Positions 1-64,000 of a stretch of 64,000 nucleotides of DNA are shown in pieces; the stretch's first letter is position 1; each line of letters begins with the position of its first letter. The notes below the pieces were generated by a model that searched no databases, was not told the DNA's origin, and saw only the letters and a program-made list of their open reading frames with translations. The translations under genes were made by a program, and so were the position numbers. The DNA comes from Acidimicrobiales bacterium (GTDB taxonomy: Bacteria; Actinomycetota; Acidimicrobiia; Acidimicrobiales; RAAP-2): positions 1 to 64,000 of the forward strand of contig JANXWA010000006.1 in assembly GCA_025351385.1 (NCBI GenBank), written 5' to 3'.

Positions 1-103
1 CGCCGGAGGCGGGACGTCGACGTTCTCCAAATGGGGCCAGCACGTCACGGTGACCGCACCGAAGTCGTCCTCGATTGTCACCTACAAGAGCGTCTTCGGC
101 TGA
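1..103 (+). CDS. 3' end of an unidentified protein gene
   Basis: An open frame enters from the left edge and stops at TGA 101-103, giving about 33 C-terminal residues rich in Ser, Thr, Val and Gly and ending KSVFG. The composition resembles the beta-rich C-terminus of an exported protein, which would fit the two exported proteins next to it, but no family can be named from this fragment. A strong inverted repeat follows 24 bases downstream, supporting a real gene end here. Confidence 0.5.
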   Translation, partial: AGGGTSTFSKWGQHVTVTAPKSSSIVTYKSVFG

Positions 104-126
104 ACACCTCGCGGCTTAGATAACTG

Positions 127-168
127 GATCGGCCGCACCAAAAGTGTTTCCAGTTGGTGCGGCCGGTC
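127..168. terminator. Terminator-like hairpin between convergent genes
   Basis: GATCGGCCGCACCA pairs with TGGTGCGGCCGGTC (14 bp, one G-T pair) around a 14-base loop. It lies between a plus-strand stop at 103 and a minus-strand stop at 221, so it probably ends transcription from both sides. There is no long T tract. Confidence 0.7.
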
Positions 169-220
169 CTTGATCAGTTTCGATTGCCCGCATTGGCTCT
201 ACTGCGCCAAAGCGTCGTGA

Positions 221-832
221 CTAGTGGTGCAGATGGATCTTCACGCTGATGGCGTCGAGGGTGTCGGGCGTCGAGCCGATGAGGCCTAGTGCGCCGATCT
301 CGCTGCCGACCGTGACGGCACTCAATGTTGACGGCGCTCCGTCAAGGGTGTAGGTGGTTGTCGCGGAGACGTTGACTGTGCGGGTGCTGCTGTGCCATCC
401 GCTGATCGTGATCGTATTGCAAACGATGGTGGTCACTTTGCCCTCGAACTTGGCCAGGTCAATCTCGACGCTGGTCACGGTCTGGGGGGTGGTCGACGTG
501 AGCGTCAGGTCGACGTTCTGACCAACGGCCAGGGCGGCGACGGTTGAAGCCGTCTTGCCCAGGAAGTAGGTCGTCGTCGCGGTGGTCGTGTAAACGACCG
601 GAGTGCCATGGTGGCTCTGGACGGTCACTACGTTGGTGCCGAGTGCGGTGACGGTGCCCTCAATGCGGAGCTGTTGACCGTTGTCGTGACCGGCGTGATG
701 GTCACGGGTGGAGCTATGCCCATGGTGCGATGTCCCAGCGGTTGCGACACCGGCGGTGCCCAGGGCCAGCGCGCCGCAAATGAAAGCCGACGCCGTCCCC
801 CGGATGAATCGATTCGTGTGTGTTGTGTGCAT
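221..832 (-). CDS. Exported DUF5666-like protein with two OB-like repeats
   Basis: Predicted 203-residue secreted protein. The ATG at 832 is preferred over an upstream in-frame start at 877 because it has AAAGG six bases upstream and is followed at once by a signal peptide: basic start, hydrophobic core at about 13-29, and an Ala-Thr-Ala cleavage site near residue 32. A His-rich linker (about 36-52) leads into two similar beta-rich segments, about 55-125 and 128-199. Each begins with a GTVT- or GKVT-type strand and contains a TTTY motif, as in DUF5666 proteins. Function is unknown; the His-rich linker might bind metal. Family assignment is by pattern only. Confidence 0.7.
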   Translation of the reverse strand: MHTTHTNRFIRGTASAFICGALALGTAGVATAGTSHHGHSSTRDHHAGHDNGQQLRIEGTVTALGTNVVTVQSHHGTPVVYTTTATTTYFLGKTASTVAALAVGQNVDLTLTSTTPQTVTSVEIDLAKFEGKVTTIVCNTITISGWHSSTRTVNVSATTTYTLDGAPSTLSAVTVGSEIGALGLIGSTPDTLDAISVKIHLHH

Positions 833-1092
833 GCGTTGCCTTTCGTAGACCTCGGACGGGTTGACCCCGAACACCAACGAGTTTCGTAGACGAACCTGTG
901 AAAGTTATGTGAGCCCACTGTGGATACTCGTAGAAGTGTTCGACGGATCTGTCATCATTTCGTAACACAAATTCGCATCAGGCGATGGAACAGGGCGGAT
1001 GCGACGGTGCCCCTCACATGGTGAACTCGTTCACGAGCGGAGGTGGTCACTTCGAAGCCTGGACCTGCAGTGAATGTCGAGGCCCGCGATCT

Positions 1093-1977
1093 CTACGGCG
1101 CCGTCGGAACGTACTCCGCGATCCAGTCGACCAGCATGGACGCCGGTCGGGTGGGGCAGTCCCTGCCCAACGCGCACATCGTTCGTTGCTCGAGGTCGAG
1201 TCGCATTCGCACTCGAGGGATATGCGATGGAATCAGTATCGAGGCCCAGGCTGAACCATCCACGACGTAGACGATCGACGTTGAGGTCCACACGACGCCG
1301 AACGTGTGCCACTGCATCATGTTGATCCGGACCCTGCGGTGCTCCATCAGGTTCGAGGCGCCAAAGTGCACTGTGGACGAGGTGCCTCCGACTCCCGATC
1401 CGGACTCGTTGAAGTCGATCTCAGGCGGCCACTTGTCGGTGATCGGCCAAAGTAGTTGGACCTCGTTCGCTCCCGGTCCGGTGATACGCGACCGAACGAA
1501 GTAGGCACCGTAGATGCTGCTCAGTCTGCACTGGCAGAGTCCGCCGGTGACCCAGCCGTTCTTGTAAGTGGGATCTCGCCAGGTGTTGAGTCGAAGGAGT
1601 CCACCGCTCACCTTGACGTGACGAGCGTCGAAGTGGGCACCAGGGTCGCCTCCGGGTACCCCGGTGAAGACGCTCCATCCGGCCGGGAATGTATTCACCG
1701 TGAAGTCGTTGACGTAGTTCTGGGTGAAGCCAGGAAGGGCGTTGGCGACGGGCGGTCCGAGCCCGGAGGGCTCGTGAGCGTTGGTGGTACCGGTGGGGTA
1801 GGTGACGGTAGAGATCGACGAAGCGTTGGCTTTCACGAGTGTGAAGGGACCCACCATCGAGAGCGTCAGAATCAACCCCGCCATCGAGCGTCGACTCAAC
1901 GCTCTCTTGCGCGCTTGACCAACCGCTATTGCGGCCGACGAAGAACACGATGAGGTCATAGGCCGACGTTCATCCAT
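1093..1977 (-). CDS. Secreted glycoside hydrolase family 16 (beta-glucanase-like)
   Basis: 294-residue exported protein with a basic N-terminus and hydrophobic helix at about 33-50. The GH16 active-site signature ExDxxE appears as EIDFNE, with E186 the likely nucleophile, D188 the assisting residue and E191 the acid/base. Further GH16 traits are an aromatic NEVQLLWP strand before it and the WHTFGVVW strand ending in VVDG after it. Family members cut beta-1,3 or mixed-linkage glucans and related polymers outside the cell; the exact substrate cannot be read. An alternative in-frame ATG lies at 1959. The gene follows tRNA-Lys on the same strand with no clear ribosome binding site, so the start is uncertain. 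Confidence 0.8.
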   Translation of the reverse strand: MDERRPMTSSCSSSAAIAVGQARKRALSRRSMAGLILTLSMVGPFTLVKANASSISTVTYPTGTTNAHEPSGLGPPVANALPGFTQNYVNDFTVNTFPAGWSVFTGVPGGDPGAHFDARHVKVSGGLLRLNTWRDPTYKNGWVTGGLCQCRLSSIYGAYFVRSRITGPGANEVQLLWPITDKWPPEIDFNESGSGVGGTSSTVHFGASNLMEHRRVRINMMQWHTFGVVWTSTSIVYVVDGSAWASILIPSHIPRVRMRLDLEQRTMCALGRDCPTRPASMLVDWIAEYVPTAP

Positions 1978-1989
1978 TCAACGTTCTCG

Positions 1990-2062
1990 TGCGCCGGCCG
2001 GGACTTGAACCCGGAACCTGTTGATTAAGAGTCAAATGCTCTGCCAATTGAGCTACCGGCGC
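1990..2062 (-). tRNA. tRNA-Lys (CTT)
   Basis: Cloverleaf read on the minus strand: acceptor GCGCCGG/CCGGCGC, D arm GCTC/GAGC, anticodon loop CTCTTAA (anticodon CTT), T arm CCGGG-TTCAAGT-CCCGG, discriminator A, no encoded CCA. The outermost anticodon-stem pair (27-43) is a T-C mismatch, leaving four good pairs. Confidence 0.95.
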
Positions 2063-2101
2063 GTGACGAGTCTATACCGACCCGCGCCGCCGCCCCGGGG
2101 C

Positions 2102-3526
<1,425 letters not shown>

Positions 3527-3595
3527 TGGTTCTCTCCATTCGAACCTCACGCGAGGTACCCATCGCGAAATCTACACGTCGGCGCCGCGACCGGT

Positions 3596-3644
3596 GCCAA
3601 AAAGGAGACCCGCCCGCTCGTGGATGGACCACGAGCGGGCGGGT
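3596..3644 (-). terminator. Intrinsic terminator of tRNA-His
   Basis: A 16-bp perfect stem (3608-3623 with 3629-3644) around a 5-base loop, followed on the minus strand by TCTCCTTTTTGG. This stem plus T tract directly follows tRNA-His. Confidence 0.85.
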
Positions 3645-3653
3645 GCACTTTGG

Positions 3654-3728
3654 GGTGAGCGACGGGGGTCGAACCCGCGGCCTCCAGGACCACAACCTGG
3701 CGCTCTAACCAACTGAGCTACGCCCACC
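3654..3728 (-). tRNA. tRNA-His (GTG)
   Basis: Minus-strand cloverleaf: acceptor GTGGGCG/CGCTCAC, anticodon loop TTGTGGT (anticodon GTG), T arm GCGGG-TTCGACC-CCCGT. An extra 5' G (3728) faces discriminator C (3654), the G-1 identity element specific to tRNA-His. CCA is not encoded. Confidence 0.97.
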
Positions 3729-3802
3729 AAGTCGTTCCAGTATTGCACAGCGCTTCGCGCCCTCGTCAATCGCCGAAGCGCCGTTCGGTACGCTTGGAGA
3801 GA

Positions 3803-3879
3803 GCCCCTGTAGCTCAACTGGATAGAGCGGACGGTTTCTACCCGTCAGGCTGCGGGTTCGACTCCTGCCGGGGGCACCA
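3803..3879 (+). tRNA. tRNA-Arg (TCT)
   Basis: Acceptor GCCCCTG/CGGGGGC, D arm GCTC/GAGC, anticodon arm GACGG-TTTCTAC-CCGTC (anticodon TCT), T arm GCGGG-TTCGACT-CCTGC, discriminator A3876 followed by genomic CCA at 3877-3879. It is the only one of the four tRNAs here whose CCA end is encoded. Confidence 0.96.
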
Positions 3880-3999
3880 CTGGTCAACCATTCGACCATT
3901 GGCGAAGCAAGTCCGTCTGGGCGTGCTTGATATGTTGCGCATCGGATTGATGCGCCGTGGCGCAGGTGGCCAGGGTGTTTCGACGAAGGACGTCCTCCG

Positions 4000-4419
4000 T
4001 CAATGGGACCAGGGACCGATACCACCGAACCGTTGGGGCTTGATGAGGATGACGTGGCCATCGGGCGGATCGTCCATTGGAGGGAAGTTCACGCCGGGCC
4101 CGAGGTAGACCTCGGCCAATCGTTGCAAGAGGTCCGGAGCCCCGCCCTCGACCAGGCGCGCGGTGCCGTAGACGATCAGGTAGTTCGCCAGGCCGACTGC
4201 GTTGGCGCCTTCGGCCTCGATGGTCATCGCCACCCGCGGGTCGCGAGCGATGTTGGCGACCTTGCGACCCCCCATGAGGTGACCGATCACGATCTCGTCG
4301 TTCTCGACGCCGATCCACACGACACTCAGCTGGGGGCTCCCGTCAGGGTTGACCGTCACGAGGTGCGCCAAACGGCCCGAGGTGAGTACGGCGCGGATCT
4401 CCGGGGTGATGGTCGCCAC
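4000..4419 (-). CDS. PPOX-class F420-dependent oxidoreductase
   Basis: 139-residue split-barrel flavin/deazaflavin protein. The GTG start at 4419 follows a very strong GGAGGTAGGT ribosome binding site. Features typical of the PPOX/FDOR family are a short helix and the strand LAHLVTVNPDGSPQLSVVW, the GGRKVANIARDPRVAM segment (phosphate and cofactor contacts) and a closing strand. In actinobacteria this group mostly uses coenzyme F420 rather than FMN, hence the call; the substrate is unknown. A possible -10 (TAACTT, minus strand of 4463-4468) lies upstream. Confidence 0.8.
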   Translation of the reverse strand: MATITPEIRAVLTSGRLAHLVTVNPDGSPQLSVVWIGVENDEIVIGHLMGGRKVANIARDPRVAMTIEAEGANAVGLANYLIVYGTARLVEGGAPDLLQRLAEVYLGPGVNFPPMDDPPDGHVILIKPQRFGGIGPWSH

Positions 4420-4538
4420 GACCTACCTCCTTGCGACGCGCGACGGCTTCGGCGTCGCTTCGAAGTTATCCCCTCGCGGCCCCTCAGGCGCGCTCCGCCA
4501 AGGGCCCGAAGGCCCGTTCGCCGGCGGCGACCGTCATA

Positions 4539-5843
4539 TCAGTGTGGCGCGTGCGGCCGTCGGCCCAGGTCGACGTCATCGGATCGCGAGGTCGTGCGGT
4601 CGGGCGAGCGTTCCGCGAACGAGGCGACGAGGACGGCGAGCGCCGAGAAGAGCAACGCGTTGCGAGCGGTGAAGGCGTAGACGGCGGTCCAGGTCGTCTG
4701 TTGGTGGGGTAGTCGGAAGATGAACCACGGCACCAGCATGGTCACGCCCGCGGCGATTCCCGTGCGGGCGAGGGGACTGCGCAGCCCCAGTTCGAGCGGC
4801 ATCAGGAAGAAGAGCGGGGCGAAGGCGAAGTAGTGGTCCCAGGTCGCGGGAGCGGCGATGACGCTCGCGATCAGGATGAGGACCAGGGCACTCAAGTCGA
4901 ATCCCCGACGCCAGAGCCGTTGCGCGCCGAAGAGAGCGACGACGACCACCACGAGGGCCATCAGGCCGATCTCCTCGGGCGAGTTCAAGAAGCCCGGATG
5001 GAAGGGCGGACGCATGAACAGCGTGTCGATGCTCGAGCTGATGGGCGCCGTGTTGAGGCCGGTCAACTTGTCGAAGTCCTGACCGCCGAGGAGGATCTTG
5101 GTGAAGAACGTCCAGGCGCTCGCTGGCCACAAGAGCCACGCCAGCCCGGTCGTTGCGGCGGTTGTCGCGAGCGCGGTGATGGCCGGGCGCCACTGGCGTC
5201 GTAGCAGCCAGACGACGATGAAGAGGCCGGGATAGATCTTGATCGTGGTGGCCAGCCCGACCAGGACCCCCTTCGAGGGTCCTTGGATCACCAGAATGTC
5301 GAGGACCACCATTACGAGCAGCAACGTGCCCAACTGGCCCCAGGTGAGGCATTCGTAGATGGGTGGCGTGATCGCGGCGGCCCCGACGGCCAACCAGCAC
5401 GAGAGTCCGGCGGTCCACCAGCTGGCGCGGTGGAAGAGGTAGTAGAGGACCCCGGCGAAGGAGCCGGCGAGCGCCGCCAGGCTCGCCACGGTCCATATGA
5501 GCGTCAGATGCTCGGCGGGAACCCATGTGATCGGCCAGAAGAAGAGGATCGCGCCGGGAGGATAGGTGAACGACTGGAAGGCGAAGGGCACGTAGATGTT
5601 GCCCGTCTGCTTGAGGTTCGCCAGATTATTGAGGCGACCATTGAGGTCGGTGAAGCTGAAGTGATAGTGCGTGGTGAAGACCATCGATGTTCCGTGATTG
5701 ACCAGCCAGGCCATTGCCACGAGCGCCACGACGCCCGCGCACGAGACCAGCGCGGCGATAACCGGGGAGGCGTGGAGGCGGGGGGTGGGACCTCGATGGC
5801 GCGACGCGTGTTTAGGGGGATGTCGGGTCGGGGTCCTGGGCAC
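4539..5843 (-). CDS. GT87-type polyprenyl-phosphate mannosyltransferase (DUF2029)
   Basis: 434-residue polytopic membrane protein with about ten hydrophobic helices, fitting glycosyltransferase family 87 (DUF2029), alpha-1,2-mannosyltransferases such as mycobacterial PimE that use polyprenyl-phosphate mannose on the outer face of the membrane. Supporting motifs are FTYPPGAILFFWP in an external loop, the conserved TIKIYPGLF segment and a late TWDHYF motif. The frame is open up to 5939. The GTG at 5843 is preferred because TAGTGT (minus strand of 5851-5856) sits seven bases upstream, as at other leaderless starts in this window; GTG 5852 is an alternative. Acceptor is unknown. Confidence 0.75.
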   Translation of the reverse strand: MPRTPTRHPPKHASRHRGPTPRLHASPVIAALVSCAGVVALVAMAWLVNHGTSMVFTTHYHFSFTDLNGRLNNLANLKQTGNIYVPFAFQSFTYPPGAILFFWPITWVPAEHLTLIWTVASLAALAGSFAGVLYYLFHRASWWTAGLSCWLAVGAAAITPPIYECLTWGQLGTLLLVMVVLDILVIQGPSKGVLVGLATTIKIYPGLFIVVWLLRRQWRPAITALATTAATTGLAWLLWPASAWTFFTKILLGGQDFDKLTGLNTAPISSSIDTLFMRPPFHPGFLNSPEEIGLMALVVVVVALFGAQRLWRRGFDLSALVLILIASVIAAPATWDHYFAFAPLFFLMPLELGLRSPLARTGIAAGVTMLVPWFIFRLPHQQTTWTAVYAFTARNALLFSALAVLVASFAERSPDRTTSRSDDVDLGRRPHAPH

Positions 5844-5850
5844 TGCGCTC

Positions 5851-5856
5851 ACACTA
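5851..5856 (-). promoter_or_regulatory. -10 element of putative leaderless promoter (GT87 gene)
   Basis: TAGTGT on the minus strand, seven bases before the chosen GTG at 5843. No Shine-Dalgarno sequence is present. Confidence 0.45.
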
Positions 5857-5945
5857 ACGAAGGACGGTCGCCAAAGTGGCCCGATCGCGCCGGTCCCGAA
5901 GGAGCGCGGGAGCGGGCGACCGGCTCGACAGCGGTCCAAGAAACG

Positions 5946-6020
5946 TCGGGGCGCCGGGATTCGAACCCGGGACCTCCTGCTCCCAAAGCAGGCGCGCTAA
6001 CCAAGCTGCGCTACGCCCCG
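5946..6020 (-). tRNA. tRNA-Pro (TGG)
   Basis: Minus-strand cloverleaf: acceptor CGGGGCG/CGCCCCG, anticodon arm CCTGC-TTTGGGA-GCAGG (anticodon TGG), T arm CCGGG-TTCGAAT-CCCGG, discriminator A, no encoded CCA. The leading C1-G72 pair is typical of bacterial tRNA-Pro. Confidence 0.97.
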
Positions 6021-6075
6021 TGCCCTCCATCGTTACACATCAGCAAGATTCTCCACGTAGGCGTGTGCGGCTTCG

Positions 6076-6081
6076 TAGGCT
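6076..6081 (+). promoter_or_regulatory. -10 element upstream of the mycothiol-family gene
   Basis: TAGGCT, 25 bases before the ATG at 6106, with GGAGG between. This is the leadered counterpart of the leaderless promoters in this window; no -35 is recognisable. Confidence 0.45.
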
Positions 6082-6105
6082 GCGTGCCAGGAGCTGGAGG
6101 TGACA

Positions 6106-6918
6106 ATGGCCTACGAGTGGATCATCGACGCATTGGAGCAGACGTGGACCTCGATCGACACCCTGCTCCGTCCCCAGCCGCCCGAGGCGTACGATGCGCG
6201 GACGCCGTGCCCCGGTTGGAGCGTGCGCGACGTGCTCAGCCATCTGCTCGGCTTCGAAGAGTTGGTGCGTGGTGCCCCGGTGCCGGAGTTCGTGGGTCCT
6301 TGGCCGGCGCACGTGCGCAATCCGCTCGGTGAGCTCAACGAGGCCTTCGTCGCGGCCCACCGCGGCGAGACCGGTCTCGAGGTCCTCAACCGGTTCCGTG
6401 AGGCGTCGGCGCGATCACTGGAGGCCCTTCGACGACTGGACGAAGCGGCCTGGGACAAGGTCGGCTGGAGCCCCGAGGGAGAGCGGCCCTACCACCGATT
6501 CCAAGAGACCCGGGTCCTCGACAGCTGGATTCACCTCCAGGACATCCGCGACGCACTCTTGCAGCCCGAGGACGACCACGGCGCCGGTGAGGAGATCGTG
6601 ATCAATCGGTTCGAGGGCGTCCTACCCTTCGTGATCGGCAAGAAGGTGAACGCCCCCGAGGGGACTCTCGTCCAGGTCAACCTCGTCGGCCGACTGGCCC
6701 GGACTGTACGAATCGGCGTTGTCGACGGGCGGGCCGTTGCGGTCGAGCACGCAGAGAAGGTCCCGGACCTCGAGGTGACGACTCCTGTGGCTCTGTTCTG
6801 GCGCCGGGGAGCGGGAAGGATCACCGCCCAGGCCTTCCTCTCGGCGTCAGCGACCGAGGTGCGGGGCTCGCGCGAGATGGCCCAATCCTTCGCCGAGGCG
6901 CTCGCCATCATGGTCTAG
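6106..6918 (+). CDS. Maleylpyruvate isomerase family mycothiol-dependent enzyme
   Basis: 270-residue protein with an N-terminal DinB-like four-helix domain. The motif RTPCPGWSVRDVLSHLLGFE (about 34-53) carries the first metal-binding His, and DSWIHLQDIRDAL (about 146-158) the later His/Asp ligands. The C-terminal third is the alpha/beta domain of the family. Homologues use mycothiol, the actinobacterial thiol, in isomerisation, detoxification or thiol transfer; the reaction here is unknown. The ATG at 6106 has GGAGG five bases upstream; a GTG at 6100 overlaps that site and was not chosen. Confidence 0.8.
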   Translation: MAYEWIIDALEQTWTSIDTLLRPQPPEAYDARTPCPGWSVRDVLSHLLGFEELVRGAPVPEFVGPWPAHVRNPLGELNEAFVAAHRGETGLEVLNRFREASARSLEALRRLDEAAWDKVGWSPEGERPYHRFQETRVLDSWIHLQDIRDALLQPEDDHGAGEEIVINRFEGVLPFVIGKKVNAPEGTLVQVNLVGRLARTVRIGVVDGRAVAVEHAEKVPDLEVTTPVALFWRRGAGRITAQAFLSASATEVRGSREMAQSFAEALAIMV

Positions 6919-6937
6919 CGGTTCGCGGTCGAGCCAT

Positions 6938-6943
6938 TAGGCT
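6938..6943 (+). promoter_or_regulatory. -10 element of tig promoter (very short leader)
   Basis: TAGGCT ten bases before the tig ATG at 6954. With the usual 6-8 base spacing to the start of transcription this leaves a leader of only a few bases. Confidence 0.5.
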
Positions 6944-6953
6944 GGCGTCTCTT

Positions 6954-8288
6954 ATGCGAGCAACCACTACCACCCTCGATAACAACCGTGTCAAGCTCTC
7001 CGTGGAGATCGACGACCTCGAGATGAACGAGGCGATCGATGCCGCCGCGGCCACGCTGGCCAAGCAGGTGAGCGTGAAGGGCTTCCGCAAGGGCAAGGTC
7101 CCGAAGAACGTCCTGATCGCCAACATCGGTGGACCGGGGGTGCTGCGCAGCGAAGCCATTCGCGAGTCGATGCCCGATTTCTACGCCCGGGCCGTGGCCG
7201 ATACGCTGATCGATCCCATTGGCCAGCCCGAGATCAACATCACCGAGGGCGAAGAGGGCGGTACGCTCGTCTTTGACGCCGAAGTCGAGGTTCGCCCCGA
7301 AGCGACGATCCGTGGCCAGCGGGAACTTCGCGTCACGATCCCCTCGCCGGTCGTGAACGACGCTGACGTCGACCGCCAGATCGACCAATATCGCGAGACT
7401 GATGCCGTCCTGCGCGACGTGGACCGCCCGATCGTCACCGGCGACTTGGTGACCATGGACATCCACGTCCAGCAGATCGCCACCGACGTCGAGCCACTCG
7501 ACATGAGCGACTTCATGTACACGGTCGGTTCGGGCACGATCACCGAGGGCGTCGACGAGTTGATGCTCGGTCTGAAGGCCGGCGAGGAGATGAAGCTGAA
7601 CGGCAGTGTCGGTGGCGGCGTCACGGCGACCTACGAGATGAAGCTCAAGCAGGTGAAGGAGCGCGAGCTTCCGGAGTTGACCGACGAGTGGGTCGACGAG
7701 AACACCGAGTGGGGAACGATCGAGGGGATGCGCGAGGCGATCATCAGCCAGATGCGTCGGATGAAGATCGTCGAGGCGCAGATGTCCCAGCGCGATGCGA
7801 TGCTCGTCGCGCTCAGCGAGCTCGTCAACGAGGACATCGTGCCCGATGTGCTCGTTGATGAGGAGACCAACGAGCGCCTCCACGACCTGGGCCATCGGCT
7901 CTCCAAGCAGCAGTTGAGCCTCGAGACCTTTCTGCAGGTGACCAACCAGACGGCCGAGGCGCTGCTCGCCACGCTGCGCGTGGACGCGGTGCGCGCGGTG
8001 CGCATCGACCTGGCGATGCGCGCGCTGGTGAAGGCCGAGCAACTCGAGCCGACCGAGGAGGAGATCGATGCGGAGCTGGTCACCACCGCCGAGGCCATGA
8101 GCGTCTCGCCGGACCTGTTGCGCACGAACCTGCGTGAGACGGGACGGGTCGTCACGTTCCACGCGGAGGTCGCCAAGATGAAGGCCTCTCGCTGGCTGAT
8201 GGACAACGTCACGTTCGTGGGTCCCGAAGGTGAGGAAATCGATCGAGAGTTGCTGCGCTCCGACCAGTCCCAAGAACCCGACGCCTAA
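6954..8288 (+). CDS. tig: Trigger factor
   Basis: 444-residue ribosome-associated chaperone with peptidyl-prolyl isomerase activity that receives nascent chains at the exit tunnel. The N-terminal domain (about 1-120) has the L23-docking signature GFRKGKVP at 43-50. An FKBP-like PPIase domain follows at about 150-235, with the typical MYTVGSG and LMLGLKAGEE segments, then a long helical C-terminal arm. Length and domain order are canonical. No Shine-Dalgarno site is visible. It heads the conserved tig-clpP-clpX cluster, coupling nascent-chain folding with ATP-dependent proteolysis. Confidence 0.97.
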   Translation: MRATTTTLDNNRVKLSVEIDDLEMNEAIDAAAATLAKQVSVKGFRKGKVPKNVLIANIGGPGVLRSEAIRESMPDFYARAVADTLIDPIGQPEINITEGEEGGTLVFDAEVEVRPEATIRGQRELRVTIPSPVVNDADVDRQIDQYRETDAVLRDVDRPIVTGDLVTMDIHVQQIATDVEPLDMSDFMYTVGSGTITEGVDELMLGLKAGEEMKLNGSVGGGVTATYEMKLKQVKERELPELTDEWVDENTEWGTIEGMREAIISQMRRMKIVEAQMSQRDAMLVALSELVNEDIVPDVLVDEETNERLHDLGHRLSKQQLSLETFLQVTNQTAEALLATLRVDAVRAVRIDLAMRALVKAEQLEPTEEEIDAELVTTAEAMSVSPDLLRTNLRETGRVVTFHAEVAKMKASRWLMDNVTFVGPEGEEIDRELLRSDQSQEPDA

Positions 8289-8297
8289 GGTAGAGCC

Positions 8298-8906
8298 GTG
8301 AACGACAACTACCGAGCCCAGAACTACCTCGTCCCCACGGTCGTCGAATCGTCGAACCGCGGCGAACGGGCCTACGACCTCTACAGCCGCCTGTTGCGCG
8401 AGCGCATCATCTTTCTCGGCACGCCGATCGATGACACCATCGCAAACCTGATCTGCGCTCAGATGCTCTTCCTCGAGTCCGAGGACCCCGACAAGGACAT
8501 CAACCTTTACATCAACTCACCCGGCGGCGACATCACGGGTCTGCTCGCGATCTACGACACGATGAAGTACATCAAGCCGGCCGTCTCGACCTTCTGCTTC
8601 GGCCAGGCCGCGTCGGCGGCTGCAGTCCTGCTCGGCGCGGGAACCAAGGGCAAGCGCTTCGCACTGCCCCACGCGCGAGTCCTGCTGCACCAGCCGTGGG
8701 GCGGAGTGGGTGGACAGGCATCGGACATCGAGATCCAGGCCCGCGAGATCATCCGGATGAAGGACATGCTCAACTCGATGCTGGCCAATGACACCGGCCA
8801 GTCCGTCGAGCGGATCACGAAGGACACGGACCGCGACTTCATAATCAGCGCTGATGAGGCCGTGGAATACGGACTGATCGACGAAGTTATCTCCGCTCGC
8901 CCCTAG
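8298..8906 (+). CDS. clpP: ATP-dependent Clp protease proteolytic subunit
   Basis: 202-residue serine peptidase subunit of the ClpXP barrel. Catalytic S106 is in the GQAASAAA motif, H131 in ARVLLHQP, and the likely catalytic Asp is D180. The oxyanion-hole strand [10 protein letters not shown] is at 72-81. GTG start nine bases after the tig stop, with a modest AAGGTAG ribosome binding site. It is upstream of clpX, its unfoldase partner. Actinobacteria often carry two clpP genes; only one is in this window, with clpX separated by its own promoter. Confidence 0.97.
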
Positions 8907-8933
8907 GTGCCCAACTTTGAAGCCACCGGCCCG

Positions 8934-8939
8934 TAGGAT
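8934..8939 (+). promoter_or_regulatory. -10 element of clpX promoter
   Basis: TAGGAT, about 33 bases before the clpX GTG; GGAGG lies between. It suggests clpX can be expressed separately from tig-clpP. Confidence 0.45.
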
Positions 8940-8971
8940 GGTCGCGGCGGAGGTCGTGTCGGAGGGAACTC

Positions 8972-10228
<1,257 letters not shown>

Positions 10229-10231
10229 TCC

Positions 10232-11560
10232 GTGCGGTTCACCAAGTACGTAGACGCGTTGGCGTGGCTCGAATCGCACGTCGACTTCGAGCGCGTGGCC
10301 CCCAATCGCCAGTCCGTCCCCACGCTCCAGCCCGTCCTCGACACCCTGGCCCTGCTGGCCGAACCTCAGTCGGACTACCCCTCGATCCACGTGACCGGGA
10401 CCAATGGCAAGGGCACAACGACGACCCTGATTGCCGCGCTGCTTTGCGCGACGGGGCTTCGGGTGGGGGCGTTCACGAGCCCCGACCTCCACGCGGTGAA
10501 CGAGCGCATTGCCGTCAACGGTGAGCCGATCGACGACGAGGAACTCATTGCTCTGTTGAGTCGCCTGGCCGACGTGGAGTCGGTGAGCACCGTCGCCCTC
10601 ACCCGATTCGAACTGCTGACCGTCGCGGCGCTCCTGCACTTCTCGGACGAGGGAGTCGACGTCGCGGTGATCGAGGTTGGAATGGGCGGGACGTGGGACT
10701 CCACCAACGTGATTGACAGCGACGTCGCGGTCCTCACGAACGTGGACCTGGACCACACCGCCGTCCTCGGCTCGACGATCGAAGCCATCGCCGGGGACAA
10801 GGTTGGAATCTTCCGTTCCTCTGGCATCGCCGTCGTGTCGACCACGAACGCAATCGTCGTCGGGACCGCCCAAGCTCGGGCCGCGGCCATCGGGACCACC
10901 CTCTGGCTGCTCGGTGACTCGTTCCAGCTCGAGCGCAATGAACTGGCCTTCGGCGGCCGAGCAATCACGCTCACGACGCCCTTCGAGCGTTACGAGGACG
11001 TGCTGGTGTCCCTTCACGGCATCCATCAAGGCGTCAACGCCGCCACGGCGATCGCCGCCGCCGAGGCCTTTCTCGGCCGAGCGCTGGGCGCCGACGTTGT
11101 CACCACGACGCTCGCCCGGGCGCGCATGCCCGGACGAATGGAGCTCATCTCGCGCAAGCCCATGATCGTGGTGGACGGTGCTCACAATCCGGCCGGCGTG
11201 AAGGCACTCGTCGCCACCCTCGACGGGGCCTTCCACGTCGAGGGCGAACGGCGCTGCGTGATTGGCATGCTGGGCGGACGGGTGGTGGACGACATGGTCG
11301 AGCCGCTCGTCGGTCTCGGCTTCACCGAGTTCCACTGCTGCGCGCCGCACTCACCGCGGGCCCTGCCGGCGAGCGAGGTCGCCGCCGCGGTGCGACGAAT
11401 GGGCGGCGTCGCGTACGAGCATCCGAGCGGAACGATTGCGTTGGCCCACGCGCGAGAGCGTTCGACCGACGAGGATCTCATCGTCGTCGCCGGGAGCCTG
11501 TACCTCGTGGCCGAGGTTCGCGGCGAGGTGATGCGCGTCGTCTCACGGCACTTGGATTGA
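10232..11560 (+). CDS. folC: Folylpolyglutamate synthase / dihydrofolate synthase
   Basis: 442-residue Mur-ligase-type enzyme that adds glutamate to dihydropteroate or folates using ATP. The P-loop is GTNGKGTTT at 56-64. [13 protein letters not shown] matches the folate-binding region of FolC, and [10 protein letters not shown] marks the C-terminal ligase domain. The GTG start lies three bases after the clpX stop, so translation is probably coupled; no separate ribosome binding site is obvious. Whether both activities are present cannot be told by eye. Confidence 0.93.
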
Positions 11561-11566
11561 GGCTGG

Positions 11567-11572
11567 TAGATT
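11567..11572 (+). promoter_or_regulatory. -10 element of putative leaderless ndk promoter
   Basis: TAGATT, eight bases before the ndk GTG, with no Shine-Dalgarno sequence in between. Confidence 0.5.
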
Positions 11573-11580
11573 GGCTCGTC

Positions 11581-11991
11581 GTGGATAGAACTCTCGTCAT
11601 CGTGAAGCCTGATGGTGTCGAGCGACGGCTCATCGGTGAGATCGTCGGGCGCCTTGAGGCCAAGGGACTTCACGTCGTCGCCGCCGAATTTCGCACCATC
11701 GACGCGGTGACCGCCGAGCGACACTACGCCGAGCACGCGGGCCAGTCCTTCTACATCGGCCTCGTCGCGTTCATCACCCGCGGCCCTTCGTTCGTGATGG
11801 TCGTCGAGGGTCCGACCGAGACCTGGAAGGTCGTTCGCGGCCTCATCGGCGCAACGAACCCGCTGGAGGCGGCGCCCGGAACGATACGCGGCGACCTCGC
11901 TTCGGACCTGCGAGAGAATCTCGTTCACGGATCGGACTCGTCGGAATCGGCTGCGCGAGAGATCGCAAACTTCTTTCCAAGTCTGGCTTAG
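11581..11991 (+). CDS. ndk: Nucleoside-diphosphate kinase
   Basis: 136-residue enzyme that balances NTP pools by phosphate transfer through a phosphohistidine. The active-site His is H116 in NLVHGSDS. The family opening [19 protein letters not shown] begins at residue 3, fixing the start at GTG 11581; an upstream in-frame ATG at 11557 overlaps the folC end and adds eight unconserved residues. A TAGATT -10 hexamer lies eight bases before the start. Confidence 0.97.
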
Positions 11992-12024
11992 ACCCACTAC
12001 TGGCCGCGAGAGGCGATCTTGCCC

Positions 12025-12063
12025 TAGCCTTGTCCTTGGAAGAGGGCCTGCGTCGGAGCCCTC
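12025..12063 (+). promoter_or_regulatory. mreB promoter -10 and 5' leader hairpin
   Basis: TAGCCT (12025-12030) is a likely -10. About a dozen bases later GAGGGC (12042-12047) pairs with GCCCTC (12058-12063), a 6-bp hairpin in the leader just upstream of the AAAGGG ribosome binding site of mreB. Confidence 0.4.
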
Positions 12064-12077
12064 GTTAAAGGGTCCCT

Positions 12078-13109
12078 ATGGTTGACAGTCGATTTTCTCT
12101 CTTGGGTCGCGACATGGCGGTCGACCTCGGCACCGCCAACACGCTCGTCTACGTCCGGGGTCGTGGCATTGTCCTGAACGAGCCCTCGGTCGTCGCCGTT
12201 GACGTGAAGGACGGCAAGCCCCTCGCCGTCGGCGCCGAGGCCAAGCGCATGATCGGACGCACCCCGAGCAACATTCAGGCGATCCGACCCCTCAAGGACG
12301 GCGTCATCGCCGACTTCGAGATATGCGAGAAGATGCTCCGCTACTTCATCCACCGCGTGCACCAGCGCCGCTTCGCGAAGCCCCGCATGGTGATCTGCGT
12401 CCCGTCGGGTATCACTGGCGTGGAGCAGCGCGCCGTCATGGAGGCGGCCGAGTTCGCCGGAGCGCGCAAGGCCTACATCATCGAAGAGCCGATGGCCGCG
12501 GCCATCGGCGCGGGACTGCCCATCCACGAGCCGACCGGCAACATGGTCGTCGACATCGGCGGCGGCACGACGGAGGTCGCCGTCATCTCGCTCGGCGGCA
12601 TCGTGACGAGCCAGTCGATCCGCGTCGGCGGCGACGAGTTGGATGAGGCGCTCATTGCCTACGTCAAGAAGGAGTTCCAGCTAGCCCTCGGTGAGCGCAC
12701 CGCCGAGGAGATCAAGATCCAACTCGGCTCGGCCTACCCCCTCGAGGAGGAGCTGCGCGCCGAGATCCGCGGCCGCGACCTCGTGACCGGTCTGCCCAAG
12801 ACCGTCATCATCTCCACCGAGCAGATCCGCAAGGCCATGGAAGAGCCCGTGCAGGCCATCGTGGACGCCGTCAAGGTGACCCTCGACCGCACGCCGCCGG
12901 AGCTGTCATCAGACCTGATGGAGCAGGGAATCGTCCTGACCGGGGGCGGCGCGCTGCTGGCGGGGATTGCCGCACGTCTCGAGTACGAGACCAACATGCC
13001 GATCATCGTGGCCAATGACCCGCTGAACTGCGTGGCCCTGGGCAGCGGCATGTGCCTCGAAGAGCTCGACGTCTTCGCGCGCATGTTGAAGACCAGTCCT
13101 TCGCGCTAA
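12078..13109 (+). CDS. mreB: Rod shape-determining protein MreB
   Basis: 343-residue bacterial actin that polymerises under the membrane and positions the elongation machinery. The phosphate-1 loop is DLGTANT at 16-22 and the phosphate-2 loop is the [11 protein letters not shown] segment near residues 157-167. Its adenosine-binding loop [10 protein letters not shown] is near 288-297. ATG start with AAAGGG upstream. It leads mreB-mreC-mreD-PBP2, so the cell is probably rod-shaped with lateral wall growth, unlike polar-growing actinobacteria that lack MreB. Confidence 0.97.
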
Positions 13110-13112
13110 CCC

Positions 13113-13931
13113 GTGGCGAGCGACCGGACTCGGCGTCGAACGTGGACCGCCGCCGCGGTTCTCACCGCCTTGCTCACCGTCTTGTACCTCAGCGGCGGCG
13201 TCGTCTCGGGACTTCGCAGCGCGGCCAACCTCGTGGTCGCTCCCTTCAGCTGGACGGTGAACGCCGTCGCCCGCCCCCTTGGCCACATGCTGGCCGGTGC
13301 CGTCAACTACTCCGACGTCGTTGCCCAGAACCAGCGTCTGCGCTACCAGTTGGGCCAGTCTGAGCTTCACGCCAACGAGGGTTGGGGACTCTACCGCCAA
13401 CTCCAGCAGATCACCTCACAGCTCGACGTGCCCTTCGTCGGCTCGCTGCCCACCGTCGCCGCTCAGGTGACGTCCCTCTCGCCGACCAACTTCGCCGCCA
13501 CCGTCGACATCTCCAAGGGCCGCGACAACGGCGTGCTCGTCGGGATGCCGGTTGTGGCCAACGGGGGACTGGTCGGCATCGTGATCGCGACCACGCCGCG
13601 CGGGGCGACGGTGCAACTGGTCACCGACGTCAACTCCTCGGTCGGCGTGACGTTCGGCAACGGCCACCAGTCGATCGTCATCACTGGACGCGGCGTGGAC
13701 AACGGCCTCGGGGCGACTGCGGTGCCTCTGGGCACCTCGATCAAACCGGGCACCGTGCTCTCGACCGACGGTTTGAGCGGCGGCCTCTATCCGCCGGGTC
13801 TGCCCGTAGCGACGGTGGCCAACGTGAGCCTCACGCCCGGGGCCGCGACCTACAACCTCTTGTTGCACCCCACGGCCGACCTACGCCGACTGACCTACCT
13901 CGACGTGGTGCTCTGGGAGCCCTCCTCGTGA
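13113..13931 (+). CDS. mreC: Rod shape-determining protein MreC
   Basis: 272-residue bitopic protein linking MreB filaments to periplasmic wall synthases. It has a short basic N-terminus, one membrane helix at about 11-30, a helical coiled-coil-like stretch at about 70-100 and a beta-rich C-terminal domain. That domain contains the family motifs SKGRDNGVLVGMPVV and GLVGIV. GTG start three bases after the mreB stop; its stop overlaps the mreD start. Confidence 0.93.
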   Translation: MASDRTRRRTWTAAAVLTALLTVLYLSGGVVSGLRSAANLVVAPFSWTVNAVARPLGHMLAGAVNYSDVVAQNQRLRYQLGQSELHANEGWGLYRQLQQITSQLDVPFVGSLPTVAAQVTSLSPTNFAATVDISKGRDNGVLVGMPVVANGGLVGIVIATTPRGATVQLVTDVNSSVGVTFGNGHQSIVITGRGVDNGLGATAVPLGTSIKPGTVLSTDGLSGGLYPPGLPVATVANVSLTPGAATYNLLLHPTADLRRLTYLDVVLWEPSS

Positions 13932-14440
13932 GTCGGGCGCTCGTCCCGGTGACGGTCGTCAGCCTGGTCATCGTTGCGTTGCAGCTGTCGATACTCTCGA
14001 CGCTGCGATTCTCGGGGGTCGTGGTGATGTTGGTGTGGCTGTGGCCGTTTGCCATGGGCCTCGCCGGATTCACCGTCCTATCGATGTGGAGCGCCTTCGT
14101 GACCGGTGTCTTCTTCGACACGCATGCCTCGACTCCTTTCGGACTGACCGCTCTGGTCGGCGTGGTCCTCGCCTACGGGGCGTCGCGCCTGGGCAAGGAG
14201 GGGGTCGGCGACCTCGACTCGGCCGCCTGGTGGGTCACGCCCGTGCTCGCCGCCGGCGGGGGGTTGGTGGCGCCCCTGCTCTACACGGTGGGCGGCTTCC
14301 TCACGCTCCACTTCTCGCTCTGGCGGGGCGGCACGCTGGCGATGATGGCCGTCAACGCCGTTGCCTTCCTCGTCCTGGCCCGCCCGGTCTCGCGCGTCGC
14401 CCGACTGGTCGGCAACGTCGGCGCGCGGGTCCGGCGATGA
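13928..14440 (+). CDS. mreD: Rod shape-determining protein MreD
   Basis: 170-residue membrane protein of about five helices. The call rests on size, hydrophobicity and position between mreC and the elongation PBP; MreD sequences are poorly conserved. The FFDTHASTPFGLTAL loop matches the MreD pattern of a short polar loop with D and a small-residue helix. The GTG start overlaps the mreC stop and its stop overlaps the next ATG (ATGA), indicating tight coupling. Confidence 0.85.
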   Translation: MSRALVPVTVVSLVIVALQLSILSTLRFSGVVVMLVWLWPFAMGLAGFTVLSMWSAFVTGVFFDTHASTPFGLTALVGVVLAYGASRLGKEGVGDLDSAAWWVTPVLAAGGGLVAPLLYTVGGFLTLHFSLWRGGTLAMMAVNAVAFLVLARPVSRVARLVGNVGARVRR

Positions 14441-16560
14441 AGGGATCGTGGCGCGACCGGCCGAGCGGATCCTGGTTCTCGCGCCTGTGGCGCCCGTGGG
14501 TCTCGATCCATCCGTTCCGCGGTCGTGGTCGCTCGATCAACGAGCCCAAGCCGGTCGGCATTCGCGACCTCGTCGCGGCGCCGGGCGAGGTCCAGTCGAG
14601 GCCCGAGCGACGCTGGCTGGTCATCGGAGGATTCTTCTTGCTGTTGTTCGTGCTGCTGATCGGACGGCTGTTCGTGCTGCAGATCCTCGACTACAAGGCC
14701 TCGGTCGCCGCGGTGAACTCCAACTCGCTTCGTGCCACGACGATCCCGGCGTCGCGCGGAGTCATCCTGGACCGGGCGGGCCACTCCCTGGTGGCGAACG
14801 TGACGACCGTGGAGATCCGCCTGTCGCGGGCCGAAGCTGGGAACTTCCCGACGATCAAGGGGGCGCTGGCGTCGTTGACGGGCCTCAGCGTCCGTCAGAT
14901 CAACGCCGACCTCAACAACGTCCAGTACGACCCCTACCAACCGGCGCCGATCATGCAGAACGCGCCCGCACGGGTCGTCGAGTTCATCAAGCTGCACCCG
15001 GCGGAGTTCCCGGGAGTGTCGGTCCTGAACGTCGCAACCCGCTCCTACCCGAACGGCGGCAACGTCGGTGCGCAGGTCCTCGGCTACGTCGGGCCGATCA
15101 CCGGCAGTGAGATCACCGCCAACCCCAACGCCGGCTACCAGACCGACTCCACGATTGGCAAGACCGGGATCGAGTCCTTCTACGAGCACTACCTGCGCGG
15201 CCACGACGGTACGAGCACCCTCGAGGTCGACACCCACGGCAACGTCATTGGGACCGTCAACACGACCCAGCCGAAGGTCGGCCAATCGGTCGTGTTGAAC
15301 ATCGACCAGGGACTGCAGAAGGCCCTCGACGGCTACCTGGCCAGCGACATCAAGACGGTGCGCACGATCCCCGACCCGCGATCGGGCAAGCTCCCGCCCG
15401 CACCCAACGGCGCCGCGGTCGTGCTCGACCCCAATACCGGGGCGGTCCTTGCGATGTCGAGCTACCCGTCCTACGACCTGTCGTCATTCGTGAACGGACT
15501 GACGACGAAGCTCTTCCACCAGCTACTGAACGAGGGAGCCTTCAACAACTTCGCGATCCAGGGCCTCTACACCCCGGGCAGCACCTTCAAGATGATCTCG
15601 GCAACGGCCCAACTCCAGACCGGCATCCTCTCGGCGAGCGCCTTCATCAATGACACCGGCAAGTTCACCGTGCCCGGCGCGACCTCGCAGTGCGGCGCCG
15701 GCTGCGTCTTCCACGACGACGAGGCCTCGGGCGCCGGACTGGTCAACCTGCCGCTCGCCCTCACCAAGTCCTCGGACTACTACTTCTACAACCTGGGCTA
15801 CCTGTTCTGGTCCCAGACCAACAAGTACGGCGAGACACCGATCCAGAACGTGGCCCACGAGTACGGGCTCGACCAGTACACCAACATCGACCTGCCAAAC
15901 GAGGGTCAGGGCCGCGTCGACTCGCCCAAGGTGCGTCTCGCCCTGTTCGCGGCGGCTCCGAAGGCCTTCCCCCACTACCAGTGGTACACGGGTGACAACA
16001 TCGAGATGGCCTTCGGCCAGGGGTCGACCGCCATCACGCCACTCGAACTGGCCAACGCCTACGCCACGTTCGCCAATGGCGGTACCCGCTACGAGCCCGA
16101 GGTCGCCGCAGCCATCGTCGACGCCCACGGCAAGACAACGCTGCGCTACGGCCCGAGGATCCTCGGCCACGTGAGCCTGCCGTCGCGAGTGCGAAACCCG
16201 ATCCTGCAGGGACTGCTCGGCGTCGTGAACAGCCCCCAGGGCACGGCCTACGGAACGTTCCACAGCATCGTCAACTTCTCCCTGGCGAGCTTCCCGATCG
16301 CCGGCAAGACCGGAACCGCGAGCAACCAGCACGGACTTGAGCCGAACTCGTGGTTCGTGGGCTTCGGCCCGGTGGACCATCCCAAGTACGTGGTGCTCTG
16401 CGTGGTCGGACAGGGCGGATACGGCGCCGACGCCGCGGCCCCGGTGGTGGCCGAGACGTTCAACTACCTGGTCGCGCACCCCATCAAGCCGGTGCGATTG
16501 AAGGCACAGCTCACGACGCCCGTGACGACGTCCTCGACGACGACCACCGGCGCCGGCTAA
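14437..16560 (+). CDS. mrdA: Elongation-specific penicillin-binding protein 2
   Basis: 707-residue class B PBP, a transpeptidase that cross-links peptidoglycan during elongation. It has a cytoplasmic basic N-terminus, a membrane helix at about 66-87, a pedestal domain from about 95, and the transpeptidase domain with catalytic S382 in STFK, an SSDYYF motif in the SxN position and K624-T-G. The C-terminus is a Thr/Ser-rich tail. Compared with MrdA/PBP2 of other phyla the N-terminal cytoplasmic segment is longer. It overlaps mreD by four bases. No rodA follows, although rodA usually accompanies this gene. Confidence 0.93.
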   Translation: MKGSWRDRPSGSWFSRLWRPWVSIHPFRGRGRSINEPKPVGIRDLVAAPGEVQSRPERRWLVIGGFFLLLFVLLIGRLFVLQILDYKASVAAVNSNSLRATTIPASRGVILDRAGHSLVANVTTVEIRLSRAEAGNFPTIKGALASLTGLSVRQINADLNNVQYDPYQPAPIMQNAPARVVEFIKLHPAEFPGVSVLNVATRSYPNGGNVGAQVLGYVGPITGSEITANPNAGYQTDSTIGKTGIESFYEHYLRGHDGTSTLEVDTHGNVIGTVNTTQPKVGQSVVLNIDQGLQKALDGYLASDIKTVRTIPDPRSGKLPPAPNGAAVVLDPNTGAVLAMSSYPSYDLSSFVNGLTTKLFHQLLNEGAFNNFAIQGLYTPGSTFKMISATAQLQTGILSASAFINDTGKFTVPGATSQCGAGCVFHDDEASGAGLVNLPLALTKSSDYYFYNLGYLFWSQTNKYGETPIQNVAHEYGLDQYTNIDLPNEGQGRVDSPKVRLALFAAAPKAFPHYQWYTGDNIEMAFGQGSTAITPLELANAYATFANGGTRYEPEVAAAIVDAHGKTTLRYGPRILGHVSLPSRVRNPILQGLLGVVNSPQGTAYGTFHSIVNFSLASFPIAGKTGTASNQHGLEPNSWFVGFGPVDHPKYVVLCVVGQGGYGADAAAPVVAETFNYLVAHPIKPVRLKAQLTTPVTTSSTTTTGAG

Positions 16561-16718
16561 CTCCGCGAGCGAGTTCGTCACTTCGGTCATCAACGCTCAT
16601 CGGTCGCGTCCGGCGTCAGCCAATTTGACTTTCGGCCCTACCGATCGCGGATGGCGGTGCGTGTCATGGGCCGAAGATGGGAGAGTCCGCTCGCCAGCCC
16701 GGCCGAAGAAGAGGCTCT

Positions 16719-17489
16719 ATGACAACGTTGACCGACGACATCAAGGACAGTCCCAGCGTCCCCATCCGACCGGCGGCACGCATGGTCGCCGGCGTCAAGG
16801 TCTTCGGCAAGGGCGAAACCGAGGTGCTGGCCCTCAATGGCGTCGACGCCCAGTTCGCCGCTGGCCAGTTCACGGCCGTCATGGGGCCGTCCGGTTCGGG
16901 CAAGTCGACGATGCTGCACTGCCTGGCCGGGCTGGACCGGTTGACGTCGGGCCAGGTGCTCATCGGCGACATCGACCTGCAGTCGCTTAGCGACAAGGAA
17001 ATGACGATCATGCGTCGAGAGCACATCGGCTTCGTCTTCCAGGCCTTCAACCTCGTCCCCACGCTGACCGCCGGGGAGAACATCGTCCTGCCCCTCACGC
17101 TCGGGGGGCGCAAGCCCGATCGCGAGTGGGTCGAAGGGCTGGCTCGGGCGCTGGGCGTTGAACATCGCCTCGCCCATCGGCCCTCCGAGCTCTCCGGGGG
17201 CCAGCAGCAGCGAGTCTCGATGGTGCGCGCGCTCGTGACCCGACCCGACCTGCTGTTCGCCGACGAGCCGACCGGGAACCTCGACTCGAAAGCGGCCAAC
17301 GAGCTTCTTGTGCAGATCCGTGGCGCAGTGGACGACTACAACCAGAGCGTTGTCATGGTGACCCACGACGCGCGGGCGGCGAGCTTCGCCGACCGCGTGC
17401 TCTTCCTGGTCGACGGATCGGTCGTCCGAGAGCTCAACTATCCCACGACCGATTCGATCCTGGACGCCATCCGCGAACTCGAGGAGTAG
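16719..17489 (+). CDS. ABC transporter ATP-binding protein (MacB/LolD type)
   Basis: 256-residue ATPase. Walker A is GPSGSGKST at 56-64, the Q-loop FQAFNLVPTLT, the signature LSGGQQQ at 158-164, Walker B LLFADE with the D-loop GNLDS, and the switch His in VTHD. These match the MacB/FtsE/LolD class that works with FtsX-type permeases as a mechanotransmission exporter. ATG 16719 has AGAGG close upstream; an ATG at 16677 adds 14 unconserved residues. The stop lies two bases before the permease gene. Confidence 0.93.
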   Translation: MTTLTDDIKDSPSVPIRPAARMVAGVKVFGKGETEVLALNGVDAQFAAGQFTAVMGPSGSGKSTMLHCLAGLDRLTSGQVLIGDIDLQSLSDKEMTIMRREHIGFVFQAFNLVPTLTAGENIVLPLTLGGRKPDREWVEGLARALGVEHRLAHRPSELSGGQQQRVSMVRALVTRPDLLFADEPTGNLDSKAANELLVQIRGAVDDYNQSVVMVTHDARAASFADRVLFLVDGSVVRELNYPTTDSILDAIRELEE

Positions 17490-17491
17490 CC

Positions 17492-20050
17492 ATGTGGCGC
17501 ATCACGCTGAAGGGGGTCTTCGCGCACAAGCTGCGCTACGCCCTCACGGCGCTCGCGGTCATCCTGGGAGTCTCGTTCATGGCCGGGACGCTGGTCCTGA
17601 CCGACACCATCGGTCGCACGTTCGACGGGCTCTTCACCGACATCTACCACTCGACCGACGCCGTGGTGCGCGGCCAGCAGTCGTTCAATCCCTCCGGAGC
17701 CTTCATCGACCAACGCCCCCTGATCTCCGCCACCCTCGCCGCGAAGGTACGCGACGTGCCCGGCGTGCGCGCCGTCGGACTCGTGATCAGTGGCTACGCC
17801 CAACTCGTGGCCCGCGACGGCAAGCCCATTGGCAATCCCGCCAGCGGCCCGCCGACGATCGGTGAGGCGTGGGTCAACGAGCCCGCACTCAATCCACTGC
17901 GTTTGCTGGCGGGCGGTCACGCGCCGCGCGCCGCGAACGACGTCGTCATCGACAAACGATCGGCCAGCGTCGGACACTACGCCGTTGGCGACCGGGTCAC
18001 GGTCTTGAGCAAACTGGCGCCCGCCGCCTACGTCATTTCCGGCATCGCCACCTGGGGCAGCGTCGACAGCCCCCTGGGTGCCACCATCACGGTCTTCACG
18101 CCCGCCACCGCGGCTCGAGTGCTCGGAACTCCGGGGATGGTCAACGAGATCGACGTCGCGGGCGTGAGCGGCGTCGACCAGGACCAGCTTGTCGCACGCA
18201 TCGACGCTGCCCTTCGCGGCTCGCGCGTCGAGGTGGTGTCGGGCCTTAGCATCACCCAACAAGGCCAGAAGACGGTGCACGACGCCCTCGGCTTCTTCAA
18301 CACCTTCTTGCTGATCTTCGCGCTCATCGCCCTGTTCGTCGGGTCGTTCCTCATCTTCAACACCTTCACGATCATCGTCGCCCAACGGATCCGTGAGCTG
18401 GCACTCCTGCGCGCGGTGGGAGCGAGCCGCCGCCAGGTGACCGGTTCCGTGCTGGGCGAGGCACTCTGCATCGGACTGTTCGCCTCCGCCATTGGCCTCG
18501 CGGTGGGCGTCGGGCTGGCGGCCGGCCTGAAGGCCGGATTGAAGGCGCTAGGTATCGACATCCCGGCGTCGGGCCTCGTGGTCGCTCCGCGCACGATCGT
18601 GGTCGCGATCGCCGTCGGCACGCTCGTCACTATGGTGTCGGCCTTCCTGCCGGCCCGACGGGCCGCCCGCGTGCCGCCGGTCGCGGCGATGCAGGACGTC
18701 ATTGTCGAGCCGCAGAGCCCCTCGAGCACCCGCGCGCTGGTCGGCGTCCTGGTCGGTGTCGCGGGCGTCGCGGCGCTGCTGGTGGGGCTCTTCACCAAGG
18801 TCGCCGGCCGCATGGGCTTCGTGGGCGGCGGTGCGGCCGTAACCTTCTTGAGCATCGCCATACTCGGACCACTGATCGCGAGGCCGGTCAGCCGTCTCAT
18901 CGGCTCGCCGATGGCGTGGCGCAGTGTCACCGGCAAGCTGGCCCAGGAGAACGCCGTGCGCAATCCCGCGCGCACCTCGTCGACCGCGGCGGCCCTGATG
19001 ATCGGCGTGGCGCTCGTCACGTTGATGACGATTGTCGCCTCCTCGACGAAGGCGTCGATTAACACGATCATCGATTCGTCGATGAGGGCCGACTACGTCG
19101 TGAGCAGCGGTGACGTCACCGGCGTCACCGGAGGACTGAGCCCATCGCTGCAGCGTCAGCTCAGTCAGCTGCCCCAGGTCGCCACCGCCCTCGGCATTCG
19201 ATCGGGCATCGTGCAGATCAACGGCGCGACCACCACCGTCAAGGCGGCCAACCCCCGGGGAATCCTCGACCTGTTCAACATCGGTCTCGAGAAGGGCGAT
19301 GTCGCATCGATGGGACCTCACGACATCGCCGTCTCGAGCCAGGTCGCGACCGGCCGACACCTCTCGCTGGGCAGCACCGTGTCGGTCACCTTCTCCTCGA
19401 CCGGAAGGAGGCTGTTCACAGTCCGGGCCATCTATCGCACGCGCGAGGTCGCCGGTGACTACTTCTTGCCCCTGGCGGCGGCCCAGGCCAATTTCACCCA
19501 ACAGCTTGATGTGCAGGACTACGTGCAGCTGGCACCCGGAGTGTCGGCGACTGTGGGCCGACGGGCCATCGACGCGGTGCTCGCGTCCTATCCGACCGCG
19601 ACGCTGCTCGACCAGGCCCAGTACAAGCAACAGCAGTTCAAGCAGATCGACCAGGTACTCAACCTCGTCTACGGTCTGCTTGCCTTGGCGGTGCTGATCG
19701 CCCTCATCGGCATTGCGAACACCCTCGCCCTCTCGACGTACGAGAGGACCCGCGAGCTGGGTCTGCTGAGGGCGGTCGGAATGACGCGCGGACAGCTCCG
19801 CGCCTCAGTGCGCAAGGAGTCGCTCATCATCTCGCTTCTGGGTAGCGCAGAGGGACTGATCGTCGGGTCGCTCTTCGGCTGGGCGATGGTGCGCGCGCTC
19901 GGGTCCCAGGGGATAACCGAACTCGTGTTCCCGGTCGGCCAGCTACTGATCGTGGCGGCGCTGGCCGGCGTGGCGGGGATCGTCGCGGCGCTCGGCCCCG
20001 GGCGCCGGGCGGCCCGGATTGACGTGTTGCGGGCAATTGCCGCCGAGTGA
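17492..20050 (+). CDS. FtsX/MacB-like ABC transporter permease
   Basis: 852-residue membrane protein with two FtsX-type cores. It has an N-terminal helix (about 13-40), a MacB-like extracellular domain (about 45-250), and a first three-helix FtsX core (about 265-395) containing RIRELALLRAVGASRRQV. Further helices and a second extracellular domain (about 540-710) follow, then a second FtsX core (about 725-840) with TRELGLLRAVGMTRGQL. This duplicated layout is common in actinobacterial exporters of peptides, lipids or antibiotics. With the preceding ATPase it forms a complete exporter; cargo is unknown. Confidence 0.9.
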   Translation: MWRITLKGVFAHKLRYALTALAVILGVSFMAGTLVLTDTIGRTFDGLFTDIYHSTDAVVRGQQSFNPSGAFIDQRPLISATLAAKVRDVPGVRAVGLVISGYAQLVARDGKPIGNPASGPPTIGEAWVNEPALNPLRLLAGGHAPRAANDVVIDKRSASVGHYAVGDRVTVLSKLAPAAYVISGIATWGSVDSPLGATITVFTPATAARVLGTPGMVNEIDVAGVSGVDQDQLVARIDAALRGSRVEVVSGLSITQQGQKTVHDALGFFNTFLLIFALIALFVGSFLIFNTFTIIVAQRIRELALLRAVGASRRQVTGSVLGEALCIGLFASAIGLAVGVGLAAGLKAGLKALGIDIPASGLVVAPRTIVVAIAVGTLVTMVSAFLPARRAARVPPVAAMQDVIVEPQSPSSTRALVGVLVGVAGVAALLVGLFTKVAGRMGFVGGGAAVTFLSIAILGPLIARPVSRLIGSPMAWRSVTGKLAQENAVRNPARTSSTAAALMIGVALVTLMTIVASSTKASINTIIDSSMRADYVVSSGDVTGVTGGLSPSLQRQLSQLPQVATALGIRSGIVQINGATTTVKAANPRGILDLFNIGLEKGDVASMGPHDIAVSSQVATGRHLSLGSTVSVTFSSTGRRLFTVRAIYRTREVAGDYFLPLAAAQANFTQQLDVQDYVQLAPGVSATVGRRAIDAVLASYPTATLLDQAQYKQQQFKQIDQVLNLVYGLLALAVLIALIGIANTLALSTYERTRELGLLRAVGMTRGQLRASVRKESLIISLLGSAEGLIVGSLFGWAMVRALGSQGITELVFPVGQLLIVAALAGVAGIVAALGPGRRAARIDVLRAIAAE

Positions 20051-20135
20051 CCCGTTCGACCTACGGGCGCACGCGCCGGGACGCGCCGTCACCGGTCGGG
20101 GGGAGTGAATCGTCGGTCTAGGCCCGCGGCGCGAG

Positions 20136-20427
20136 TAGCCTTGGGTCCGTTGGGCGTTTCTGTGCAGACTGCGCAGTGCGCGAAAAGGACGCAGTCGCAG
20201 CGCAGTGCAGTCGCACTCCGCGGGCAGGCATTGAGGACACCACGTGGTACACGGCAGTGAAGTGACCCTATTTATCATCTGGATCGCCGCGCTCTTCTGC
20301 GTGGCCCGGCACGCCTTCGTTTCCCCCATCAACGCCGACGTCGCGACCGCCGTGTCGTGCCCGGCACCCATCAGAAGTAGTGCGGCGCACTACGCCCCCA
20401 CCCTCAAGAACTCAAGGAGTACCCGTC
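20136..20427 (+). promoter_or_regulatory. Promoter and long structured 5' leader of RNase E/G
   Basis: The stretch 20051-20427 holds no convincing gene. TAGCCT at 20136-20141 is a likely -10, leaving a leader of about 280 bases. GACTGCG (20167-20173) pairs with CGCAGTC (20190-20196); AGTGC (20204-20208) pairs with GCACT (20213-20217). The 9-mer GCGCAGTGC is repeated at 20171 and 20200. An A/T-rich patch CTATTTATCATCT (20268-20280) stands out in GC-rich surroundings and resembles an RNase E cleavage site. By analogy with E. coli rne this may be a self-regulating leader; that is inference. Confidence 0.45.
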
Positions 20428-22068
20428 GTGACCGACGAAATCAACACCCAACCCGCTTCACCACCTAGTCCCCGAATTGGTGACACCCGACCAGCACCCC
20501 AGATAGGCGACACCCGACCGGGCAGTCCGTCGTCCCCTCCGTCGACCTCGGGCGGGTCGGACCGATCCGGCCAGCGCCAGGGACAGGGCCAAGGCCAGGG
20601 CCAAGGCGGCGCCAACCGTCGCCGGCGCGGCGGGCGGGGACGCACTGGCGGCCAAGGCGGTCAAGGCGGCCAGTCCCGTCCGCCGGTCAAGTACGCCGAC
20701 GCGCCGGTCGAGGCCTCCGCCCCCGAGGCGGCCGACGCCGACAGCGTCGCCGGACGGGGCAAGAACAAGCGCCGTCGCGGCGGCGAGCGGCGCACTCGTG
20801 CCCAGGGCCGTTACCTGATGTGCGTGCACACGACGCAAGAGGCGACCCACATCGCCACGCTCGAGGGCCGCACCATGGTCGAGTACACCGTCGCCAAGGC
20901 CGCGGACGAAGTGAGCCAGATCGACGGCAACATCTACGTCGGTCGCATCCAGAACGTCCTGCCGGGCATGGAGCTCGCCTTCGTCGACATCGGCATCCCC
21001 AAGAACGCGGTCCTCTACCGTGGCGACATCTCCTTCGACCTCGACGACGTGGAAGGACCGACCTCGAACGACAAGCGCATTGAGCAGATGATCCGCTCGG
21101 GCCAGACAATCATCTGCCAGGTGACGAAGAACGCGATCGGCGCCAAAGGAGCCCGGCTGACCCAGGAAGTCTCGCTGCCGGGTCGCTTCGCCGTGCTGGT
21201 GCCGAACTCGTCGACCATCGGAATCTCCAAGCGCCTTCCCGACGGTGAGCGTCGCCGCCTGCGCAAGATCATCGACGACGTGAAGCCCGAGCGCCACGGC
21301 ATCATCATCCGCACCGCCGCCGAGGGCGTCACCGCCGACGACCTCGCACGTGACGTCACGTCGCTGGCCGAGAAGTGGGCGGCGATCGAGGCCGAGGTCG
21401 CCAAGTCCAACCAACCCCGCCTCATCTACCGTGACCTGGACCTGGCGGTGCGCGTGTTGCGCGAGGAGCTCAACGACGACTACCGCGGCGTCCTGATCGA
21501 CGACCGCGACCTCTACGAGAAGGTCCGCGAGTACGTGCTCGCGGTCAATCCCGAGCTGGCCGACCGGATCGAGTTCTACGACCGCGCCGCCGAGGAGCTC
21601 CCGCTCTTCGAGCGCTACTTCGTCCACGAGCAGCTGCACCGAGCGCTCGACCGCAAGGTCTTCTTGCCCTCCGGTGGGTCGCTCATCATCGAGCGCACCG
21701 AGGCCCTGACGGTCGTCGACGTCAACACGGGCAAGAACGTCGGCACGACGAACCTCGAAGAGACCGTCTTTCGCAACAACCTCGAGGCCGCTGAGGAGGT
21801 GGCCCGCCAGCTGCGCCTGCGCGACATCGGCGGCATCATCGTGATCGACTTCATCGACATGGAGTCCAAGGTCAATCGCGAGGCCGTGGCCTCGGCGTTG
21901 CGCCAGGCCCTGTCGCGCGACAAGACGCGCACCCAGGTCTTTGACATCTCCGAACTGGGACTCGTGGAGATGACCCGCAAGCGTGTGAACGAGGGACTCC
22001 TGGAGTCCGTGTCGAGCATCTGCGCGGTCTGCGACGGTCGCGGATTCGTCGTCGAGACTGGCCTCTAA
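20428..22068 (+). CDS. rne: Ribonuclease E/G
   Basis: 546-residue endoribonuclease for mRNA decay and rRNA processing. The GTG at 20428 is chosen for AAGGAG nine bases upstream. Residues 1-130 are disordered: a tandem IGDTRP repeat, then a Gln/Gly and Arg/Gly region. From about 130 comes the catalytic half, with an S1 domain inserted around NIYVGRIQNVLPGMELAFVD, the DNase I-like subdomain with metal-ligand Asp residues in VVDVNTGK and IIVIDFIDM, and the Zn-link CAVC at the end. There is no C-terminal degradosome scaffold; the disorder is N-terminal instead, as in several actinobacterial enzymes. It is followed by L21 and L27. Confidence 0.93.
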   Translation: MTDEINTQPASPPSPRIGDTRPAPQIGDTRPGSPSSPPSTSGGSDRSGQRQGQGQGQGQGGANRRRRGGRGRTGGQGGQGGQSRPPVKYADAPVEASAPEAADADSVAGRGKNKRRRGGERRTRAQGRYLMCVHTTQEATHIATLEGRTMVEYTVAKAADEVSQIDGNIYVGRIQNVLPGMELAFVDIGIPKNAVLYRGDISFDLDDVEGPTSNDKRIEQMIRSGQTIICQVTKNAIGAKGARLTQEVSLPGRFAVLVPNSSTIGISKRLPDGERRRLRKIIDDVKPERHGIIIRTAAEGVTADDLARDVTSLAEKWAAIEAEVAKSNQPRLIYRDLDLAVRVLREELNDDYRGVLIDDRDLYEKVREYVLAVNPELADRIEFYDRAAEELPLFERYFVHEQLHRALDRKVFLPSGGSLIIERTEALTVVDVNTGKNVGTTNLEETVFRNNLEAAEEVARQLRLRDIGGIIVIDFIDMESKVNREAVASALRQALSRDKTRTQVFDISELGLVEMTRKRVNEGLLESVSSICAVCDGRGFVVETGL

Positions 22069-22096
22069 GCCGGTCTCGGACCGTCGCGCCATCGGC

Positions 22097-22102
22097 TAGT
22101 AT
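22097..22102 (+). promoter_or_regulatory. -10 element of rplU promoter
   Basis: TAGTAT nine bases before the rplU ATG; the mRNA would be leaderless or carry only two or three bases. Confidence 0.5.
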
Positions 22103-22111
22103 GGAAACCCT

Positions 22112-22426
22112 ATGTACGCAGTCATCCGAGTAGGCACATCCCAAGAGCGCGTCACCGAGGGCCAGGTGGTCCGCGTCGACCTGCGCTCGGAAGAGCCCGA
22201 CACCGAGATCTCGTTCGTTCCCGTTCTGCTCGTCGACGGCGACACCGTCGTCGCCGGTCCGGCCCTGAAGGGCGCCACGGTGACGGCCAAGGTCCTCGAC
22301 CACGACGCACGGGGTCCGAAGATCCGGGCCCTCACCTACAAGGCGAAGTCGATCCAGCGCCGTCGCTGGGGCCATCGCCAGCACTACTCGAACGTCGAGA
22401 TCACCAAGATCTCGCCCACGGCTTAA
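22112..22426 (+). CDS. rplU: 50S ribosomal protein L21
   Basis: 104-residue 23S rRNA-binding protein. It begins [14 protein letters not shown] and has the family C-terminal block [20 protein letters not shown], rich in rRNA-contacting Arg and His. Length is normal. It is followed nine bases later by rpmA. Transcription can start just upstream from the TAGTAT element. Confidence 0.97.
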
Positions 22427-22434
22427 GGAGAGAG

Positions 22435-22686
22435 ATGTCCAAGACGAAAGGTGGCGGTTCCACGAGGAACGGTCGCGATTCCAACGCCCAACGGCTCGGA
22501 GTCAAGACGTTCGACGGAACGGCCGTGAAGTCCGGCAGCATCATCATCCGCCAGCGCGGGACCTTGTTCCACCCGGGTCGCAACGTCGGCATCGGCAAGG
22601 ATGACACCCTGTTCGCGCTCGCTGAGGGAACCGTGAAGTTCGGCTACCGAGGCGGCCGGAAACTGGTCGACGTCCTCGTCGACTGA
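22435..22686 (+). CDS. rpmA: 50S ribosomal protein L27
   Basis: 83-residue ribosomal protein whose N-terminal tail reaches the peptidyl transferase centre. The tail reads [16 protein letters not shown] and already begins in the mature-like form, without the cleaved extension seen in Firmicutes. ATG start with AAGGAGAG directly upstream. It ends 18 bases before a strong terminator. Confidence 0.97.
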
Positions 22687-22704
22687 GTTTTCCTCCTAAA
22701 ACGG

Positions 22705-22734
22705 GAAATCCCCGGGCGAAAGCCCGGGGATTTC
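22705..22734. terminator. Bidirectional terminator between rpmA and hup
   Basis: A perfect 13-bp stem (22705-22717 with 22722-22734) closed by a GAAA tetraloop. On the minus strand it is followed by CCGTTTTAGG and on the plus strand by TCGTTG. It separates the convergent rpmA and hup genes. Confidence 0.9.
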
Positions 22735-22750
22735 TCGTTGAGAGCAGGAA

Positions 22751-23029
22751 CTAAGCGCTCTTGACCGCCTTTTTGAAGGTCGAGCCAATGGAAACCTTCG
22801 GCGCATTCGAGGCCTTCACCTGAATCGCCTCGCCGGTCTGGGGGTTACGGGCCGTGCGGGCCTTGCGGGCCACACGCTCGAATGAGAGGAAGCCGGAAAG
22901 AACGATCTTCTCACCGTTCGAAACATTCTTGACGACGACGTCTTCAAAGGCCTTAAGGACCTCAGCTACCGTGCTCTTGGTCGCGCCACTCTCGGCAACA
23001 ATTGCATCTACCAACTCGGCCTTGTTCAC
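22751..23029 (-). CDS. hup: HU family DNA-binding protein
   Basis: 92-residue nucleoid protein that bends DNA as a dimer. The start is GTG 23029, with AAGGAG upstream (minus strand), giving the family opening VNKAELVDAIV; a longer open frame to 23089 adds unconserved residues. The signature GFLSFERVARKARTARNPQTG matches the HU/IHF beta-arm region. Unlike mycobacterial HupB it lacks the Lys/Ala-rich C-terminal tail. The leader has a 6-bp hairpin (CTGGGA/TCCCAG, 23061-23076), and a TTGACA hexamer lies on the minus strand at 23101-23106. Confidence 0.93.
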   Translation of the reverse strand: MNKAELVDAIVAESGATKSTVAEVLKAFEDVVVKNVSNGEKIVLSGFLSFERVARKARTARNPQTGEAIQVKASNAPKVSIGSTFKKAVKSA

Positions 23030-23225
23030 CGGTCGACTCCTTACTCTTCGTGGAAATTGACTGGGAGTTTTCCCAGCAACCGGAGCCATCTTTACCTCAA
23101 TGTCAAGGAATTACGGGGATTTCTCATAAGTTTTCGGACTCCTGGCAACGGTGCTCCACGCGAAAACGCTGTTCAGAGACAGTTTCTGGAGAAACCGTCA
23201 TCAATTCTTCAAACTTCGAGCGCCC

Positions 23226-23231
23226 TACAGT
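23226..23231 (+). promoter_or_regulatory. -10 element of leaderless aminotransferase promoter
   Basis: TACAGT six bases before the ATG at 23238, with no ribosome binding site. The region between hup and this gene (23030-23237) is visibly richer in A/T than its surroundings and holds divergent promoters. Confidence 0.6.
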
Positions 23232-23237
23232 TGCTCC

Positions 23238-24602
23238 ATGGACTACCTAAATCGCAAGAAATTGGCGGAAATGGCCGCTTCGGAGCGGGACGACTACCGG
23301 GTCGGGCACCCGGCGTCACGGACTCTGCACGAGGGGGCCCACCATCTCTTCGGCCGGGTGCCGATGACGTGGATGAACATGTGGGCCGGCGGCTTCCCGC
23401 TGGGCTTCGCGAGCGCCCGCGGAGCGATGGTCACCGACCTTGACGGCCACGAACTCATCGACTTCGCGCTCGGCGACACCGGGGCGATGGCCGGGCACTC
23501 CCCGCCGGCGCTGATCGCGGCGATGAATCGCCGGATCGCCGTCGAGGGCGGCGTCACCACCATGCTGCCCAATGAGGACGCCGAGTGGGTCGCCGGCGAA
23601 CTGGCGCGGCGCTTCGGCCTGGCGCAATGGTCGTTCAGCCTCTCGGCGACCGACGCCAATCGATGGTTGTTGCGTCTCGTGCGCCTCGTCACCGGCCGAC
23701 CCAAGATCCTCGTCTTCTCCTACTCGTACCACGGCTCGGTCGACGAGACGTTCGTCGTGCTCGACGAGGACGGAAGGGCCGTCTCGCGGCCCGGCAACGT
23801 GGCACCGGCCGTGGATCCGACGTCGACGACGCGCGTCGTCGAGTTCAACGACCTCGCGGCGTTGGAGCGCGAACTTCGATTCGGCGACGTGGCGGCGGTG
23901 CTGACCGAGCCGGCGCTGACGAACATCGGGATCGTGCTGGCCCAGCCGGGTTTCCTCGAGGGGGTGCGCGAGCTCTGCGACGCGACTGGGACACTGCTCA
24001 TCCTCGACGAGACCCACACCTTCTCGGCCGGGCCGGGGGGCGCGACGCGCCGGTTCGGTCTGCGTCCCGACGCGATCACGATCGGCAAGTCCCTCGGGGG
24101 CGGCGTGCCGTGCGGCGCCTACGGACTGAGCCAAGCGTTGGCCGACGACGTCCTCGCCGCCGTCGACACCGGGGTGGACATCGTCGACGTCGGCGGTGTC
24201 GGCGGGACGCTCGCCGGAAACGCCATGAGCTTCGCCGCGATGCGCGCGGTGCTCGGCGAGGTCCTGACCGATGAGGCCTTCGGGCCCATGGAGACGCTCG
24301 CGACGCAGTTTGCCGAGGGCGTGCAACGAACCATCGACGTCCAGGGGCTGCCCTGGTCGATCAGCCAGCTCGGGGCGCGCTGCGAGTATCGCTTCGCCAG
24401 TCCCGCTCCGACCAACGGCGGGTCGTCGATGCGCAGCGCGGACCCCCTGCTCGAGGAGTTCCTGCACCTGTACTGCGTCAATCGCGGCGTCCTGCTGACG
24501 CCGTTTCACAACATGGCCCTGATGTGCCCGGCGACCACGTCGGCCCAAGTGGCCCGCCATCAGACCCTCTTCGACGATGCCGTGAGCGCTCTCGTCGATT
24601 GA
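23238..24602 (+). CDS. Class III (HemL-like) PLP-dependent aminotransferase
   Basis: 454-residue fold-type I PLP enzyme. Landmarks are the substrate-entry segment DLDGHELIDFALGDTGAMAGHS, SYHGSVDE, the cofactor Asp in LLILDETHTF and the Schiff-base Lys in ITIGKSLGGGVPCG. This order is that of glutamate-1-semialdehyde aminomutase-like and related class III transaminases; EADS/SATD variants at the phosphate site suggest it is not HemL itself. Substrate is unknown. The ATG at 23238 has TACAGT six bases upstream; an open frame to 23151 adds 29 unconserved residues. It interrupts the usual rplU-rpmA-obg order. Confidence 0.85.
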   Translation: MDYLNRKKLAEMAASERDDYRVGHPASRTLHEGAHHLFGRVPMTWMNMWAGGFPLGFASARGAMVTDLDGHELIDFALGDTGAMAGHSPPALIAAMNRRIAVEGGVTTMLPNEDAEWVAGELARRFGLAQWSFSLSATDANRWLLRLVRLVTGRPKILVFSYSYHGSVDETFVVLDEDGRAVSRPGNVAPAVDPTSTTRVVEFNDLAALERELRFGDVAAVLTEPALTNIGIVLAQPGFLEGVRELCDATGTLLILDETHTFSAGPGGATRRFGLRPDAITIGKSLGGGVPCGAYGLSQALADDVLAAVDTGVDIVDVGGVGGTLAGNAMSFAAMRAVLGEVLTDEAFGPMETLATQFAEGVQRTIDVQGLPWSISQLGARCEYRFASPAPTNGGSSMRSADPLLEEFLHLYCVNRGVLLTPFHNMALMCPATTSAQVARHQTLFDDAVSALVD

Positions 24603-24654
24603 GGTTCGTCACGGCGCCGTGATCGCACGGTGGTCGGCGACCAGGACATGGAGA

Positions 24655-24660
24655 TAGTGT
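24655..24660 (+). promoter_or_regulatory. -10 element of leaderless promoter for the small Cys-rich gene
   Basis: TAGTGT exactly six bases before the GTG at 24667. Confidence 0.5.
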
Positions 24661-24666
24661 CCGAAC

Positions 24667-24831
24667 GTGGAGTTGGTGTGCGCGGAGTGCCGCTGCCTGG
24701 TCGATCGGGGTTGGCGCCTCGTGGTCTGCGCTGATTCGCAGTGCTGCTGCGCCGACCTGCCGAGGAGGTCCATTGACCGGACCGCGCCTCCATTGGACGA
24801 TGCTCTCGTCACCGGGGACGACGACGCCTAG
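24667..24831 (+). CDS. Small Cys-rich protein, possible metal-binding knuckle
   Basis: 54-codon frame starting at GTG, in the 407-base gap between the aminotransferase and obg. It is placed by the TAGTGT-N6-GTG arrangement shared with neighbouring leaderless genes. The product has seven Cys in the first 28 residues: CAECRC at 5-10, C21 and a CCC run at 26-28, then an acidic tail. The spacing suggests a Zn- or Fe-binding knuckle resembling short CxxC proteins of actinobacteria, but the second half lacks a clean CxxC. No family recognised. 24832-25009 shows nothing else except the obg promoter. Confidence 0.5.
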   Translation: MELVCAECRCLVDRGWRLVVCADSQCCCADLPRRSIDRTAPPLDDALVTGDDDA

Positions 24832-24997
24832 CGTCGGTGATTGGTCCACTGTCCGCGAGGCCGCCTGAACCAACGGAGTCGAGGTGTCGCGACCGTGACC
24901 AGATCATCGAGACACGGGCGGCACCGCTCGTCTCGCCGGGAGGGCGGCTCGCGCGTAGCGTGACGTGGTCAAGAGAAGGCCCCGAAAGGTGCTGTCG

Positions 24998-25003
24998 TAG
25001 GAT
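24998..25003 (+). promoter_or_regulatory. -10 element of leaderless obg promoter
   Basis: TAGGAT six bases before the obg GTG at 25010; no Shine-Dalgarno sequence. Confidence 0.6.
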
Positions 25004-25009
25004 GGTCGA

Positions 25010-26377
25010 GTGTCCGCGTTCGTCGATTTCGCCCAGTTGCACGCCAAGGCCGGCGACGGCGGGGCGGGCTGCGTCAGCTTCCGTCGTGAGGCCCACGTCG
25101 CCAAGGGCGGTCCCGACGGCGGCGACGGCGGCCGCGGCGGCAACGTCTGGATCGTGGCAGACCACAACCAGGCCTCGTTGCTGGGCTTTCGCGACCACCC
25201 CTTCCGTCGGGCGACCGACGGCCAGCATGGCACCTCGAAGCGCCAGCACGGCTCGGGGGGCAAGGACACGATCGTCACGGTGCCCGTGGGCACCATTGTC
25301 TACAGCCGAGAGGGCGCGCTACTGGTCGACCTGAGCGGTCCCGGCGACCGCTGGCTCGCAGCCGAGGGGGGCCTCGGCGGCCAGGGCAACGCCCGGTTCC
25401 TCTCGAACCGGCGCCGCGCTCCGGCCTTCGCCGAGCAGGGCGAGGCCGGACAGGAGAACTGGTACAACCTCGAGCTGAAGCTCCAGGCCGACGTGGCGCT
25501 CATTGGTTTTCCCAACGTCGGCAAGTCGACGCTCATCGCACGCGTCTCTGCCGCCCGACCGAAGATCGCCGACTATCCGTTCACCACGCTCGTGCCCAAC
25601 CTGGGCGTCGTGCGCGTCGGGGTCCGTTCGGGACGGCCCAACGACGCCACCGAGTTCGTCATGGCCGACATCCCCGGCCTCATCGAGGGCGCGGCCGAAG
25701 GGCGAGGTCTCGGCCACGACTTCCTGCGCCACGTCGAGCGGGCCCGCGTGCTCTGCGTGCTGCTGGACCTCTCCGAGCTCGCTCCCCTCGAGCCGAGCGC
25801 GCAGCTCGACATCTTGTTGGGCGAGCTCGGCGACTACCAGGCCGACCTATTGGAGCGGCCCCGGGTCGTCGTCGGTTCCAAGGGCGACGTCGCGGCCCAC
25901 GAGATGGACGGCGTGCTCGTCATCTCCTCGGTGACCGGCGAGGGGATCGACCAGCTCGTGTCGCAGCTGGCCGCGTTGGTGGCCCAAGTGCGCCAGACTG
26001 AGCTCGAGGAGCACGAGCACGAGATCGTCGTGCACAAGCCCCTCCCCGATGAGATCAACGTCGAGAAGACCTCCGCGAACGAGTGGCTGGTCACGGGCCG
26101 TCCGGCGATCCGCGCCGTGCGCTTCCAGGACCTCACCGACGACGAGGCCCTCGCCGAGATCGTCCGACGGCTGCGCTCGCTCGGCATCGACCGCATGCTG
26201 ACGCGCGCGGGCGTGCGCGACGGCGACATTGTCAACATTGGCCCGCTCTCTTTCGAGTGGTGGCGCGACGAGGTCGGGGCCGGCCTCGACCGAGGCGACC
26301 ACCATCGCGCGACCCGTCGCGAGCGACTGGCCCGTCACGGTCGACTGGACCTGGGAGGCAGCGATGACGACTCGTAG
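25010..26377 (+). CDS. obg: GTPase Obg/CgtA
   Basis: 455-residue ribosome-assembly and stress-response GTPase. The Gly-rich Obg fold (about 1-158) has the GGDGGRGG loops. The G domain has G1 GFPNVGKS at 166-173, G3 DIPGLIEGAAEGRGLG and VGSKGD in the G4 position. A C-terminal OCT domain (about 335-420) contains NEWLVTGRPAIRAV. The usual G4 consensus NKxD is replaced by SKGD, worth noting for nucleotide specificity. GTG start without ribosome binding site. It overlaps proB by 14 bases. Confidence 0.95.
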   Translation: MSAFVDFAQLHAKAGDGGAGCVSFRREAHVAKGGPDGGDGGRGGNVWIVADHNQASLLGFRDHPFRRATDGQHGTSKRQHGSGGKDTIVTVPVGTIVYSREGALLVDLSGPGDRWLAAEGGLGGQGNARFLSNRRRAPAFAEQGEAGQENWYNLELKLQADVALIGFPNVGKSTLIARVSAARPKIADYPFTTLVPNLGVVRVGVRSGRPNDATEFVMADIPGLIEGAAEGRGLGHDFLRHVERARVLCVLLDLSELAPLEPSAQLDILLGELGDYQADLLERPRVVVGSKGDVAAHEMDGVLVISSVTGEGIDQLVSQLAALVAQVRQTELEEHEHEIVVHKPLPDEINVEKTSANEWLVTGRPAIRAVRFQDLTDDEALAEIVRRLRSLGIDRMLTRAGVRDGDIVNIGPLSFEWWRDEVGAGLDRGDHHRATRRERLARHGRLDLGGSDDDS

Positions 26378-27434
26378 CGTGGTGGTGAAGATCGGGACGT
26401 CGTCGGTCACCGACGACACGGGCGGCGTCGCGTACGGCGTGCTCGTGAACATCGCGCTCGACGTCGTGGACCTGCGCGAGCAGGGGTGGCACGTCGTGGT
26501 CGTGACCTCGGGCGCGATCACCGCCGGCTGGGCCGAGGTCGGCAAGGGCCGTCCGCGCCCGACCGACAGCGTGAAGCTCCAGGCCGTCTCGGCCGTCGGC
26601 CAGCCCCTGTTGATGCACGCGTGGCGCAACGCCTTCGCCGAGGTCGGTGCCGCCGTCGGCCAGGTCCTGCTGGCCCCGCTCGACTTCTCGCACCGTGGTC
26701 AGTACCTGCACGCGCGAGGCACGTTGGAGGCGTTGCGCAGCCTCGGCGTGATCGCGATCGTCAACGAGAACGACGCGGTTGCCGACGAGGAGATCCGCTT
26801 CGGGGACAACGACCGCTTGGCCGCCCTGGTCGCCAACCTGGTCGGGGCATCGCACCTGGTGCTCTTGACCGACACTGAAGGGCTGCTCACCGCCGACCCG
26901 CGGATCGACCCGTCGGCCACGCTCATCGAGGAGGTGACCGCCTTCGACACCGACCTCGTGGAAGTCGCCGGCGCGAGTCGGTCGGGCGTCGGCAGCGGCG
27001 GCATGGCCTCGAAGCTGGCGGCCGCGCGCATGGCCTCGTGGTCGGGCATCACCACCGTGATCGCGCCGGCCCACGCGCACGGCGCACTGCGACACGCCCT
27101 CGACGACACCCCGGGCTTCGGCACCACCTTCCATCCCCGCCCCGAGCGGCTGTCGGCTCGCAAGTCCTGGATCGCCTTCGCGGTCGCGAGCCACGGCGCG
27201 CTGCACATCAATCAGGGGGCGCTCCAGGCGCTGGAGAGCCACGGCCGCAGCCTCCTGCGTGTGGGCATCGAGTCTTTCGACGGGACCTTCGTCGAGGGCG
27301 ACGCCGTGGACATCAAGGGACCCGACGGTCAGATTGTCGCCAAGGGCCTCGCGCGCGTCAGCGCCGAGTCGTTCGCCGAGGGTGACGACGTCGTCGTGCA
27401 CCGTGACGACATGGTGCTGCTTCGGCGGGTCTAG
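26364..27434 (+). CDS. proB: Glutamate 5-kinase
   Basis: 356-residue first enzyme of proline synthesis (ATP + glutamate to glutamyl 5-phosphate). The amino-acid-kinase domain (about 1-255) shows VVVKIGTSSVT at the start, TSGAITAGW, NENDAV and LLTDTEGLLTADPR. A C-terminal PUA domain (about 270-356) contains KSWIAFA and RVGIESFDGTFVEGD. ATG 26364 lies inside the obg 3' end, with GGGAGG upstream. proA follows 21 bases later from its own apparent promoter. Confidence 0.96.
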   Translation: MTTRSVVVKIGTSSVTDDTGGVAYGVLVNIALDVVDLREQGWHVVVVTSGAITAGWAEVGKGRPRPTDSVKLQAVSAVGQPLLMHAWRNAFAEVGAAVGQVLLAPLDFSHRGQYLHARGTLEALRSLGVIAIVNENDAVADEEIRFGDNDRLAALVANLVGASHLVLLTDTEGLLTADPRIDPSATLIEEVTAFDTDLVEVAGASRSGVGSGGMASKLAAARMASWSGITTVIAPAHAHGALRHALDDTPGFGTTFHPRPERLSARKSWIAFAVASHGALHINQGALQALESHGRSLLRVGIESFDGTFVEGDAVDIKGPDGQIVAKGLARVSAESFAEGDDVVVHRDDMVLLRRV

Positions 27435-27443
27435 CCGCTCCGT

Positions 27444-27449
27444 TACGAT
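27444..27449 (+). promoter_or_regulatory. -10 element of leaderless proA promoter
   Basis: TACGAT six bases before the proA ATG at 27456. It lies in the proB-proA gap, so proA may be transcribed independently. Confidence 0.6.
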
Positions 27450-27455
27450 TGCCTG

Positions 27456-28691
27456 ATGACGACGAGCGAACTGGCGCGACAGGGACGCGCCGTCCGCGAC
27501 GCCGCCACCGCCCTCGGCCAGGCGAGTGACGAGCAGCGCCGAGCGGTCCTTCGACACGTCGCCGACCGGCTCGAGCAGTCCTGTGCGGAGCTGCTCGCGA
27601 TCAACGAGGTCGAGCTCGCCGCCTACCAGGAGTCCGGGGCCGGACGGGACCGGCTGGCGCTCAGCGAGGCGCGGGTCGCCGCGATGGCGAGCGCGCTGCG
27701 CGAGATCGCCGACGCCCCCGATCCGCTCTTCGAGACCGTCGACCAGAGCACCCGGCCGAACGGGCTGCGCATCGAGCGACTGCGAGTGCCCCTCGGGGTG
27801 ATCGGCGTCGTCTACGAGAATCGCCCGAACGTCACCAGCGACGTCGCCGGGCTCTGCGTGCGTAGCGGCAACGCCGCCTATCTGCGAGGGTCCTCGACGG
27901 CCCTGTCGACCAACCGGTTCATCGTGTCGCTCTGGCACGAGGCGCTCGAGAAGGAGGGACTGGCGCCGGCGGGCGTCTCGCTCGTCGAAGACACCTCCCA
28001 CGAGACCGCCACGGCCTTCATGCAGATGACCGACGTCCTGGACTGCCTGATTCCGCGCGGCGGCCCGAGCCTCATCGCCGCGATGCGCGAGCACGCCCGG
28101 GTCCCCTACGTCCTCGACGGCGACGGCAACTGTCACATCTTCGTCGACGAGTCGGCCGACCTCGACAAGGCCGTCGCCATCGTGCGCAACGCGAAGACCT
28201 CGCGGCCCGGCGTCTGCAACGCCGCCGAGACGGTCCTCGTGCACGAGGGCGTGGCGGCCCGGTTCCTGCCGGCGCTCGCGACCGCGATGCCCGAGGTCGA
28301 GCTGCGCGGCGACGACGCCACGCGTCGGGTCCTGCCCGACGCGACGCCCGCGAGCGAGGAGGACTACGAGCGCGAATTCCTCGACCTCATCCTCGCGGTC
28401 AAAGTTGTCGGGTCGCTCGACGAGGCCATCGCCCACGTCGCGCGCTACGGCACCGGCCACAGCGAGGCGATCCTCACCGAGGACCTCGACCACGCCGAGC
28501 AGTGGGTGCGGCGCGTCGACGCCGCCGCGGTCGTCGTCAACGCGTCGACCAGGTTCGTCGACGGCGGCGAGCTCGGGCTCGGGGGCGAGGTCGGCATCTC
28601 GACCCAGAAGCTGCACGCGCGCGGCCCGATGGGCCTGCGAGAACTGACCTGCCTCAAGTGGGTCGTACGAGGAGAGGGACAGATTCGATGA
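27456..28691 (+). CDS. proA: Gamma-glutamyl phosphate reductase
   Basis: 411-residue NADPH-dependent enzyme converting glutamyl 5-phosphate to the semialdehyde, the second step of proline synthesis. Catalytic C254 is in SRPGVCNAAE. Family motifs include GVIGVVYENRPNVT and LDGDGNCHIFVD. Length is canonical. ATG start immediately after the TACGAT-N6 arrangement; the stop overlaps the moxR start as ATGA. Confidence 0.97.
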   Translation: MTTSELARQGRAVRDAATALGQASDEQRRAVLRHVADRLEQSCAELLAINEVELAAYQESGAGRDRLALSEARVAAMASALREIADAPDPLFETVDQSTRPNGLRIERLRVPLGVIGVVYENRPNVTSDVAGLCVRSGNAAYLRGSSTALSTNRFIVSLWHEALEKEGLAPAGVSLVEDTSHETATAFMQMTDVLDCLIPRGGPSLIAAMREHARVPYVLDGDGNCHIFVDESADLDKAVAIVRNAKTSRPGVCNAAETVLVHEGVAARFLPALATAMPEVELRGDDATRRVLPDATPASEEDYEREFLDLILAVKVVGSLDEAIAHVARYGTGHSEAILTEDLDHAEQWVRRVDAAAVVVNASTRFVDGGELGLGGEVGISTQKLHARGPMGLRELTCLKWVVRGEGQIR

Positions 28692-29635
28692 CCGCACTGG
28701 ATCCACGCGAGGAGCTCGCCAGGCGGCTCGGACTGGCCGAGGTGCCCAAGGTGCGCTTCGAGTCGCCCGACGACGTCATGGCGCGCCTCGCCGACCACGA
28801 CTACCTCAGCGACGACGCCATCGCCTCGGTCACCTACCTCGCCGACCGGCTCGCCAAGCCCGTCCTCGTCGAGGGGCCGGCCGGCACCGGCAAGACCGCG
28901 CTGGCGCGGGCCGTCGCCGACTCGATCGGCGCGCGACTCATCCGCCTGCAGTGCTACGAGGGCCTCGACGACTCCAAGGCCCTCTACGAGTGGAACTACC
29001 GCAAGCAACTGCTGCGCATCCAGGCCGGGCGTCCCGAGGGGTCGGGGACCGAGGACTGGGGACGGCTCGAGGAGGACATCTTCGGCGAGGAGTTTCTCCT
29101 CACGCGGCCCCTGCTCGAGGCGATCTCGGCGACCGACCCGGTGGTGCTCTTGATCGACGAGGTGGACCGGGTGGAGCTCGAGACCGAGGCGCTGCTGCTC
29201 GAGATCCTCTCCGAGTACCAGGTCTCGATCCCCGAGCTCGGCACGGTGATGGCCAAGCAGATCCCGATGGTCTTTCTCACGTCGAACAACACCCGCGAGC
29301 TCTCCGAGGCGCTGAAGCGCCGCTGCCTGTACCTGTACATTGGCTATCCCACGGTCGAGCGCGAGCGCGACATCATCCTCTCGCGGGTGCCGGGCATCTC
29401 ATCGACGTTGGCCGAGCAGATCGCCCAGGTGGTGCGCTCGCTTCGCACGCTCGACCTGAAGAAGGCGCCGTCGGTCTCCGAGACCCTCGACTGGGCGCGC
29501 ACGCTGGTCGTCCTAGGGCGAAAGGAGATCGGGGAGAAGGACGCGGCGGCGACGCTGCACATCCTCTTGAAGTACCAGTCCGACATCGAGCGCGCGACCA
29601 AGGAGCTCCTCGGCCGCCCCAAGCCGCTTGCTTAA
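28688..29635 (+). CDS. MoxR-family AAA+ ATPase
   Basis: 315-residue AAA+ protein. Walker A is GPAGTGKT at 63-70 and Walker B VVLLIDEVD at 162-170, followed by the MoxR-typical sensor segment MVFLTSNNTRELSEALKRRC. MoxR ATPases act as chaperones with VWA-domain partners to mature or activate metalloenzymes and other complexes. The VWA gene here overlaps by eight bases, forming the classic pair. ATG start shares ATGA with proA. Client unknown. Confidence 0.92.
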   Translation: MTALDPREELARRLGLAEVPKVRFESPDDVMARLADHDYLSDDAIASVTYLADRLAKPVLVEGPAGTGKTALARAVADSIGARLIRLQCYEGLDDSKALYEWNYRKQLLRIQAGRPEGSGTEDWGRLEEDIFGEEFLLTRPLLEAISATDPVVLLIDEVDRVELETEALLLEILSEYQVSIPELGTVMAKQIPMVFLTSNNTRELSEALKRRCLYLYIGYPTVERERDIILSRVPGISSTLAEQIAQVVRSLRTLDLKKAPSVSETLDWARTLVVLGRKEIGEKDAAATLHILLKYQSDIERATKELLGRPKPLA

Positions 29636-31061
29636 CCTCCTCGGCGACTTCATCGGCGAGCTTCGCTCGGCCGGAATCCCGGTCTCGATGAGCGAGCACG
29701 TCGACGCGGCGCGAGCGATGGAGGTCATCGACCTGGGCGACCGGGGGATGGTCCGCAGCTCGCTCGCCGCGACGCTCGTGAAGGACGGCGACCATCTGCC
29801 GGTCTTCTACACGGCCTTCGAGGTCTTCTTCTCGACGCGCTCGTGGCAGAACGCCGAGGAGTTCATGGGCGATGATGTCGACAACGAGCTCGAGCGCGAG
29901 GGCGCGGCCGGCGCCTCCGGTCCGGGCCAGTCGCGCGGCGAGGGCGGCGGCGCCTCGTCGTCCCTGTCGGCCCAGGAGCTGGCCGACCTGCTCTTTCGAG
30001 CGCTGCGCGACGGCGACCGCGGGGCACTACGCCAGGCGGCATCGGAGTCGGTGACGCGCTACGCCGGCATGGAGCCCGGTCGACCGGTGGGCGGCACGTA
30101 CTACCTCTACCGGACACTGCGCAACCTCGACCTCGAGAACCTCGAGCGACGCCTCACCGAGGGCACGACGGGCGAGGGTGACGACCAGCTGGCTCAGCGC
30201 CTGGCGCGCGAGGAGGCCCACGCGCGCATCGAGCTCTTGAAGTCCGAAATCGAGCGGGTGATCCGCGAGCGGTTGGTCGAGGACCGTGGGGCTGAAGCCC
30301 TGGCCAAGTCGGTGCGCAAGCCCCTCCCCGAGGACCTCGACGTCATGCACGCCAATCGCGACGAAATGGCGCAACTCGAGCGGGCCCTGCGACCGTTGAG
30401 CCGCAAGCTCGCGACGCGCCTGGCGCGCCGGCGCCGCCGGCGCCGCCGCGGTCCGGTGGACCTGCGCCACACCGTGCGGCGCAGCCTCTCGACCGGGGGA
30501 GTGCCGATCGACCTGCGCTTCAAGCCGCCCCACCCCGCCAAGCCCGAGATCTTCGTCATCGCCGACATCTCGGGCTCGGTGGCGTCCTTCGCCCGCTTCA
30601 CCCTGCACCTGGTCCACGCGATCAGCTCGCAGTTCTCCAAGGTCCGCAGCTTCGTCTTCGTCGACGGGCTCGACGAGGTGACCCGGCTGTTCGACGGCGT
30701 CGACGACCCGGCCGAGGCCGTGGCGCGCATCAACGCCGAGGCCGACGTCATCGCCTTCGACGGACACTCCGACTATGGACGGGCGCTGCTCAGCTTCCAC
30801 GACCGCTTCGCCAAGGACATCACCAAGCGCTCAACGGTGCTGATCCTCGGCGACGCGCGCAACAACTACCACCAGGCCAACGCCGAGGTCGTCGCGGACC
30901 TGCACTACCGCGCGAAGTCCGTCTACTGGCTCAATCCCGAGCCGACCGCGTACTGGAACAGCGGCGACTCGATCATCAACCAGTACGCGCCCTACTGCGA
31001 GCGGGTGATCGAGTGCCGTACCTTGCGCCAGCTCGAGGCCTTCGTCGGGGAGCTGGAGTGA
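29628..31061 (+). CDS. VWA domain-containing CoxE-like protein
   Basis: 477-residue partner of the MoxR ATPase. The N-terminal helical part resembles the CoxE family; about 80-115 is a Gly/Ser-rich linker; 263-274 is an Arg cluster. The VWA domain starts near 305 with the MIDAS motif DISGS at 313-317 and continues through LFDGVDD and DYGRALLSF. TTG start at 29628 inside the moxR end, with no strong ribosome binding site, suggesting translational coupling. CoxE-like proteins help load metal cofactors in carbon monoxide dehydrogenase systems, but no cox genes are nearby. Confidence 0.88.
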   Translation: MLNLLGDFIGELRSAGIPVSMSEHVDAARAMEVIDLGDRGMVRSSLAATLVKDGDHLPVFYTAFEVFFSTRSWQNAEEFMGDDVDNELEREGAAGASGPGQSRGEGGGASSSLSAQELADLLFRALRDGDRGALRQAASESVTRYAGMEPGRPVGGTYYLYRTLRNLDLENLERRLTEGTTGEGDDQLAQRLAREEAHARIELLKSEIERVIRERLVEDRGAEALAKSVRKPLPEDLDVMHANRDEMAQLERALRPLSRKLATRLARRRRRRRRGPVDLRHTVRRSLSTGGVPIDLRFKPPHPAKPEIFVIADISGSVASFARFTLHLVHAISSQFSKVRSFVFVDGLDEVTRLFDGVDDPAEAVARINAEADVIAFDGHSDYGRALLSFHDRFAKDITKRSTVLILGDARNNYHQANAEVVADLHYRAKSVYWLNPEPTAYWNSGDSIINQYAPYCERVIECRTLRQLEAFVGELE

Positions 31062-31741
31062 ACGAGGACCTCAGCCTGCCGCCCGAGGGGTTCCGCCAGC
31101 GCGGGCCGGCCCCGAGCGGGACGCGTCTCTTGATGATCCGCCACGGCGAGAGCCGCGCCAACGTCGAGGGACTCGCGGGCGGCCACAAGGGCGACGGCGG
31201 CCTCACCGAGCTCGGCACGCGCCAGGCCGTGGCCCTGCGCGAACGCCTGGCGATGAGCCGAGAGCTCGACGGAGCGACGGCGTTCTACACCTCGACGATG
31301 CCCCGCGCCATCCAGACGGGCGAGATCATCGCCGAGGCCCTGCCCGGCCTGACGGCCGAGACGGACGAGGCCCTGTGCGAGATCGGCGTCGGTGAGGGGG
31401 ACGGCCTGACGTGGGCGGCCTTCGTCGAGCGCTTCGGCGCCCCCGATTGGGAGAAGGACCCCCACGCGGTGACGGCGCCGGGCGGCGAGTCGCTGATCGG
31501 CTTTTTCGAGCGATGCCGCGACGCGATTGCGCGCCTCGTCGAACGACACCCCGGCGAGCAGGTCGTGCTCGTCGTGCACGGCGGTTTCATCGAGCAGGCG
31601 ATGAAGGTCTACCAGGGGCTCGAGGGCGGGGTCCGGTTGAGACCGAGGATCGAGAACTGCTCGATGACCGAGATCGAGTTCCGGACCGGGCGGCGACGGC
31701 TGCTGCGCTACAACGACCGAGCGCCGTTGGCGCCCGAGTAG
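31058..31741 (+). CDS. Histidine phosphatase family protein
   Basis: 227-residue phosphoglycerate-mutase-like phosphatase. The RHGES motif gives catalytic H29; the second catalytic His is in VVHGGFIEQAMKV; FYTSTMPRAIQT and LCEIGVGEGDG are also typical. It could act on phospho-sugars, nucleotides or cofactor intermediates. GTG 31058 overlaps the upstream stop; a longer frame to 31013 lies inside the VWA gene. Its 3' end overlaps the convergent DAHP synthase gene by 34 bases. Confidence 0.87.
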   Translation: MNEDLSLPPEGFRQRGPAPSGTRLLMIRHGESRANVEGLAGGHKGDGGLTELGTRQAVALRERLAMSRELDGATAFYTSTMPRAIQTGEIIAEALPGLTAETDEALCEIGVGEGDGLTWAAFVERFGAPDWEKDPHAVTAPGGESLIGFFERCRDAIARLVERHPGEQVVLVVHGGFIEQAMKVYQGLEGGVRLRPRIENCSMTEIEFRTGRRRLLRYNDRAPLAPE

Positions 31742-33089
31742 CGCTGCAGGAACTCCGCGACGTGAAAGGCCATGTCCAGGCTCTGGGTGGCGTTGAGGCG
31801 CGGGTCGCAGATCGAGGTGTAGTTGACGCTGAGGTCGCCCTCGTCGAGGCGCGAGCCACCGCCTAGGCACTCGGTGACGTTGTCGCCGGTCAACTCGACG
31901 TGCAGCCCGCCCGGCCAGGTGCCGAGGGACTGGTGCAGTTCGAAGAACTGGGAGGTCTCGGCGAGCACGTCGTTGAAGTGGCGGGTCTTCTGGCACCGGA
32001 CGCCACGAAGGTGTTGCCGTGCATCGGGTCACAGGCCCACACCACTCGCTGGCCCTCGTCGCTCAGCGCCTGGATCAGGGCCGGCAGCCGGTCGGTGATG
32101 ACGTCGCGACCCATGCGCGCAATGAGGGTCAGCCGTCCGGGCGTGTTGAGGGGGTTCAGCGCCGCGCAGAGCGCCAGCAGCTCCTCGACGCCCATGGTCG
32201 GGCCGACCTTCAGCCCCACGGGATTGGCGACCCCGCGCAGGAACTCAACGTGGGCACCGTCGATCTGTCGCGTGCGATCCCCGATCCAGAGCATGTGGGC
32301 CGAGCAGTCGTACCAGTCGCCGGTGAGCGAGTCGCGCCGGGTGAGGGCCTGCTCGTAGGGCAAGATGAGCGACTCGTGGCTGGTGTAGAAGTCGACGCTC
32401 TGCAGGGCGTGGTCGCCGGTCAGGTCGATGCCGCAGGCCTTCATGAACTGCAGGGCCCGCTCGATCTCGTCGGCGACGACCTCGTAGCGCTTGCCCTCGA
32501 GCGAGTTGGCGACGAACTCCTGGTTCCAGGCGTGCACGCGCGAGAGCGCGGCGAAGCCCCCGGTCGTGAAGGCGCGCAGCAGGTTGAGCGTGGCGACGCT
32601 CTGGTGGTAGGCGGCGAGCAGGCGCTCGGGATCGGGTCGACGTGATTCGGGCGTGAACTCCTCGCCGTTCACGATGTGGCCGCGGAACGCGTCGAGGCGC
32701 ACGCCGTCTCGCTCTTCGAAGGCGTCCGAACGGGGCTTGGCGAACTGGCCGGCGATGCGCCCGACCTTGATGACCGGCACGCCGGCCGCGTAGGTGAGCG
32801 CCACGGCCATCTGGAGGATCACCCTCAGCTTGTCGCGAATGGAGTCGGCCGAGCCCTCGTGGAACGACTCGGCGCAGTCACCGGCCTGGAGCAGGAAGGC
32901 CTTGCCGTCGGCGACGAGCGCCAGATGCTCGCGCAGCCGTCGGGCCTCGCCGGCGAAGACGAGGGGCGGCTTCGCGGCCAGCTCGGCCTCGACGCGAGCC
33001 AGGTGCTCGAGGTCGGGCCACGTCGGGCTCTGCTCGGCGTGGCGCGTCCGCCACGAGCCGGGAACCCAGTCGAGCGCGGTCTGTTCCAT
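31708..33089 (-). pseudogene. aroG: Class II DAHP synthase, apparent one-base frameshift
   Basis: Encodes 3-deoxy-D-arabino-heptulosonate-7-phosphate synthase, the first step of the shikimate pathway. The ATG at 33089 begins [14 protein letters not shown]. The main frame contains [11 protein letters not shown], the [13 protein letters not shown] block, [13 protein letters not shown] and CDPMHGNTF. At about 31990-32005 the frame is lost, and the remaining C-terminus ([41 protein letters not shown]) continues in another frame to the stop at 31708. One added base near 32000 restores the family sequence at the expected length. It may be a sequencing error or a true mutation; loss would cause aromatic auxotrophy unless another copy exists. 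Confidence 0.88.
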
Positions 33090-33095
33090 CGTCAA

Positions 33096-33101
33096 AGCCT
33101 A
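33096..33101 (-). promoter_or_regulatory. -10 element of leaderless DAHP synthase promoter
   Basis: TAGGCT on the minus strand, six bases before the ATG at 33089. A TTG three residues upstream in frame was not chosen because it lies inside this spacer. Confidence 0.6.
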
Positions 33102-33133
33102 CGGGTTCGCTCGGCCGTCGGGCAATCGGCGCC

Positions 33134-33139
33134 TAGGCT
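33134..33139 (+). promoter_or_regulatory. -10 element of leaderless nadD promoter
   Basis: TAGGCT six bases before the nadD GTG. It is divergent from the identical element of the DAHP synthase gene, all within 56 bases. Confidence 0.6.
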
Positions 33140-33145
33140 GCGGGG

Positions 33146-33715
33146 GTGAAAGGACGGCGCTGCGGTCTCTTCGGTGGGACCTTCGATCCGCCGCACTTCG
33201 GTCACGTGGCCGCCCTTCGCGCCGCCGCCTCGACGTCACGCTTCGACCGCATCGAGGTCACGGTCGCGGGCGACCCCTACTTGAAGAGCGCCGAAGGGGC
33301 CGTGGCGCCGGCCGACGAGCGTCTGGCGATGGCCCGCGCCGCCTTCGGGGACCTGGCATTGGTGGAGGTCTCGGACCGCGAGATCCTGCGCCTCGGCCCC
33401 TCCTACACGATTGACACCGTGCGCGACCTGCTGGAGGAGTTCGACGAGGTGGACCTGATCGTCGGCGCCGACCTGACGGCCCAGCTGGACGGCTGGCACG
33501 ACGCGGCGACGCTGCGCACGTTGGTGCGCGTCGGCGTCGTCCCGCGGCCCGGGGCCCGGACCGTCTCGCCCGACGGGTGGCGTTGCTACCAGATCCCCAT
33601 GGAGCCGGTCGACCTCTCGAGCTCGTTCATCCGCGACATCACGCCCTCGTCGGACAATCTCAGGAATTTCCTTCCGGGGCCCGTAATTCCGCTCTACCTG
33701 GGCGCCCGAGGCTAA
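33146..33715 (+). CDS. nadD: Nicotinate-nucleotide adenylyltransferase
   Basis: 189-residue NAD-synthesis enzyme joining nicotinate mononucleotide and ATP. The nucleotidyltransferase signature is GGTFDPPHFGHV at 10-21, with an SSSFIRD motif near the C-terminus (ISSTxIR equivalent). GTG start set by TAGGCT-N6. It forms a unit with the tiny membrane-protein gene and rsfS, the usual nadD-rsfS pairing. Confidence 0.95.
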   Translation: MKGRRCGLFGGTFDPPHFGHVAALRAAASTSRFDRIEVTVAGDPYLKSAEGAVAPADERLAMARAAFGDLALVEVSDREILRLGPSYTIDTVRDLLEEFDEVDLIVGADLTAQLDGWHDAATLRTLVRVGVVPRPGARTVSPDGWRCYQIPMEPVDLSSSFIRDITPSSDNLRNFLPGPVIPLYLGARG

Positions 33716-33718
33716 AGT
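33713..33718 (+). promoter_or_regulatory. -10-like hexamer before the small membrane-protein gene
   Basis: TAAAGT seven bases before the ATG at 33726, overlapping the nadD stop codon TAA. Confidence 0.35.
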
Positions 33719-33725
33719 CGGCACA

Positions 33726-33905
33726 ATGGCAGTTCGAAGCTTCGATCTTTCCGAGCCCCAGTCGCCTCGACTGCGAGGTCTGGAAGCGGCCCCCGCACGA
33801 CGTCGAGACGTACGTCGCTCGAAGCAGCGCTACGCGATGGTGGGCATCGTCGCTCTCACCGTTCCATTCGCCGCCGCACTCGTACTGCTCGGAGTGGCCC
33901 ACTGA
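33726..33905 (+). CDS. Small single-helix membrane protein
   Basis: 59-residue frame between nadD and rsfS. It opens MAVRSFDLSEPQSPRL, continues with a strongly basic stretch (about 24-36, APARRRDVRRSKQR) and ends in one hydrophobic helix (about 38-57), predicting a membrane anchor with the basic segment in the cytoplasm. The stop lies eight bases before rsfS. In other actinobacteria a membrane protein is often found in this position, but no named family can be assigned. Support comes from codon-level coherence, position and the -10-like element. Confidence 0.55.
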   Translation: MAVRSFDLSEPQSPRLRGLEAAPARRRDVRRSKQRYAMVGIVALTVPFAAALVLLGVAH

Positions 33906-33913
33906 GCGTCCCC

Positions 33914-34309
33914 GTGACCAGCGGCGAGGTCGTTCGCGGCCCGCACACCAGTTTCGTCGCCTCCTTGACGAACGCCGCCGTGATGGCGGCCGAGGACAAA
34001 CTGGCCCAGGACACCGTCGTGCTCGACTTGCGCGGGCTCGTCGACTCCTTCGACGCGCTGGTGGTCGCCTCGGGGCGCAATGACCGCCAGGTCCGCGCCA
34101 TCGCCGAGGAGGTGGAACGGCTCGTCGAGCTGGCGCTCGACGTGAAGCCGATCCGGGTCGAGGGCTGGACCGCGGCCGAGTGGATCGCCCTCGACTACGG
34201 CGACGTCATCGTGCACGTCTTCGACGACGCCGCGCGCGAGTACTACGACCTCGAGCACCTCTGGAGTGCCGCCCCCGCCCTTCGCCACGAACCCGTCGCT
34301 AGGGGTTGA
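33914..34309 (+). CDS. rsfS: Ribosomal silencing factor RsfS
   Basis: 131-residue protein of the RsfS/Iojap family, which binds L14 on the large subunit and blocks subunit joining in starvation. Family features are the strand DTVVLDLRGLVDSFDALVVASGRNDRQV and the segment RVEGWTAAEWIALDYGDVIVHVF. The GTG start lacks an obvious ribosome binding site and follows the small membrane gene closely. Its end overlaps the convergent lipoprotein gene by 11 bases. Confidence 0.94.
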   Translation: MTSGEVVRGPHTSFVASLTNAAVMAAEDKLAQDTVVLDLRGLVDSFDALVVASGRNDRQVRAIAEEVERLVELALDVKPIRVEGWTAAEWIALDYGDVIVHVFDDAAREYYDLEHLWSAAPALRHEPVARG

Positions 34310-34877
34310 GCAGACTCAAGAAGGCGCTGGGCGAGACCGTCGACGCCGCCGCGCCGTTGGGCAGCAGCGACTGCTGCAACTCGCCCGCGACCGTGATCAC
34401 GATCCCCCTGGCGGCTCCGGCGTCGTGCGCCGTCAGCACGAGCTGGCCGACGGCCAGGATTCGGTCCGATCGGCTGAGATGCGACAGCGGCGTCGCCAGG
34501 TCGATGTACCCGAGACCGTTCTTGATGCTCGCCGAGAGCAGCACGAGGTTCGTCGGCAGCGCCGAGGAGTAGCCGGCGAAGGACTCGATTTGGGTCGGGC
34601 CGACGATTAGCTGACGCAGCACCGTGGCGAGGACCGGGGGTGACGGCACGATGCGGCTCGAGGGGGCCAGGTGGCCGGTGGCGTCGACGATGTAGACGGG
34701 TTGGGTGATGAAGCGAACCCGACCGTTGTTCGTGCCGGGGATGGTCTTGCTCAACAGGCCGAACGGGATCTGGTGGCGCGCGATGCGCTCGGGCGACGAC
34801 GCCGTGGGCACCAGGGTGCAGCCACTCAACGCCAGGGCGCCGAGCGCCACGCCGCCGAGCGCGAGCAGGCGCCTCAT
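34299..34877 (-). CDS. GerMN-domain lipoprotein, minimal LpqB-like
   Basis: 192-residue predicted lipoprotein: signal peptide with lipobox LSGC (C20) followed by a single GerMN domain (about 75-185). Mycobacterial LpqB, encoded after mtrB, has a GerMN domain plus a large beta-propeller (over 550 residues). The same position after a MtrAB-like pair suggests an equivalent role in modulating the sensor kinase, but the propeller is absent. ATG overlaps the kinase stop (ATGA), so it is translationally coupled. Confidence 0.8.
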   Translation of the reverse strand: MRRLLALGGVALGALALSGCTLVPTASSPERIARHQIPFGLLSKTIPGTNNGRVRFITQPVYIVDATGHLAPSSRIVPSPPVLATVLRQLIVGPTQIESFAGYSSALPTNLVLLSASIKNGLGYIDLATPLSHLSRSDRILAVGQLVLTAHDAGAARGIVITVAGELQQSLLPNGAAASTVSPSAFLSLLNP

Positions 34878-36265
34878 TCGCGCTCTCCTGGCACGATCGG
34901 GAGCAGTATCTGGAACCGGGCTCCGTGTTCGGCGCTCTCGAGCACCGTGATCGTCCCCCCGAAGGCCTTGACGTGGTCGCGCACGAGCGCGAGGCCCAAA
35001 CCCGTGCCGCGCGCGATGCCCCGGTCGTGGGCGGCACGGCCCCGGAAGAATCGCTCGAAGACCAGCTCGCGCTCGTCGAGCGGCACGCCCGGTCCGGCGT
35101 CGTCGATGTTGATCGCGAGCTGGTTCGCCATCCGGTCGATCCGCACCGCTACGGCCCCCTCGGCGTAGCGGTGGGCGTTGTCCACGAGGTTCGTGATCAC
35201 GCGCTCGAAACGGCGCCGGTCGACCTTCACGAGCGGATCGCCGACGTCATTGGCGACCTCGACGACCGGCTCGTCGAGGCCGTGGCGGCGCGCCGCCGAG
35301 CGCACCGACTGGTGGAGCAGCTCGACCGCGGGGACGGTCTCCATGACGAGGGGGACGGCGCCGGCGTCGCTGCGCGCCATCTCGAGCAGGTCCTCGACGA
35401 GGGACTGGAAGATCGAGAGGTCGGCGAGCAGCAGGTCGAGGCTCTCCTGACCGGCCGGCGAGAGGTCGTGACGGTGCTGCTGGAGGACCGAGGCGGTGGT
35501 CGCCAGCGTCGTGAGCGGCGAGCGCAGCTCGTGGCTGACGTCGCTCGCGAAGCGCGCGTCGCGCTCCAGGCGCTCGACCAGTTGGCTCACCATCTCGTTG
35601 AAGGACTCGGTCAGTTGCTGGACCTCGCGGTCGGCCTGGGTGACCACCAGACGCGTCGAGAGGGCACCGTCGGCGATCAGCGCCGCGGCCAGTGAGACCT
35701 CCTCGAGGGGTCGCACGGCGCGCCGGGTCACCCACAGCCCTCCGCTCATCCCGATGATGGAGGTGAACAGCGCCCCGGCGCCGAGCACGAGCAGCAGGAC
35801 CCGCAGGGTGTGCTCGAGGTTGTTCAGCTTGAAGACCTCGAAGACCTGGGTCTCTACGGCCGGGATCGGCACGCCGACCACGAAGATGATCTCGCCGTTG
35901 ACGTTGAGCGTCTGCTCGGTGGCGTGGCCGGCGTTGACCAGCTTGATGATGAGCGGCGACACGTCCTTGGTGGAGGCGACGTCGCTGCGCGCGAGCCACT
36001 GGTGGTGGGTCTGGACGAGGACGTTCGAGGCGGTCGCCTTCTGGATCGAGGCGAGCAGGTTGGCCAACTGGGGCGGCGAGGTGTAAAGGGTGCTGCGAAC
36101 GAGCGCCGCGTTGACGTAGCTCTGGCGCAGGTCGGTCTGCTGCTGGACATTGATCAAGAGGCGCTGAACGCCCAGGTAGGTGAGCGAGGCGAACAGCGAA
36201 CTGAGGATCAGGGCGCCCAGGCCGAAAGTGACGAGCAGGCGAAGTCGAAGACTCCGTCGGCGCAT
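34874..36265 (-). CDS. mtrB: MtrB-like sensor histidine kinase
   Basis: 463-residue membrane kinase. TM1 is about 9-33, the extracytoplasmic sensor about 34-153 and TM2 about 154-179, then a HAMP domain (about 180-232). The HisKA box has phospho-acceptor H245 in SHELRSPLTTL, and the ATPase domain has the N box NLVDNAHRYA, G1 DAGPGV, F box and G2 GTGLGL. ATG overlaps the regulator stop. The name rests on gene order mtrA-mtrB-lpqB-like; in Mycobacterium this system controls cell wall and division genes. Confidence 0.85.
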   Translation of the reverse strand: MRRRSLRLRLLVTFGLGALILSSLFASLTYLGVQRLLINVQQQTDLRQSYVNAALVRSTLYTSPPQLANLLASIQKATASNVLVQTHHQWLARSDVASTKDVSPLIIKLVNAGHATEQTLNVNGEIIFVVGVPIPAVETQVFEVFKLNNLEHTLRVLLLVLGAGALFTSIIGMSGGLWVTRRAVRPLEEVSLAAALIADGALSTRLVVTQADREVQQLTESFNEMVSQLVERLERDARFASDVSHELRSPLTTLATTASVLQQHRHDLSPAGQESLDLLLADLSIFQSLVEDLLEMARSDAGAVPLVMETVPAVELLHQSVRSAARRHGLDEPVVEVANDVGDPLVKVDRRRFERVITNLVDNAHRYAEGAVAVRIDRMANQLAINIDDAGPGVPLDERELVFERFFRGRAAHDRGIARGTGLGLALVRDHVKAFGGTITVLESAEHGARFQILLPIVPGERE

Positions 36266-36939
36266 CACAGGACCAACTTGTATCCTGCGCCTCGAACGGT
36301 GACGAGGAACATCGGGTTCGCCGGGTCGGGCTCGATCTTCATGCGGAGCCGTCGGATGTGGACGTCGACGAGCCGGCTGTCGCCGAAGTAGTCGTAGCCC
36401 CACACGCGCTCGAGCAGGTCCTCGCGCGACAAGACCTTGCCGTTGGTCGAGGCGAGGTCGGTGAGCAGGCGGAACTCGGTCGAGGTGAGGTGCAGCTCGG
36501 CGCCGTCGCTGTGGCGCACCACCCCCTCGTCGGGCACGACGTGCAGGTCGCCCAGCTGGAAGGCGCCCGTGCTCTTCTCGGGTCGTCGGCGCAGGTGGGC
36601 CTTCACGCGCGCGAGCAGCTCCTCGGGCACGAAGGGCTTGGTGACGTAGTCGTCGGCCCCCGACTCGAGTCCGAGCACGACGTCGGCGGTCTCGTCACGG
36701 GCCGACACGATCACGATGGGCAGGTCGCTGGCTCCGCGCAACGCCAGGCACGTCTCGAAGCCAGTCATGCCGGGCAGCATGATGTCGACGATGGCGACGT
36801 CGGCGGCCATGCGGTGGAACATCGCCACGCCGACCTCCCCGGTCGGGGCGTCGTCGACGACGTGACCCTCGCCTTCGAACATCAGGCGCAGGGCGGTGCG
36901 AATGTGGTCGTCGTCCTCCACTATCAAGATTCGGGCCAC
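36265..36939 (-). CDS. mtrA: MtrA-like OmpR-family response regulator
   Basis: 224-residue DNA-binding regulator. The receiver domain has acidic pocket EDDD at 8-11, phosphorylated D52 in VDIMLPG and K101 in DYVTKPF. The C-terminal winged helix (about 130-222) includes SRLVDVHIRRLRMKI. GTG start with a strong AAGGAGG site. It is first in the operon with mtrB and the lipoprotein; 75 bases separate it from the divergent xerC start. Confidence 0.88.
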   Translation of the reverse strand: MARILIVEDDDHIRTALRLMFEGEGHVVDDAPTGEVGVAMFHRMAADVAIVDIMLPGMTGFETCLALRGASDLPIVIVSARDETADVVLGLESGADDYVTKPFVPEELLARVKAHLRRRPEKSTGAFQLGDLHVVPDEGVVRHSDGAELHLTSTEFRLLTDLASTNGKVLSREDLLERVWGYDYFGDSRLVDVHIRRLRMKIEPDPANPMFLVTVRGAGYKLVL

Positions 36940-37002
36940 GCCGCCTCCTTAGCAACCTTCGTCAAGACTAGTGAGGTCATCGTCGCTGGTCGATGCCATC
37001 AG

Positions 37003-37008
37003 TAGCCT
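37003..37008 (+). promoter_or_regulatory. -10 element of leaderless xerC promoter
   Basis: TAGCCT six bases before the xerC GTG at 37015. Confidence 0.6.
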
Positions 37009-37014
37009 TGAGCC

Positions 37015-37923
37015 GTGCCACGAAAGAGCCAAGCCGCACAGGCCGCCGCTTCGTGGCGCCTCGAGGGCTACGCCGCAACATTGAGCGCCGCGGACCGCGC
37101 GGCCGCCACGCAACGGGCCTACCGCACCGACGTCGAACTGTTCGTGCGGTGGGCAGGCGGGCTCGGCGTGACCGGACCGCGGGACGTCACCATGAAGGTG
37201 CTGCGCGACTACCTCGCGTTCATGACGGCCCGGGGTGACGAGCGGACCTCGATCATCCGTCGGCGAGCGTCGCTGCGCAGCTACTTCTCGTGGATGGTCG
37301 AGCGTGGCCACCTCGCCGAGAGCCCGGCCGCTCGGCTCTCGGCGCCGCGTCCGAACAGTCGGCTGCCCAAGATCGTCGTGCGCGAGCAACTGGAGAACCT
37401 GCTCGACGAGGACTGGGGCGAGGACGAGTGGGCGACGCTCGACCGGGCGGTCTGCGAGGTCCTCTACGGCGCGGGGCTGCGCGTGGGTGAGCTCTGCGGA
37501 CTGGACCTCGCCAGTGTCGACTTCGCCCAGGGACTGGTGCGCGTCCTGGGCAAGGGTCGAAAGGAGCGCATCGTGCCGCTGCACCGACGCGGCCTCGAGG
37601 CGGTGCGGCTGTGGATCAACGACGCACGCGACGACGTAGCCCGCGACGACTCGCCCCCCGAGGCGCTCTTCTACAACCGGCGCGGACGGCGCCTCGGTGC
37701 GCGCGACGTGCGTCGGATCCTCGACAACCGGGTGGCGCGCGGACACATCCACCCCCACGCGCTTCGTCACACCTACGCGACGCACCTCTTGGAGGGCGGG
37801 GCCGACCTTCGCGTCGTCCAGGAACTGCTCGGCCACGAGAGCCTCACGACGACCCAGATCTACACGCACGTCTCGAAGTCCCGATTGCAGAAGGTCCATC
37901 GCCAGACCCACCCGAGGGGATAG
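37015..37923 (+). CDS. xerC: Tyrosine recombinase XerC
   Basis: 302-residue site-specific recombinase that, with XerD, resolves chromosome dimers at dif. The N-terminal SAM-like core-binding domain is about 15-105. The catalytic domain has R156 (GLRVGEL), a Lys in LGKGRKER (180-183), H248 and R251 (HALRHTYATHLL), H274 (LGHES) and nucleophile Y283. Location upstream of rpsB-tsf is the usual place for actinobacterial xerC and argues against a phage integrase. Start set by TAGCCT-N6-GTG. Confidence 0.92.
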   Translation: MPRKSQAAQAAASWRLEGYAATLSAADRAAATQRAYRTDVELFVRWAGGLGVTGPRDVTMKVLRDYLAFMTARGDERTSIIRRRASLRSYFSWMVERGHLAESPAARLSAPRPNSRLPKIVVREQLENLLDEDWGEDEWATLDRAVCEVLYGAGLRVGELCGLDLASVDFAQGLVRVLGKGRKERIVPLHRRGLEAVRLWINDARDDVARDDSPPEALFYNRRGRRLGARDVRRILDNRVARGHIHPHALRHTYATHLLEGGADLRVVQELLGHESLTTTQIYTHVSKSRLQKVHRQTHPRG

Positions 37924-37939
37924 GCCGCGGCCCAGCGAC

Positions 37940-38053
37940 TAACATGGTCAGGCTCTCCCACAGCGGGGGAGTTGACGATATGCCCACGTGGTTTCGTACG
38001 GTCGCCGCTTGCGGTGCACCACGGGGGTCGAGCAACCGAACGGAAGGAAGAAC
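37940..38053 (+). promoter_or_regulatory. rpsB promoter and structured leader
   Basis: TAACAT (37940-37945) is a likely -10, putting the transcript start near 37952. A 7-bp hairpin CTCTCCC/GGGGGAG (37953-37971, loop ACAGC) would lie at the very 5' end of the roughly 100-base leader. The ribosome binding site GGAAGGAAG precedes the rpsB GTG. A 5' hairpin often protects mRNA; S2-dependent control is possible but not shown. Confidence 0.45.
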
Positions 38054-39031
38054 GTGGCACTTGTCACCCTGCAGGAACTGTTGGACTCGGGGGTGCACTT
38101 CGGGCACCAGACCCGTCGCTGGAACCCCAAGATGCGCCGCTTCATCCTCGGAGAGCGCAACGGCATCTACCTGATCGACCTGCGCAAGACCCTCGCCGGC
38201 ATCGAGACGAGCTACACCTACGTCCGCGACCTCGTCGCCGAGGGCGGCATCATCCTCTTCGTGGGCACCAAGAAGCAGACCCAGGGCCCCATCGCGGACT
38301 ACGCCCAGGCCTGCGGGATGCCCTTCGTGAACCAGCGCTGGCTGGGCGGCATGCTCACCAACTTCACCACCGTCGCCGGCCGGGTGAAGCGCATGGTCGA
38401 GCTGCGTTCGATGCAGCGCGCCGGTGACTTCGACAACATGCCCAAGCGCGAGGCCCTGCGCCACAGCCGCGAGCTCGAGAAGCTCGACCGGAACCTCAGC
38501 GGAATCGCCAGTCTCGACCGGGTGCCCGACGCCATCTTCGTGATTGACACCAAGAAGGAGCACATTGCCGTCACCGAGGCGCGCAAGCTGGGCCTGCCGG
38601 TCGTGGCCGTGGTGGACACCAACTGCGACCCCGACGTGATCGACTACGTGATCCCGGGCAACGACGACGCCATCCGCTCGGGCGCCCTGCTGTGCCGACT
38701 CATCGCCGACGCGGTCACCGAGGGCCGCTTCATCCGCCAGAACCGTCCGGTCGTCACCGCCCGTCCCTCCGCGCAGGCCGCCGCCGCGATCGCCGCGACG
38801 CCCGACGTGGCCCCGGTCATCGAACCGGTCGCGTCCGTCGAGCCCGCCGACACGGCGCCCGACGCCGAGCCGGTCGCCGCCGTCGAGTCCGTCGAACCTG
38901 CGCAGGTCGCACCAGTCGCCGCCGAGCCGGTCGCCGAGCCCGACGCCGAGCCCGTGGCCGAGTCCGCGCCAGTGCCGGTCGAGCCGGCCGGTCCCGTCAC
39001 CGAACCCGACGCCGCCCCGGCCATCGCCTAG
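38054..39031 (+). CDS. rpsB: 30S ribosomal protein S2 with C-terminal extension
   Basis: 325-residue ribosomal protein. The S2 core is about residues 1-240: [40 protein letters not shown] and [14 protein letters not shown] tail of roughly 80 residues made almost only of Ala, Pro, Glu, Val and Asp follows, built from imperfect repeats such as EPVA. Most bacterial S2 proteins end near 240-290, so the tail is long. GTG 38054 is chosen for GGAAGGAAG and the conserved opening; a longer frame to 37988 lacks both. Confidence 0.96.
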
Positions 39032-39063
39032 TCCGTCAGAACCGAAGCAACGAGGAGAACAAG

Positions 39064-39855
39064 GTGGCTATCACCGCGAAGGACGTACAGACGCTGCGCC
39101 AATCCACGGGTGTGGGAATCCTGGACGCCAAGAAGGCGCTCGAGGCCAACGACGGCGACATGGAGGCGGCGACCCAGTGGCTGCGCGTCCAGGGACTCGC
39201 CTCAGCCGCCAAGCGTGCCGACCGCGAGGCCGGCGAGGGCGCCGTGGCGGTGGTGCGTGACGGCAACGTCGCTGCCATCGTCGAGTTGCGCTGCGAGACC
39301 GACTTCGTCGCCAAGTCCGAGGAGTTCGTCTCGTTGGCCGACGAGATCGCCGCGCGCGTCTGCGCTGACGGCGAAGGGGCCACCGGTCAGTTCACGGACA
39401 ACATCGAGAAGATGCTCACGACGCTGAAGGAGAACATCTCGATCGGGCGCGTCTACCGCCTGGTCGCCGGAGAGGACGAGGTGGTCGACACCTACTGGCA
39501 CCCCCAGGCCGGTCGCGGTGTCAACGCCGTCGCGGTCGTGCTGAAGGGCGGGACCCAAGAGGTCGCCCACGACGTCGCAGTGCACATTGCCTTCGCCAAG
39601 CCCCTCTTTCTCGCGCGCGAGGACGTGCCCACCGCCGAGGTCGACGCCGAGCGCAAGACCGTCGAGGAGATCTCGCGCAACGAAGGCAAGCCCGAAGCGG
39701 CGATGCCCAAGATCATCGAAGGTCGGCTGAACGGCTGGTTCAAGGACCGCGTCCTGCTCGAGCAGCCCTACGTGAAGGACGAGAAGCAGAGCATCAGCCA
39801 GTTCCTCAATGCCGCGACCATTACGGCGTACGCTCAAGTGGTCATCGGGGGATAG
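39064..39855 (+). CDS. tsf: Elongation factor Ts
   Basis: 263-residue nucleotide exchange factor for EF-Tu. The N-terminal UBA-like domain contains the signature LRQSTGVGILDAKKALEANDGD, followed by ELRCETDFVAKSEEF of the core. Length is close to the family norm. GTG start with GAGGAG upstream and 32 bases after rpsB, the standard partner. Confidence 0.97.
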   Translation: MAITAKDVQTLRQSTGVGILDAKKALEANDGDMEAATQWLRVQGLASAAKRADREAGEGAVAVVRDGNVAAIVELRCETDFVAKSEEFVSLADEIAARVCADGEGATGQFTDNIEKMLTTLKENISIGRVYRLVAGEDEVVDTYWHPQAGRGVNAVAVVLKGGTQEVAHDVAVHIAFAKPLFLAREDVPTAEVDAERKTVEEISRNEGKPEAAMPKIIEGRLNGWFKDRVLLEQPYVKDEKQSISQFLNAATITAYAQVVIGG

Positions 39856-39864
39856 GTCATCACA

Positions 39865-40575
39865 TTGCGTCGAGTCGTCTTGAAGCTGTCCGGTGAGGCC
39901 CTGGCCTCGGCCGCGAGCGATGAGACCATCGATGCCTCGACCGTGGACTTCCTGGCCCGCGAGATCGCCAGCGCCATGGAGCGCGGTGGACTGGAGCTGG
40001 CCGTCGTCGTCGGCGGGGGCAACATCTGGCGCGGAGCCACGGGCGCCATGGCCGGGATGAACCGGGCGAACTCGGACCTCATGGGCATGCTCGGCACCGT
40101 CATCAACGCCCTGGCCCTCCAGGACGCCATCGAGAACCACGGCCGCCCGACCCGGGTGATGTCGGCGATCGGCATGGACCAGGTGGCCGAGCCCTACATC
40201 CGCCGACGCGCCGTACGGCACCTCGAGAAGGGCCGCGTCGTCATCTTCGCCGCCGGCATGGGCAACCCCTACTTCACGACCGATACCCCGGCGGCCCAGC
40301 GCGCCGCCGAGATCGAGGCCGACATCGTCCTGAAGGGGACCCACGGCGGCGTCGACGGGGTCTACACCGAAGACCCCCGAGTCAACGCCGCCGCGACGAA
40401 GTTCGAGGAGATCTCCTTCGACGAGGTAATCGCGCGAAACTTGCGAGTCATGGACATGACGGCCATCACGTTCTGCAAGGACAACCACCTGCCGCTACGG
40501 GTCTTTGACCTGATGGCTGAGGGGAACCTCGGTCGCGCGCTCGACGGTCAAGCCGTAGGTACTCTGGTTAGGTAA
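39865..40575 (+). CDS. pyrH: UMP kinase
   Basis: 236-residue amino-acid-kinase-fold enzyme making UDP from UMP. Motifs are VVLKLSGEAL at the N-terminus, VVGGGNIWRG, and the GTHGGVDGVYTEDPR segment. TTG start at 39865, with no clear ribosome binding site. The stop TAA overlaps the frr ATG by one base. Confidence 0.96.
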   Translation: MRRVVLKLSGEALASAASDETIDASTVDFLAREIASAMERGGLELAVVVGGGNIWRGATGAMAGMNRANSDLMGMLGTVINALALQDAIENHGRPTRVMSAIGMDQVAEPYIRRRAVRHLEKGRVVIFAAGMGNPYFTTDTPAAQRAAEIEADIVLKGTHGGVDGVYTEDPRVNAAATKFEEISFDEVIARNLRVMDMTAITFCKDNHLPLRVFDLMAEGNLGRALDGQAVGTLVR

Positions 40576-41144
40576 TGGAGAACGAACTGGTCGATCTGGT
40601 CATGGCGGACACGCGCGAGCGTATGGCGCGAGCCCTCGAGCACGTCAAGGCCGAGTTCGCGACCGTCCGCACGGGACGGGCCTCGTCGTCACTCATCGAA
40701 CACCTCCTCGTCGACTACTACGGCGCGGACACGCCACTGAAGCAACTGGCGAACTTCTCAGTGCCCGAGCCGCGCCTGCTAGTCGTCTCGCCGTTCGACA
40801 AGGGCGCGATGGCCGCCATCGAGAAGGCGATCGGCAACGCCGACCTCGGACTCAACCCCTCCAACGACGGCAACGTCATCCGGCTCACCTTCCCCTCGCT
40901 CACCGAAGAGAGGCGCAAGTCCTTCGTGAAGCTCGTGCGAGCCAAGGCCGAGGAGGGCAAGGTCGCACTGCGCGGCGTGCGCCGCCACGCCCGCCAAGAG
41001 CTGGAGAACCTCGAGAAGGAAGAGGGGCTCTCGAGCGACGACATCGAGCGCCTCGAGAAGGTCCTCGACAAGATGACCCAGGATGAAGTGGCGATCGTCG
41101 ATACGCTGCTCGCTCACAAGGAGCAGGAACTTCTTGAGGTCTGA
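40575..41144 (+). CDS. frr: Ribosome recycling factor
   Basis: 189-residue factor that, with EF-G, splits post-termination ribosomes. A three-helix bundle is evident, with family motifs TVRTGRASSSLIEHL and RLTFPSLTEERRKSFVK. Start ATG overlaps the pyrH stop. The cdsA start lies inside its 3' end. Confidence 0.97.
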   Translation: MENELVDLVMADTRERMARALEHVKAEFATVRTGRASSSLIEHLLVDYYGADTPLKQLANFSVPEPRLLVVSPFDKGAMAAIEKAIGNADLGLNPSNDGNVIRLTFPSLTEERRKSFVKLVRAKAEEGKVALRGVRRHARQELENLEKEEGLSSDDIERLEKVLDKMTQDEVAIVDTLLAHKEQELLEV

Positions 41145-42432
41145 CGACGAGTTCTCCTTCGTCGACCCGACGGGTGAGGTGCCCGTCGTCTCGACGACCG
41201 ACTCCCGGGTGACGATCACGGGCGCCGAGATCGCCGCCGAGGCCGTCGAGGCCCCGGTCATCGATCCGACGACGTTGCTGCCGCACTGGACCGACGCACC
41301 GACCGGCCAGGTGCCCATCGTGGTCGCGCGCGAAGCCGCTGAGAGCGACGACCCCTGGTCGGCGATCCCGGCACCGGCGTGGCGCGAGGGTGAGGTCGAC
41401 TGGGTCGCCCACGAAGACCAGTTCGACGCCTCGATCCTCGCCGGGGGCGACCGCGAGGACACGGCGCGCCCCTGGGAGTTCACTCTTCCCGACGACGACC
41501 TGGTCGTCGAGGAGGCGGTCCTCGACGAGGCGCCACGACCCGAGCCCCACCGCGTCCAACGGACCCGTCGTTCGGTCACCAGCAATCCCCTCGCCGGTCG
41601 GGCCGTTCGCCAGAGCACGGACCGCAACGTGTCGCGAGCGACGCTCACCGGCGTGTTGCTGGCAATCACGGTCGGCGCCGTCTTCTACGCCGGCGTCGTT
41701 CCCACGGCGGCGATGGTGCTCGTCGTGCTCGGCCTTGCCAGCGCCGAGGCCTACGCTGGCTTTCGCTCCGTCGGGGCCCACCCGGCCAGCGTGCTCGGCA
41801 TCGTCGCGGTGCTGACGCTCGGCTTCTCGGTGTACCACAAGGGCGCCGCCGCCTTCGGCGCGGTCAGCGTCCTGCTGCTCGTCTTTGGCTTCATCTGGTA
41901 CTTGAACGCGCATTCGGTCGACGTGCTCGACGGACTCGGGGCGACGATGTTCGTCTACGCCTGGGTCGGCGTGCTCGGGTCGTACGCCCTGTTGATGATC
42001 GCACCGAACTCCGTCCCCCAGAACCACGGCATCGCCTTCCTCTTCGGCGCGGTGCTGTTGACGGTCGCCAACGACTCCGGGGCCCTCTTCACGGGACGGC
42101 GCTTTGGCAAGCGCCCGCTCAACAAGGCGCTGTCGCCCAACAAGACCCGCGGGGGAGCGATCGGCGGGACCATCGTCTCCCTCTTCGTCGGCGTGGCGAT
42201 CCTGCCCCTGATGAGCCCGTGGACGAGGACCCACGGCCTCGAGGTGGCGGCCGTCCTGTCGGTCGTCGTGCCCCTGGGCGACCTCTTCGAGTCGATGGTG
42301 AAGCGCACCCTCGGCGTGAAGGACCTCGGGCGGATCTTGCCGGGACACGGCGGCCTGTTGGACCGGGTCGACGGTCTCTTGTTCGCGCTGCCGACCACGT
42401 ACTACCTCATCCACGTCCTCCAACTGGGTTAG
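41134..42432 (+). CDS. cdsA: Phosphatidate cytidylyltransferase with acidic N-terminal extension
   Basis: 432-residue protein making CDP-diacylglycerol for phospholipid synthesis. The C-terminal half (about 170-432) is a polytopic CTP-transferase domain ending in the CdsA signature SMVKRTLGVKDLGRILPGHG, followed by GLLDRVD. The N-terminal 150 residues are soluble, acidic and low-complexity (repeated GEVPV/GQVPI-type segments), followed by a basic patch before the first helix. The TTG start overlaps frr, with AAGGAG upstream. The extension is not part of the catalytic family; its role is unknown. Confidence 0.93.
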   Translation: MRSDDEFSFVDPTGEVPVVSTTDSRVTITGAEIAAEAVEAPVIDPTTLLPHWTDAPTGQVPIVVAREAAESDDPWSAIPAPAWREGEVDWVAHEDQFDASILAGGDREDTARPWEFTLPDDDLVVEEAVLDEAPRPEPHRVQRTRRSVTSNPLAGRAVRQSTDRNVSRATLTGVLLAITVGAVFYAGVVPTAAMVLVVLGLASAEAYAGFRSVGAHPASVLGIVAVLTLGFSVYHKGAAAFGAVSVLLLVFGFIWYLNAHSVDVLDGLGATMFVYAWVGVLGSYALLMIAPNSVPQNHGIAFLFGAVLLTVANDSGALFTGRRFGKRPLNKALSPNKTRGGAIGGTIVSLFVGVAILPLMSPWTRTHGLEVAAVLSVVVPLGDLFESMVKRTLGVKDLGRILPGHGGLLDRVDGLLFALPTTYYLIHVLQLG

Positions 42433-42442
42433 CGGTGCGTCG

Positions 42443-43597
42443 ATGAAGAGCGTCGCGCTCTTGGGCGCCACCGGCTCCATTGGCCTCCAGACGATCGACG
42501 TGCTGCGTCGTGAGCCCGAGGCCTTCGAACTGGTGGCGGTGTCCGGCGGCGAGCAGTTGAGCGAGCTGGCCGCCATCGCGCGCGAGTTCCGCGTGGCGCG
42601 CATCGGGGTCATCAGCGACCAGCACCGAGAGGTCCTGCGCGACCTCGTCGCGCGCGACGTCGAGATCGTCGTCGGGGACGACGGGCTGACGTCGCTCTCG
42701 CGCGACGCGGACATCATTGTCAACGCGGTGCTTGGCTTCGCCGGACTGCCCGTGACGCTCTCGGCGCTCTCGGCCGGCAAGCGCCTGGCCCTCGCCAACA
42801 AGGAGTCGCTCATCGCCGCCGCGCCGCTCGTCGACGCCGTGCGCTCGACCCCCGGCGCGACGCTGCTGCCGATCGACTCGGAGCACTGCGCGATCCACCA
42901 GTGCCTTGCGAGCTCCTCGGCGCAGGCCGGCTACCCCGACGTGCGCCGACTGCTGCTCACCGCGTCGGGGGGACCGTTCCGGGGCTGGAGCCACGACCAA
43001 CTGCGCCGCGCGACCAAGGAGGACGCCCTCAACCACCCGACGTGGTCGATGGGCGCGAAAATCACGATCGACTCGTCGACGTTGATGAACAAGGGGCTCG
43101 AGGTGCTCGAGGCGTCGGCGCTGTTCGGCGTCGGGGTCGATCGGGTCGACGTGGTCGTGCACCCCCAATCGATCGTGCACTCGATGGTCGAGTACGTCGA
43201 CGGCTCGGTGCTCGCGCAGCTGTCGCGCCCCGATATGCGACTGCCTATCGCGTACTGCCTGGGACTGCCCGAGCGACTCGATCACGCCTGGGGGGAGTTG
43301 GACTTCACCCGGGCGCTGGAGCTGACCTTCGAACCGCCGGACCTCGACGCCTTCCCGGCCCTGACGCTGGCCTACGAGGCGGCCCGCCTCGGCGGCGCCG
43401 CCCCGGCGTGGCTCAGTGCCGCCAACGAGGTCGCGGTCGCGGCCTTCCTGGCCGACCGGATCGCCTGGCACGAGATCGTCGGCGTGGTCGCGCGGGTGAT
43501 GGACGGCTACCTGCCCGACCCCCTGCGCACGCTCGAGGACCTGGTCGAGAACGATGCGCTGGCGCGTCACCGGGCGCACGGTATCGTCGGCCTGTAG
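42443..43597 (+). CDS. dxr: 1-deoxy-D-xylulose 5-phosphate reductoisomerase
   Basis: 384-residue NADPH enzyme forming 2-C-methyl-D-erythritol 4-phosphate, the committed MEP-pathway step. NADPH-binding GATGSIG is at 8-14, then ANKESLI, IDSEHCAI (metal and substrate binding), the flexible loop LTASGGPFRG, and MGAKITIDSSTLMNKGLEV. Length is canonical. Followed within three bases by the site-2 protease, with ispG beyond, the standard actinobacterial order. Confidence 0.97.
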   Translation: MKSVALLGATGSIGLQTIDVLRREPEAFELVAVSGGEQLSELAAIAREFRVARIGVISDQHREVLRDLVARDVEIVVGDDGLTSLSRDADIIVNAVLGFAGLPVTLSALSAGKRLALANKESLIAAAPLVDAVRSTPGATLLPIDSEHCAIHQCLASSSAQAGYPDVRRLLLTASGGPFRGWSHDQLRRATKEDALNHPTWSMGAKITIDSSTLMNKGLEVLEASALFGVGVDRVDVVVHPQSIVHSMVEYVDGSVLAQLSRPDMRLPIAYCLGLPERLDHAWGELDFTRALELTFEPPDLDAFPALTLAYEAARLGGAAPAWLSAANEVAVAAFLADRIAWHEIVGVVARVMDGYLPDPLRTLEDLVENDALARHRAHGIVGL

Positions 43598-43599
43598 CC

Positions 43600-44859
43600 A
43601 TGGAAGCCGAAACCTCCGCTCGCCGGCCGCTGATCACCCTCCTCGCAGGGATCATCGTGACCGTCGCACTCTTGACCCTGTGGGTCGGCTGGGCCCTGCC
43701 CGTGGTGATCCTTGCGATCATCGTCATCGTGATGGTCCACGAGTTCGGACACTTCATCACCGCCAAGCGCGCGGGGATGAGGGTGACCGACTTCTTCGTC
43801 GGCTTCGGGCCGGTGCTGTGGTCGACGACGGTGGGCGAGACTCGCTACGGCGTGCGGGCCATCCTGGCGGGCGGCTACGTGAAGGTGCCGGGCATGACCT
43901 GGAACGACACGATCGACGCGGACCAGGAGTCGCGGACCTACCGGTCCGCCAGCTACCCGCGCAAGGTCCTCTTCGCCTCGGCCGGCTCACTGATGCACCT
44001 CCTGATGGCGATCGTGCTCGCGTGGGCCTCGTTGACCTTCGTCGGACTTCCCTCGTCGAGCCACGTCGGGGTCTATACGTTCACGTCGTGGCAGGGCCAC
44101 GCAAAGAACGCAGCGCAGTTGGCCGGGCTGCGACTGGGCGACCGGATCGTCCAGGTCGACGGGCGCACCGTCACGAGCGACGCCCAGCTGGTTGGACTCG
44201 TGCACGCGAGCGCCGGCAAGCCCTTGACGCTCGCCATCGAGCGGTCGGGCAAGTCGCTGACGTTGCTCGCGACGCCCGTCGACGGACGGACGATCAAGGT
44301 CGACGGCTCGGCCCTCGCCACCGGTGCGAAGCCGGTCGGCTACCTCGGGGTCTCCCTGATCGACCAGACCGTGCGCGAGTCGTTCTTCGCCGCCGTGCCG
44401 CGCTCGTTCACCGTGGTCGGGTCGATGATCGCCACGGCGGCCCACGCCTTGGTGCACGTCTTCTCGCCGAGTCGGTTCTCGAGCCTCATCCATCAGGTGG
44501 TGTCGCCGGCGGCGGCGACGAATCGCGCCAACCAACTGAATCGCCCCGAGTCGATCGTCGGCGTCGTGCGTATCGCGGTCCAGAGCACCGCGCAGGGCCC
44601 GGGGATCCTGCTGGCGATCTTCATGGCCGTCAACATCTTCATCGGCCTCTTCAACATGCTGCCGATGCTGCCCCTCGACGGCGGCTACGTGGCGATCGCG
44701 ACCTACGAGCGGCTACGCAGTCGCAGGGGTCTGCGCTACCACGCTGACGTCAACCGCCTCGCCCCGTTCGTCTACGCCTTCATGGGCGTGCTGGTGTTGC
44801 TGTTCGCCTCCACGCTCTACCTTGACATCGTCCACCCGATTGCCAACCCGTTCCACTAG
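43600..44859 (+). CDS. rseP: RseP-like site-2 metalloprotease (M50)
   Basis: 419-residue intramembrane zinc protease. HEFGH at 47-51 gives H47, E48 and H51; the third ligand is D360 in PLDGG near the C-terminus. Between them lies a PDZ domain (about 155-245). About four membrane helices are visible. The family cuts membrane-bound anti-sigma factors and, in mycobacteria (Rip1), several regulators. ATG start two bases after the dxr stop. Its substrate is not in this window. Confidence 0.92.
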   Translation: MEAETSARRPLITLLAGIIVTVALLTLWVGWALPVVILAIIVIVMVHEFGHFITAKRAGMRVTDFFVGFGPVLWSTTVGETRYGVRAILAGGYVKVPGMTWNDTIDADQESRTYRSASYPRKVLFASAGSLMHLLMAIVLAWASLTFVGLPSSSHVGVYTFTSWQGHAKNAAQLAGLRLGDRIVQVDGRTVTSDAQLVGLVHASAGKPLTLAIERSGKSLTLLATPVDGRTIKVDGSALATGAKPVGYLGVSLIDQTVRESFFAAVPRSFTVVGSMIATAAHALVHVFSPSRFSSLIHQVVSPAAATNRANQLNRPESIVGVVRIAVQSTAQGPGILLAIFMAVNIFIGLFNMLPMLPLDGGYVAIATYERLRSRRGLRYHADVNRLAPFVYAFMGVLVLLFASTLYLDIVHPIANPFH

Positions 44860-44885
44860 CCGCTCGGGCCCTTCGCACGACACGG

Positions 44886-44891
44886 CAGAAT
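44886..44891 (+). promoter_or_regulatory. -10-like element of leaderless ispG promoter
   Basis: CAGAAT six bases before the ispG GTG. It keeps the key A at position 2 and T at position 6 but not the first T. Confidence 0.4.
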
Positions 44892-44897
44892 GGTGGG

Positions 44898-46127
44898 GTG
44901 GACGTCACCGCCAGTGCCCTCAGCCCCCGTCGCCCGACCCGCCAGATAGCGGTCGGTTCGGTCAAGGTCGGCGGCGACGCGCCGATCTCGGTGCAGTCGA
45001 TGACCACCACCAAGACCGCCGACGTCGAGGGGACCCTCGCGCAGGTCTACGAATTGGCGGCCAACGGCGCCGACATCGTGCGCTGCACCTGCAACGACCG
45101 GGGAGCCGCTGAGGGCCTCGCCCAGATCGTGCCGCGCTCGCCCGTGCCGATCGTCGCCGACATCCACTTCCACGTCGAGATGGCCCTCGCCGCGCTCGAG
45201 GCCGGTGTCCAGGGCCTGCGGCTCAACCCCGGCAACCTGCGCAAGCCCGAGGAGATCCGCCTCGTCGCCGCCGAGGCGCGCGACCGCGGGGTGCCGATCC
45301 GCATCGGCGTCAATGCCGGCAGCCTGCACCCCGACATCTACGAGCGCTTCGGCGGCGCGACACCCGAGGCGCTGGTCGAGTCGGCCCGTCTCGAACTCGC
45401 TTACTTCGAAGAGGTCGGCTTCTCGGACGTGAAGATCTCGGTGAAGGCCTCGTCGGTCGCCACGATGATCGCGGCCTACCGCCTGGCGTCGGAGACCTTC
45501 GACCACCCCCTGCACCTCGGGGTCACCGAGGCGGGCCCCCTGCCCGGCGGACTGCTGAAGGGCACCGCCGGCATCGCGACGTTGCTCGCCGAGGGCATCG
45601 GTGACACCTTGCGCTACTCGCTCACCGCCGACCCCGTGGAGGAGGCCAAGGCCGGTCGCCAGCTCCTGGAGGTCCTCGGGCTGCGCGAGCGCAAAGGCTT
45701 GGACCTCATTGCCTGTCCGAGCTGCGGGCGGGCCGAGGTCGACGTCATCAAGGTCGCCACCGAGGCCCAGGCCGCCCTCGAGGCGCTCAACCTGCCGATC
45801 CAGGTGGCGGTCATGGGATGTGTCGTGAACGGTCCCGGCGAAGCGCGCCACGCCGACCTCGGCATCGCGGCGGGCAAGAAGCGCGGGCACCTGTTCATCC
45901 AGGGCCAGATCATCCGGGTGGTGCCCGAGGACGAGATGGTCGAGGCGCTCGTCGAGGAGGCGAAGAAGATCGTCGCCGAGGGTCTCGAGGCGCGCCTGGC
46001 CGCGCGCGACGTCTCGGCCGAGGCCGAGGCCGAGGCCGACCGCGCCGCGCTGCTCGATGATCGGGGCGCCGACGCCAACCACGCCAACGAGCGCATCGCG
46101 AATATCCGTCGACGCTCCGAGGGCTGA
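44898..46127 (+). CDS. ispG: 4-hydroxy-3-methylbut-2-enyl-diphosphate synthase
   Basis: 409-residue iron-sulfur enzyme of the MEP pathway. The TIM-barrel part has VGGDAPISVQSMTTT, VADIHFH and RLNPGNL. The 4Fe-4S cysteines are C273 and C276 (CPSCGRAEVDV) and C308 (GCVVNGPGEA), with the Glu just after as the fourth ligand. The C-terminal 40 residues are Ala/Glu-rich. GTG start without ribosome binding site. With dxr it represents two of the MEP steps in this window. Confidence 0.96.
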   Translation: MDVTASALSPRRPTRQIAVGSVKVGGDAPISVQSMTTTKTADVEGTLAQVYELAANGADIVRCTCNDRGAAEGLAQIVPRSPVPIVADIHFHVEMALAALEAGVQGLRLNPGNLRKPEEIRLVAAEARDRGVPIRIGVNAGSLHPDIYERFGGATPEALVESARLELAYFEEVGFSDVKISVKASSVATMIAAYRLASETFDHPLHLGVTEAGPLPGGLLKGTAGIATLLAEGIGDTLRYSLTADPVEEAKAGRQLLEVLGLRERKGLDLIACPSCGRAEVDVIKVATEAQAALEALNLPIQVAVMGCVVNGPGEARHADLGIAAGKKRGHLFIQGQIIRVVPEDEMVEALVEEAKKIVAEGLEARLAARDVSAEAEAEADRAALLDDRGADANHANERIANIRRRSEG

Positions 46128-46139
46128 GTCCCATCTCGC

Positions 46140-46145
46140 TAGGCT
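46140..46145 (+). promoter_or_regulatory. -10 element of proS promoter
   Basis: TAGGCT; the predicted transcript would begin near 46152, with AAGGAG just upstream of the GTG at 46170, a leader of under 20 bases. Confidence 0.45.
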
Positions 46146-46169
46146 GACTCCACGAATCGAAGGAGAATC

Positions 46170-47579
46170 GTGGCCTCACCGAGTGTGTTGACCCCCCAGG
46201 CCGAGGACTTCCCCCGCTGGTACCAGGACGTGGTCGCCAAGGCCGAGATGGCCGACAACGGCCCGGTGCGCGGCACCATGGTGATCCGGCCCTACGGCTA
46301 CGCCATCTGGGAGCGGATGCAGGCCGAGATGGACGCCCGGATCAAGGAGACCGGCGCCCAGAACGCCTACTTCCCGCTCTTCATCCCCGAGAGCTACTTC
46401 CACCGCGAGGCCGAGCACGTCGAGGGCTTCAGCCCCGAGCTGGCGGTCGTCACCTTCGCCGGTGGCGAGGAGCTGGCCGAGCCGATCGTGGTGCGCCCGA
46501 CCTCCGAGACGGTGATCGGCGAGTTCATGGCGAAGTGGATCCAGAGCTACCGGGACCTTCCGCTCCTGCTCAACCAGTGGTCCAACGTCGTGCGCTGGGA
46601 ACTTCGTCCGCGGCTGTTCCTGCGCTCGTCGGAGTTCCTCTGGCAGGAGGGCCACACCGCCCACGCCACCTACGCCGACGCCGCCGGGTACGCGCTGCGG
46701 ATCCACCTCGAGGTCTACAACGACTTCCTGGAGAAGGTCCTCGCCGTGCCGACGTACCTCGGCATCAAGCCGCCGAGCGAGCGTTTCGCCGGTGCGATCA
46801 ACACCATGACCGCCGAGGGGATGATGCGCGACGGCAAGGCGCTGCAGATGGCGACGAGCCACGAGCTGGGACAGAACTTCGCCAAGGCCTTCGACGTCTA
46901 CTACCAGAGCGAGGAAGGCCAGGCCGCCCTGTGCTGGACCACCTCGTGGGGAGCCTCGACGAGGCTCGTGGGCGGGCTCATCATGGCCCACGGCGACGAC
47001 GCCGGCCTCGTCGTCCCGCCGAACCTCGCCCCAATCCAGGTGGTCGTGGTCGCCGTGCGCGACGAACCCGAGGTGAACGGGGCATGCGAGAAGGTCGCCG
47101 CCGCGCTGAAGGCGTCGGGGGTTCGCGTCCAGGTCGACCGCGGTCGGGGCAGCTTCGGCCGTCGGGTCACCGACTGGGAGATCAAGGGCGTGCCGATCCG
47201 CGTCGAGGTCGGCCCGCGCGACCTCGCTCAGGGTCTGGTCTCGCTGGTGCGCCGCGACGACGGCGCCAAGGTCCAGGTCGGCGTCGATGCCGTCGCGTCC
47301 GAAGTGCCAGGGATGCTCGCGGCGATGCAGTCCGACATCTTCGATGGTGCGAGGAAGCGGCTCCTCGACTCGACCTTCGACGTGGCCAACGTCGCCGAGG
47401 CGATGGAGGCCGCCACGACCGGCTTCGCGCGACTTCCCTGGTCCGCGGTGGGCGAGGCGGGGGAGGCCCAACTGAAGACCGAGGCCATCACCGTGCGCTG
47501 CCTGCAGCGAAAGGACGGCTCGATCCCCGTCTCCGACACCGAGGACGGCCTCGACTGCATCGTGGCCAAGTCGTACTAG
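46170..47579 (+). CDS. proS: Prolyl-tRNA synthetase, archaeal/eukaryotic type
   Basis: 469-residue class II synthetase charging tRNA-Pro. Its length and order mark the ProS type 3 (archaeal/eukaryotic-like) form without the editing insertion of E. coli ProRS. Motif 2 region is RWELRPRLFLRSSEFLWQEGHTAHA; the anticodon-binding domain starts near 275, and the C-terminus ends with a Tyr (KSY), as in this type. GTG start with AAGGAG. The matching tRNA-Pro is at 5946-6020. Confidence 0.96.
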   Translation: MASPSVLTPQAEDFPRWYQDVVAKAEMADNGPVRGTMVIRPYGYAIWERMQAEMDARIKETGAQNAYFPLFIPESYFHREAEHVEGFSPELAVVTFAGGEELAEPIVVRPTSETVIGEFMAKWIQSYRDLPLLLNQWSNVVRWELRPRLFLRSSEFLWQEGHTAHATYADAAGYALRIHLEVYNDFLEKVLAVPTYLGIKPPSERFAGAINTMTAEGMMRDGKALQMATSHELGQNFAKAFDVYYQSEEGQAALCWTTSWGASTRLVGGLIMAHGDDAGLVVPPNLAPIQVVVVAVRDEPEVNGACEKVAAALKASGVRVQVDRGRGSFGRRVTDWEIKGVPIRVEVGPRDLAQGLVSLVRRDDGAKVQVGVDAVASEVPGMLAAMQSDIFDGARKRLLDSTFDVANVAEAMEAATTGFARLPWSAVGEAGEAQLKTEAITVRCLQRKDGSIPVSDTEDGLDCIVAKSY

Positions 47580-47641
47580 TCGACTGGCGTCGACTGGCGA
47601 GAGGCCTGATTCTTCAAGTGTCCTGGTATCGCGAATCACGA

Positions 47642-47776
47642 TTGTGATGGGCCCTTCGGACTGCTACAATTTGTACCTACAGTCCGCTCAGGACGTTTGG
47701 ACTCGTTAAAGCGCGGGCCTCTGGCCCGCGCTTTCTCTCTGTCTGAACGTCCTGACGACACAGAGAGGAGAAGGCC
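47642..47776 (+). promoter_or_regulatory. Promoter and structured leader of the rimP-nusA-infB operon
   Basis: TTGTGA (47642-47647), a 17-base spacer and TACAAT (47665-47670) form the best consensus promoter in the window; transcription should start near 47677. Within the 100-base leader, a 12-bp hairpin (47708-47719 with 47723-47734, loop TCT) followed by CTCTCTG looks like a terminator. It is enclosed by a 15-bp helix (47688-47702 with 47741-47755, two G-T pairs). CTCTCTGT (47735-47742) is the exact complement of ACAGAGAG (47760-47767) at the rimP ribosome binding site. This suggests attenuation and/or translational control of the operon. Confidence 0.7.
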
Positions 47777-48271
47777 GTGGAACTCGAGACCCCACTGCGC
47801 TCCCTCCTATCCGACCTCGGACTGGACCTCTACGACCTGGAGATGGCCAAGGGGACCCTCCACGTGGTCGTCAACCGGCCCGGCGGCGTGGACCTCGAGA
47901 GCCTCACTAAGGCCAATCGCGCCGTCTCGGAGTGGCTCGACGAGCACGACCCCATCGCCGGGCGCTTCACCCTGGACGTCTCGAGCCCGGGCCTGGAGCG
48001 CAAGCTTCGCACCGCGACGCACTTCGCGACCACCGTCGGCGAGGTCGTGACGCTTCGCGAGATGCGCGACGGCGAGCCGACGCGCCGACTCGAGGGCACC
48101 GTCGTTGCGGTCGAGGACGACGCCGTCACGCTCGACGACTCTGAGCACGGCCGGGTCAGCGTGCCCATCGCACGGATCGAACGCGCGCGCACCGTCTTCA
48201 AGTGGGGTGCCGAGGCCAAGCCCACCCCCTCGCGCGGCAAAGCATCCTCATCGAGCAAGGAAGGTCAGTGA
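47777..48271 (+). CDS. rimP: Ribosome maturation factor RimP
   Basis: 164-residue 30S assembly factor. The N-terminal domain holds the TLHVVVNRPGGVDLESLTKANRAVSEWLD segment and FTLDVSSPGLERKL, the family signature; a C-terminal Sm-like domain follows. GTG start with AGGAGAAGG. Stop overlaps the nusA ATG (TGATG). First gene of the operon behind the structured leader. Confidence 0.95.
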   Translation: MELETPLRSLLSDLGLDLYDLEMAKGTLHVVVNRPGGVDLESLTKANRAVSEWLDEHDPIAGRFTLDVSSPGLERKLRTATHFATTVGEVVTLREMRDGEPTRRLEGTVVAVEDDAVTLDDSEHGRVSVPIARIERARTVFKWGAEAKPTPSRGKASSSSKEGQ

Positions 48272-49422
48272 TGGCGAACTTCGAATTCCTAGAGGCCCTG
48301 GGTCAGATTGCCCGTGATCAGAACATCGACGAGGGGGAGCTGCTCATCGCCCTGGCCAACGCGCTGCTCGCCGCCTACAAGCGCCGTCCCGATTCCGCCG
48401 AGGACGCCGAGGTCGAGATCAACCCCGAGACGGGCGAGATCAAGGTCTGGGGCCTCGAGCTCGACATCGAGGGCAACGTCACGCGCGAGTGGGACGCCAC
48501 ACCCGAGGACTTCGGGCGCATCGCGGCCCAGACCGCCAAGCAGGTCCTGATGCAGCTGATCCGCGACATCCAACGGCGCCAGATGTACGAGGAGTTCGCG
48601 AACCGCGAGGGCGACATCGTCTCGGGCACGGTTCAGCAGAACGACAATCGCTACACGCTGCTCGACCTCGGACGGGTCGAGGCCCTCTTGCCCCAGGCCG
48701 AGCAGATCGCCTTCGAACGCTACGAGCACGGGGCGCGCATCAAGGTGTACATCGTCGAGGTGCGAAAGACGAACAAGGGCCCCCAGATCGTCGTAAGCCG
48801 GACCCACCCGGCGCTGGTCGCCAAGCTCTTCGAGATCGAGGTGCCCGAGATCGCCAACGGCATCGTCGAGATTAAGGCCCTGGCGCGCGAGCCGGGCCAC
48901 CGCAGCAAGATCGCCGTGGCGAGCAACGACCACATGATCGACCCGGTCGGGGCCTGCGTGGGGGCGCGCGGTAGCCGCGTGCGCAACATCACCAACGAGC
49001 TGCGCAGCGAGCGCATCGACGTCGTGCCCTACAGCGACGACCCCATCGAGTTCATCCAGTCGGCACTGCAGCCCGCGCGCGTGCGCGAGGTGCAGCTGAA
49101 CGAGGAGGAGGGCATCGCCACGGTCATCGTGCACGACCAGCAGCTCAGCCTCGCGATCGGCAAGGAGGGCCAGAACGCCCGCCTCGCCGCGCGGCTCACG
49201 GGTTGGCGCATCGACATCCGCTCGGAGAACGAGGGCGTCGAGGAAGAGGTCGTCGAAGAGGTCTGGACCGAGGGTGACGTCGTCGTCGACGAGAAGGTCG
49301 TCATCGTCACCAGCGAAGCCGGGGACGTCGTCGCGGCGGTCGTCGACGACGTGGTGACCGACGCCGAGGGCGGCCACGAGGAGGTCGTCGTGGTCGAGGA
49401 GATCGTGGAGGACGAGGCATAG
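48271..49422 (+). CDS. nusA: Transcription termination/antitermination factor NusA
   Basis: 383-residue RNA polymerase-associated factor. The N-terminal RNAP-binding domain is about 1-125, S1 about 128-200 (GDIVSGTVQQNDNRYTLLDLG), then two KH domains (about 205-345) with GACVGARGSRVRNI and AIGKEGQNARLAARLTGW. A C-terminal Val/Glu/Asp tail (about 350-383) replaces the acidic AR repeats of E. coli NusA. ATG shared with the rimP stop. As a pausing factor it could itself act on the upstream leader hairpin. Confidence 0.96.
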   Translation: MANFEFLEALGQIARDQNIDEGELLIALANALLAAYKRRPDSAEDAEVEINPETGEIKVWGLELDIEGNVTREWDATPEDFGRIAAQTAKQVLMQLIRDIQRRQMYEEFANREGDIVSGTVQQNDNRYTLLDLGRVEALLPQAEQIAFERYEHGARIKVYIVEVRKTNKGPQIVVSRTHPALVAKLFEIEVPEIANGIVEIKALAREPGHRSKIAVASNDHMIDPVGACVGARGSRVRNITNELRSERIDVVPYSDDPIEFIQSALQPARVREVQLNEEEGIATVIVHDQQLSLAIGKEGQNARLAARLTGWRIDIRSENEGVEEEVVEEVWTEGDVVVDEKVVIVTSEAGDVVAAVVDDVVTDAEGGHEEVVVVEEIVEDEA

Positions 49423-49427
49423 CACCG

Positions 49428-49682
49428 GTGCGCACGTGCGTGGTCTGTCGAACCAGGCGCGACGACGCCGAGATGGTCCGGGCCGGACGCGACGCGCACG
49501 GTACGTGGCACCTCGGCCGGGGCGTCGGCCGGGGAATCTGGTGGTGTGGCGAGGGAAGTTGCGGTCCGGCCCTGCGAGTCGGCCACGTGGCCCGGGCGCT
49601 GCGCGCAGAGGCGACCGAGGGCGACGTGGAGGCAGTGCGAGGTCTGATGGCGGGCAGTGGTTCCAATCCGCGGCTGGTGTGA
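49428..49682 (+). CDS. ylxR: YlxR-family RNA-binding protein (DUF448)
   Basis: 84-residue basic protein with the opening MRTCVVCRTRRD (CxxC) and the WHLGRGVGRGIWWC segment (GRGAWLC equivalent) of the YlxR fold. It sits in the invariant nusA-ylxR-infB position. The family binds RNA and has been linked to RNase P and transcription control. GTG start five bases after nusA; no strong ribosome binding site. Confidence 0.9.
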   Translation: MRTCVVCRTRRDDAEMVRAGRDAHGTWHLGRGVGRGIWWCGEGSCGPALRVGHVARALRAEATEGDVEAVRGLMAGSGSNPRLV

Positions 49683-49696
49683 AAGAATAGACAACT

Positions 49697-49718
49697 GTGC
49701 CCGCGGTAGCGCGGGTAC
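49697..49718 (+). other. Perfect hairpin just upstream of infB
   Basis: GTGCCCGCG pairs with CGCGGGTAC around GTAG (9 bp, one G-T), ending 18 bases before the infB start and just ahead of its AAGGGA ribosome binding site. It may set mRNA processing or ribosome access between ylxR and infB. Confidence 0.55.
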
Positions 49719-49736
49719 GTGAAGCAAGGGAATGTT

Positions 49737-52478
49737 TTGGCCCAGAAGAAGATCCGAGTGCACGAGCTCTCCAAGGAACTCGGTCTCACGAGCAAAGAGT
49801 TGCTCGCGCTCGCCCAAAAACTAGGCATCGGCGCCTCGAGCCCCTCGGCCTCGATCGAGGACGCCCAGGCCGACCGCATCCGCCGACGCGCCGACGCCGA
49901 CGGACTGCGACGCGTCGTGGCGCCCGAGGAGGCCAAGGCCACCAAGGCGGCCAAGACCACGACCAAGTCGACGGTCGCGACGACCGACGTCAATGAGCCC
50001 GAGGTCGCATCGGCACCCGTGGAGGCACCGCCCGCGGTTCGCGTCAGTCGAGTGGCCAAGGCCGCACCGGTCGAGGCGGCAGTGGCGCCGACTACCGACG
50101 CGGTCATCGAGGCCGCTCCCGTGCCCGCGCCCGTCGAAGAGGCGGGCCCCAAGGTCGTACGCAGCAGCGCCGCAGTGGTGAAGCCGGCACCGACCCGCAC
50201 CGTGTCGCCCGACGGTCCCACGACGATTCGTCCGACGCAGCGCTCGGCCTCGGGCGAGGGTGACGGCGCACCCTCCAGCCGTCCGCCCCTCAGCTCGACC
50301 GGTCGGCCCATCCCGCCTCCGCCCGGCCGGCCGCTCAGCGCCTCGGGTCGACCGATCCCGCCTCCGCCCGGTGCGCGTCGCCCGATGCCCACGGGCGCCG
50401 GTCGCCCCTCGGGCCCGGGCGGGCCGCGTCCGATGAGTTCACGTCCGAGCACCGGCGCGCCTCGCACCGGTGGGCCGACCTCTCGCCCCGGTGGCGCGGG
50501 GGGCTTCGCCGGATCACGTCCCGGAGCGCCCGCGAGTGGTGCGCCCGGCGGCCCGAACCGCGGCGGTCCGCCCAGTCGTGGCACCGGTGGCCCCCGCGGC
50601 TCTCAGCGCAAGGCGACCCGACGTCGCCGTCGCAACACCGAAGAGCTCGAGCCGACCCAGATGACGACGTGGCAGCCGAGCAGCCTGCCGGTGCCCGAGG
50701 GCGAAGTCATCATCGAGCGCGGCTCGACGGCCAAGGACGTCGGACCGAAGCTCAACCGCAGCGCCGCCGACATCATCCGCTTCTTGTTCCTCCAGGGCGA
50801 GATCGTCACGGCCGTGCAGAGCCTGAGTGACGACATGATCGAGCTCTACGCCGCCGAAGTCGGCGCCGCGGTGCACCTCGTCGACCCGGGCGAGCAGCAA
50901 GAGGCCGCCCTACTCGCGAAGTTCTTCGACGAGGACGACCAGGACGACGAGATCGCCGCCGTCGCACGGCCCCCGGTTGTCACCGTCATGGGCCACGTCG
51001 ACCACGGCAAGACGCTCCTGCTCGACAAGATTCGCAAGACCGACGTGGTCGCCGGCGAGGCCGGCGGCATCACCCAGCACATCGGCGCCTACAAAGTGAG
51101 TTGGAAGGGCAAGTCGATCGCCTTCATCGACACCCCGGGCCACGAGGCCTTCACCGCGATGCGCGCCCGTGGCGCCAAGGTCACCGACATCATCATCCTG
51201 GTGGTCGCGGCCGACGACGGCGTCATGCCCCAGACCATCGAAGCCATCAATCACGCCAAGGCCGCCGACGTGCCGCTCATCGTCGCGGTCAACAAGATGG
51301 ACAAGGCCGACGCCAACCCCGATCGCGTGCTCCAGCAGGTCAGCGAGTACGGCCTGGTCCCCGAGAAGTGGGGCGGCGACACCATCTGCGTGGAGATCTC
51401 AGCCCTCCAGGGCACCGGCATCGACGAGCTGCTCGAGCAGGTGCTGCTCGTGGCCGAGTTGGCCGAGCTCACCGCTCGCCCGACCGGCCGGGCCGTCGGC
51501 ACCGTGCTCGAGGCGAACCTCGAGGTCGGACGCGGACCGGTCGCCACCGTGATGGTCCAAAAGGGCCAGCTCTCGGTGGGCGACCCCGTCGTCGCCGGCG
51601 CGGCCTACGGCAAGGTGAAGGCGCTGATCAACGACCAGGGCAAGCAGATCAAGTCGGCCGGCCCCTCGACGCCCGTGCAGATCCTCGGCTTCTCCGAGCC
51701 GCCGTTCGCCGGCGACGAGATGCGCGTCGCCCACGACCTCGCTCACGCCCGTTCGCTGGCCGACGCCCGGGCGCAGCGCGCCCGACTGATCGGCCACCAG
51801 CCCGTCGCCTCGACGAGCGGCGCGCGCCTCGAGGACCTCTTCGAGCAGATCCAGCGCGGCGAGACCGCGACGCTCAACATCGTGCTGAAGGCCGACGTGC
51901 AGGGCTCCCTCGAGGCCTGCACCGAGTCGCTCAAGAAGCTCGAGCGCGACGACGTGAAGCTCGTCATCGTGCACCGTGGCGTCGGCGGTATCACGGAGAA
52001 CGACGTGCAGCTGGCGAAGGCCTCCAGCGCCACGATCATCGGGTTCAACGTGCGGCCCGACAAGCGCAGTCGCGAGCTCTCGGAGAACGAGGCCGTCGAG
52101 ATTCGCACCTACGAGATCATCTACAAGCTCATCGAGGAGATCGAGGCGGCCATGCTCGGTCTGCTCTCACCGGTCTTCGAGGAGGTCGTCACCGGCGAGG
52201 CCGAGGTGCGCGAGGTCTTCCGCGTGCCCAAGATCGGTGCCATCGCCGGTTGCCTCGTTCGCGACGGCGTCATCACGCGCGGGTCGAAGGTCCGATTCCT
52301 GCGAGAGGGGACGATCATCTGGAAGGGCTCGGTCACGTCGTTGCGTCGCTTCAAGGACGACGCCCGTGAGGTGCAGTCCGGCTTCGAGTGTGGCGTCGGT
52401 CTCTCCGACTACCAGGACCTCAAGCCCGGCGACATCATCGAGACCTTCGAAGAGCGCGAGATCCCCAGAACGGCCTAG
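49737..52478 (+). CDS. infB: Translation initiation factor IF-2
   Basis: 913-residue GTPase that places initiator tRNA on the 30S subunit. TTG 49737 is chosen: AAGGGA lies upstream and the product begins [16 protein letters not shown], the family opening; a GTG at 49719 adds six residues. An IF2_N module is at the start and another before the G domain. About 60-310 is a disordered Pro/Gly/Arg-rich linker with a duplicated GRPIPPPPG unit. The G domain has GHVDHGKT at 419-426, DTPGHEAF and NKMD. Domains II-IV follow. Confidence 0.96.
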
Positions 52479-52481
52479 ACC

Positions 52482-52841
52482 ATGGCCCACTCCGGAAGTC
52501 ACCACCCGTACCCGCGCTCCGCGCGGGTCAATCAGATCCTGCGTGAGGTCATCTCCGACGAGCTGATGAGGATCAGCGACGTCGACGATCGGTTGGGCCT
52601 GCTCACAGTCACGGGCATCGAGACGTCGCCCGACGTGCGCCAGGCCGTGGTCTTCCTGCACTCGCTCAGTGACGAGGCGCGCGTCGCGCTCGAAGAGCAC
52701 CGCGCGCAGCTGCAGTCGGCGGTCAACGTGCAGACGAGACTCAAGCGAACTCCGAAGCTGACGTTCCTGGCCGATCCGGCCGTCGCCAGCGGCGAGGCGG
52801 TCGAGGAGATCCTGCGACGACAGAGCCATGTCGACGAGTAG
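52482..52841 (+). CDS. rbfA: Ribosome-binding factor A
   Basis: 119-residue KH-like 30S maturation factor. The pattern RVNQILREVISDELMRISD, then LLTVTGIETSPDVRQAVVFL and the terminal EEILRR is that of RbfA. ATG three bases after infB. It overlaps truB by 14 bases, the usual neighbour. Confidence 0.95.
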   Translation: MAHSGSHHPYPRSARVNQILREVISDELMRISDVDDRLGLLTVTGIETSPDVRQAVVFLHSLSDEARVALEEHRAQLQSAVNVQTRLKRTPKLTFLADPAVASGEAVEEILRRQSHVDE

Positions 52842-53730
52842 CGGACTGCTGCTGGTCGACAAGCCGCAGGGTCTGACGAGCCACGACGTGGTCGCGCGGG
52901 TCCGGCGCATCATCGGTGAGCGCCGCGTCGGCCACGCCGGCACGCTCGACCCGATGGCGACCGGCCTCTTGATCATCGCGATCGGTCCGTCGACCCGCCT
53001 CTTGCGCTTCGCCCAGTCCGAGGTGAAGCGCTACCGCGGCGTCGTCCAACTGGGCGTCGCGACCGACTCGCTCGACGCCGACGGGGCCGTCACCGACGAG
53101 CGCCCCGTCCCCGCGTTGACGATCGAACAGATGTCTGACGCCGCCACTGCGATGCTCGGCGCGCAGCTCCAGGTCCCTCCAATGGTGTCGGCGTTGAAGG
53201 TCGGGGGAAAGCGCCTGCACGAGCTAGCCCGCGAGGGCGTCGAGGTCGAGCGCCAGGCGCGCGCGATCACCGTGAGCGAGTTCACCATGCTCGCGACCGA
53301 CGACCCGTCGAGGTGGGCCTTCGAGGTCGAATGCACGGTCGGCACCTACGTGCGGGTCCTCTTGAGCGACCTCAGCGAGCGCGTCGGCACCGTGGGCCAC
53401 CTCATTGAGCTGCGCCGTCTCTCGAGCGGCACCCATCACGTGGACGACGCCCTGACGCTGCGCCAGGTCGACGAGATGGTCGAGGCCGGCCGGTCGCCCC
53501 TGCACCCGCCGTCGTGCTTCGTGTCGCACCTCGAATCGGTCGTGCTCTCCGACGACCAGGTGAGCGCCATGCGCCTCGGCCAGCAGGTCGAGCTCTCGGA
53601 CGAGTTCGCCACCGACGAGATCGCGGCGAAGGACCTGTCCGACGACCTCGTCGGGATACTGCGCCGTCGCGGCGCGAAGTGGCAACCCGACGTGGTCCTG
53701 GCGGCCTCGACCGATTCTGCGCACGGGTAG
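52828..53730 (+). CDS. truB: tRNA pseudouridine(55) synthase
   Basis: 300-residue enzyme making pseudouridine 55 in the T loop. Catalytic D41 lies in HAGTLDPMATG. Other family parts are LLLVDKPQGLTSHDVV at the start and RGVVQLGVATDSLDADG. A PUA-like C-terminal part (about 235-295) is present. Start inside the rbfA end. Confidence 0.96.
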   Translation: MSTSSGLLLVDKPQGLTSHDVVARVRRIIGERRVGHAGTLDPMATGLLIIAIGPSTRLLRFAQSEVKRYRGVVQLGVATDSLDADGAVTDERPVPALTIEQMSDAATAMLGAQLQVPPMVSALKVGGKRLHELAREGVEVERQARAITVSEFTMLATDDPSRWAFEVECTVGTYVRVLLSDLSERVGTVGHLIELRRLSSGTHHVDDALTLRQVDEMVEAGRSPLHPPSCFVSHLESVVLSDDQVSAMRLGQQVELSDEFATDEIAAKDLSDDLVGILRRRGAKWQPDVVLAASTDSAHG

Positions 53731-53733
53731 TTT
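53728..53733 (+). promoter_or_regulatory. -10 element of leaderless ribF promoter
   Basis: TAGTTT six bases before the ribF ATG, overlapping the truB stop codon. Confidence 0.55.
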
Positions 53734-53739
53734 GCGGGC

Positions 53740-54699
53740 ATGATCGTTCTGCGCGACGGGGAGTCCTCAGCGCTGTCGGGCCGGTCGGCCGTCGTGGGCA
53801 TCGGGGTCTTCGACGGACTTCACCTCGGCCACCAGAAGGTGATTGGCCAGGTGCTCCGGCTCGCCGAGTTGCGAGGCGCCGTCGCCACGATCGTCACGTT
53901 CGACCCCCATCCGGCGTGGGTGCTCGCCCCCGAGCGCGCGCCGCTGTTGTTGGGCACCCTCGACCAGCGGCTCGAGGGAATCGAGGCGCTCGGCGTCGAG
54001 CAGGTGAGGATCCTCACCTTTGACCAGCACCTCGCCAGCGAGTCCGCGACCGACTTCGTCGAGCGCGTTCTCGTCGATGAGATGCGCGCGAAGGACGTCG
54101 TGGTCGGTCAGGATTTCCGGTTCGGGCACGAGCGCACGGGCGACGTGGCGCTGCTCGAGGGGGAGGGGCGGCGTCACGGTTTTGACGTCGTCGCCGAGCC
54201 AATCCACGGCGGGGCCACCCGCTGGAGCTCGACCGTCGTGCGCCAGGCCCTCCTCGACGCCGACATCGAACAGGCCAACGCAACGCTCGGGCGGCCCTTC
54301 GCGCTGCGCGGCACCGTCGTGCACGGCGACGCCCGGGGGGGCGACCTGGGATTCCCGACGGCCAATCTCGAATTGGCCCCACGCCAGTTGGTGCCCCGCA
54401 CCGGGATCTACGCCGGTGCGGTGCGACTGCCCGACCGGACCTGGTGGCCGGCGGCGATCTCGATCGGCACCCGACCGCAGTTCTACGACGACGGCGCGCT
54501 GCTCGTCGAGGTCCACGTGCCGGGATTCACTGGCGACCTCTACGCGGCGTCACTCGACGTCGCGTTCGCGGCGCGACTCCGTGGCGAGATGACCTTCCCC
54601 GGCGTGCCCCAGCTGGTGACCCAGATCGACCTCGACGTCGGGCAAACCATTGAGATATTCAAGAAGTTCTCGAACGGGGCCTCGGCACTGCTAGAATAG
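53740..54699 (+). CDS. ribF: Bifunctional riboflavin kinase / FAD synthetase
   Basis: 319-residue enzyme converting riboflavin to FMN and then FAD. The N-terminal nucleotidyltransferase domain (about 1-180) has GVFDGLHLGHQKVI; the C-terminal riboflavin kinase domain (about 185-319) has GDARGGDLGFPTANLE, with the PTAN metal/ATP motif, and GIYAGAV. ATG set by TAGTTT-N6. Position between truB and rpsO is standard. Confidence 0.96.
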   Translation: MIVLRDGESSALSGRSAVVGIGVFDGLHLGHQKVIGQVLRLAELRGAVATIVTFDPHPAWVLAPERAPLLLGTLDQRLEGIEALGVEQVRILTFDQHLASESATDFVERVLVDEMRAKDVVVGQDFRFGHERTGDVALLEGEGRRHGFDVVAEPIHGGATRWSSTVVRQALLDADIEQANATLGRPFALRGTVVHGDARGGDLGFPTANLELAPRQLVPRTGIYAGAVRLPDRTWWPAAISIGTRPQFYDDGALLVEVHVPGFTGDLYAASLDVAFAARLRGEMTFPGVPQLVTQIDLDVGQTIEIFKKFSNGASALLE

Positions 54700-54783
54700 A
54701 TATTCGGTCAGCGACGCTGATTGTGTGGGTCGTCACGTTGGCGACTTGCAACGGGACACCCGACTCATAAGGCACTACACGTT
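54692..54783 (+). promoter_or_regulatory. rpsO promoter and leader
   Basis: TAGAAT (54692-54697), overlapping the ribF stop, is a likely -10. The roughly 80-base leader before the rpsO ATG contains self-complementary segments (for example GTCG and CGAC around TCACGTTGG) and only a distant AAGG ribosome binding site. S15 represses its own leader in several bacteria through unrelated structures; whether this one does so is inference. Confidence 0.4.
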
Positions 54784-55041
54784 ATGGCTGAGAAGCAGCA
54801 GATCATCAAGGACTACCAGGCTCACGAAACGGACACCGGCTCGCCCGAAGTCCAGGTCGCGCTCCTGACGGACCGGATCTCTCATCTCACCGAGCACCTC
54901 AAGGTTCACAAGGGCGATCATCACACGCGCCGTGGACTCATGAAGCTCATCGGCCAACGTCGCCGTCTGCTCGATTACGTGCAGCGCGGAAATGTCGAGC
55001 GCTATCGCGCTTTGATCGGTCGTCTCGGCATTCGTCGCTAG
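54784..55041 (+). CDS. rpsO: 30S ribosomal protein S15
   Basis: 85-residue primary 16S-binding protein. It has the family blocks [22 protein letters not shown] and [24 protein letters not shown] 54784 is chosen from the conserved opening [11 protein letters not shown]; a longer frame to 54721 is the leader. Followed by pnp, as usual. Confidence 0.97.
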
Positions 55042-55049
55042 CCGAGATG

Positions 55050-55138
55050 CACGTCGACGCCGTCGACGTGTTCAACACATCCGAGGCCTCGGAGGCCAGT
55101 GGAGAGCAGTCGCGAGAACCGCGAAGGTTGCCCACTGG
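55050..55138 (+). promoter_or_regulatory. Structured rpsO-pnp intercistronic leader
   Basis: CACGTCGAC (55050-55058) and GTCGACGTG (55062-55070) form a 9-bp hairpin. A CCGAGGCCTCGG palindrome is at 55081-55092. CCAGTGG (near 55096) pairs with CCACTGG (near 55132), enclosing a TCGCG/CGCGA stem. The E. coli rpsO-pnp junction is cut by RNase III and regulated by PNPase; a similar role here is inference. Confidence 0.5.
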
Positions 55139-55179
55139 ACGCCGGGCGGAGTGTTGCTAACCAAATAGGAGCAAATTCC

Positions 55180-57681
55180 ATGACTGACGCGATTCGCGTA
55201 AGTAGCCCGATTACGGGCACCGACAAGACCCTGAGTTTTGAAGCGGGCCACCTGGCCCAACTCGCCGACGGAGCCGTAGTGGCCCGCATCGGCGACACCA
55301 TGCTGCTGGCCACCGTGGCCGCGGCGAGGACCGTGCGCGAGGGGACCGACTTCTTCCCGCTCACCGTCGACATCGAAGAGCGCGCCTACGCCGCCGGCAA
55401 GATCCCGGGCGCCTTCTTCCGCCGCGAGGCCAAGCCCTCGGACCAGGCCGTGCTGACCTGTCGTCTCATCGACCGTCCGCTGCGCCCCTCGTTCCCGAAG
55501 GGATTCCGCAACGAGACCCAGGTCGTCGGCACCATCTTCAGCGCCGACCAGGAGAACCCGTACGACGTGCTCGCGATCAACGCCGCCTCGGCGGCCCTGA
55601 TGATCTCGGGCATCCCCTTCGACGGCCCGATCGGCGCCGTGCGCATGGCCTACACCACCGACGGTGAGTGGGCTCCGCACCCGACCTACGCCGAGGGAGA
55701 CGCCGCCACCTTTGAGCTCGTCGTCGCCGGTCGTGCATTGACCGACTCGGTTGAGTCCGACGTCGCGATCATGATGGTCGAGGCCGGAGGCACCGAGGGT
55801 TCGTTCGAGAAGTACGCCGACGGCGCACCGAAAGTGTCCGAGGAGGTCCTCTCGGCCGGACTCGAGGCGTCCAAGCTCTGGATCCGTGAGGCGATCAACC
55901 TCCAGCGCGAGCTCGTCAAGGAGTTCGTCGCCGCTCGCGGGCCGCTGCGCACCTTCGCGTACGAGACGCAGTCCGACTACCAGGACGACGTGCTCGCCCG
56001 GGTCGACGCCGTCGGCAACGCCTCGATCACCGAGGCGAACAAGCTGACGACCAAGTCGGCGCGCAACGACGCACTCGACGCGGCGACGGCCTCGATCATC
56101 GAGCAGCTCAGCGCGGAGTTCCCGGACCGCAAGGGTGAGATCAAGGCGGCCGTGAAGTCGGTCACCAAGAAGATCGTCCGCAAGCGCATCGTCGAGGAGG
56201 GCGTACGCATCGACGGACGCAACGTAACCGACCTGCGTCCGCTGGCGGCCGAGATCGACCTCTTCCCGATGACTCACGGCTCGGCGCTGTTCCAGCGCGG
56301 CGAGACCCAGGTGGTCAACGTGACGACGCTCGGCATGCCCCGCATGCGCCAGCAGCTCGACACGATCGGCCCCGACGAGTACCGCCGCTACATGCACCAC
56401 TACAACTTCCCGCCCTACTCGGTGGGTGAGACCGGCCGCGTGGGCATGCCCAAGCGCCGCGAGGTCGGCCACGGCATGCTCGCCGAGCGGGCCCTCATCC
56501 CCGTACTGCCGAGCGAGCAGGACTTCGCGTACACGCTGCGCGTGGTCTCTGACGTCATGCAGTCCAACGGCTCGACGTCCATGGCGTCGGTCTGCGGCTC
56601 GTCGCTGTCGTTGATGGCGGCCGGCGTGCCGATCAAGGCCCCCGTCGCGGGCATCGCGATGGGCCTCGTCTACGACGAGGGCAAGTACGTGACTCTCACC
56701 GACATCCTCGGTGCCGAGGACGCGTTCGGAGACATGGACTTCAAGGTCGCCGGCACCGCCGACGCGGTCACCGCGCTGCAGCTCGACACGAAGATCGACG
56801 GCCTCCCGGCCGACGTTCTCTCGAAGGCCCTGCACCAGGCGAAGGAGGCCCGCATGGCCATCTTGAAGGTCATCACCGACACGATCGCCGAGCCCCGCCC
56901 GCAGGTCGCCGAGGTCGCTCCGAAGATCGTCAGCATGGAGATCCCGATCGACAAGATCGGTGAGGTCATCGGACCCAAGGGCAAGGTCATCAACACGCTG
57001 CAGCAAGAGACCGGCGCGGACATCGCCGTGGACGACGACGGTGTCGTCGGCACGGTGACCATCGGTGCCAAGGACGGTCGCGCGGTCGAGGAAGCCCGTC
57101 GCCGCATCGCCTTGATCCTGGACCCCCCGACGCCCGAGGTCGGTGCGGTCTACCCCGGCCGCGTCGTCAATCTCGCGAAGTTCGGCGCGTTCGTGTCGAT
57201 CATGCCCGGACGTGACGGCCTCTTGCACATCTCGAAGATGGCGCCGCTCAACGGCGGCAAGCGCATCGGCCAGGTCGAGGACGTCCTCGAGCTCGGCCAG
57301 GCGATCGAGGTGAAGGTCGACGACATCGACCCGCAGGGCAAGGTCTCGCTCTCGCTCGCTGGCGAGTACGCCGACATGGCGAGCGACGAGGGTGACGCCC
57401 GTCCGCCGCGCGCCCCACGTGAGAGCGCCGACCGTGACCGTGGTGGGCGCGACCGCGCCCCCCGTGAGCGCGCCCCGCGCGACCACGACCGGGCTCCTCG
57501 TGACAGTGACCGAGCCCCGCGCGACAGCGCCGGCTCGGCCCGTCCGGTCCCGTCGTCGTCCTTCGAGGCTGCCTTCGAGGCCGAGTTGGCCGACGAGATC
57601 GGCGACCTGGGCCCCGGCGGCCCGTCGTTCTCCGAAGGTGAGGGTGGCGGGCGTCGCAGCCCACGGCCTCGTCGTCGTTAG
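55180..57681 (+). CDS. pnp: Polyribonucleotide nucleotidyltransferase (PNPase)
   Basis: 833-residue phosphorolytic 3'-5' exoribonuclease. It has two RNase PH-type domains (the first with ATVAAARTVREG and FFRREAKPSDQAVLTCRLIDRPLRP; the second with GSALFQRGETQV and SLMAAGVPIKAPVAGIAMGL), then KH (IPIDKIGEVIGPKGKVIN), S1, and a disordered tail with RAPRD/RAPRE repeats. GGAG upstream of ATG 55180; a frame to 55099 covers the leader. Homologues in actinobacteria may also make ppGpp-responsive 3' tails. Confidence 0.96.
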   Translation: MTDAIRVSSPITGTDKTLSFEAGHLAQLADGAVVARIGDTMLLATVAAARTVREGTDFFPLTVDIEERAYAAGKIPGAFFRREAKPSDQAVLTCRLIDRPLRPSFPKGFRNETQVVGTIFSADQENPYDVLAINAASAALMISGIPFDGPIGAVRMAYTTDGEWAPHPTYAEGDAATFELVVAGRALTDSVESDVAIMMVEAGGTEGSFEKYADGAPKVSEEVLSAGLEASKLWIREAINLQRELVKEFVAARGPLRTFAYETQSDYQDDVLARVDAVGNASITEANKLTTKSARNDALDAATASIIEQLSAEFPDRKGEIKAAVKSVTKKIVRKRIVEEGVRIDGRNVTDLRPLAAEIDLFPMTHGSALFQRGETQVVNVTTLGMPRMRQQLDTIGPDEYRRYMHHYNFPPYSVGETGRVGMPKRREVGHGMLAERALIPVLPSEQDFAYTLRVVSDVMQSNGSTSMASVCGSSLSLMAAGVPIKAPVAGIAMGLVYDEGKYVTLTDILGAEDAFGDMDFKVAGTADAVTALQLDTKIDGLPADVLSKALHQAKEARMAILKVITDTIAEPRPQVAEVAPKIVSMEIPIDKIGEVIGPKGKVINTLQQETGADIAVDDDGVVGTVTIGAKDGRAVEEARRRIALILDPPTPEVGAVYPGRVVNLAKFGAFVSIMPGRDGLLHISKMAPLNGGKRIGQVEDVLELGQAIEVKVDDIDPQGKVSLSLAGEYADMASDEGDARPPRAPRESADRDRGGRDRAPRERAPRDHDRAPRDSDRAPRDSAGSARPVPSSSFEAAFEAELADEIGDLGPGGPSFSEGEGGGRRSPRPRRR

Positions 57682-57688
57682 TCCTACC

Positions 57689-57731
57689 AGGCCCGTGTCG
57701 CGCAGTCGCCATGATTGCTCGGCACGGGCCT
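57689..57731 (+). terminator. Candidate pnp terminator hairpin
   Basis: AGGCCCGTG (57689-57697) pairs with CACGGGCCT (57723-57731) around a 25-base loop, eight bases after the pnp stop. No T tract. Confidence 0.45.
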
Positions 57732-57742
57732 CGTGCACTCCG

Positions 57743-57748
57743 TAGCGT
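57743..57748 (+). promoter_or_regulatory. -10 element of leaderless promoter for the YfhO-like gene
   Basis: TAGCGT six bases before the GTG at 57755. A Shine-Dalgarno-like GGGAGG also lies five bases before a second in-frame GTG at 57761, so either start is possible. Confidence 0.45.
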
Positions 57749-57754
57749 AGGGAG

Positions 57755-60454
57755 GTGCCCGTGACGAACGCTTCGCTGCCCGAGAGGTGGTGGCGACCAC
57801 TCTCACGCGGCGACCGTCTGGCCGTCGGGTTGATCCTGCTCTTCCCACTGGTCCTGTTCGGCCTCCCGGCCCTCGTCGGCCACCCGTCGATCGTGGCCGA
57901 CAACCTCATCCAGAACTTCCCGTTGCGCGTCTTGACGGGCGAGCAGATCCGGTCGGGCCACCTGCCGCTGCTGAACCCGCTCGCGAACTCCTCGACCCCG
58001 TTGCTGGGCGGGATGAACGCCGGCTCCTTCTTCCCCGCGACGTTCCTCTTTGTGATCATGCCGGCGGTCCTCGCGTGGGTGCTCAACCTGGTCCTCGTCT
58101 ACGTCGCAGCGGCGCTCGGCATGTTCGCACTGCTGCGCTGGCACCGCATACGCACCCTGTCGGCGACCGTGGCGTCGTTGGTGTTCGCCTACACCGGATC
58201 GATGATGGGCCAGATGGTCCACCTCGGGGTGATCCAGGGCTTCGCGATGCTCCCGTGGGCGATATTGGCCCTGCTCGCCTTGGCCCGCGCCCTTCGCGCA
58301 CTGAGGCCAGGGGCGCGGTGGCGCGAGACGCTGCGCGCGGTGGCGCCAGGCCTGCTCTCCTTCGCGGTGCTCTGGGGGCTCGAGTGTCTCACGGGAGAGC
58401 CCCGGGCCATCGCCGAGATCGAGCTGCTGACGATGATCGTTGTGCCGTGCGTGGTGTTCGTGCGCAGTTCGTACCAGCCCGTACGGTGGCGCGAGCGGGC
58501 CCTCTACGTCGTTGCGGTCGTCGTCGGAGTTGGCTGGGGCGTAGTGATTGGCCTGGCCCAACTGCTGCCGGGATGGAACTTCATCGCCCAGTCCCAGCGC
58601 GCCTCGATCTCGTACAGCTTCTTTGGCGCCGGGTCGCTGTACCTGCGCTGGACGACGCTGCTCTTCGACCAGACCATCATCGGCTCCAACGGCTTCTTCG
58701 GCCAGCCGAGCTTCTTCACGAGCTACAACCTGCCCGAGGTGACCGGCTACGTCGGGGTGCTCGCGCTGGTCGCGGTCGCCGGCTTCCTCGCCCGACTGAC
58801 GCGCCGGGGCTGGCGCGGCGAGGAACGCGACTACGCCCTCTACTTCGTCGTGGTCGTCGTGGGCCTACTCGCGACGTGGGGGAGCCAGACGCCGCTCGGC
58901 TACGTCTTCCAGCAGATTCCCCTCTTCGGCAGCACCCGTCTGCAGAGCCGAAACGTCGTGCTCGTCGACCTCGGGGCGACCATCCTGCTCGGCTGGTGGC
59001 TCAACCGGCTCGAGGCGCGTGACCTCGATGGTGCGGGACTGAGCGCACGGCGCCGATGGCTCACCCTGGCGCCGGCCGTCGCGACGGTCCTGCTATCGCT
59101 CGCGATGGTGGTCCGGGGGCCGGAGATCGTGCGGTGGATCGGGGCGCCGAAGGGCGTGTCGAGCATGGCCAGTCACGAGACCCTCACGCTGGTGCTCCAG
59201 GTGCTGGTCGCCGGGTCGATCTGCGCCGTCGTGCTCTGGTCGCGCCGGCTGGTCCACTTCGTGCGATGGCTCGTGGTGATCACGGCGGTCGACGTGGTCG
59301 TCTTCCTGCTCTTCTGCTCGACCGGCATTGTCGCGGGCAACGTGAACGTCATGCCGTCGCGGGCCAACGCCCTCGGCCAGCTCGGCGGTGCCGGACGCTT
59401 CGCGCTGGTCGACCCGACCCGTCAGCACTTCAACGAGTTCGTCGCCATCGGGGCGCCGAACCTGAACGTCTTCACGGGGGTCCCGAGCGTCCAGGGCTAC
59501 GGCTCGCTCATCAACTCGCTCTACGGCAACGTCACCTACACCCATCCGCTCTTCAGCCTCGATTCCTGTCGACTGGTCCACGGGACGTTCAAGCCCCTGC
59601 GCCTCGCGGCCGTCGTGATCGCCGCGGACGTCCTCGCGACGCCGGTCACCTCCTCGACCCCGCACCCGATCTGGTGCCAGACCCTCTCGAGCGTGACGAA
59701 CGCGCAGCGCTACTTCGGCCAACGTTTCGCGGTGCACGACATCACGCTCGAGGGCGACCATGGGTCCACGGTCTCGGCCGGGCCGGTGACGGCCCAGCTG
59801 CTCGACGCGAAGGGGCGAGCCTTTGGACCCATCATCGTCGAGCTTGGCGCGCCGACGATGACCTTCGACTTCGGACCGGACCACCTGACCGCCACCGGCG
59901 TGCAGCTGAACGCCCCGGCCGGCGCCGTGCTCTTCTCGACCACCGTCTCGCAGAACTTCCACCGCCCCTCCTACCGTCTGAACGGCGGCTTCCAACAGGC
60001 CCTTTCGACCAGGTCGTGGCGGGTCGGTCCGACGACCGGAACGTTGACCATCTTTCGCGCGGTCCACGTGCTGGCGTCGGCGTGGCTCGAGGCCCCTACG
60101 ACGCACTCGAGGATCACGTCGATCCGCGACGCCAGTTGGGGCGACTCGTGGATCACCGTGCGCACCGAGCAACCCGCGATCCTGCGGCGTTCGAACGAGT
60201 GGTTGCCGGGTTGGCGTGCGACGGCCGTCAACACCGAGACCGGACGGAGCCGCTCGCTCGTCGTCGAGCGTTCGGGCCTGATCCAGCGCGTGACCGTGCC
60301 GGCGGGAAGGTGGCAGGTCCACTTCCACTACCACGCGCCCTACATCGAGCTCGGAATCGCCACCTCGGCACTCGGCTCGATCTCGTTGATCGGGGTCGTC
60401 GCCCTCTATCAAGGTTGGTTCCGTCGAAAGTCGGACGGTAGGGTTCTGGAATGA
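57755..60454 (+). CDS. YfhO-like polytopic membrane protein (GT-C type candidate)
   Basis: 899-residue membrane protein with about 12 hydrophobic helices in the first 560 residues and a soluble beta-rich C-terminal domain (about 570-865) before a last helix. The first external loop (PSIVADNLIQNFPLRVLTGE, then SGHLPLLNPLANSSTPLLG) has the Asp and the HLPLxNP motif of YfhO/GT-C glycosyltransferases. Those proteins modify wall polymers or lipids with sugars from polyprenyl phosphate, so it may glycosylate an envelope component; substrate unknown. It sits between pnp and dapB, and its stop overlaps dapB by four bases. Confidence 0.7.
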   Translation: MPVTNASLPERWWRPLSRGDRLAVGLILLFPLVLFGLPALVGHPSIVADNLIQNFPLRVLTGEQIRSGHLPLLNPLANSSTPLLGGMNAGSFFPATFLFVIMPAVLAWVLNLVLVYVAAALGMFALLRWHRIRTLSATVASLVFAYTGSMMGQMVHLGVIQGFAMLPWAILALLALARALRALRPGARWRETLRAVAPGLLSFAVLWGLECLTGEPRAIAEIELLTMIVVPCVVFVRSSYQPVRWRERALYVVAVVVGVGWGVVIGLAQLLPGWNFIAQSQRASISYSFFGAGSLYLRWTTLLFDQTIIGSNGFFGQPSFFTSYNLPEVTGYVGVLALVAVAGFLARLTRRGWRGEERDYALYFVVVVVGLLATWGSQTPLGYVFQQIPLFGSTRLQSRNVVLVDLGATILLGWWLNRLEARDLDGAGLSARRRWLTLAPAVATVLLSLAMVVRGPEIVRWIGAPKGVSSMASHETLTLVLQVLVAGSICAVVLWSRRLVHFVRWLVVITAVDVVVFLLFCSTGIVAGNVNVMPSRANALGQLGGAGRFALVDPTRQHFNEFVAIGAPNLNVFTGVPSVQGYGSLINSLYGNVTYTHPLFSLDSCRLVHGTFKPLRLAAVVIAADVLATPVTSSTPHPIWCQTLSSVTNAQRYFGQRFAVHDITLEGDHGSTVSAGPVTAQLLDAKGRAFGPIIVELGAPTMTFDFGPDHLTATGVQLNAPAGAVLFSTTVSQNFHRPSYRLNGGFQQALSTRSWRVGPTTGTLTIFRAVHVLASAWLEAPTTHSRITSIRDASWGDSWITVRTEQPAILRRSNEWLPGWRATAVNTETGRSRSLVVERSGLIQRVTVPAGRWQVHFHYHAPYIELGIATSALGSISLIGVVALYQGWFRRKSDGRVLE
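60439..60444 (+). promoter_or_regulatory. -10 element of leaderless dapB promoter
   Basis: TAGGGT six bases before the dapB ATG, inside the end of the upstream gene. Confidence 0.6.
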
Positions 60455-61221
60455 AACGCATCGGTATCGTCGGCGGCGCCGGTCGGATGGGTCAAGTGAT
60501 GGCCGAAGGGCTCTCGGCGGCGCCGGACCTCGAAGTCGTCGCGCTCGTGGACGTGCACGAGCCCGAGGAACTCTTCGGCGCCGTCTACGCCCCGTCGCTG
60601 GAGGATCTCAAGGACTCGTCCCTGGACGTCGTCGTCGACTTCTCGGTCCCCGACAGCGTGGTCCACTCGGCGAACTGGTGCGCGGACCACGGCGTGGCGC
60701 TCGTCATCGGCACGACCGGCTTCTCGGAGGCCCAGCGCGCCGAGGTCGTGAGCGCCGGCCAGAAGGTGGGAGTCGTGATGACGTCGAACTTCTCGATCGG
60801 CGCCGTCCTCGCCGAACGCTTCGCCGTACAGGCCGCCCCGTACTTTGAGCGCGCCGAGATCATCGAGATGCACCATGATCGCAAGGTCGACGCTCCCTCG
60901 GGGACCTCGATCGCGACGGCTAACGCCATCGCCCAAGCGAGAGCCGCGGCGGGACGCGAACCGATGCAGGACCCGACGACTCGCACCACGCTCGACGGCG
61001 CGCGCGGCGCCGACGCCGGGGGCGGCGTGCGGATCCACTCGGTGCGCCTGGCGGGCCTCGTCGCCCATCAGGTCGTGCTCTTCGGCGGACCGGGCGAGGG
61101 CCTCACCATCCGCCACGACTCGTTCGACCGTCAGAGCTTCGTGCCCGGCGTGGCGACCGCAGTGCGCGCCATTGACGCGACGCCACGATTCCTCGATAGC
61201 ATTTCGTCGCTCGTCGAGTGA
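60451..61221 (+). CDS. dapB: 4-hydroxy-tetrahydrodipicolinate reductase
   Basis: 256-residue NAD(P)H enzyme of the lysine/diaminopimelate pathway. The nucleotide-binding loop is GGAGRMGQ at 8-15; the substrate region has IIEMHHDRKVDAPSGTS with the catalytic His pair and Lys; FSVPDSVVHSANW and GTTGFSE are also conserved. Product feeds both lysine and peptidoglycan. Start set by TAGGGT-N6-ATG. dapA, the preceding enzyme in the pathway, follows. Confidence 0.97.
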   Translation: MKRIGIVGGAGRMGQVMAEGLSAAPDLEVVALVDVHEPEELFGAVYAPSLEDLKDSSLDVVVDFSVPDSVVHSANWCADHGVALVIGTTGFSEAQRAEVVSAGQKVGVVMTSNFSIGAVLAERFAVQAAPYFERAEIIEMHHDRKVDAPSGTSIATANAIAQARAAAGREPMQDPTTRTTLDGARGADAGGGVRIHSVRLAGLVAHQVVLFGGPGEGLTIRHDSFDRQSFVPGVATAVRAIDATPRFLDSISSLVE

Positions 61222-61246
61222 ATCGAGGCCGTCTCGCGACGGCTGG

Positions 61247-61252
61247 TAACTT
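61247..61252 (+). promoter_or_regulatory. -10 element of leaderless dapA promoter
   Basis: TAACTT six bases before the dapA ATG, in the 37-base dapB-dapA gap. Confidence 0.6.
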
Positions 61253-61258
61253 CGTCTT

Positions 61259-62155
61259 ATGACCGCACCTCGATTCGGACGCGTCCTCACCGCCATGGTG
61301 ACGCCCTTCGCGCCCGACGGAACGATCGACTTCGACGTGGCCATCGAATTGGCCGAGCACCTCGTCGCCGAGGGCAGTGACGGCCTGGTACTGGCCGGCT
61401 CGACCGGGGAGGGCTCGGCCCTGTCGGACCAGGAGAAGCTCGAGCTGTTCGCCTGCGTCGCCGGGGCGGTCGAGGTCCCGGTGCTCGCCGGCACGTCGTC
61501 CGCGGACACCGCCCGATCGGTCGCCCTGACGGGCCAGGTGGCCGCCACCGGCGCCAGCGGGATCCTGGCGACCACTCCCGCCTACGCTCGACCGAGCCAG
61601 GCCGGCATCGCCGCGCACCTCGGCGCGATCGCGGAGTCGACCGAGCTGCCGGTCATGCTCTACGACATCCCCTCGCGCACCGGACGAAAGATCGCCGTGT
61701 CGACGACGATCAACCTCGTGCAGACGCACTCGAACATCACCGCCCTGAAGGACGCGTCCGGCGACCTCGTGTCGGCCGCGCACCTGAAGGCCGTGCTCGG
61801 CGACGCCCTCGACCTCTACAGCGGCGACGACGCGCTGATCCTGCCCTTCATGGCGATCGGGGCCGTCGGTATCGTGTCGGTCGCGGCGCACTGGGCCGGC
61901 CCCGAGTTCGCGGCCCTCGTCCAGAGCGTCGAGCGGGGCGACTGGCGCGAGGCCCGGCGCCTCAACGAACTGCTCGTCGCGAGCTGCGCCTTCGAGGGCA
62001 CCGAGTCCTACCCCAACCCGATGCCGAGCAAGGCCGTCCTGCGGGCCCTCGGCATCAACGTCGGACAGTGCCGTCTGCCGAACGCCGCGAGCGACGCCAT
62101 GCTCGACGCCGCCGCCACCGCGCTGGTCACCACGCTGCGAGCGGCCCGTGCCTAA
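61259..62155 (+). CDS. dapA: 4-hydroxy-tetrahydrodipicolinate synthase
   Basis: 298-residue TIM-barrel aldolase condensing pyruvate with aspartate semialdehyde. The Schiff-base Lys is K164 in TALKDASGD, Y135 lies in MLYDIPSRTG, and GSTGEGS forms the pyruvate-binding loop. Length is canonical. Start set by TAACTT-N6-ATG. Overlaps the RNase J gene by eight bases, the usual actinobacterial arrangement. Confidence 0.97.
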   Translation: MTAPRFGRVLTAMVTPFAPDGTIDFDVAIELAEHLVAEGSDGLVLAGSTGEGSALSDQEKLELFACVAGAVEVPVLAGTSSADTARSVALTGQVAATGASGILATTPAYARPSQAGIAAHLGAIAESTELPVMLYDIPSRTGRKIAVSTTINLVQTHSNITALKDASGDLVSAAHLKAVLGDALDLYSGDDALILPFMAIGAVGIVSVAAHWAGPEFAALVQSVERGDWREARRLNELLVASCAFEGTESYPNPMPSKAVLRALGINVGQCRLPNAASDAMLDAAATALVTTLRAARA

Positions 62156-63809
62156 GGCCAACGTCCGCGTCACGTTCCTCGGCGGCCTCGGCGAGATCGG
62201 GCGCAACTGCGCCGCCATCGAACAAGACGGACGGATCGTCGTCGTCGACGCTGGCCTGATGTTCCCCGAGCCCAACATGTACGGCGTCGACATCATCCTG
62301 CCGGACTTCCGCTGGCTGATCGAGCGGCGCGACCGCGTCGACGCGATCGTGCTGACCCACGGCCACGAGGACCACACCGGGGCGTTGCGCTACCTGGTGA
62401 AGGACGTCAACGTCCCGATCTACGGATCGGCCCTCACGCTCGGCTTCGCCCGCCACCGCCTCACCGAGGCGAAGGTCGCCAAGGACCTCACGTTCATCGA
62501 AGTCGCCGACGGCGAGCGTCGAAAGATCGGTCCGTTCGAGGTCGAGTTCATCCCCGTCACCCACTCGGTGCCGAGCGCGCACGCGCTGGCGTTCCATACG
62601 AGCGTCGGGATCATCGTGCACTCGGGCGACTTCAAGCTCGACCTCACTCCGATCGACAACCGGCGAACCGACATTTCGCGCCTGGCCGCATTGGGCGACG
62701 AGGGCGTGGCCCTCTTGCTCTGCGACTCCACCAACGCCGAGGAGCCGGGCTTCACCGCGTCGGAGCGCTCGGTCGGCGGCGCGCTGCGCCGCCTCTTCCT
62801 CGAGCGTCCCGAGCGTCGCATCGTCGTGGCCTGCTTCGCCAGTCATATCCACCGCGTCCAGCAGATCATCAACGTCGCCAAGGAGCAGAACCGCAAGATC
62901 GTCCTCATGGGCCGTTCAATGGAGTCCAACGCCAAGCTCGCGCGAAAGCTCCATCTGCTGCACGTCGACGCCGCGGACCTGATCGACATCGAGAACATCG
63001 ACCGCTACGCGCCCGGTGAGGTCTGCGTCATCTGCACCGGCAGTCAGGGCGAGCCCCTCGCCGCGCTCTCCAAGCTGTCGCGCGGCGACGCGCGGTTCCT
63101 GAAGGTCGGCGCCGACGACACCGTGATCCTCAGCTCGCACCCGATCCCGGGCAACGAATGGACGGTCGGACGGGTCATCGACGACCTGCACCGCGCCGCG
63201 GCCGAGGTCATCCACTCGGGCCACGAGCCGGTCCACGCCTCGGGCCACGCTCGCCAGGGCGAGCTGCGCACCTTCCACCAGCTGCTTCGTCCGCGCAACT
63301 TCGTTCCGGTGCACGGCGAGTACCGTCACATGGTCCACCACGCCGAACTGGCCCACTCGATGGGTCTCTCGCCCAAGCACGTGCTGATTTGCGAGGACGG
63401 CGACCAGATCGACGTGACCGCCGCGGGCATCAAGCGCGCCGGCCAGGTCCCCGCCGGCTTCCACTACATCGACGGTAGCGCCGGCGACCTCGACGAACGC
63501 CCGCTGGAGGAGCGTCGGATGCTCGCCGAGTACGGCGTGCTGCAGATCTCGGCCGGCGTCGACCAGGACCGTGGCACCATCGTCCAGCCGGTGCGCCTCA
63601 CGGCGAGGGGCTGGTTCGAGGGCGAGCACGACCGCAGCCTCATCGACGCGGTCACCCACGAGGTCCGTACGGCGATCGAAGCGTCCTTGCGTGACGGCAA
63701 CCGTGACGCGGAGTCGCTCAACAAGGTGGCTCAACGGGCGGCCGGCCGTCTGCTCGGCCAGAAGTACCGCCGCCAGCCCGTGCTGCTGGCGGCGATCGTC
63801 GTCCTCTGA
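62148..63809 (+). CDS. rnj: Ribonuclease J
   Basis: 553-residue beta-CASP metallo-beta-lactamase RNase with 5'-3' exo- and endonuclease activity. The metal motif HGHEDH is at 71-76, VHSGDFKLD carries a later ligand, CTGSQGEP and SSHPIPGNE belong to the beta-CASP core, and HASGHARQGEL is the phosphate-binding region. GTG start inside the dapA 3' end. With RNase E/G and PNPase also in this window, the main RNA-decay enzymes are all present. Confidence 0.95.
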   Translation: MPKANVRVTFLGGLGEIGRNCAAIEQDGRIVVVDAGLMFPEPNMYGVDIILPDFRWLIERRDRVDAIVLTHGHEDHTGALRYLVKDVNVPIYGSALTLGFARHRLTEAKVAKDLTFIEVADGERRKIGPFEVEFIPVTHSVPSAHALAFHTSVGIIVHSGDFKLDLTPIDNRRTDISRLAALGDEGVALLLCDSTNAEEPGFTASERSVGGALRRLFLERPERRIVVACFASHIHRVQQIINVAKEQNRKIVLMGRSMESNAKLARKLHLLHVDAADLIDIENIDRYAPGEVCVICTGSQGEPLAALSKLSRGDARFLKVGADDTVILSSHPIPGNEWTVGRVIDDLHRAAAEVIHSGHEPVHASGHARQGELRTFHQLLRPRNFVPVHGEYRHMVHHAELAHSMGLSPKHVLICEDGDQIDVTAAGIKRAGQVPAGFHYIDGSAGDLDERPLEERRMLAEYGVLQISAGVDQDRGTIVQPVRLTARGWFEGEHDRSLIDAVTHEVRTAIEASLRDGNRDAESLNKVAQRAAGRLLGQKYRRQPVLLAAIVVL

Positions 63810-63816
63810 GGCACCC

Positions 63817-64000
63817 TTAGGGTTCGGACTTGTCCGGTTCGCCGTGGTCGGCGTTGTCGCGACCGGTTCGCCAGTGCGCCTTCACGCTGATCGCCCCTTC
63901 GTCCAGCCCACGATCGAGCAGCGCGAACCTCACGGCCTTCAGTGTCGTGAACTCGCCAAACAGGTACGCGTGTCCGACGTCGGGCGGGAAGGCGAAGGCG
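63817..64000 (-). CDS. Siderophore-interacting protein, C-terminal fragment
   Basis: A minus-strand frame enters from the right edge and ends at TAA (63817-63819), giving about 60 residues. The pattern HAYLFGEFTTLKAVRFALLD, then RGLDEGAISVKAHWRTGR, matches the C-terminus of siderophore-interacting proteins (FAD-dependent ferric-siderophore reductases), which normally read GE...R.L...G....GYWR.G. It is convergent with rnj, with only seven bases between stops. Only the tail is visible. Confidence 0.65.
   Translation of the reverse strand, partial: AFAFPPDVGHAYLFGEFTTLKAVRFALLDRGLDEGAISVKAHWRTGRDNADHGEPDKSEP

Follow-up and report, generated by a model that had tools for sequence, protein, structure and literature searches.

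The window analyzed here, a stretch of 64,000 nucleotides from an Acidimicrobiales bacterium, contains a rimP-nusA-infB operon preceded by a leader in which several RNA structures can be drawn. The host, a soil bacterium, is a member of an Acidimicrobiaceae group represented by metagenome-assembled genomes and, going by the titles of the records, frequently sampled in bogs and permafrost. The genes that follow the leader are all on the forward strand, in the order rimP, nusA, ylxR, infB, rbfA and truB. The start of nusA (48271 to 49422; Pfam PF08529 and PF13184) overlaps the stop of rimP (47777 to 48271; Pfam PF02576 and PF17384), and ylxR (49428 to 49682), recognized by its Pfam YlxR match, precedes infB (49719 to 52478), which has a Pfam IF-2 match. 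Upstream of rimP, proS (46170 to 47579) lies on the same strand and ends 197 nt away. The original prediction had placed in this leader a promoter, a 12-bp terminator-like hairpin, a 15-bp helix enclosing it, an AGTCC/GGACT pairing and an 8-base complement to the rimP ribosome binding site, and re-reading the sequence we found every one of these coordinates to be right.

The rimP operon promoter (47642 to 47670, forward strand) is made of the -35 element TTGTGA, a 17-bp spacer and the extended -10 element TGC-TACAAT. It had been proposed as the best consensus promoter of the window; it is indeed present and conserved in relatives, but two further sites, both within the first 20 kb, equal its score of 9/12, which by itself is near chance (1 found against 0.5 expected). 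Among the three sites it is the only one with a TG before the -10 element; this TG, three bases upstream, is kept in 31 of 33 aligned relatives, and the 17-bp spacing in 28 of them. From the -10 spacing, transcription is predicted to start at about 47678-47679, where a 5' block, ACAGTCCGC (47679 to 47687, forward strand), begins. Across 52 leaders from the host's Acidimicrobiaceae genus this block is almost invariant. In the 33 distinct congeneric leaders, mean column identity reaches 99.7% in the block, and is 97% in GGACGTTTGGACTCG and 95% in the hairpin, compared with 56% in the promoter spacer, 82% in the -10 element, 58% between the -10 element and ACAG, and 74% and 51% in the inner and outer parts of the 3' arm of the enclosing helix. 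In most of these 33 leaders the invariant block begins 6 to 9 nt past the -10 element, which is the expected transcription start and argues that the constraint acts on the RNA. Upstream of rimP in other genera of the family (L097, L099, L100), CAGTCCGG is kept near the predicted start and the remaining 5' block is different. Another group of Acidimicrobiia (L083, L085-L091, L101, L106) has its own conserved block between promoter and hairpin, roughly GCAATCGTTCG..GTTC-GACGAAGGCGTGGGC, in place of which L115-L117, L121, L122 and L124 have a common GGACGCT. As far as these leaders tell, each clade seems to have a private 5' block.

Downstream of this block lies the terminator-like hairpin, which we call P3 (47708 to 47734, forward strand; AAAGCGCGGGCC-TCT-GGCCCGCGCTTT). 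Its 12 pairs join 47708-47719 to 47723-47734 and carry the GGGC..GCCC signature, so that the stem, GCGCGGGCC-TCT-GGCCCGCGC, agrees with the GGGc(...)gCCC pattern of the rimP-leader attenuator. The pyrimidine tract past P3 (47732 to 47743, forward strand; TTTCTCTCTGTC) contains a U-run weaker than that of most relatives (TTTTTCTTTGTC). Judged by the T-stretch expected of such leaders, the tract of the window, TTTCTCTCTG, is interrupted, most congeners having TTTTTCTTTG, and termination in the window may consequently be weak. The leader as a whole folds at -59 kcal/mol, compared with -41.5 ± 3.6 kcal/mol for shuffled sequences (z = -4.9), and none of 200 shuffles was as stable. The 2.18-Mb genome has a single occurrence of the hairpin-plus-T pattern, since a second listed match is this site seen from the opposite strand. 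The fold, and a conserved promoter of its own, bear out the expected structured RNA in front of rimP-nusA-infB, terminator-like hairpin included, and, judged by its conservation, this is a real RNA leader. No antiterminator able to open P3 was found, which leaves a protein or pausing as the source of any regulation. Of the other terminator-like hairpins in the window, the strongest (3608-3644, reverse strand), with 16 pairs followed by CTCCTTTTTG, stands after a tRNA gene (3654-3727) on the same strand and is ordinary.

P3 with its T-run is widespread. A GGG/CCC hairpin and T-run precede rimP in 43 of 50 other Acidimicrobiia and in 2 of 886 control windows; part of this 50-leader set was chosen through covariance-model matches, and among order-level relatives drawn without that bias 13 of 15 carry the hairpin. 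Across the phylum the same combination is found before rimP in 14 of 26 genomes compared with 3 of 546 controls, and any terminator-like hairpin in 23 of 26 compared with 14 of 546. In one actinobacterial group (L141, L143, L145, L147, L151) the hairpin upstream of rimP has the reversed signature AGCCCCT..AGGGGCT, resembling in this the CCCg..cGGG terminator that is reported to lie upstream in Gammaproteobacteria. A RimP_N match is absent in nine genomes of the phylum sample. In six of these Actinomycetota genomes (G442, G444, G457, G469, G478 and G488; leaders L169, L170, L171, L172, L173 and L174), which have no recognisable rimP in profile searches of 95-98% complete genomes and no match over the cut-off to the second RimP domain family, a TATAAT-like promoter and a hairpin stand directly before nusA. 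These hairpins are of the form AGTGGGY..RCCCACT (GTGGG/CCCAC) with a T-run, five of the six passing the hairpin criterion and the sixth (L171) being recognized by eye. As for the other three, L175 and L176 have a diverged RimP-like frame behind the hairpin, and in L168 the start is too close to the contig end to be read.

These distributions bear on two other explanations of the hairpin. With proS ending 197 nt upstream on the same strand, P3 could be the plain terminator of proS, or could insulate rimP from it. However, the hairpin comes after the rimP promoter, and the leader keeps its place next to rimP in genomes where proS is missing or 288 to 873 nt distant, so that it is not a proS terminator; it also stands before nusA in the genomes without a rimP match. 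This reading is largely refuted, and we regard it as highly improbable. The second explanation accepts regulation by feedback and assigns it to RimP instead of NusA. The usual position of the leader before rimP favors RimP, which was also weighed as a candidate regulator when the rimP-leader was described (PMC2965389). Nevertheless, the six genomes without a recognisable rimP retain the same promoter and hairpin directly before nusA, so that the leader follows nusA and not rimP, and feedback by RimP seems to us very unlikely. NusA feedback, which the original prediction had called plausible, stays so, the leader accompanying nusA even where rimP is not recognisable.

In the genus of the host, P3 is enclosed by a second helix, P2 (47688 to 47755, forward strand), whose 15 pairs join 47688-47702 to 47741-47755 and which is possible only after read-through of P3. 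Its conserved part is 47694-47702 with 47741-47749; support is confined to the inner 9 to 10 pairs, the outer six being special to the window and its nearest relatives. Both partners have changed at six pairs, four of P2 and two of P3, in a set of 51 distinct sequences; this gives 19 cells compared with 4.5 ± 1.7 in shuffles, none of 500 reaching as high. The alignment was fitted to the P2/P3 structure, and the changes are nonetheless plain in the sequences themselves. Paired cells make up 89% in P2 and P3, compared with 20-46% in slid control helices. On the RimP tree, independent double changes in P2 fall on separate branches (L022, L030, L035 and L082/L126), and those in P3 in L127, L020/L075, L022 and L128, being of the GC to AT type in three lineages. 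The P2 pairing CGTTTGG:CCGAACG becomes CGATTGG:CCGGTCG in L022, CGATTGG:CCAGTCG in L030, CGTATGG:CCGTACG in L025 and CGTCTGG:TCTGGACG in L128. The original prediction had made its case depend on covariation among relatives, and for the enclosing helix such compensatory changes are found. P2 is imperfect: one inner position has no standard pair in 15 of the 51 sequences, and much of the 3' arm is lost in L024, L026 and L058. An arm-swapping energy test (own arms -16.4, swapped -15.4, shuffled -9.9) is weakly informative because the 5' arm hardly varies. Among the sequences examined P2 is confined to this genus, in contrast to P3 and its T-run, which are found across the class and phylum.

The first nucleotides of the transcript can pair in two competing ways. 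A small hairpin, P1 (47682 to 47694, forward strand), joins GTCC (47682-47685) to GGAC (47691-47694) around a loop of variable length, its arms being nearly invariant. In the alternative, P1' (47679 to 47706, forward strand), ACAGTCC (47679-47685) faces GGACTcGT (47699-47706), a pairing that includes the predicted AGTCC/GGACT (47681-47685 with 47699-47703). With mean energies of -5.4 kcal/mol for P1 and -5.2 kcal/mol for P1', the two are isoenergetic. The AGTCC/GGACT pairs are present in 99% of cells; since these pairings are invariant, covariation cannot judge P1 or P1', and AGTCC/GGACT is neither supported nor refuted by it. A tentative and rather doubtful extension is that in this genus a simple rimP-leader has been turned into a true RNA switch, in which the two GGAC repeats would compete, in isoenergetic hairpins, for a single GTCC; a third partner, transcribed only once P3 has been read through, would capture the second repeat and lock the leader open, and NusA or pausing would choose the fold.

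Two further readings assign other functions to the structured region. In the first, put forward in the original prediction, the pyrimidine tract past the hairpin sequesters the ribosome binding site of rimP (AGAGGAGA, at the inferred position 47764 to 47771, forward strand) by pairing with it and so controls translation. The complement is real, 47735-47742 matching 47760-47767 over eight exact bases in the window, and combined with P1' the pairing would give -38.5 kcal/mol. P2, at -48.0 kcal/mol, is about 10 kcal/mol better and excludes it, and its probability in the full-length fold is 0. Furthermore, the congeneric leaders revealed no conserved or covarying ribosome-site pairing: 76% of cells are paired compared with 75% when the helix is slid by three columns, and the frequency of double changes does not exceed that in the slid controls, a U-rich tract and a purine-rich ribosome site pairing almost by default. 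Sequestration of the ribosome binding site is accordingly unsupported, and we would give it little credence. The more serious rival is that the rod formed by P2 and P3, with 27 pairs, is no attenuator but sets the decay of the mRNA, either as a target of RNase III or as a stabiliser of the 5' end, as the E. coli metY-nusA leader is cut by RNase III, starting decay of the downstream mRNA (PMC5371410). However, RNase III needs no T-run after a stem, and P2 is restricted to the genus in the sequences examined, whereas P3 with its T-run is found class- and phylum-wide; we therefore think a processing role unlikely, if less so than the other alternatives. A leader-peptide attenuator was also considered and rejected: an NTG codon is present in 50 of 52 leaders, but the stops are scattered from codon 3 to beyond codon 100 and the frame relative to rimP varies.

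Together, the evidence makes it probable that the region is a transcription attenuator of the rimP-leader kind for rimP-nusA-ylxR-infB. From a start at about 47678, RNA polymerase would produce P3 with its U-rich tail within about 60 nt, where some polymerases may stop and others read through. NusA, the product of the second gene, would most likely favor stopping and in this way limit its own operon. The first 28 nt, which contain one GTCC and two GGAC repeats, could adopt either of two isoenergetic folds, P1 and P1'. After read-through, P2 would act as a clamp, capturing the second GGAC, enclosing the terminator hairpin and fixing the read-through fold, with the ribosome binding site staying outside it, beside the helix. 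Attenuation with feedback by NusA agrees with the position of the terminator-like hairpin, which in all these lineages precedes nusA and lies 30 to 60 nt past the predicted start. Inspection by eye for a NusA-binding sequence shared with the rRNA leader revealed nothing like GGACTCG in the 16S leader; a boxA-like stretch, GCTCCTTGAAAACGGAAG, lies upstream of the 16S rRNA in the same genome (L052, about 620-650).

Proposals that NusA regulates its own operon by feedback go back to 1985 (see the references in PMC2965389), and the E. coli operon is under such control (PMC6511841). The leader described here probably also lets NusA limit its own production. In B. subtilis, according to a review, NusA stimulates termination in a leader (Mondal et al. 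2016 as cited in PMC12288461). As presented in that review, the system shares with ours a NusA operon whose leader contains an intrinsic terminator, with NusA-stimulated termination as the proposed mechanism, and differs in that the evidence there is experimental and in the Acidimicrobiaceae leader only inferred. In S. agalactiae, RNA-seq of the rimP (gbs0413) leader revealed a transcript terminating 31 nt after the start (PMC4448216). The arrangement is similar, with a short terminated and a long transcript from one start and a terminator very near it; that organism is a Firmicute, and the element was described there only as a predicted intrinsic terminator.

The Rfam rimP family, RF01770, concerns the same operon and is different from the element described here: among the control genomes it matches E. 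coli only, with no match in the window or in 10 relatives, and no Rfam family matched the window at its gathering score or at E up to 5. The core hairpin, GGGC..GCCC with a U-rich tract, is the already known 'rimP-leader' attenuator, predicted for most bacteria and called the most ubiquitous attenuator (Naville and Gautheret 2010, PMC2965389). The original prediction had described rimP leaders with premature terminators as predicted in Gammaproteobacteria; they were, yet not only there, the prediction extending to most species (PMC2965389). In the open-licence papers searched, no actinobacterial leader of this kind with an enclosing helix is described. To the question of whether NusA or RimP is the signal, the nusA-first genomes without a recognisable rimP provide a comparative answer in favor of NusA. 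The Acidimicrobiaceae leaders, with their near-invariant 5' block and covarying clamp, offer a defined RNA for direct tests of NusA recognition. Our leader and the published rimP-leader share the position before rimP-nusA-infB, the terminator-like GGGc..gCCC hairpin and the proposed NusA feedback; the tail is T-rich in most congeners and interrupted in the window. The general motif was reported without a larger conserved element (PMC2965389), and to this the genus leader adds its 5' block and covarying clamp helix; what is new is consequently the genus-level elaboration, with its pair of GGAC repeats, its alternative hairpins at the 5' end and its clamp helix possible only after read-through, together with the comparative test of the regulator.
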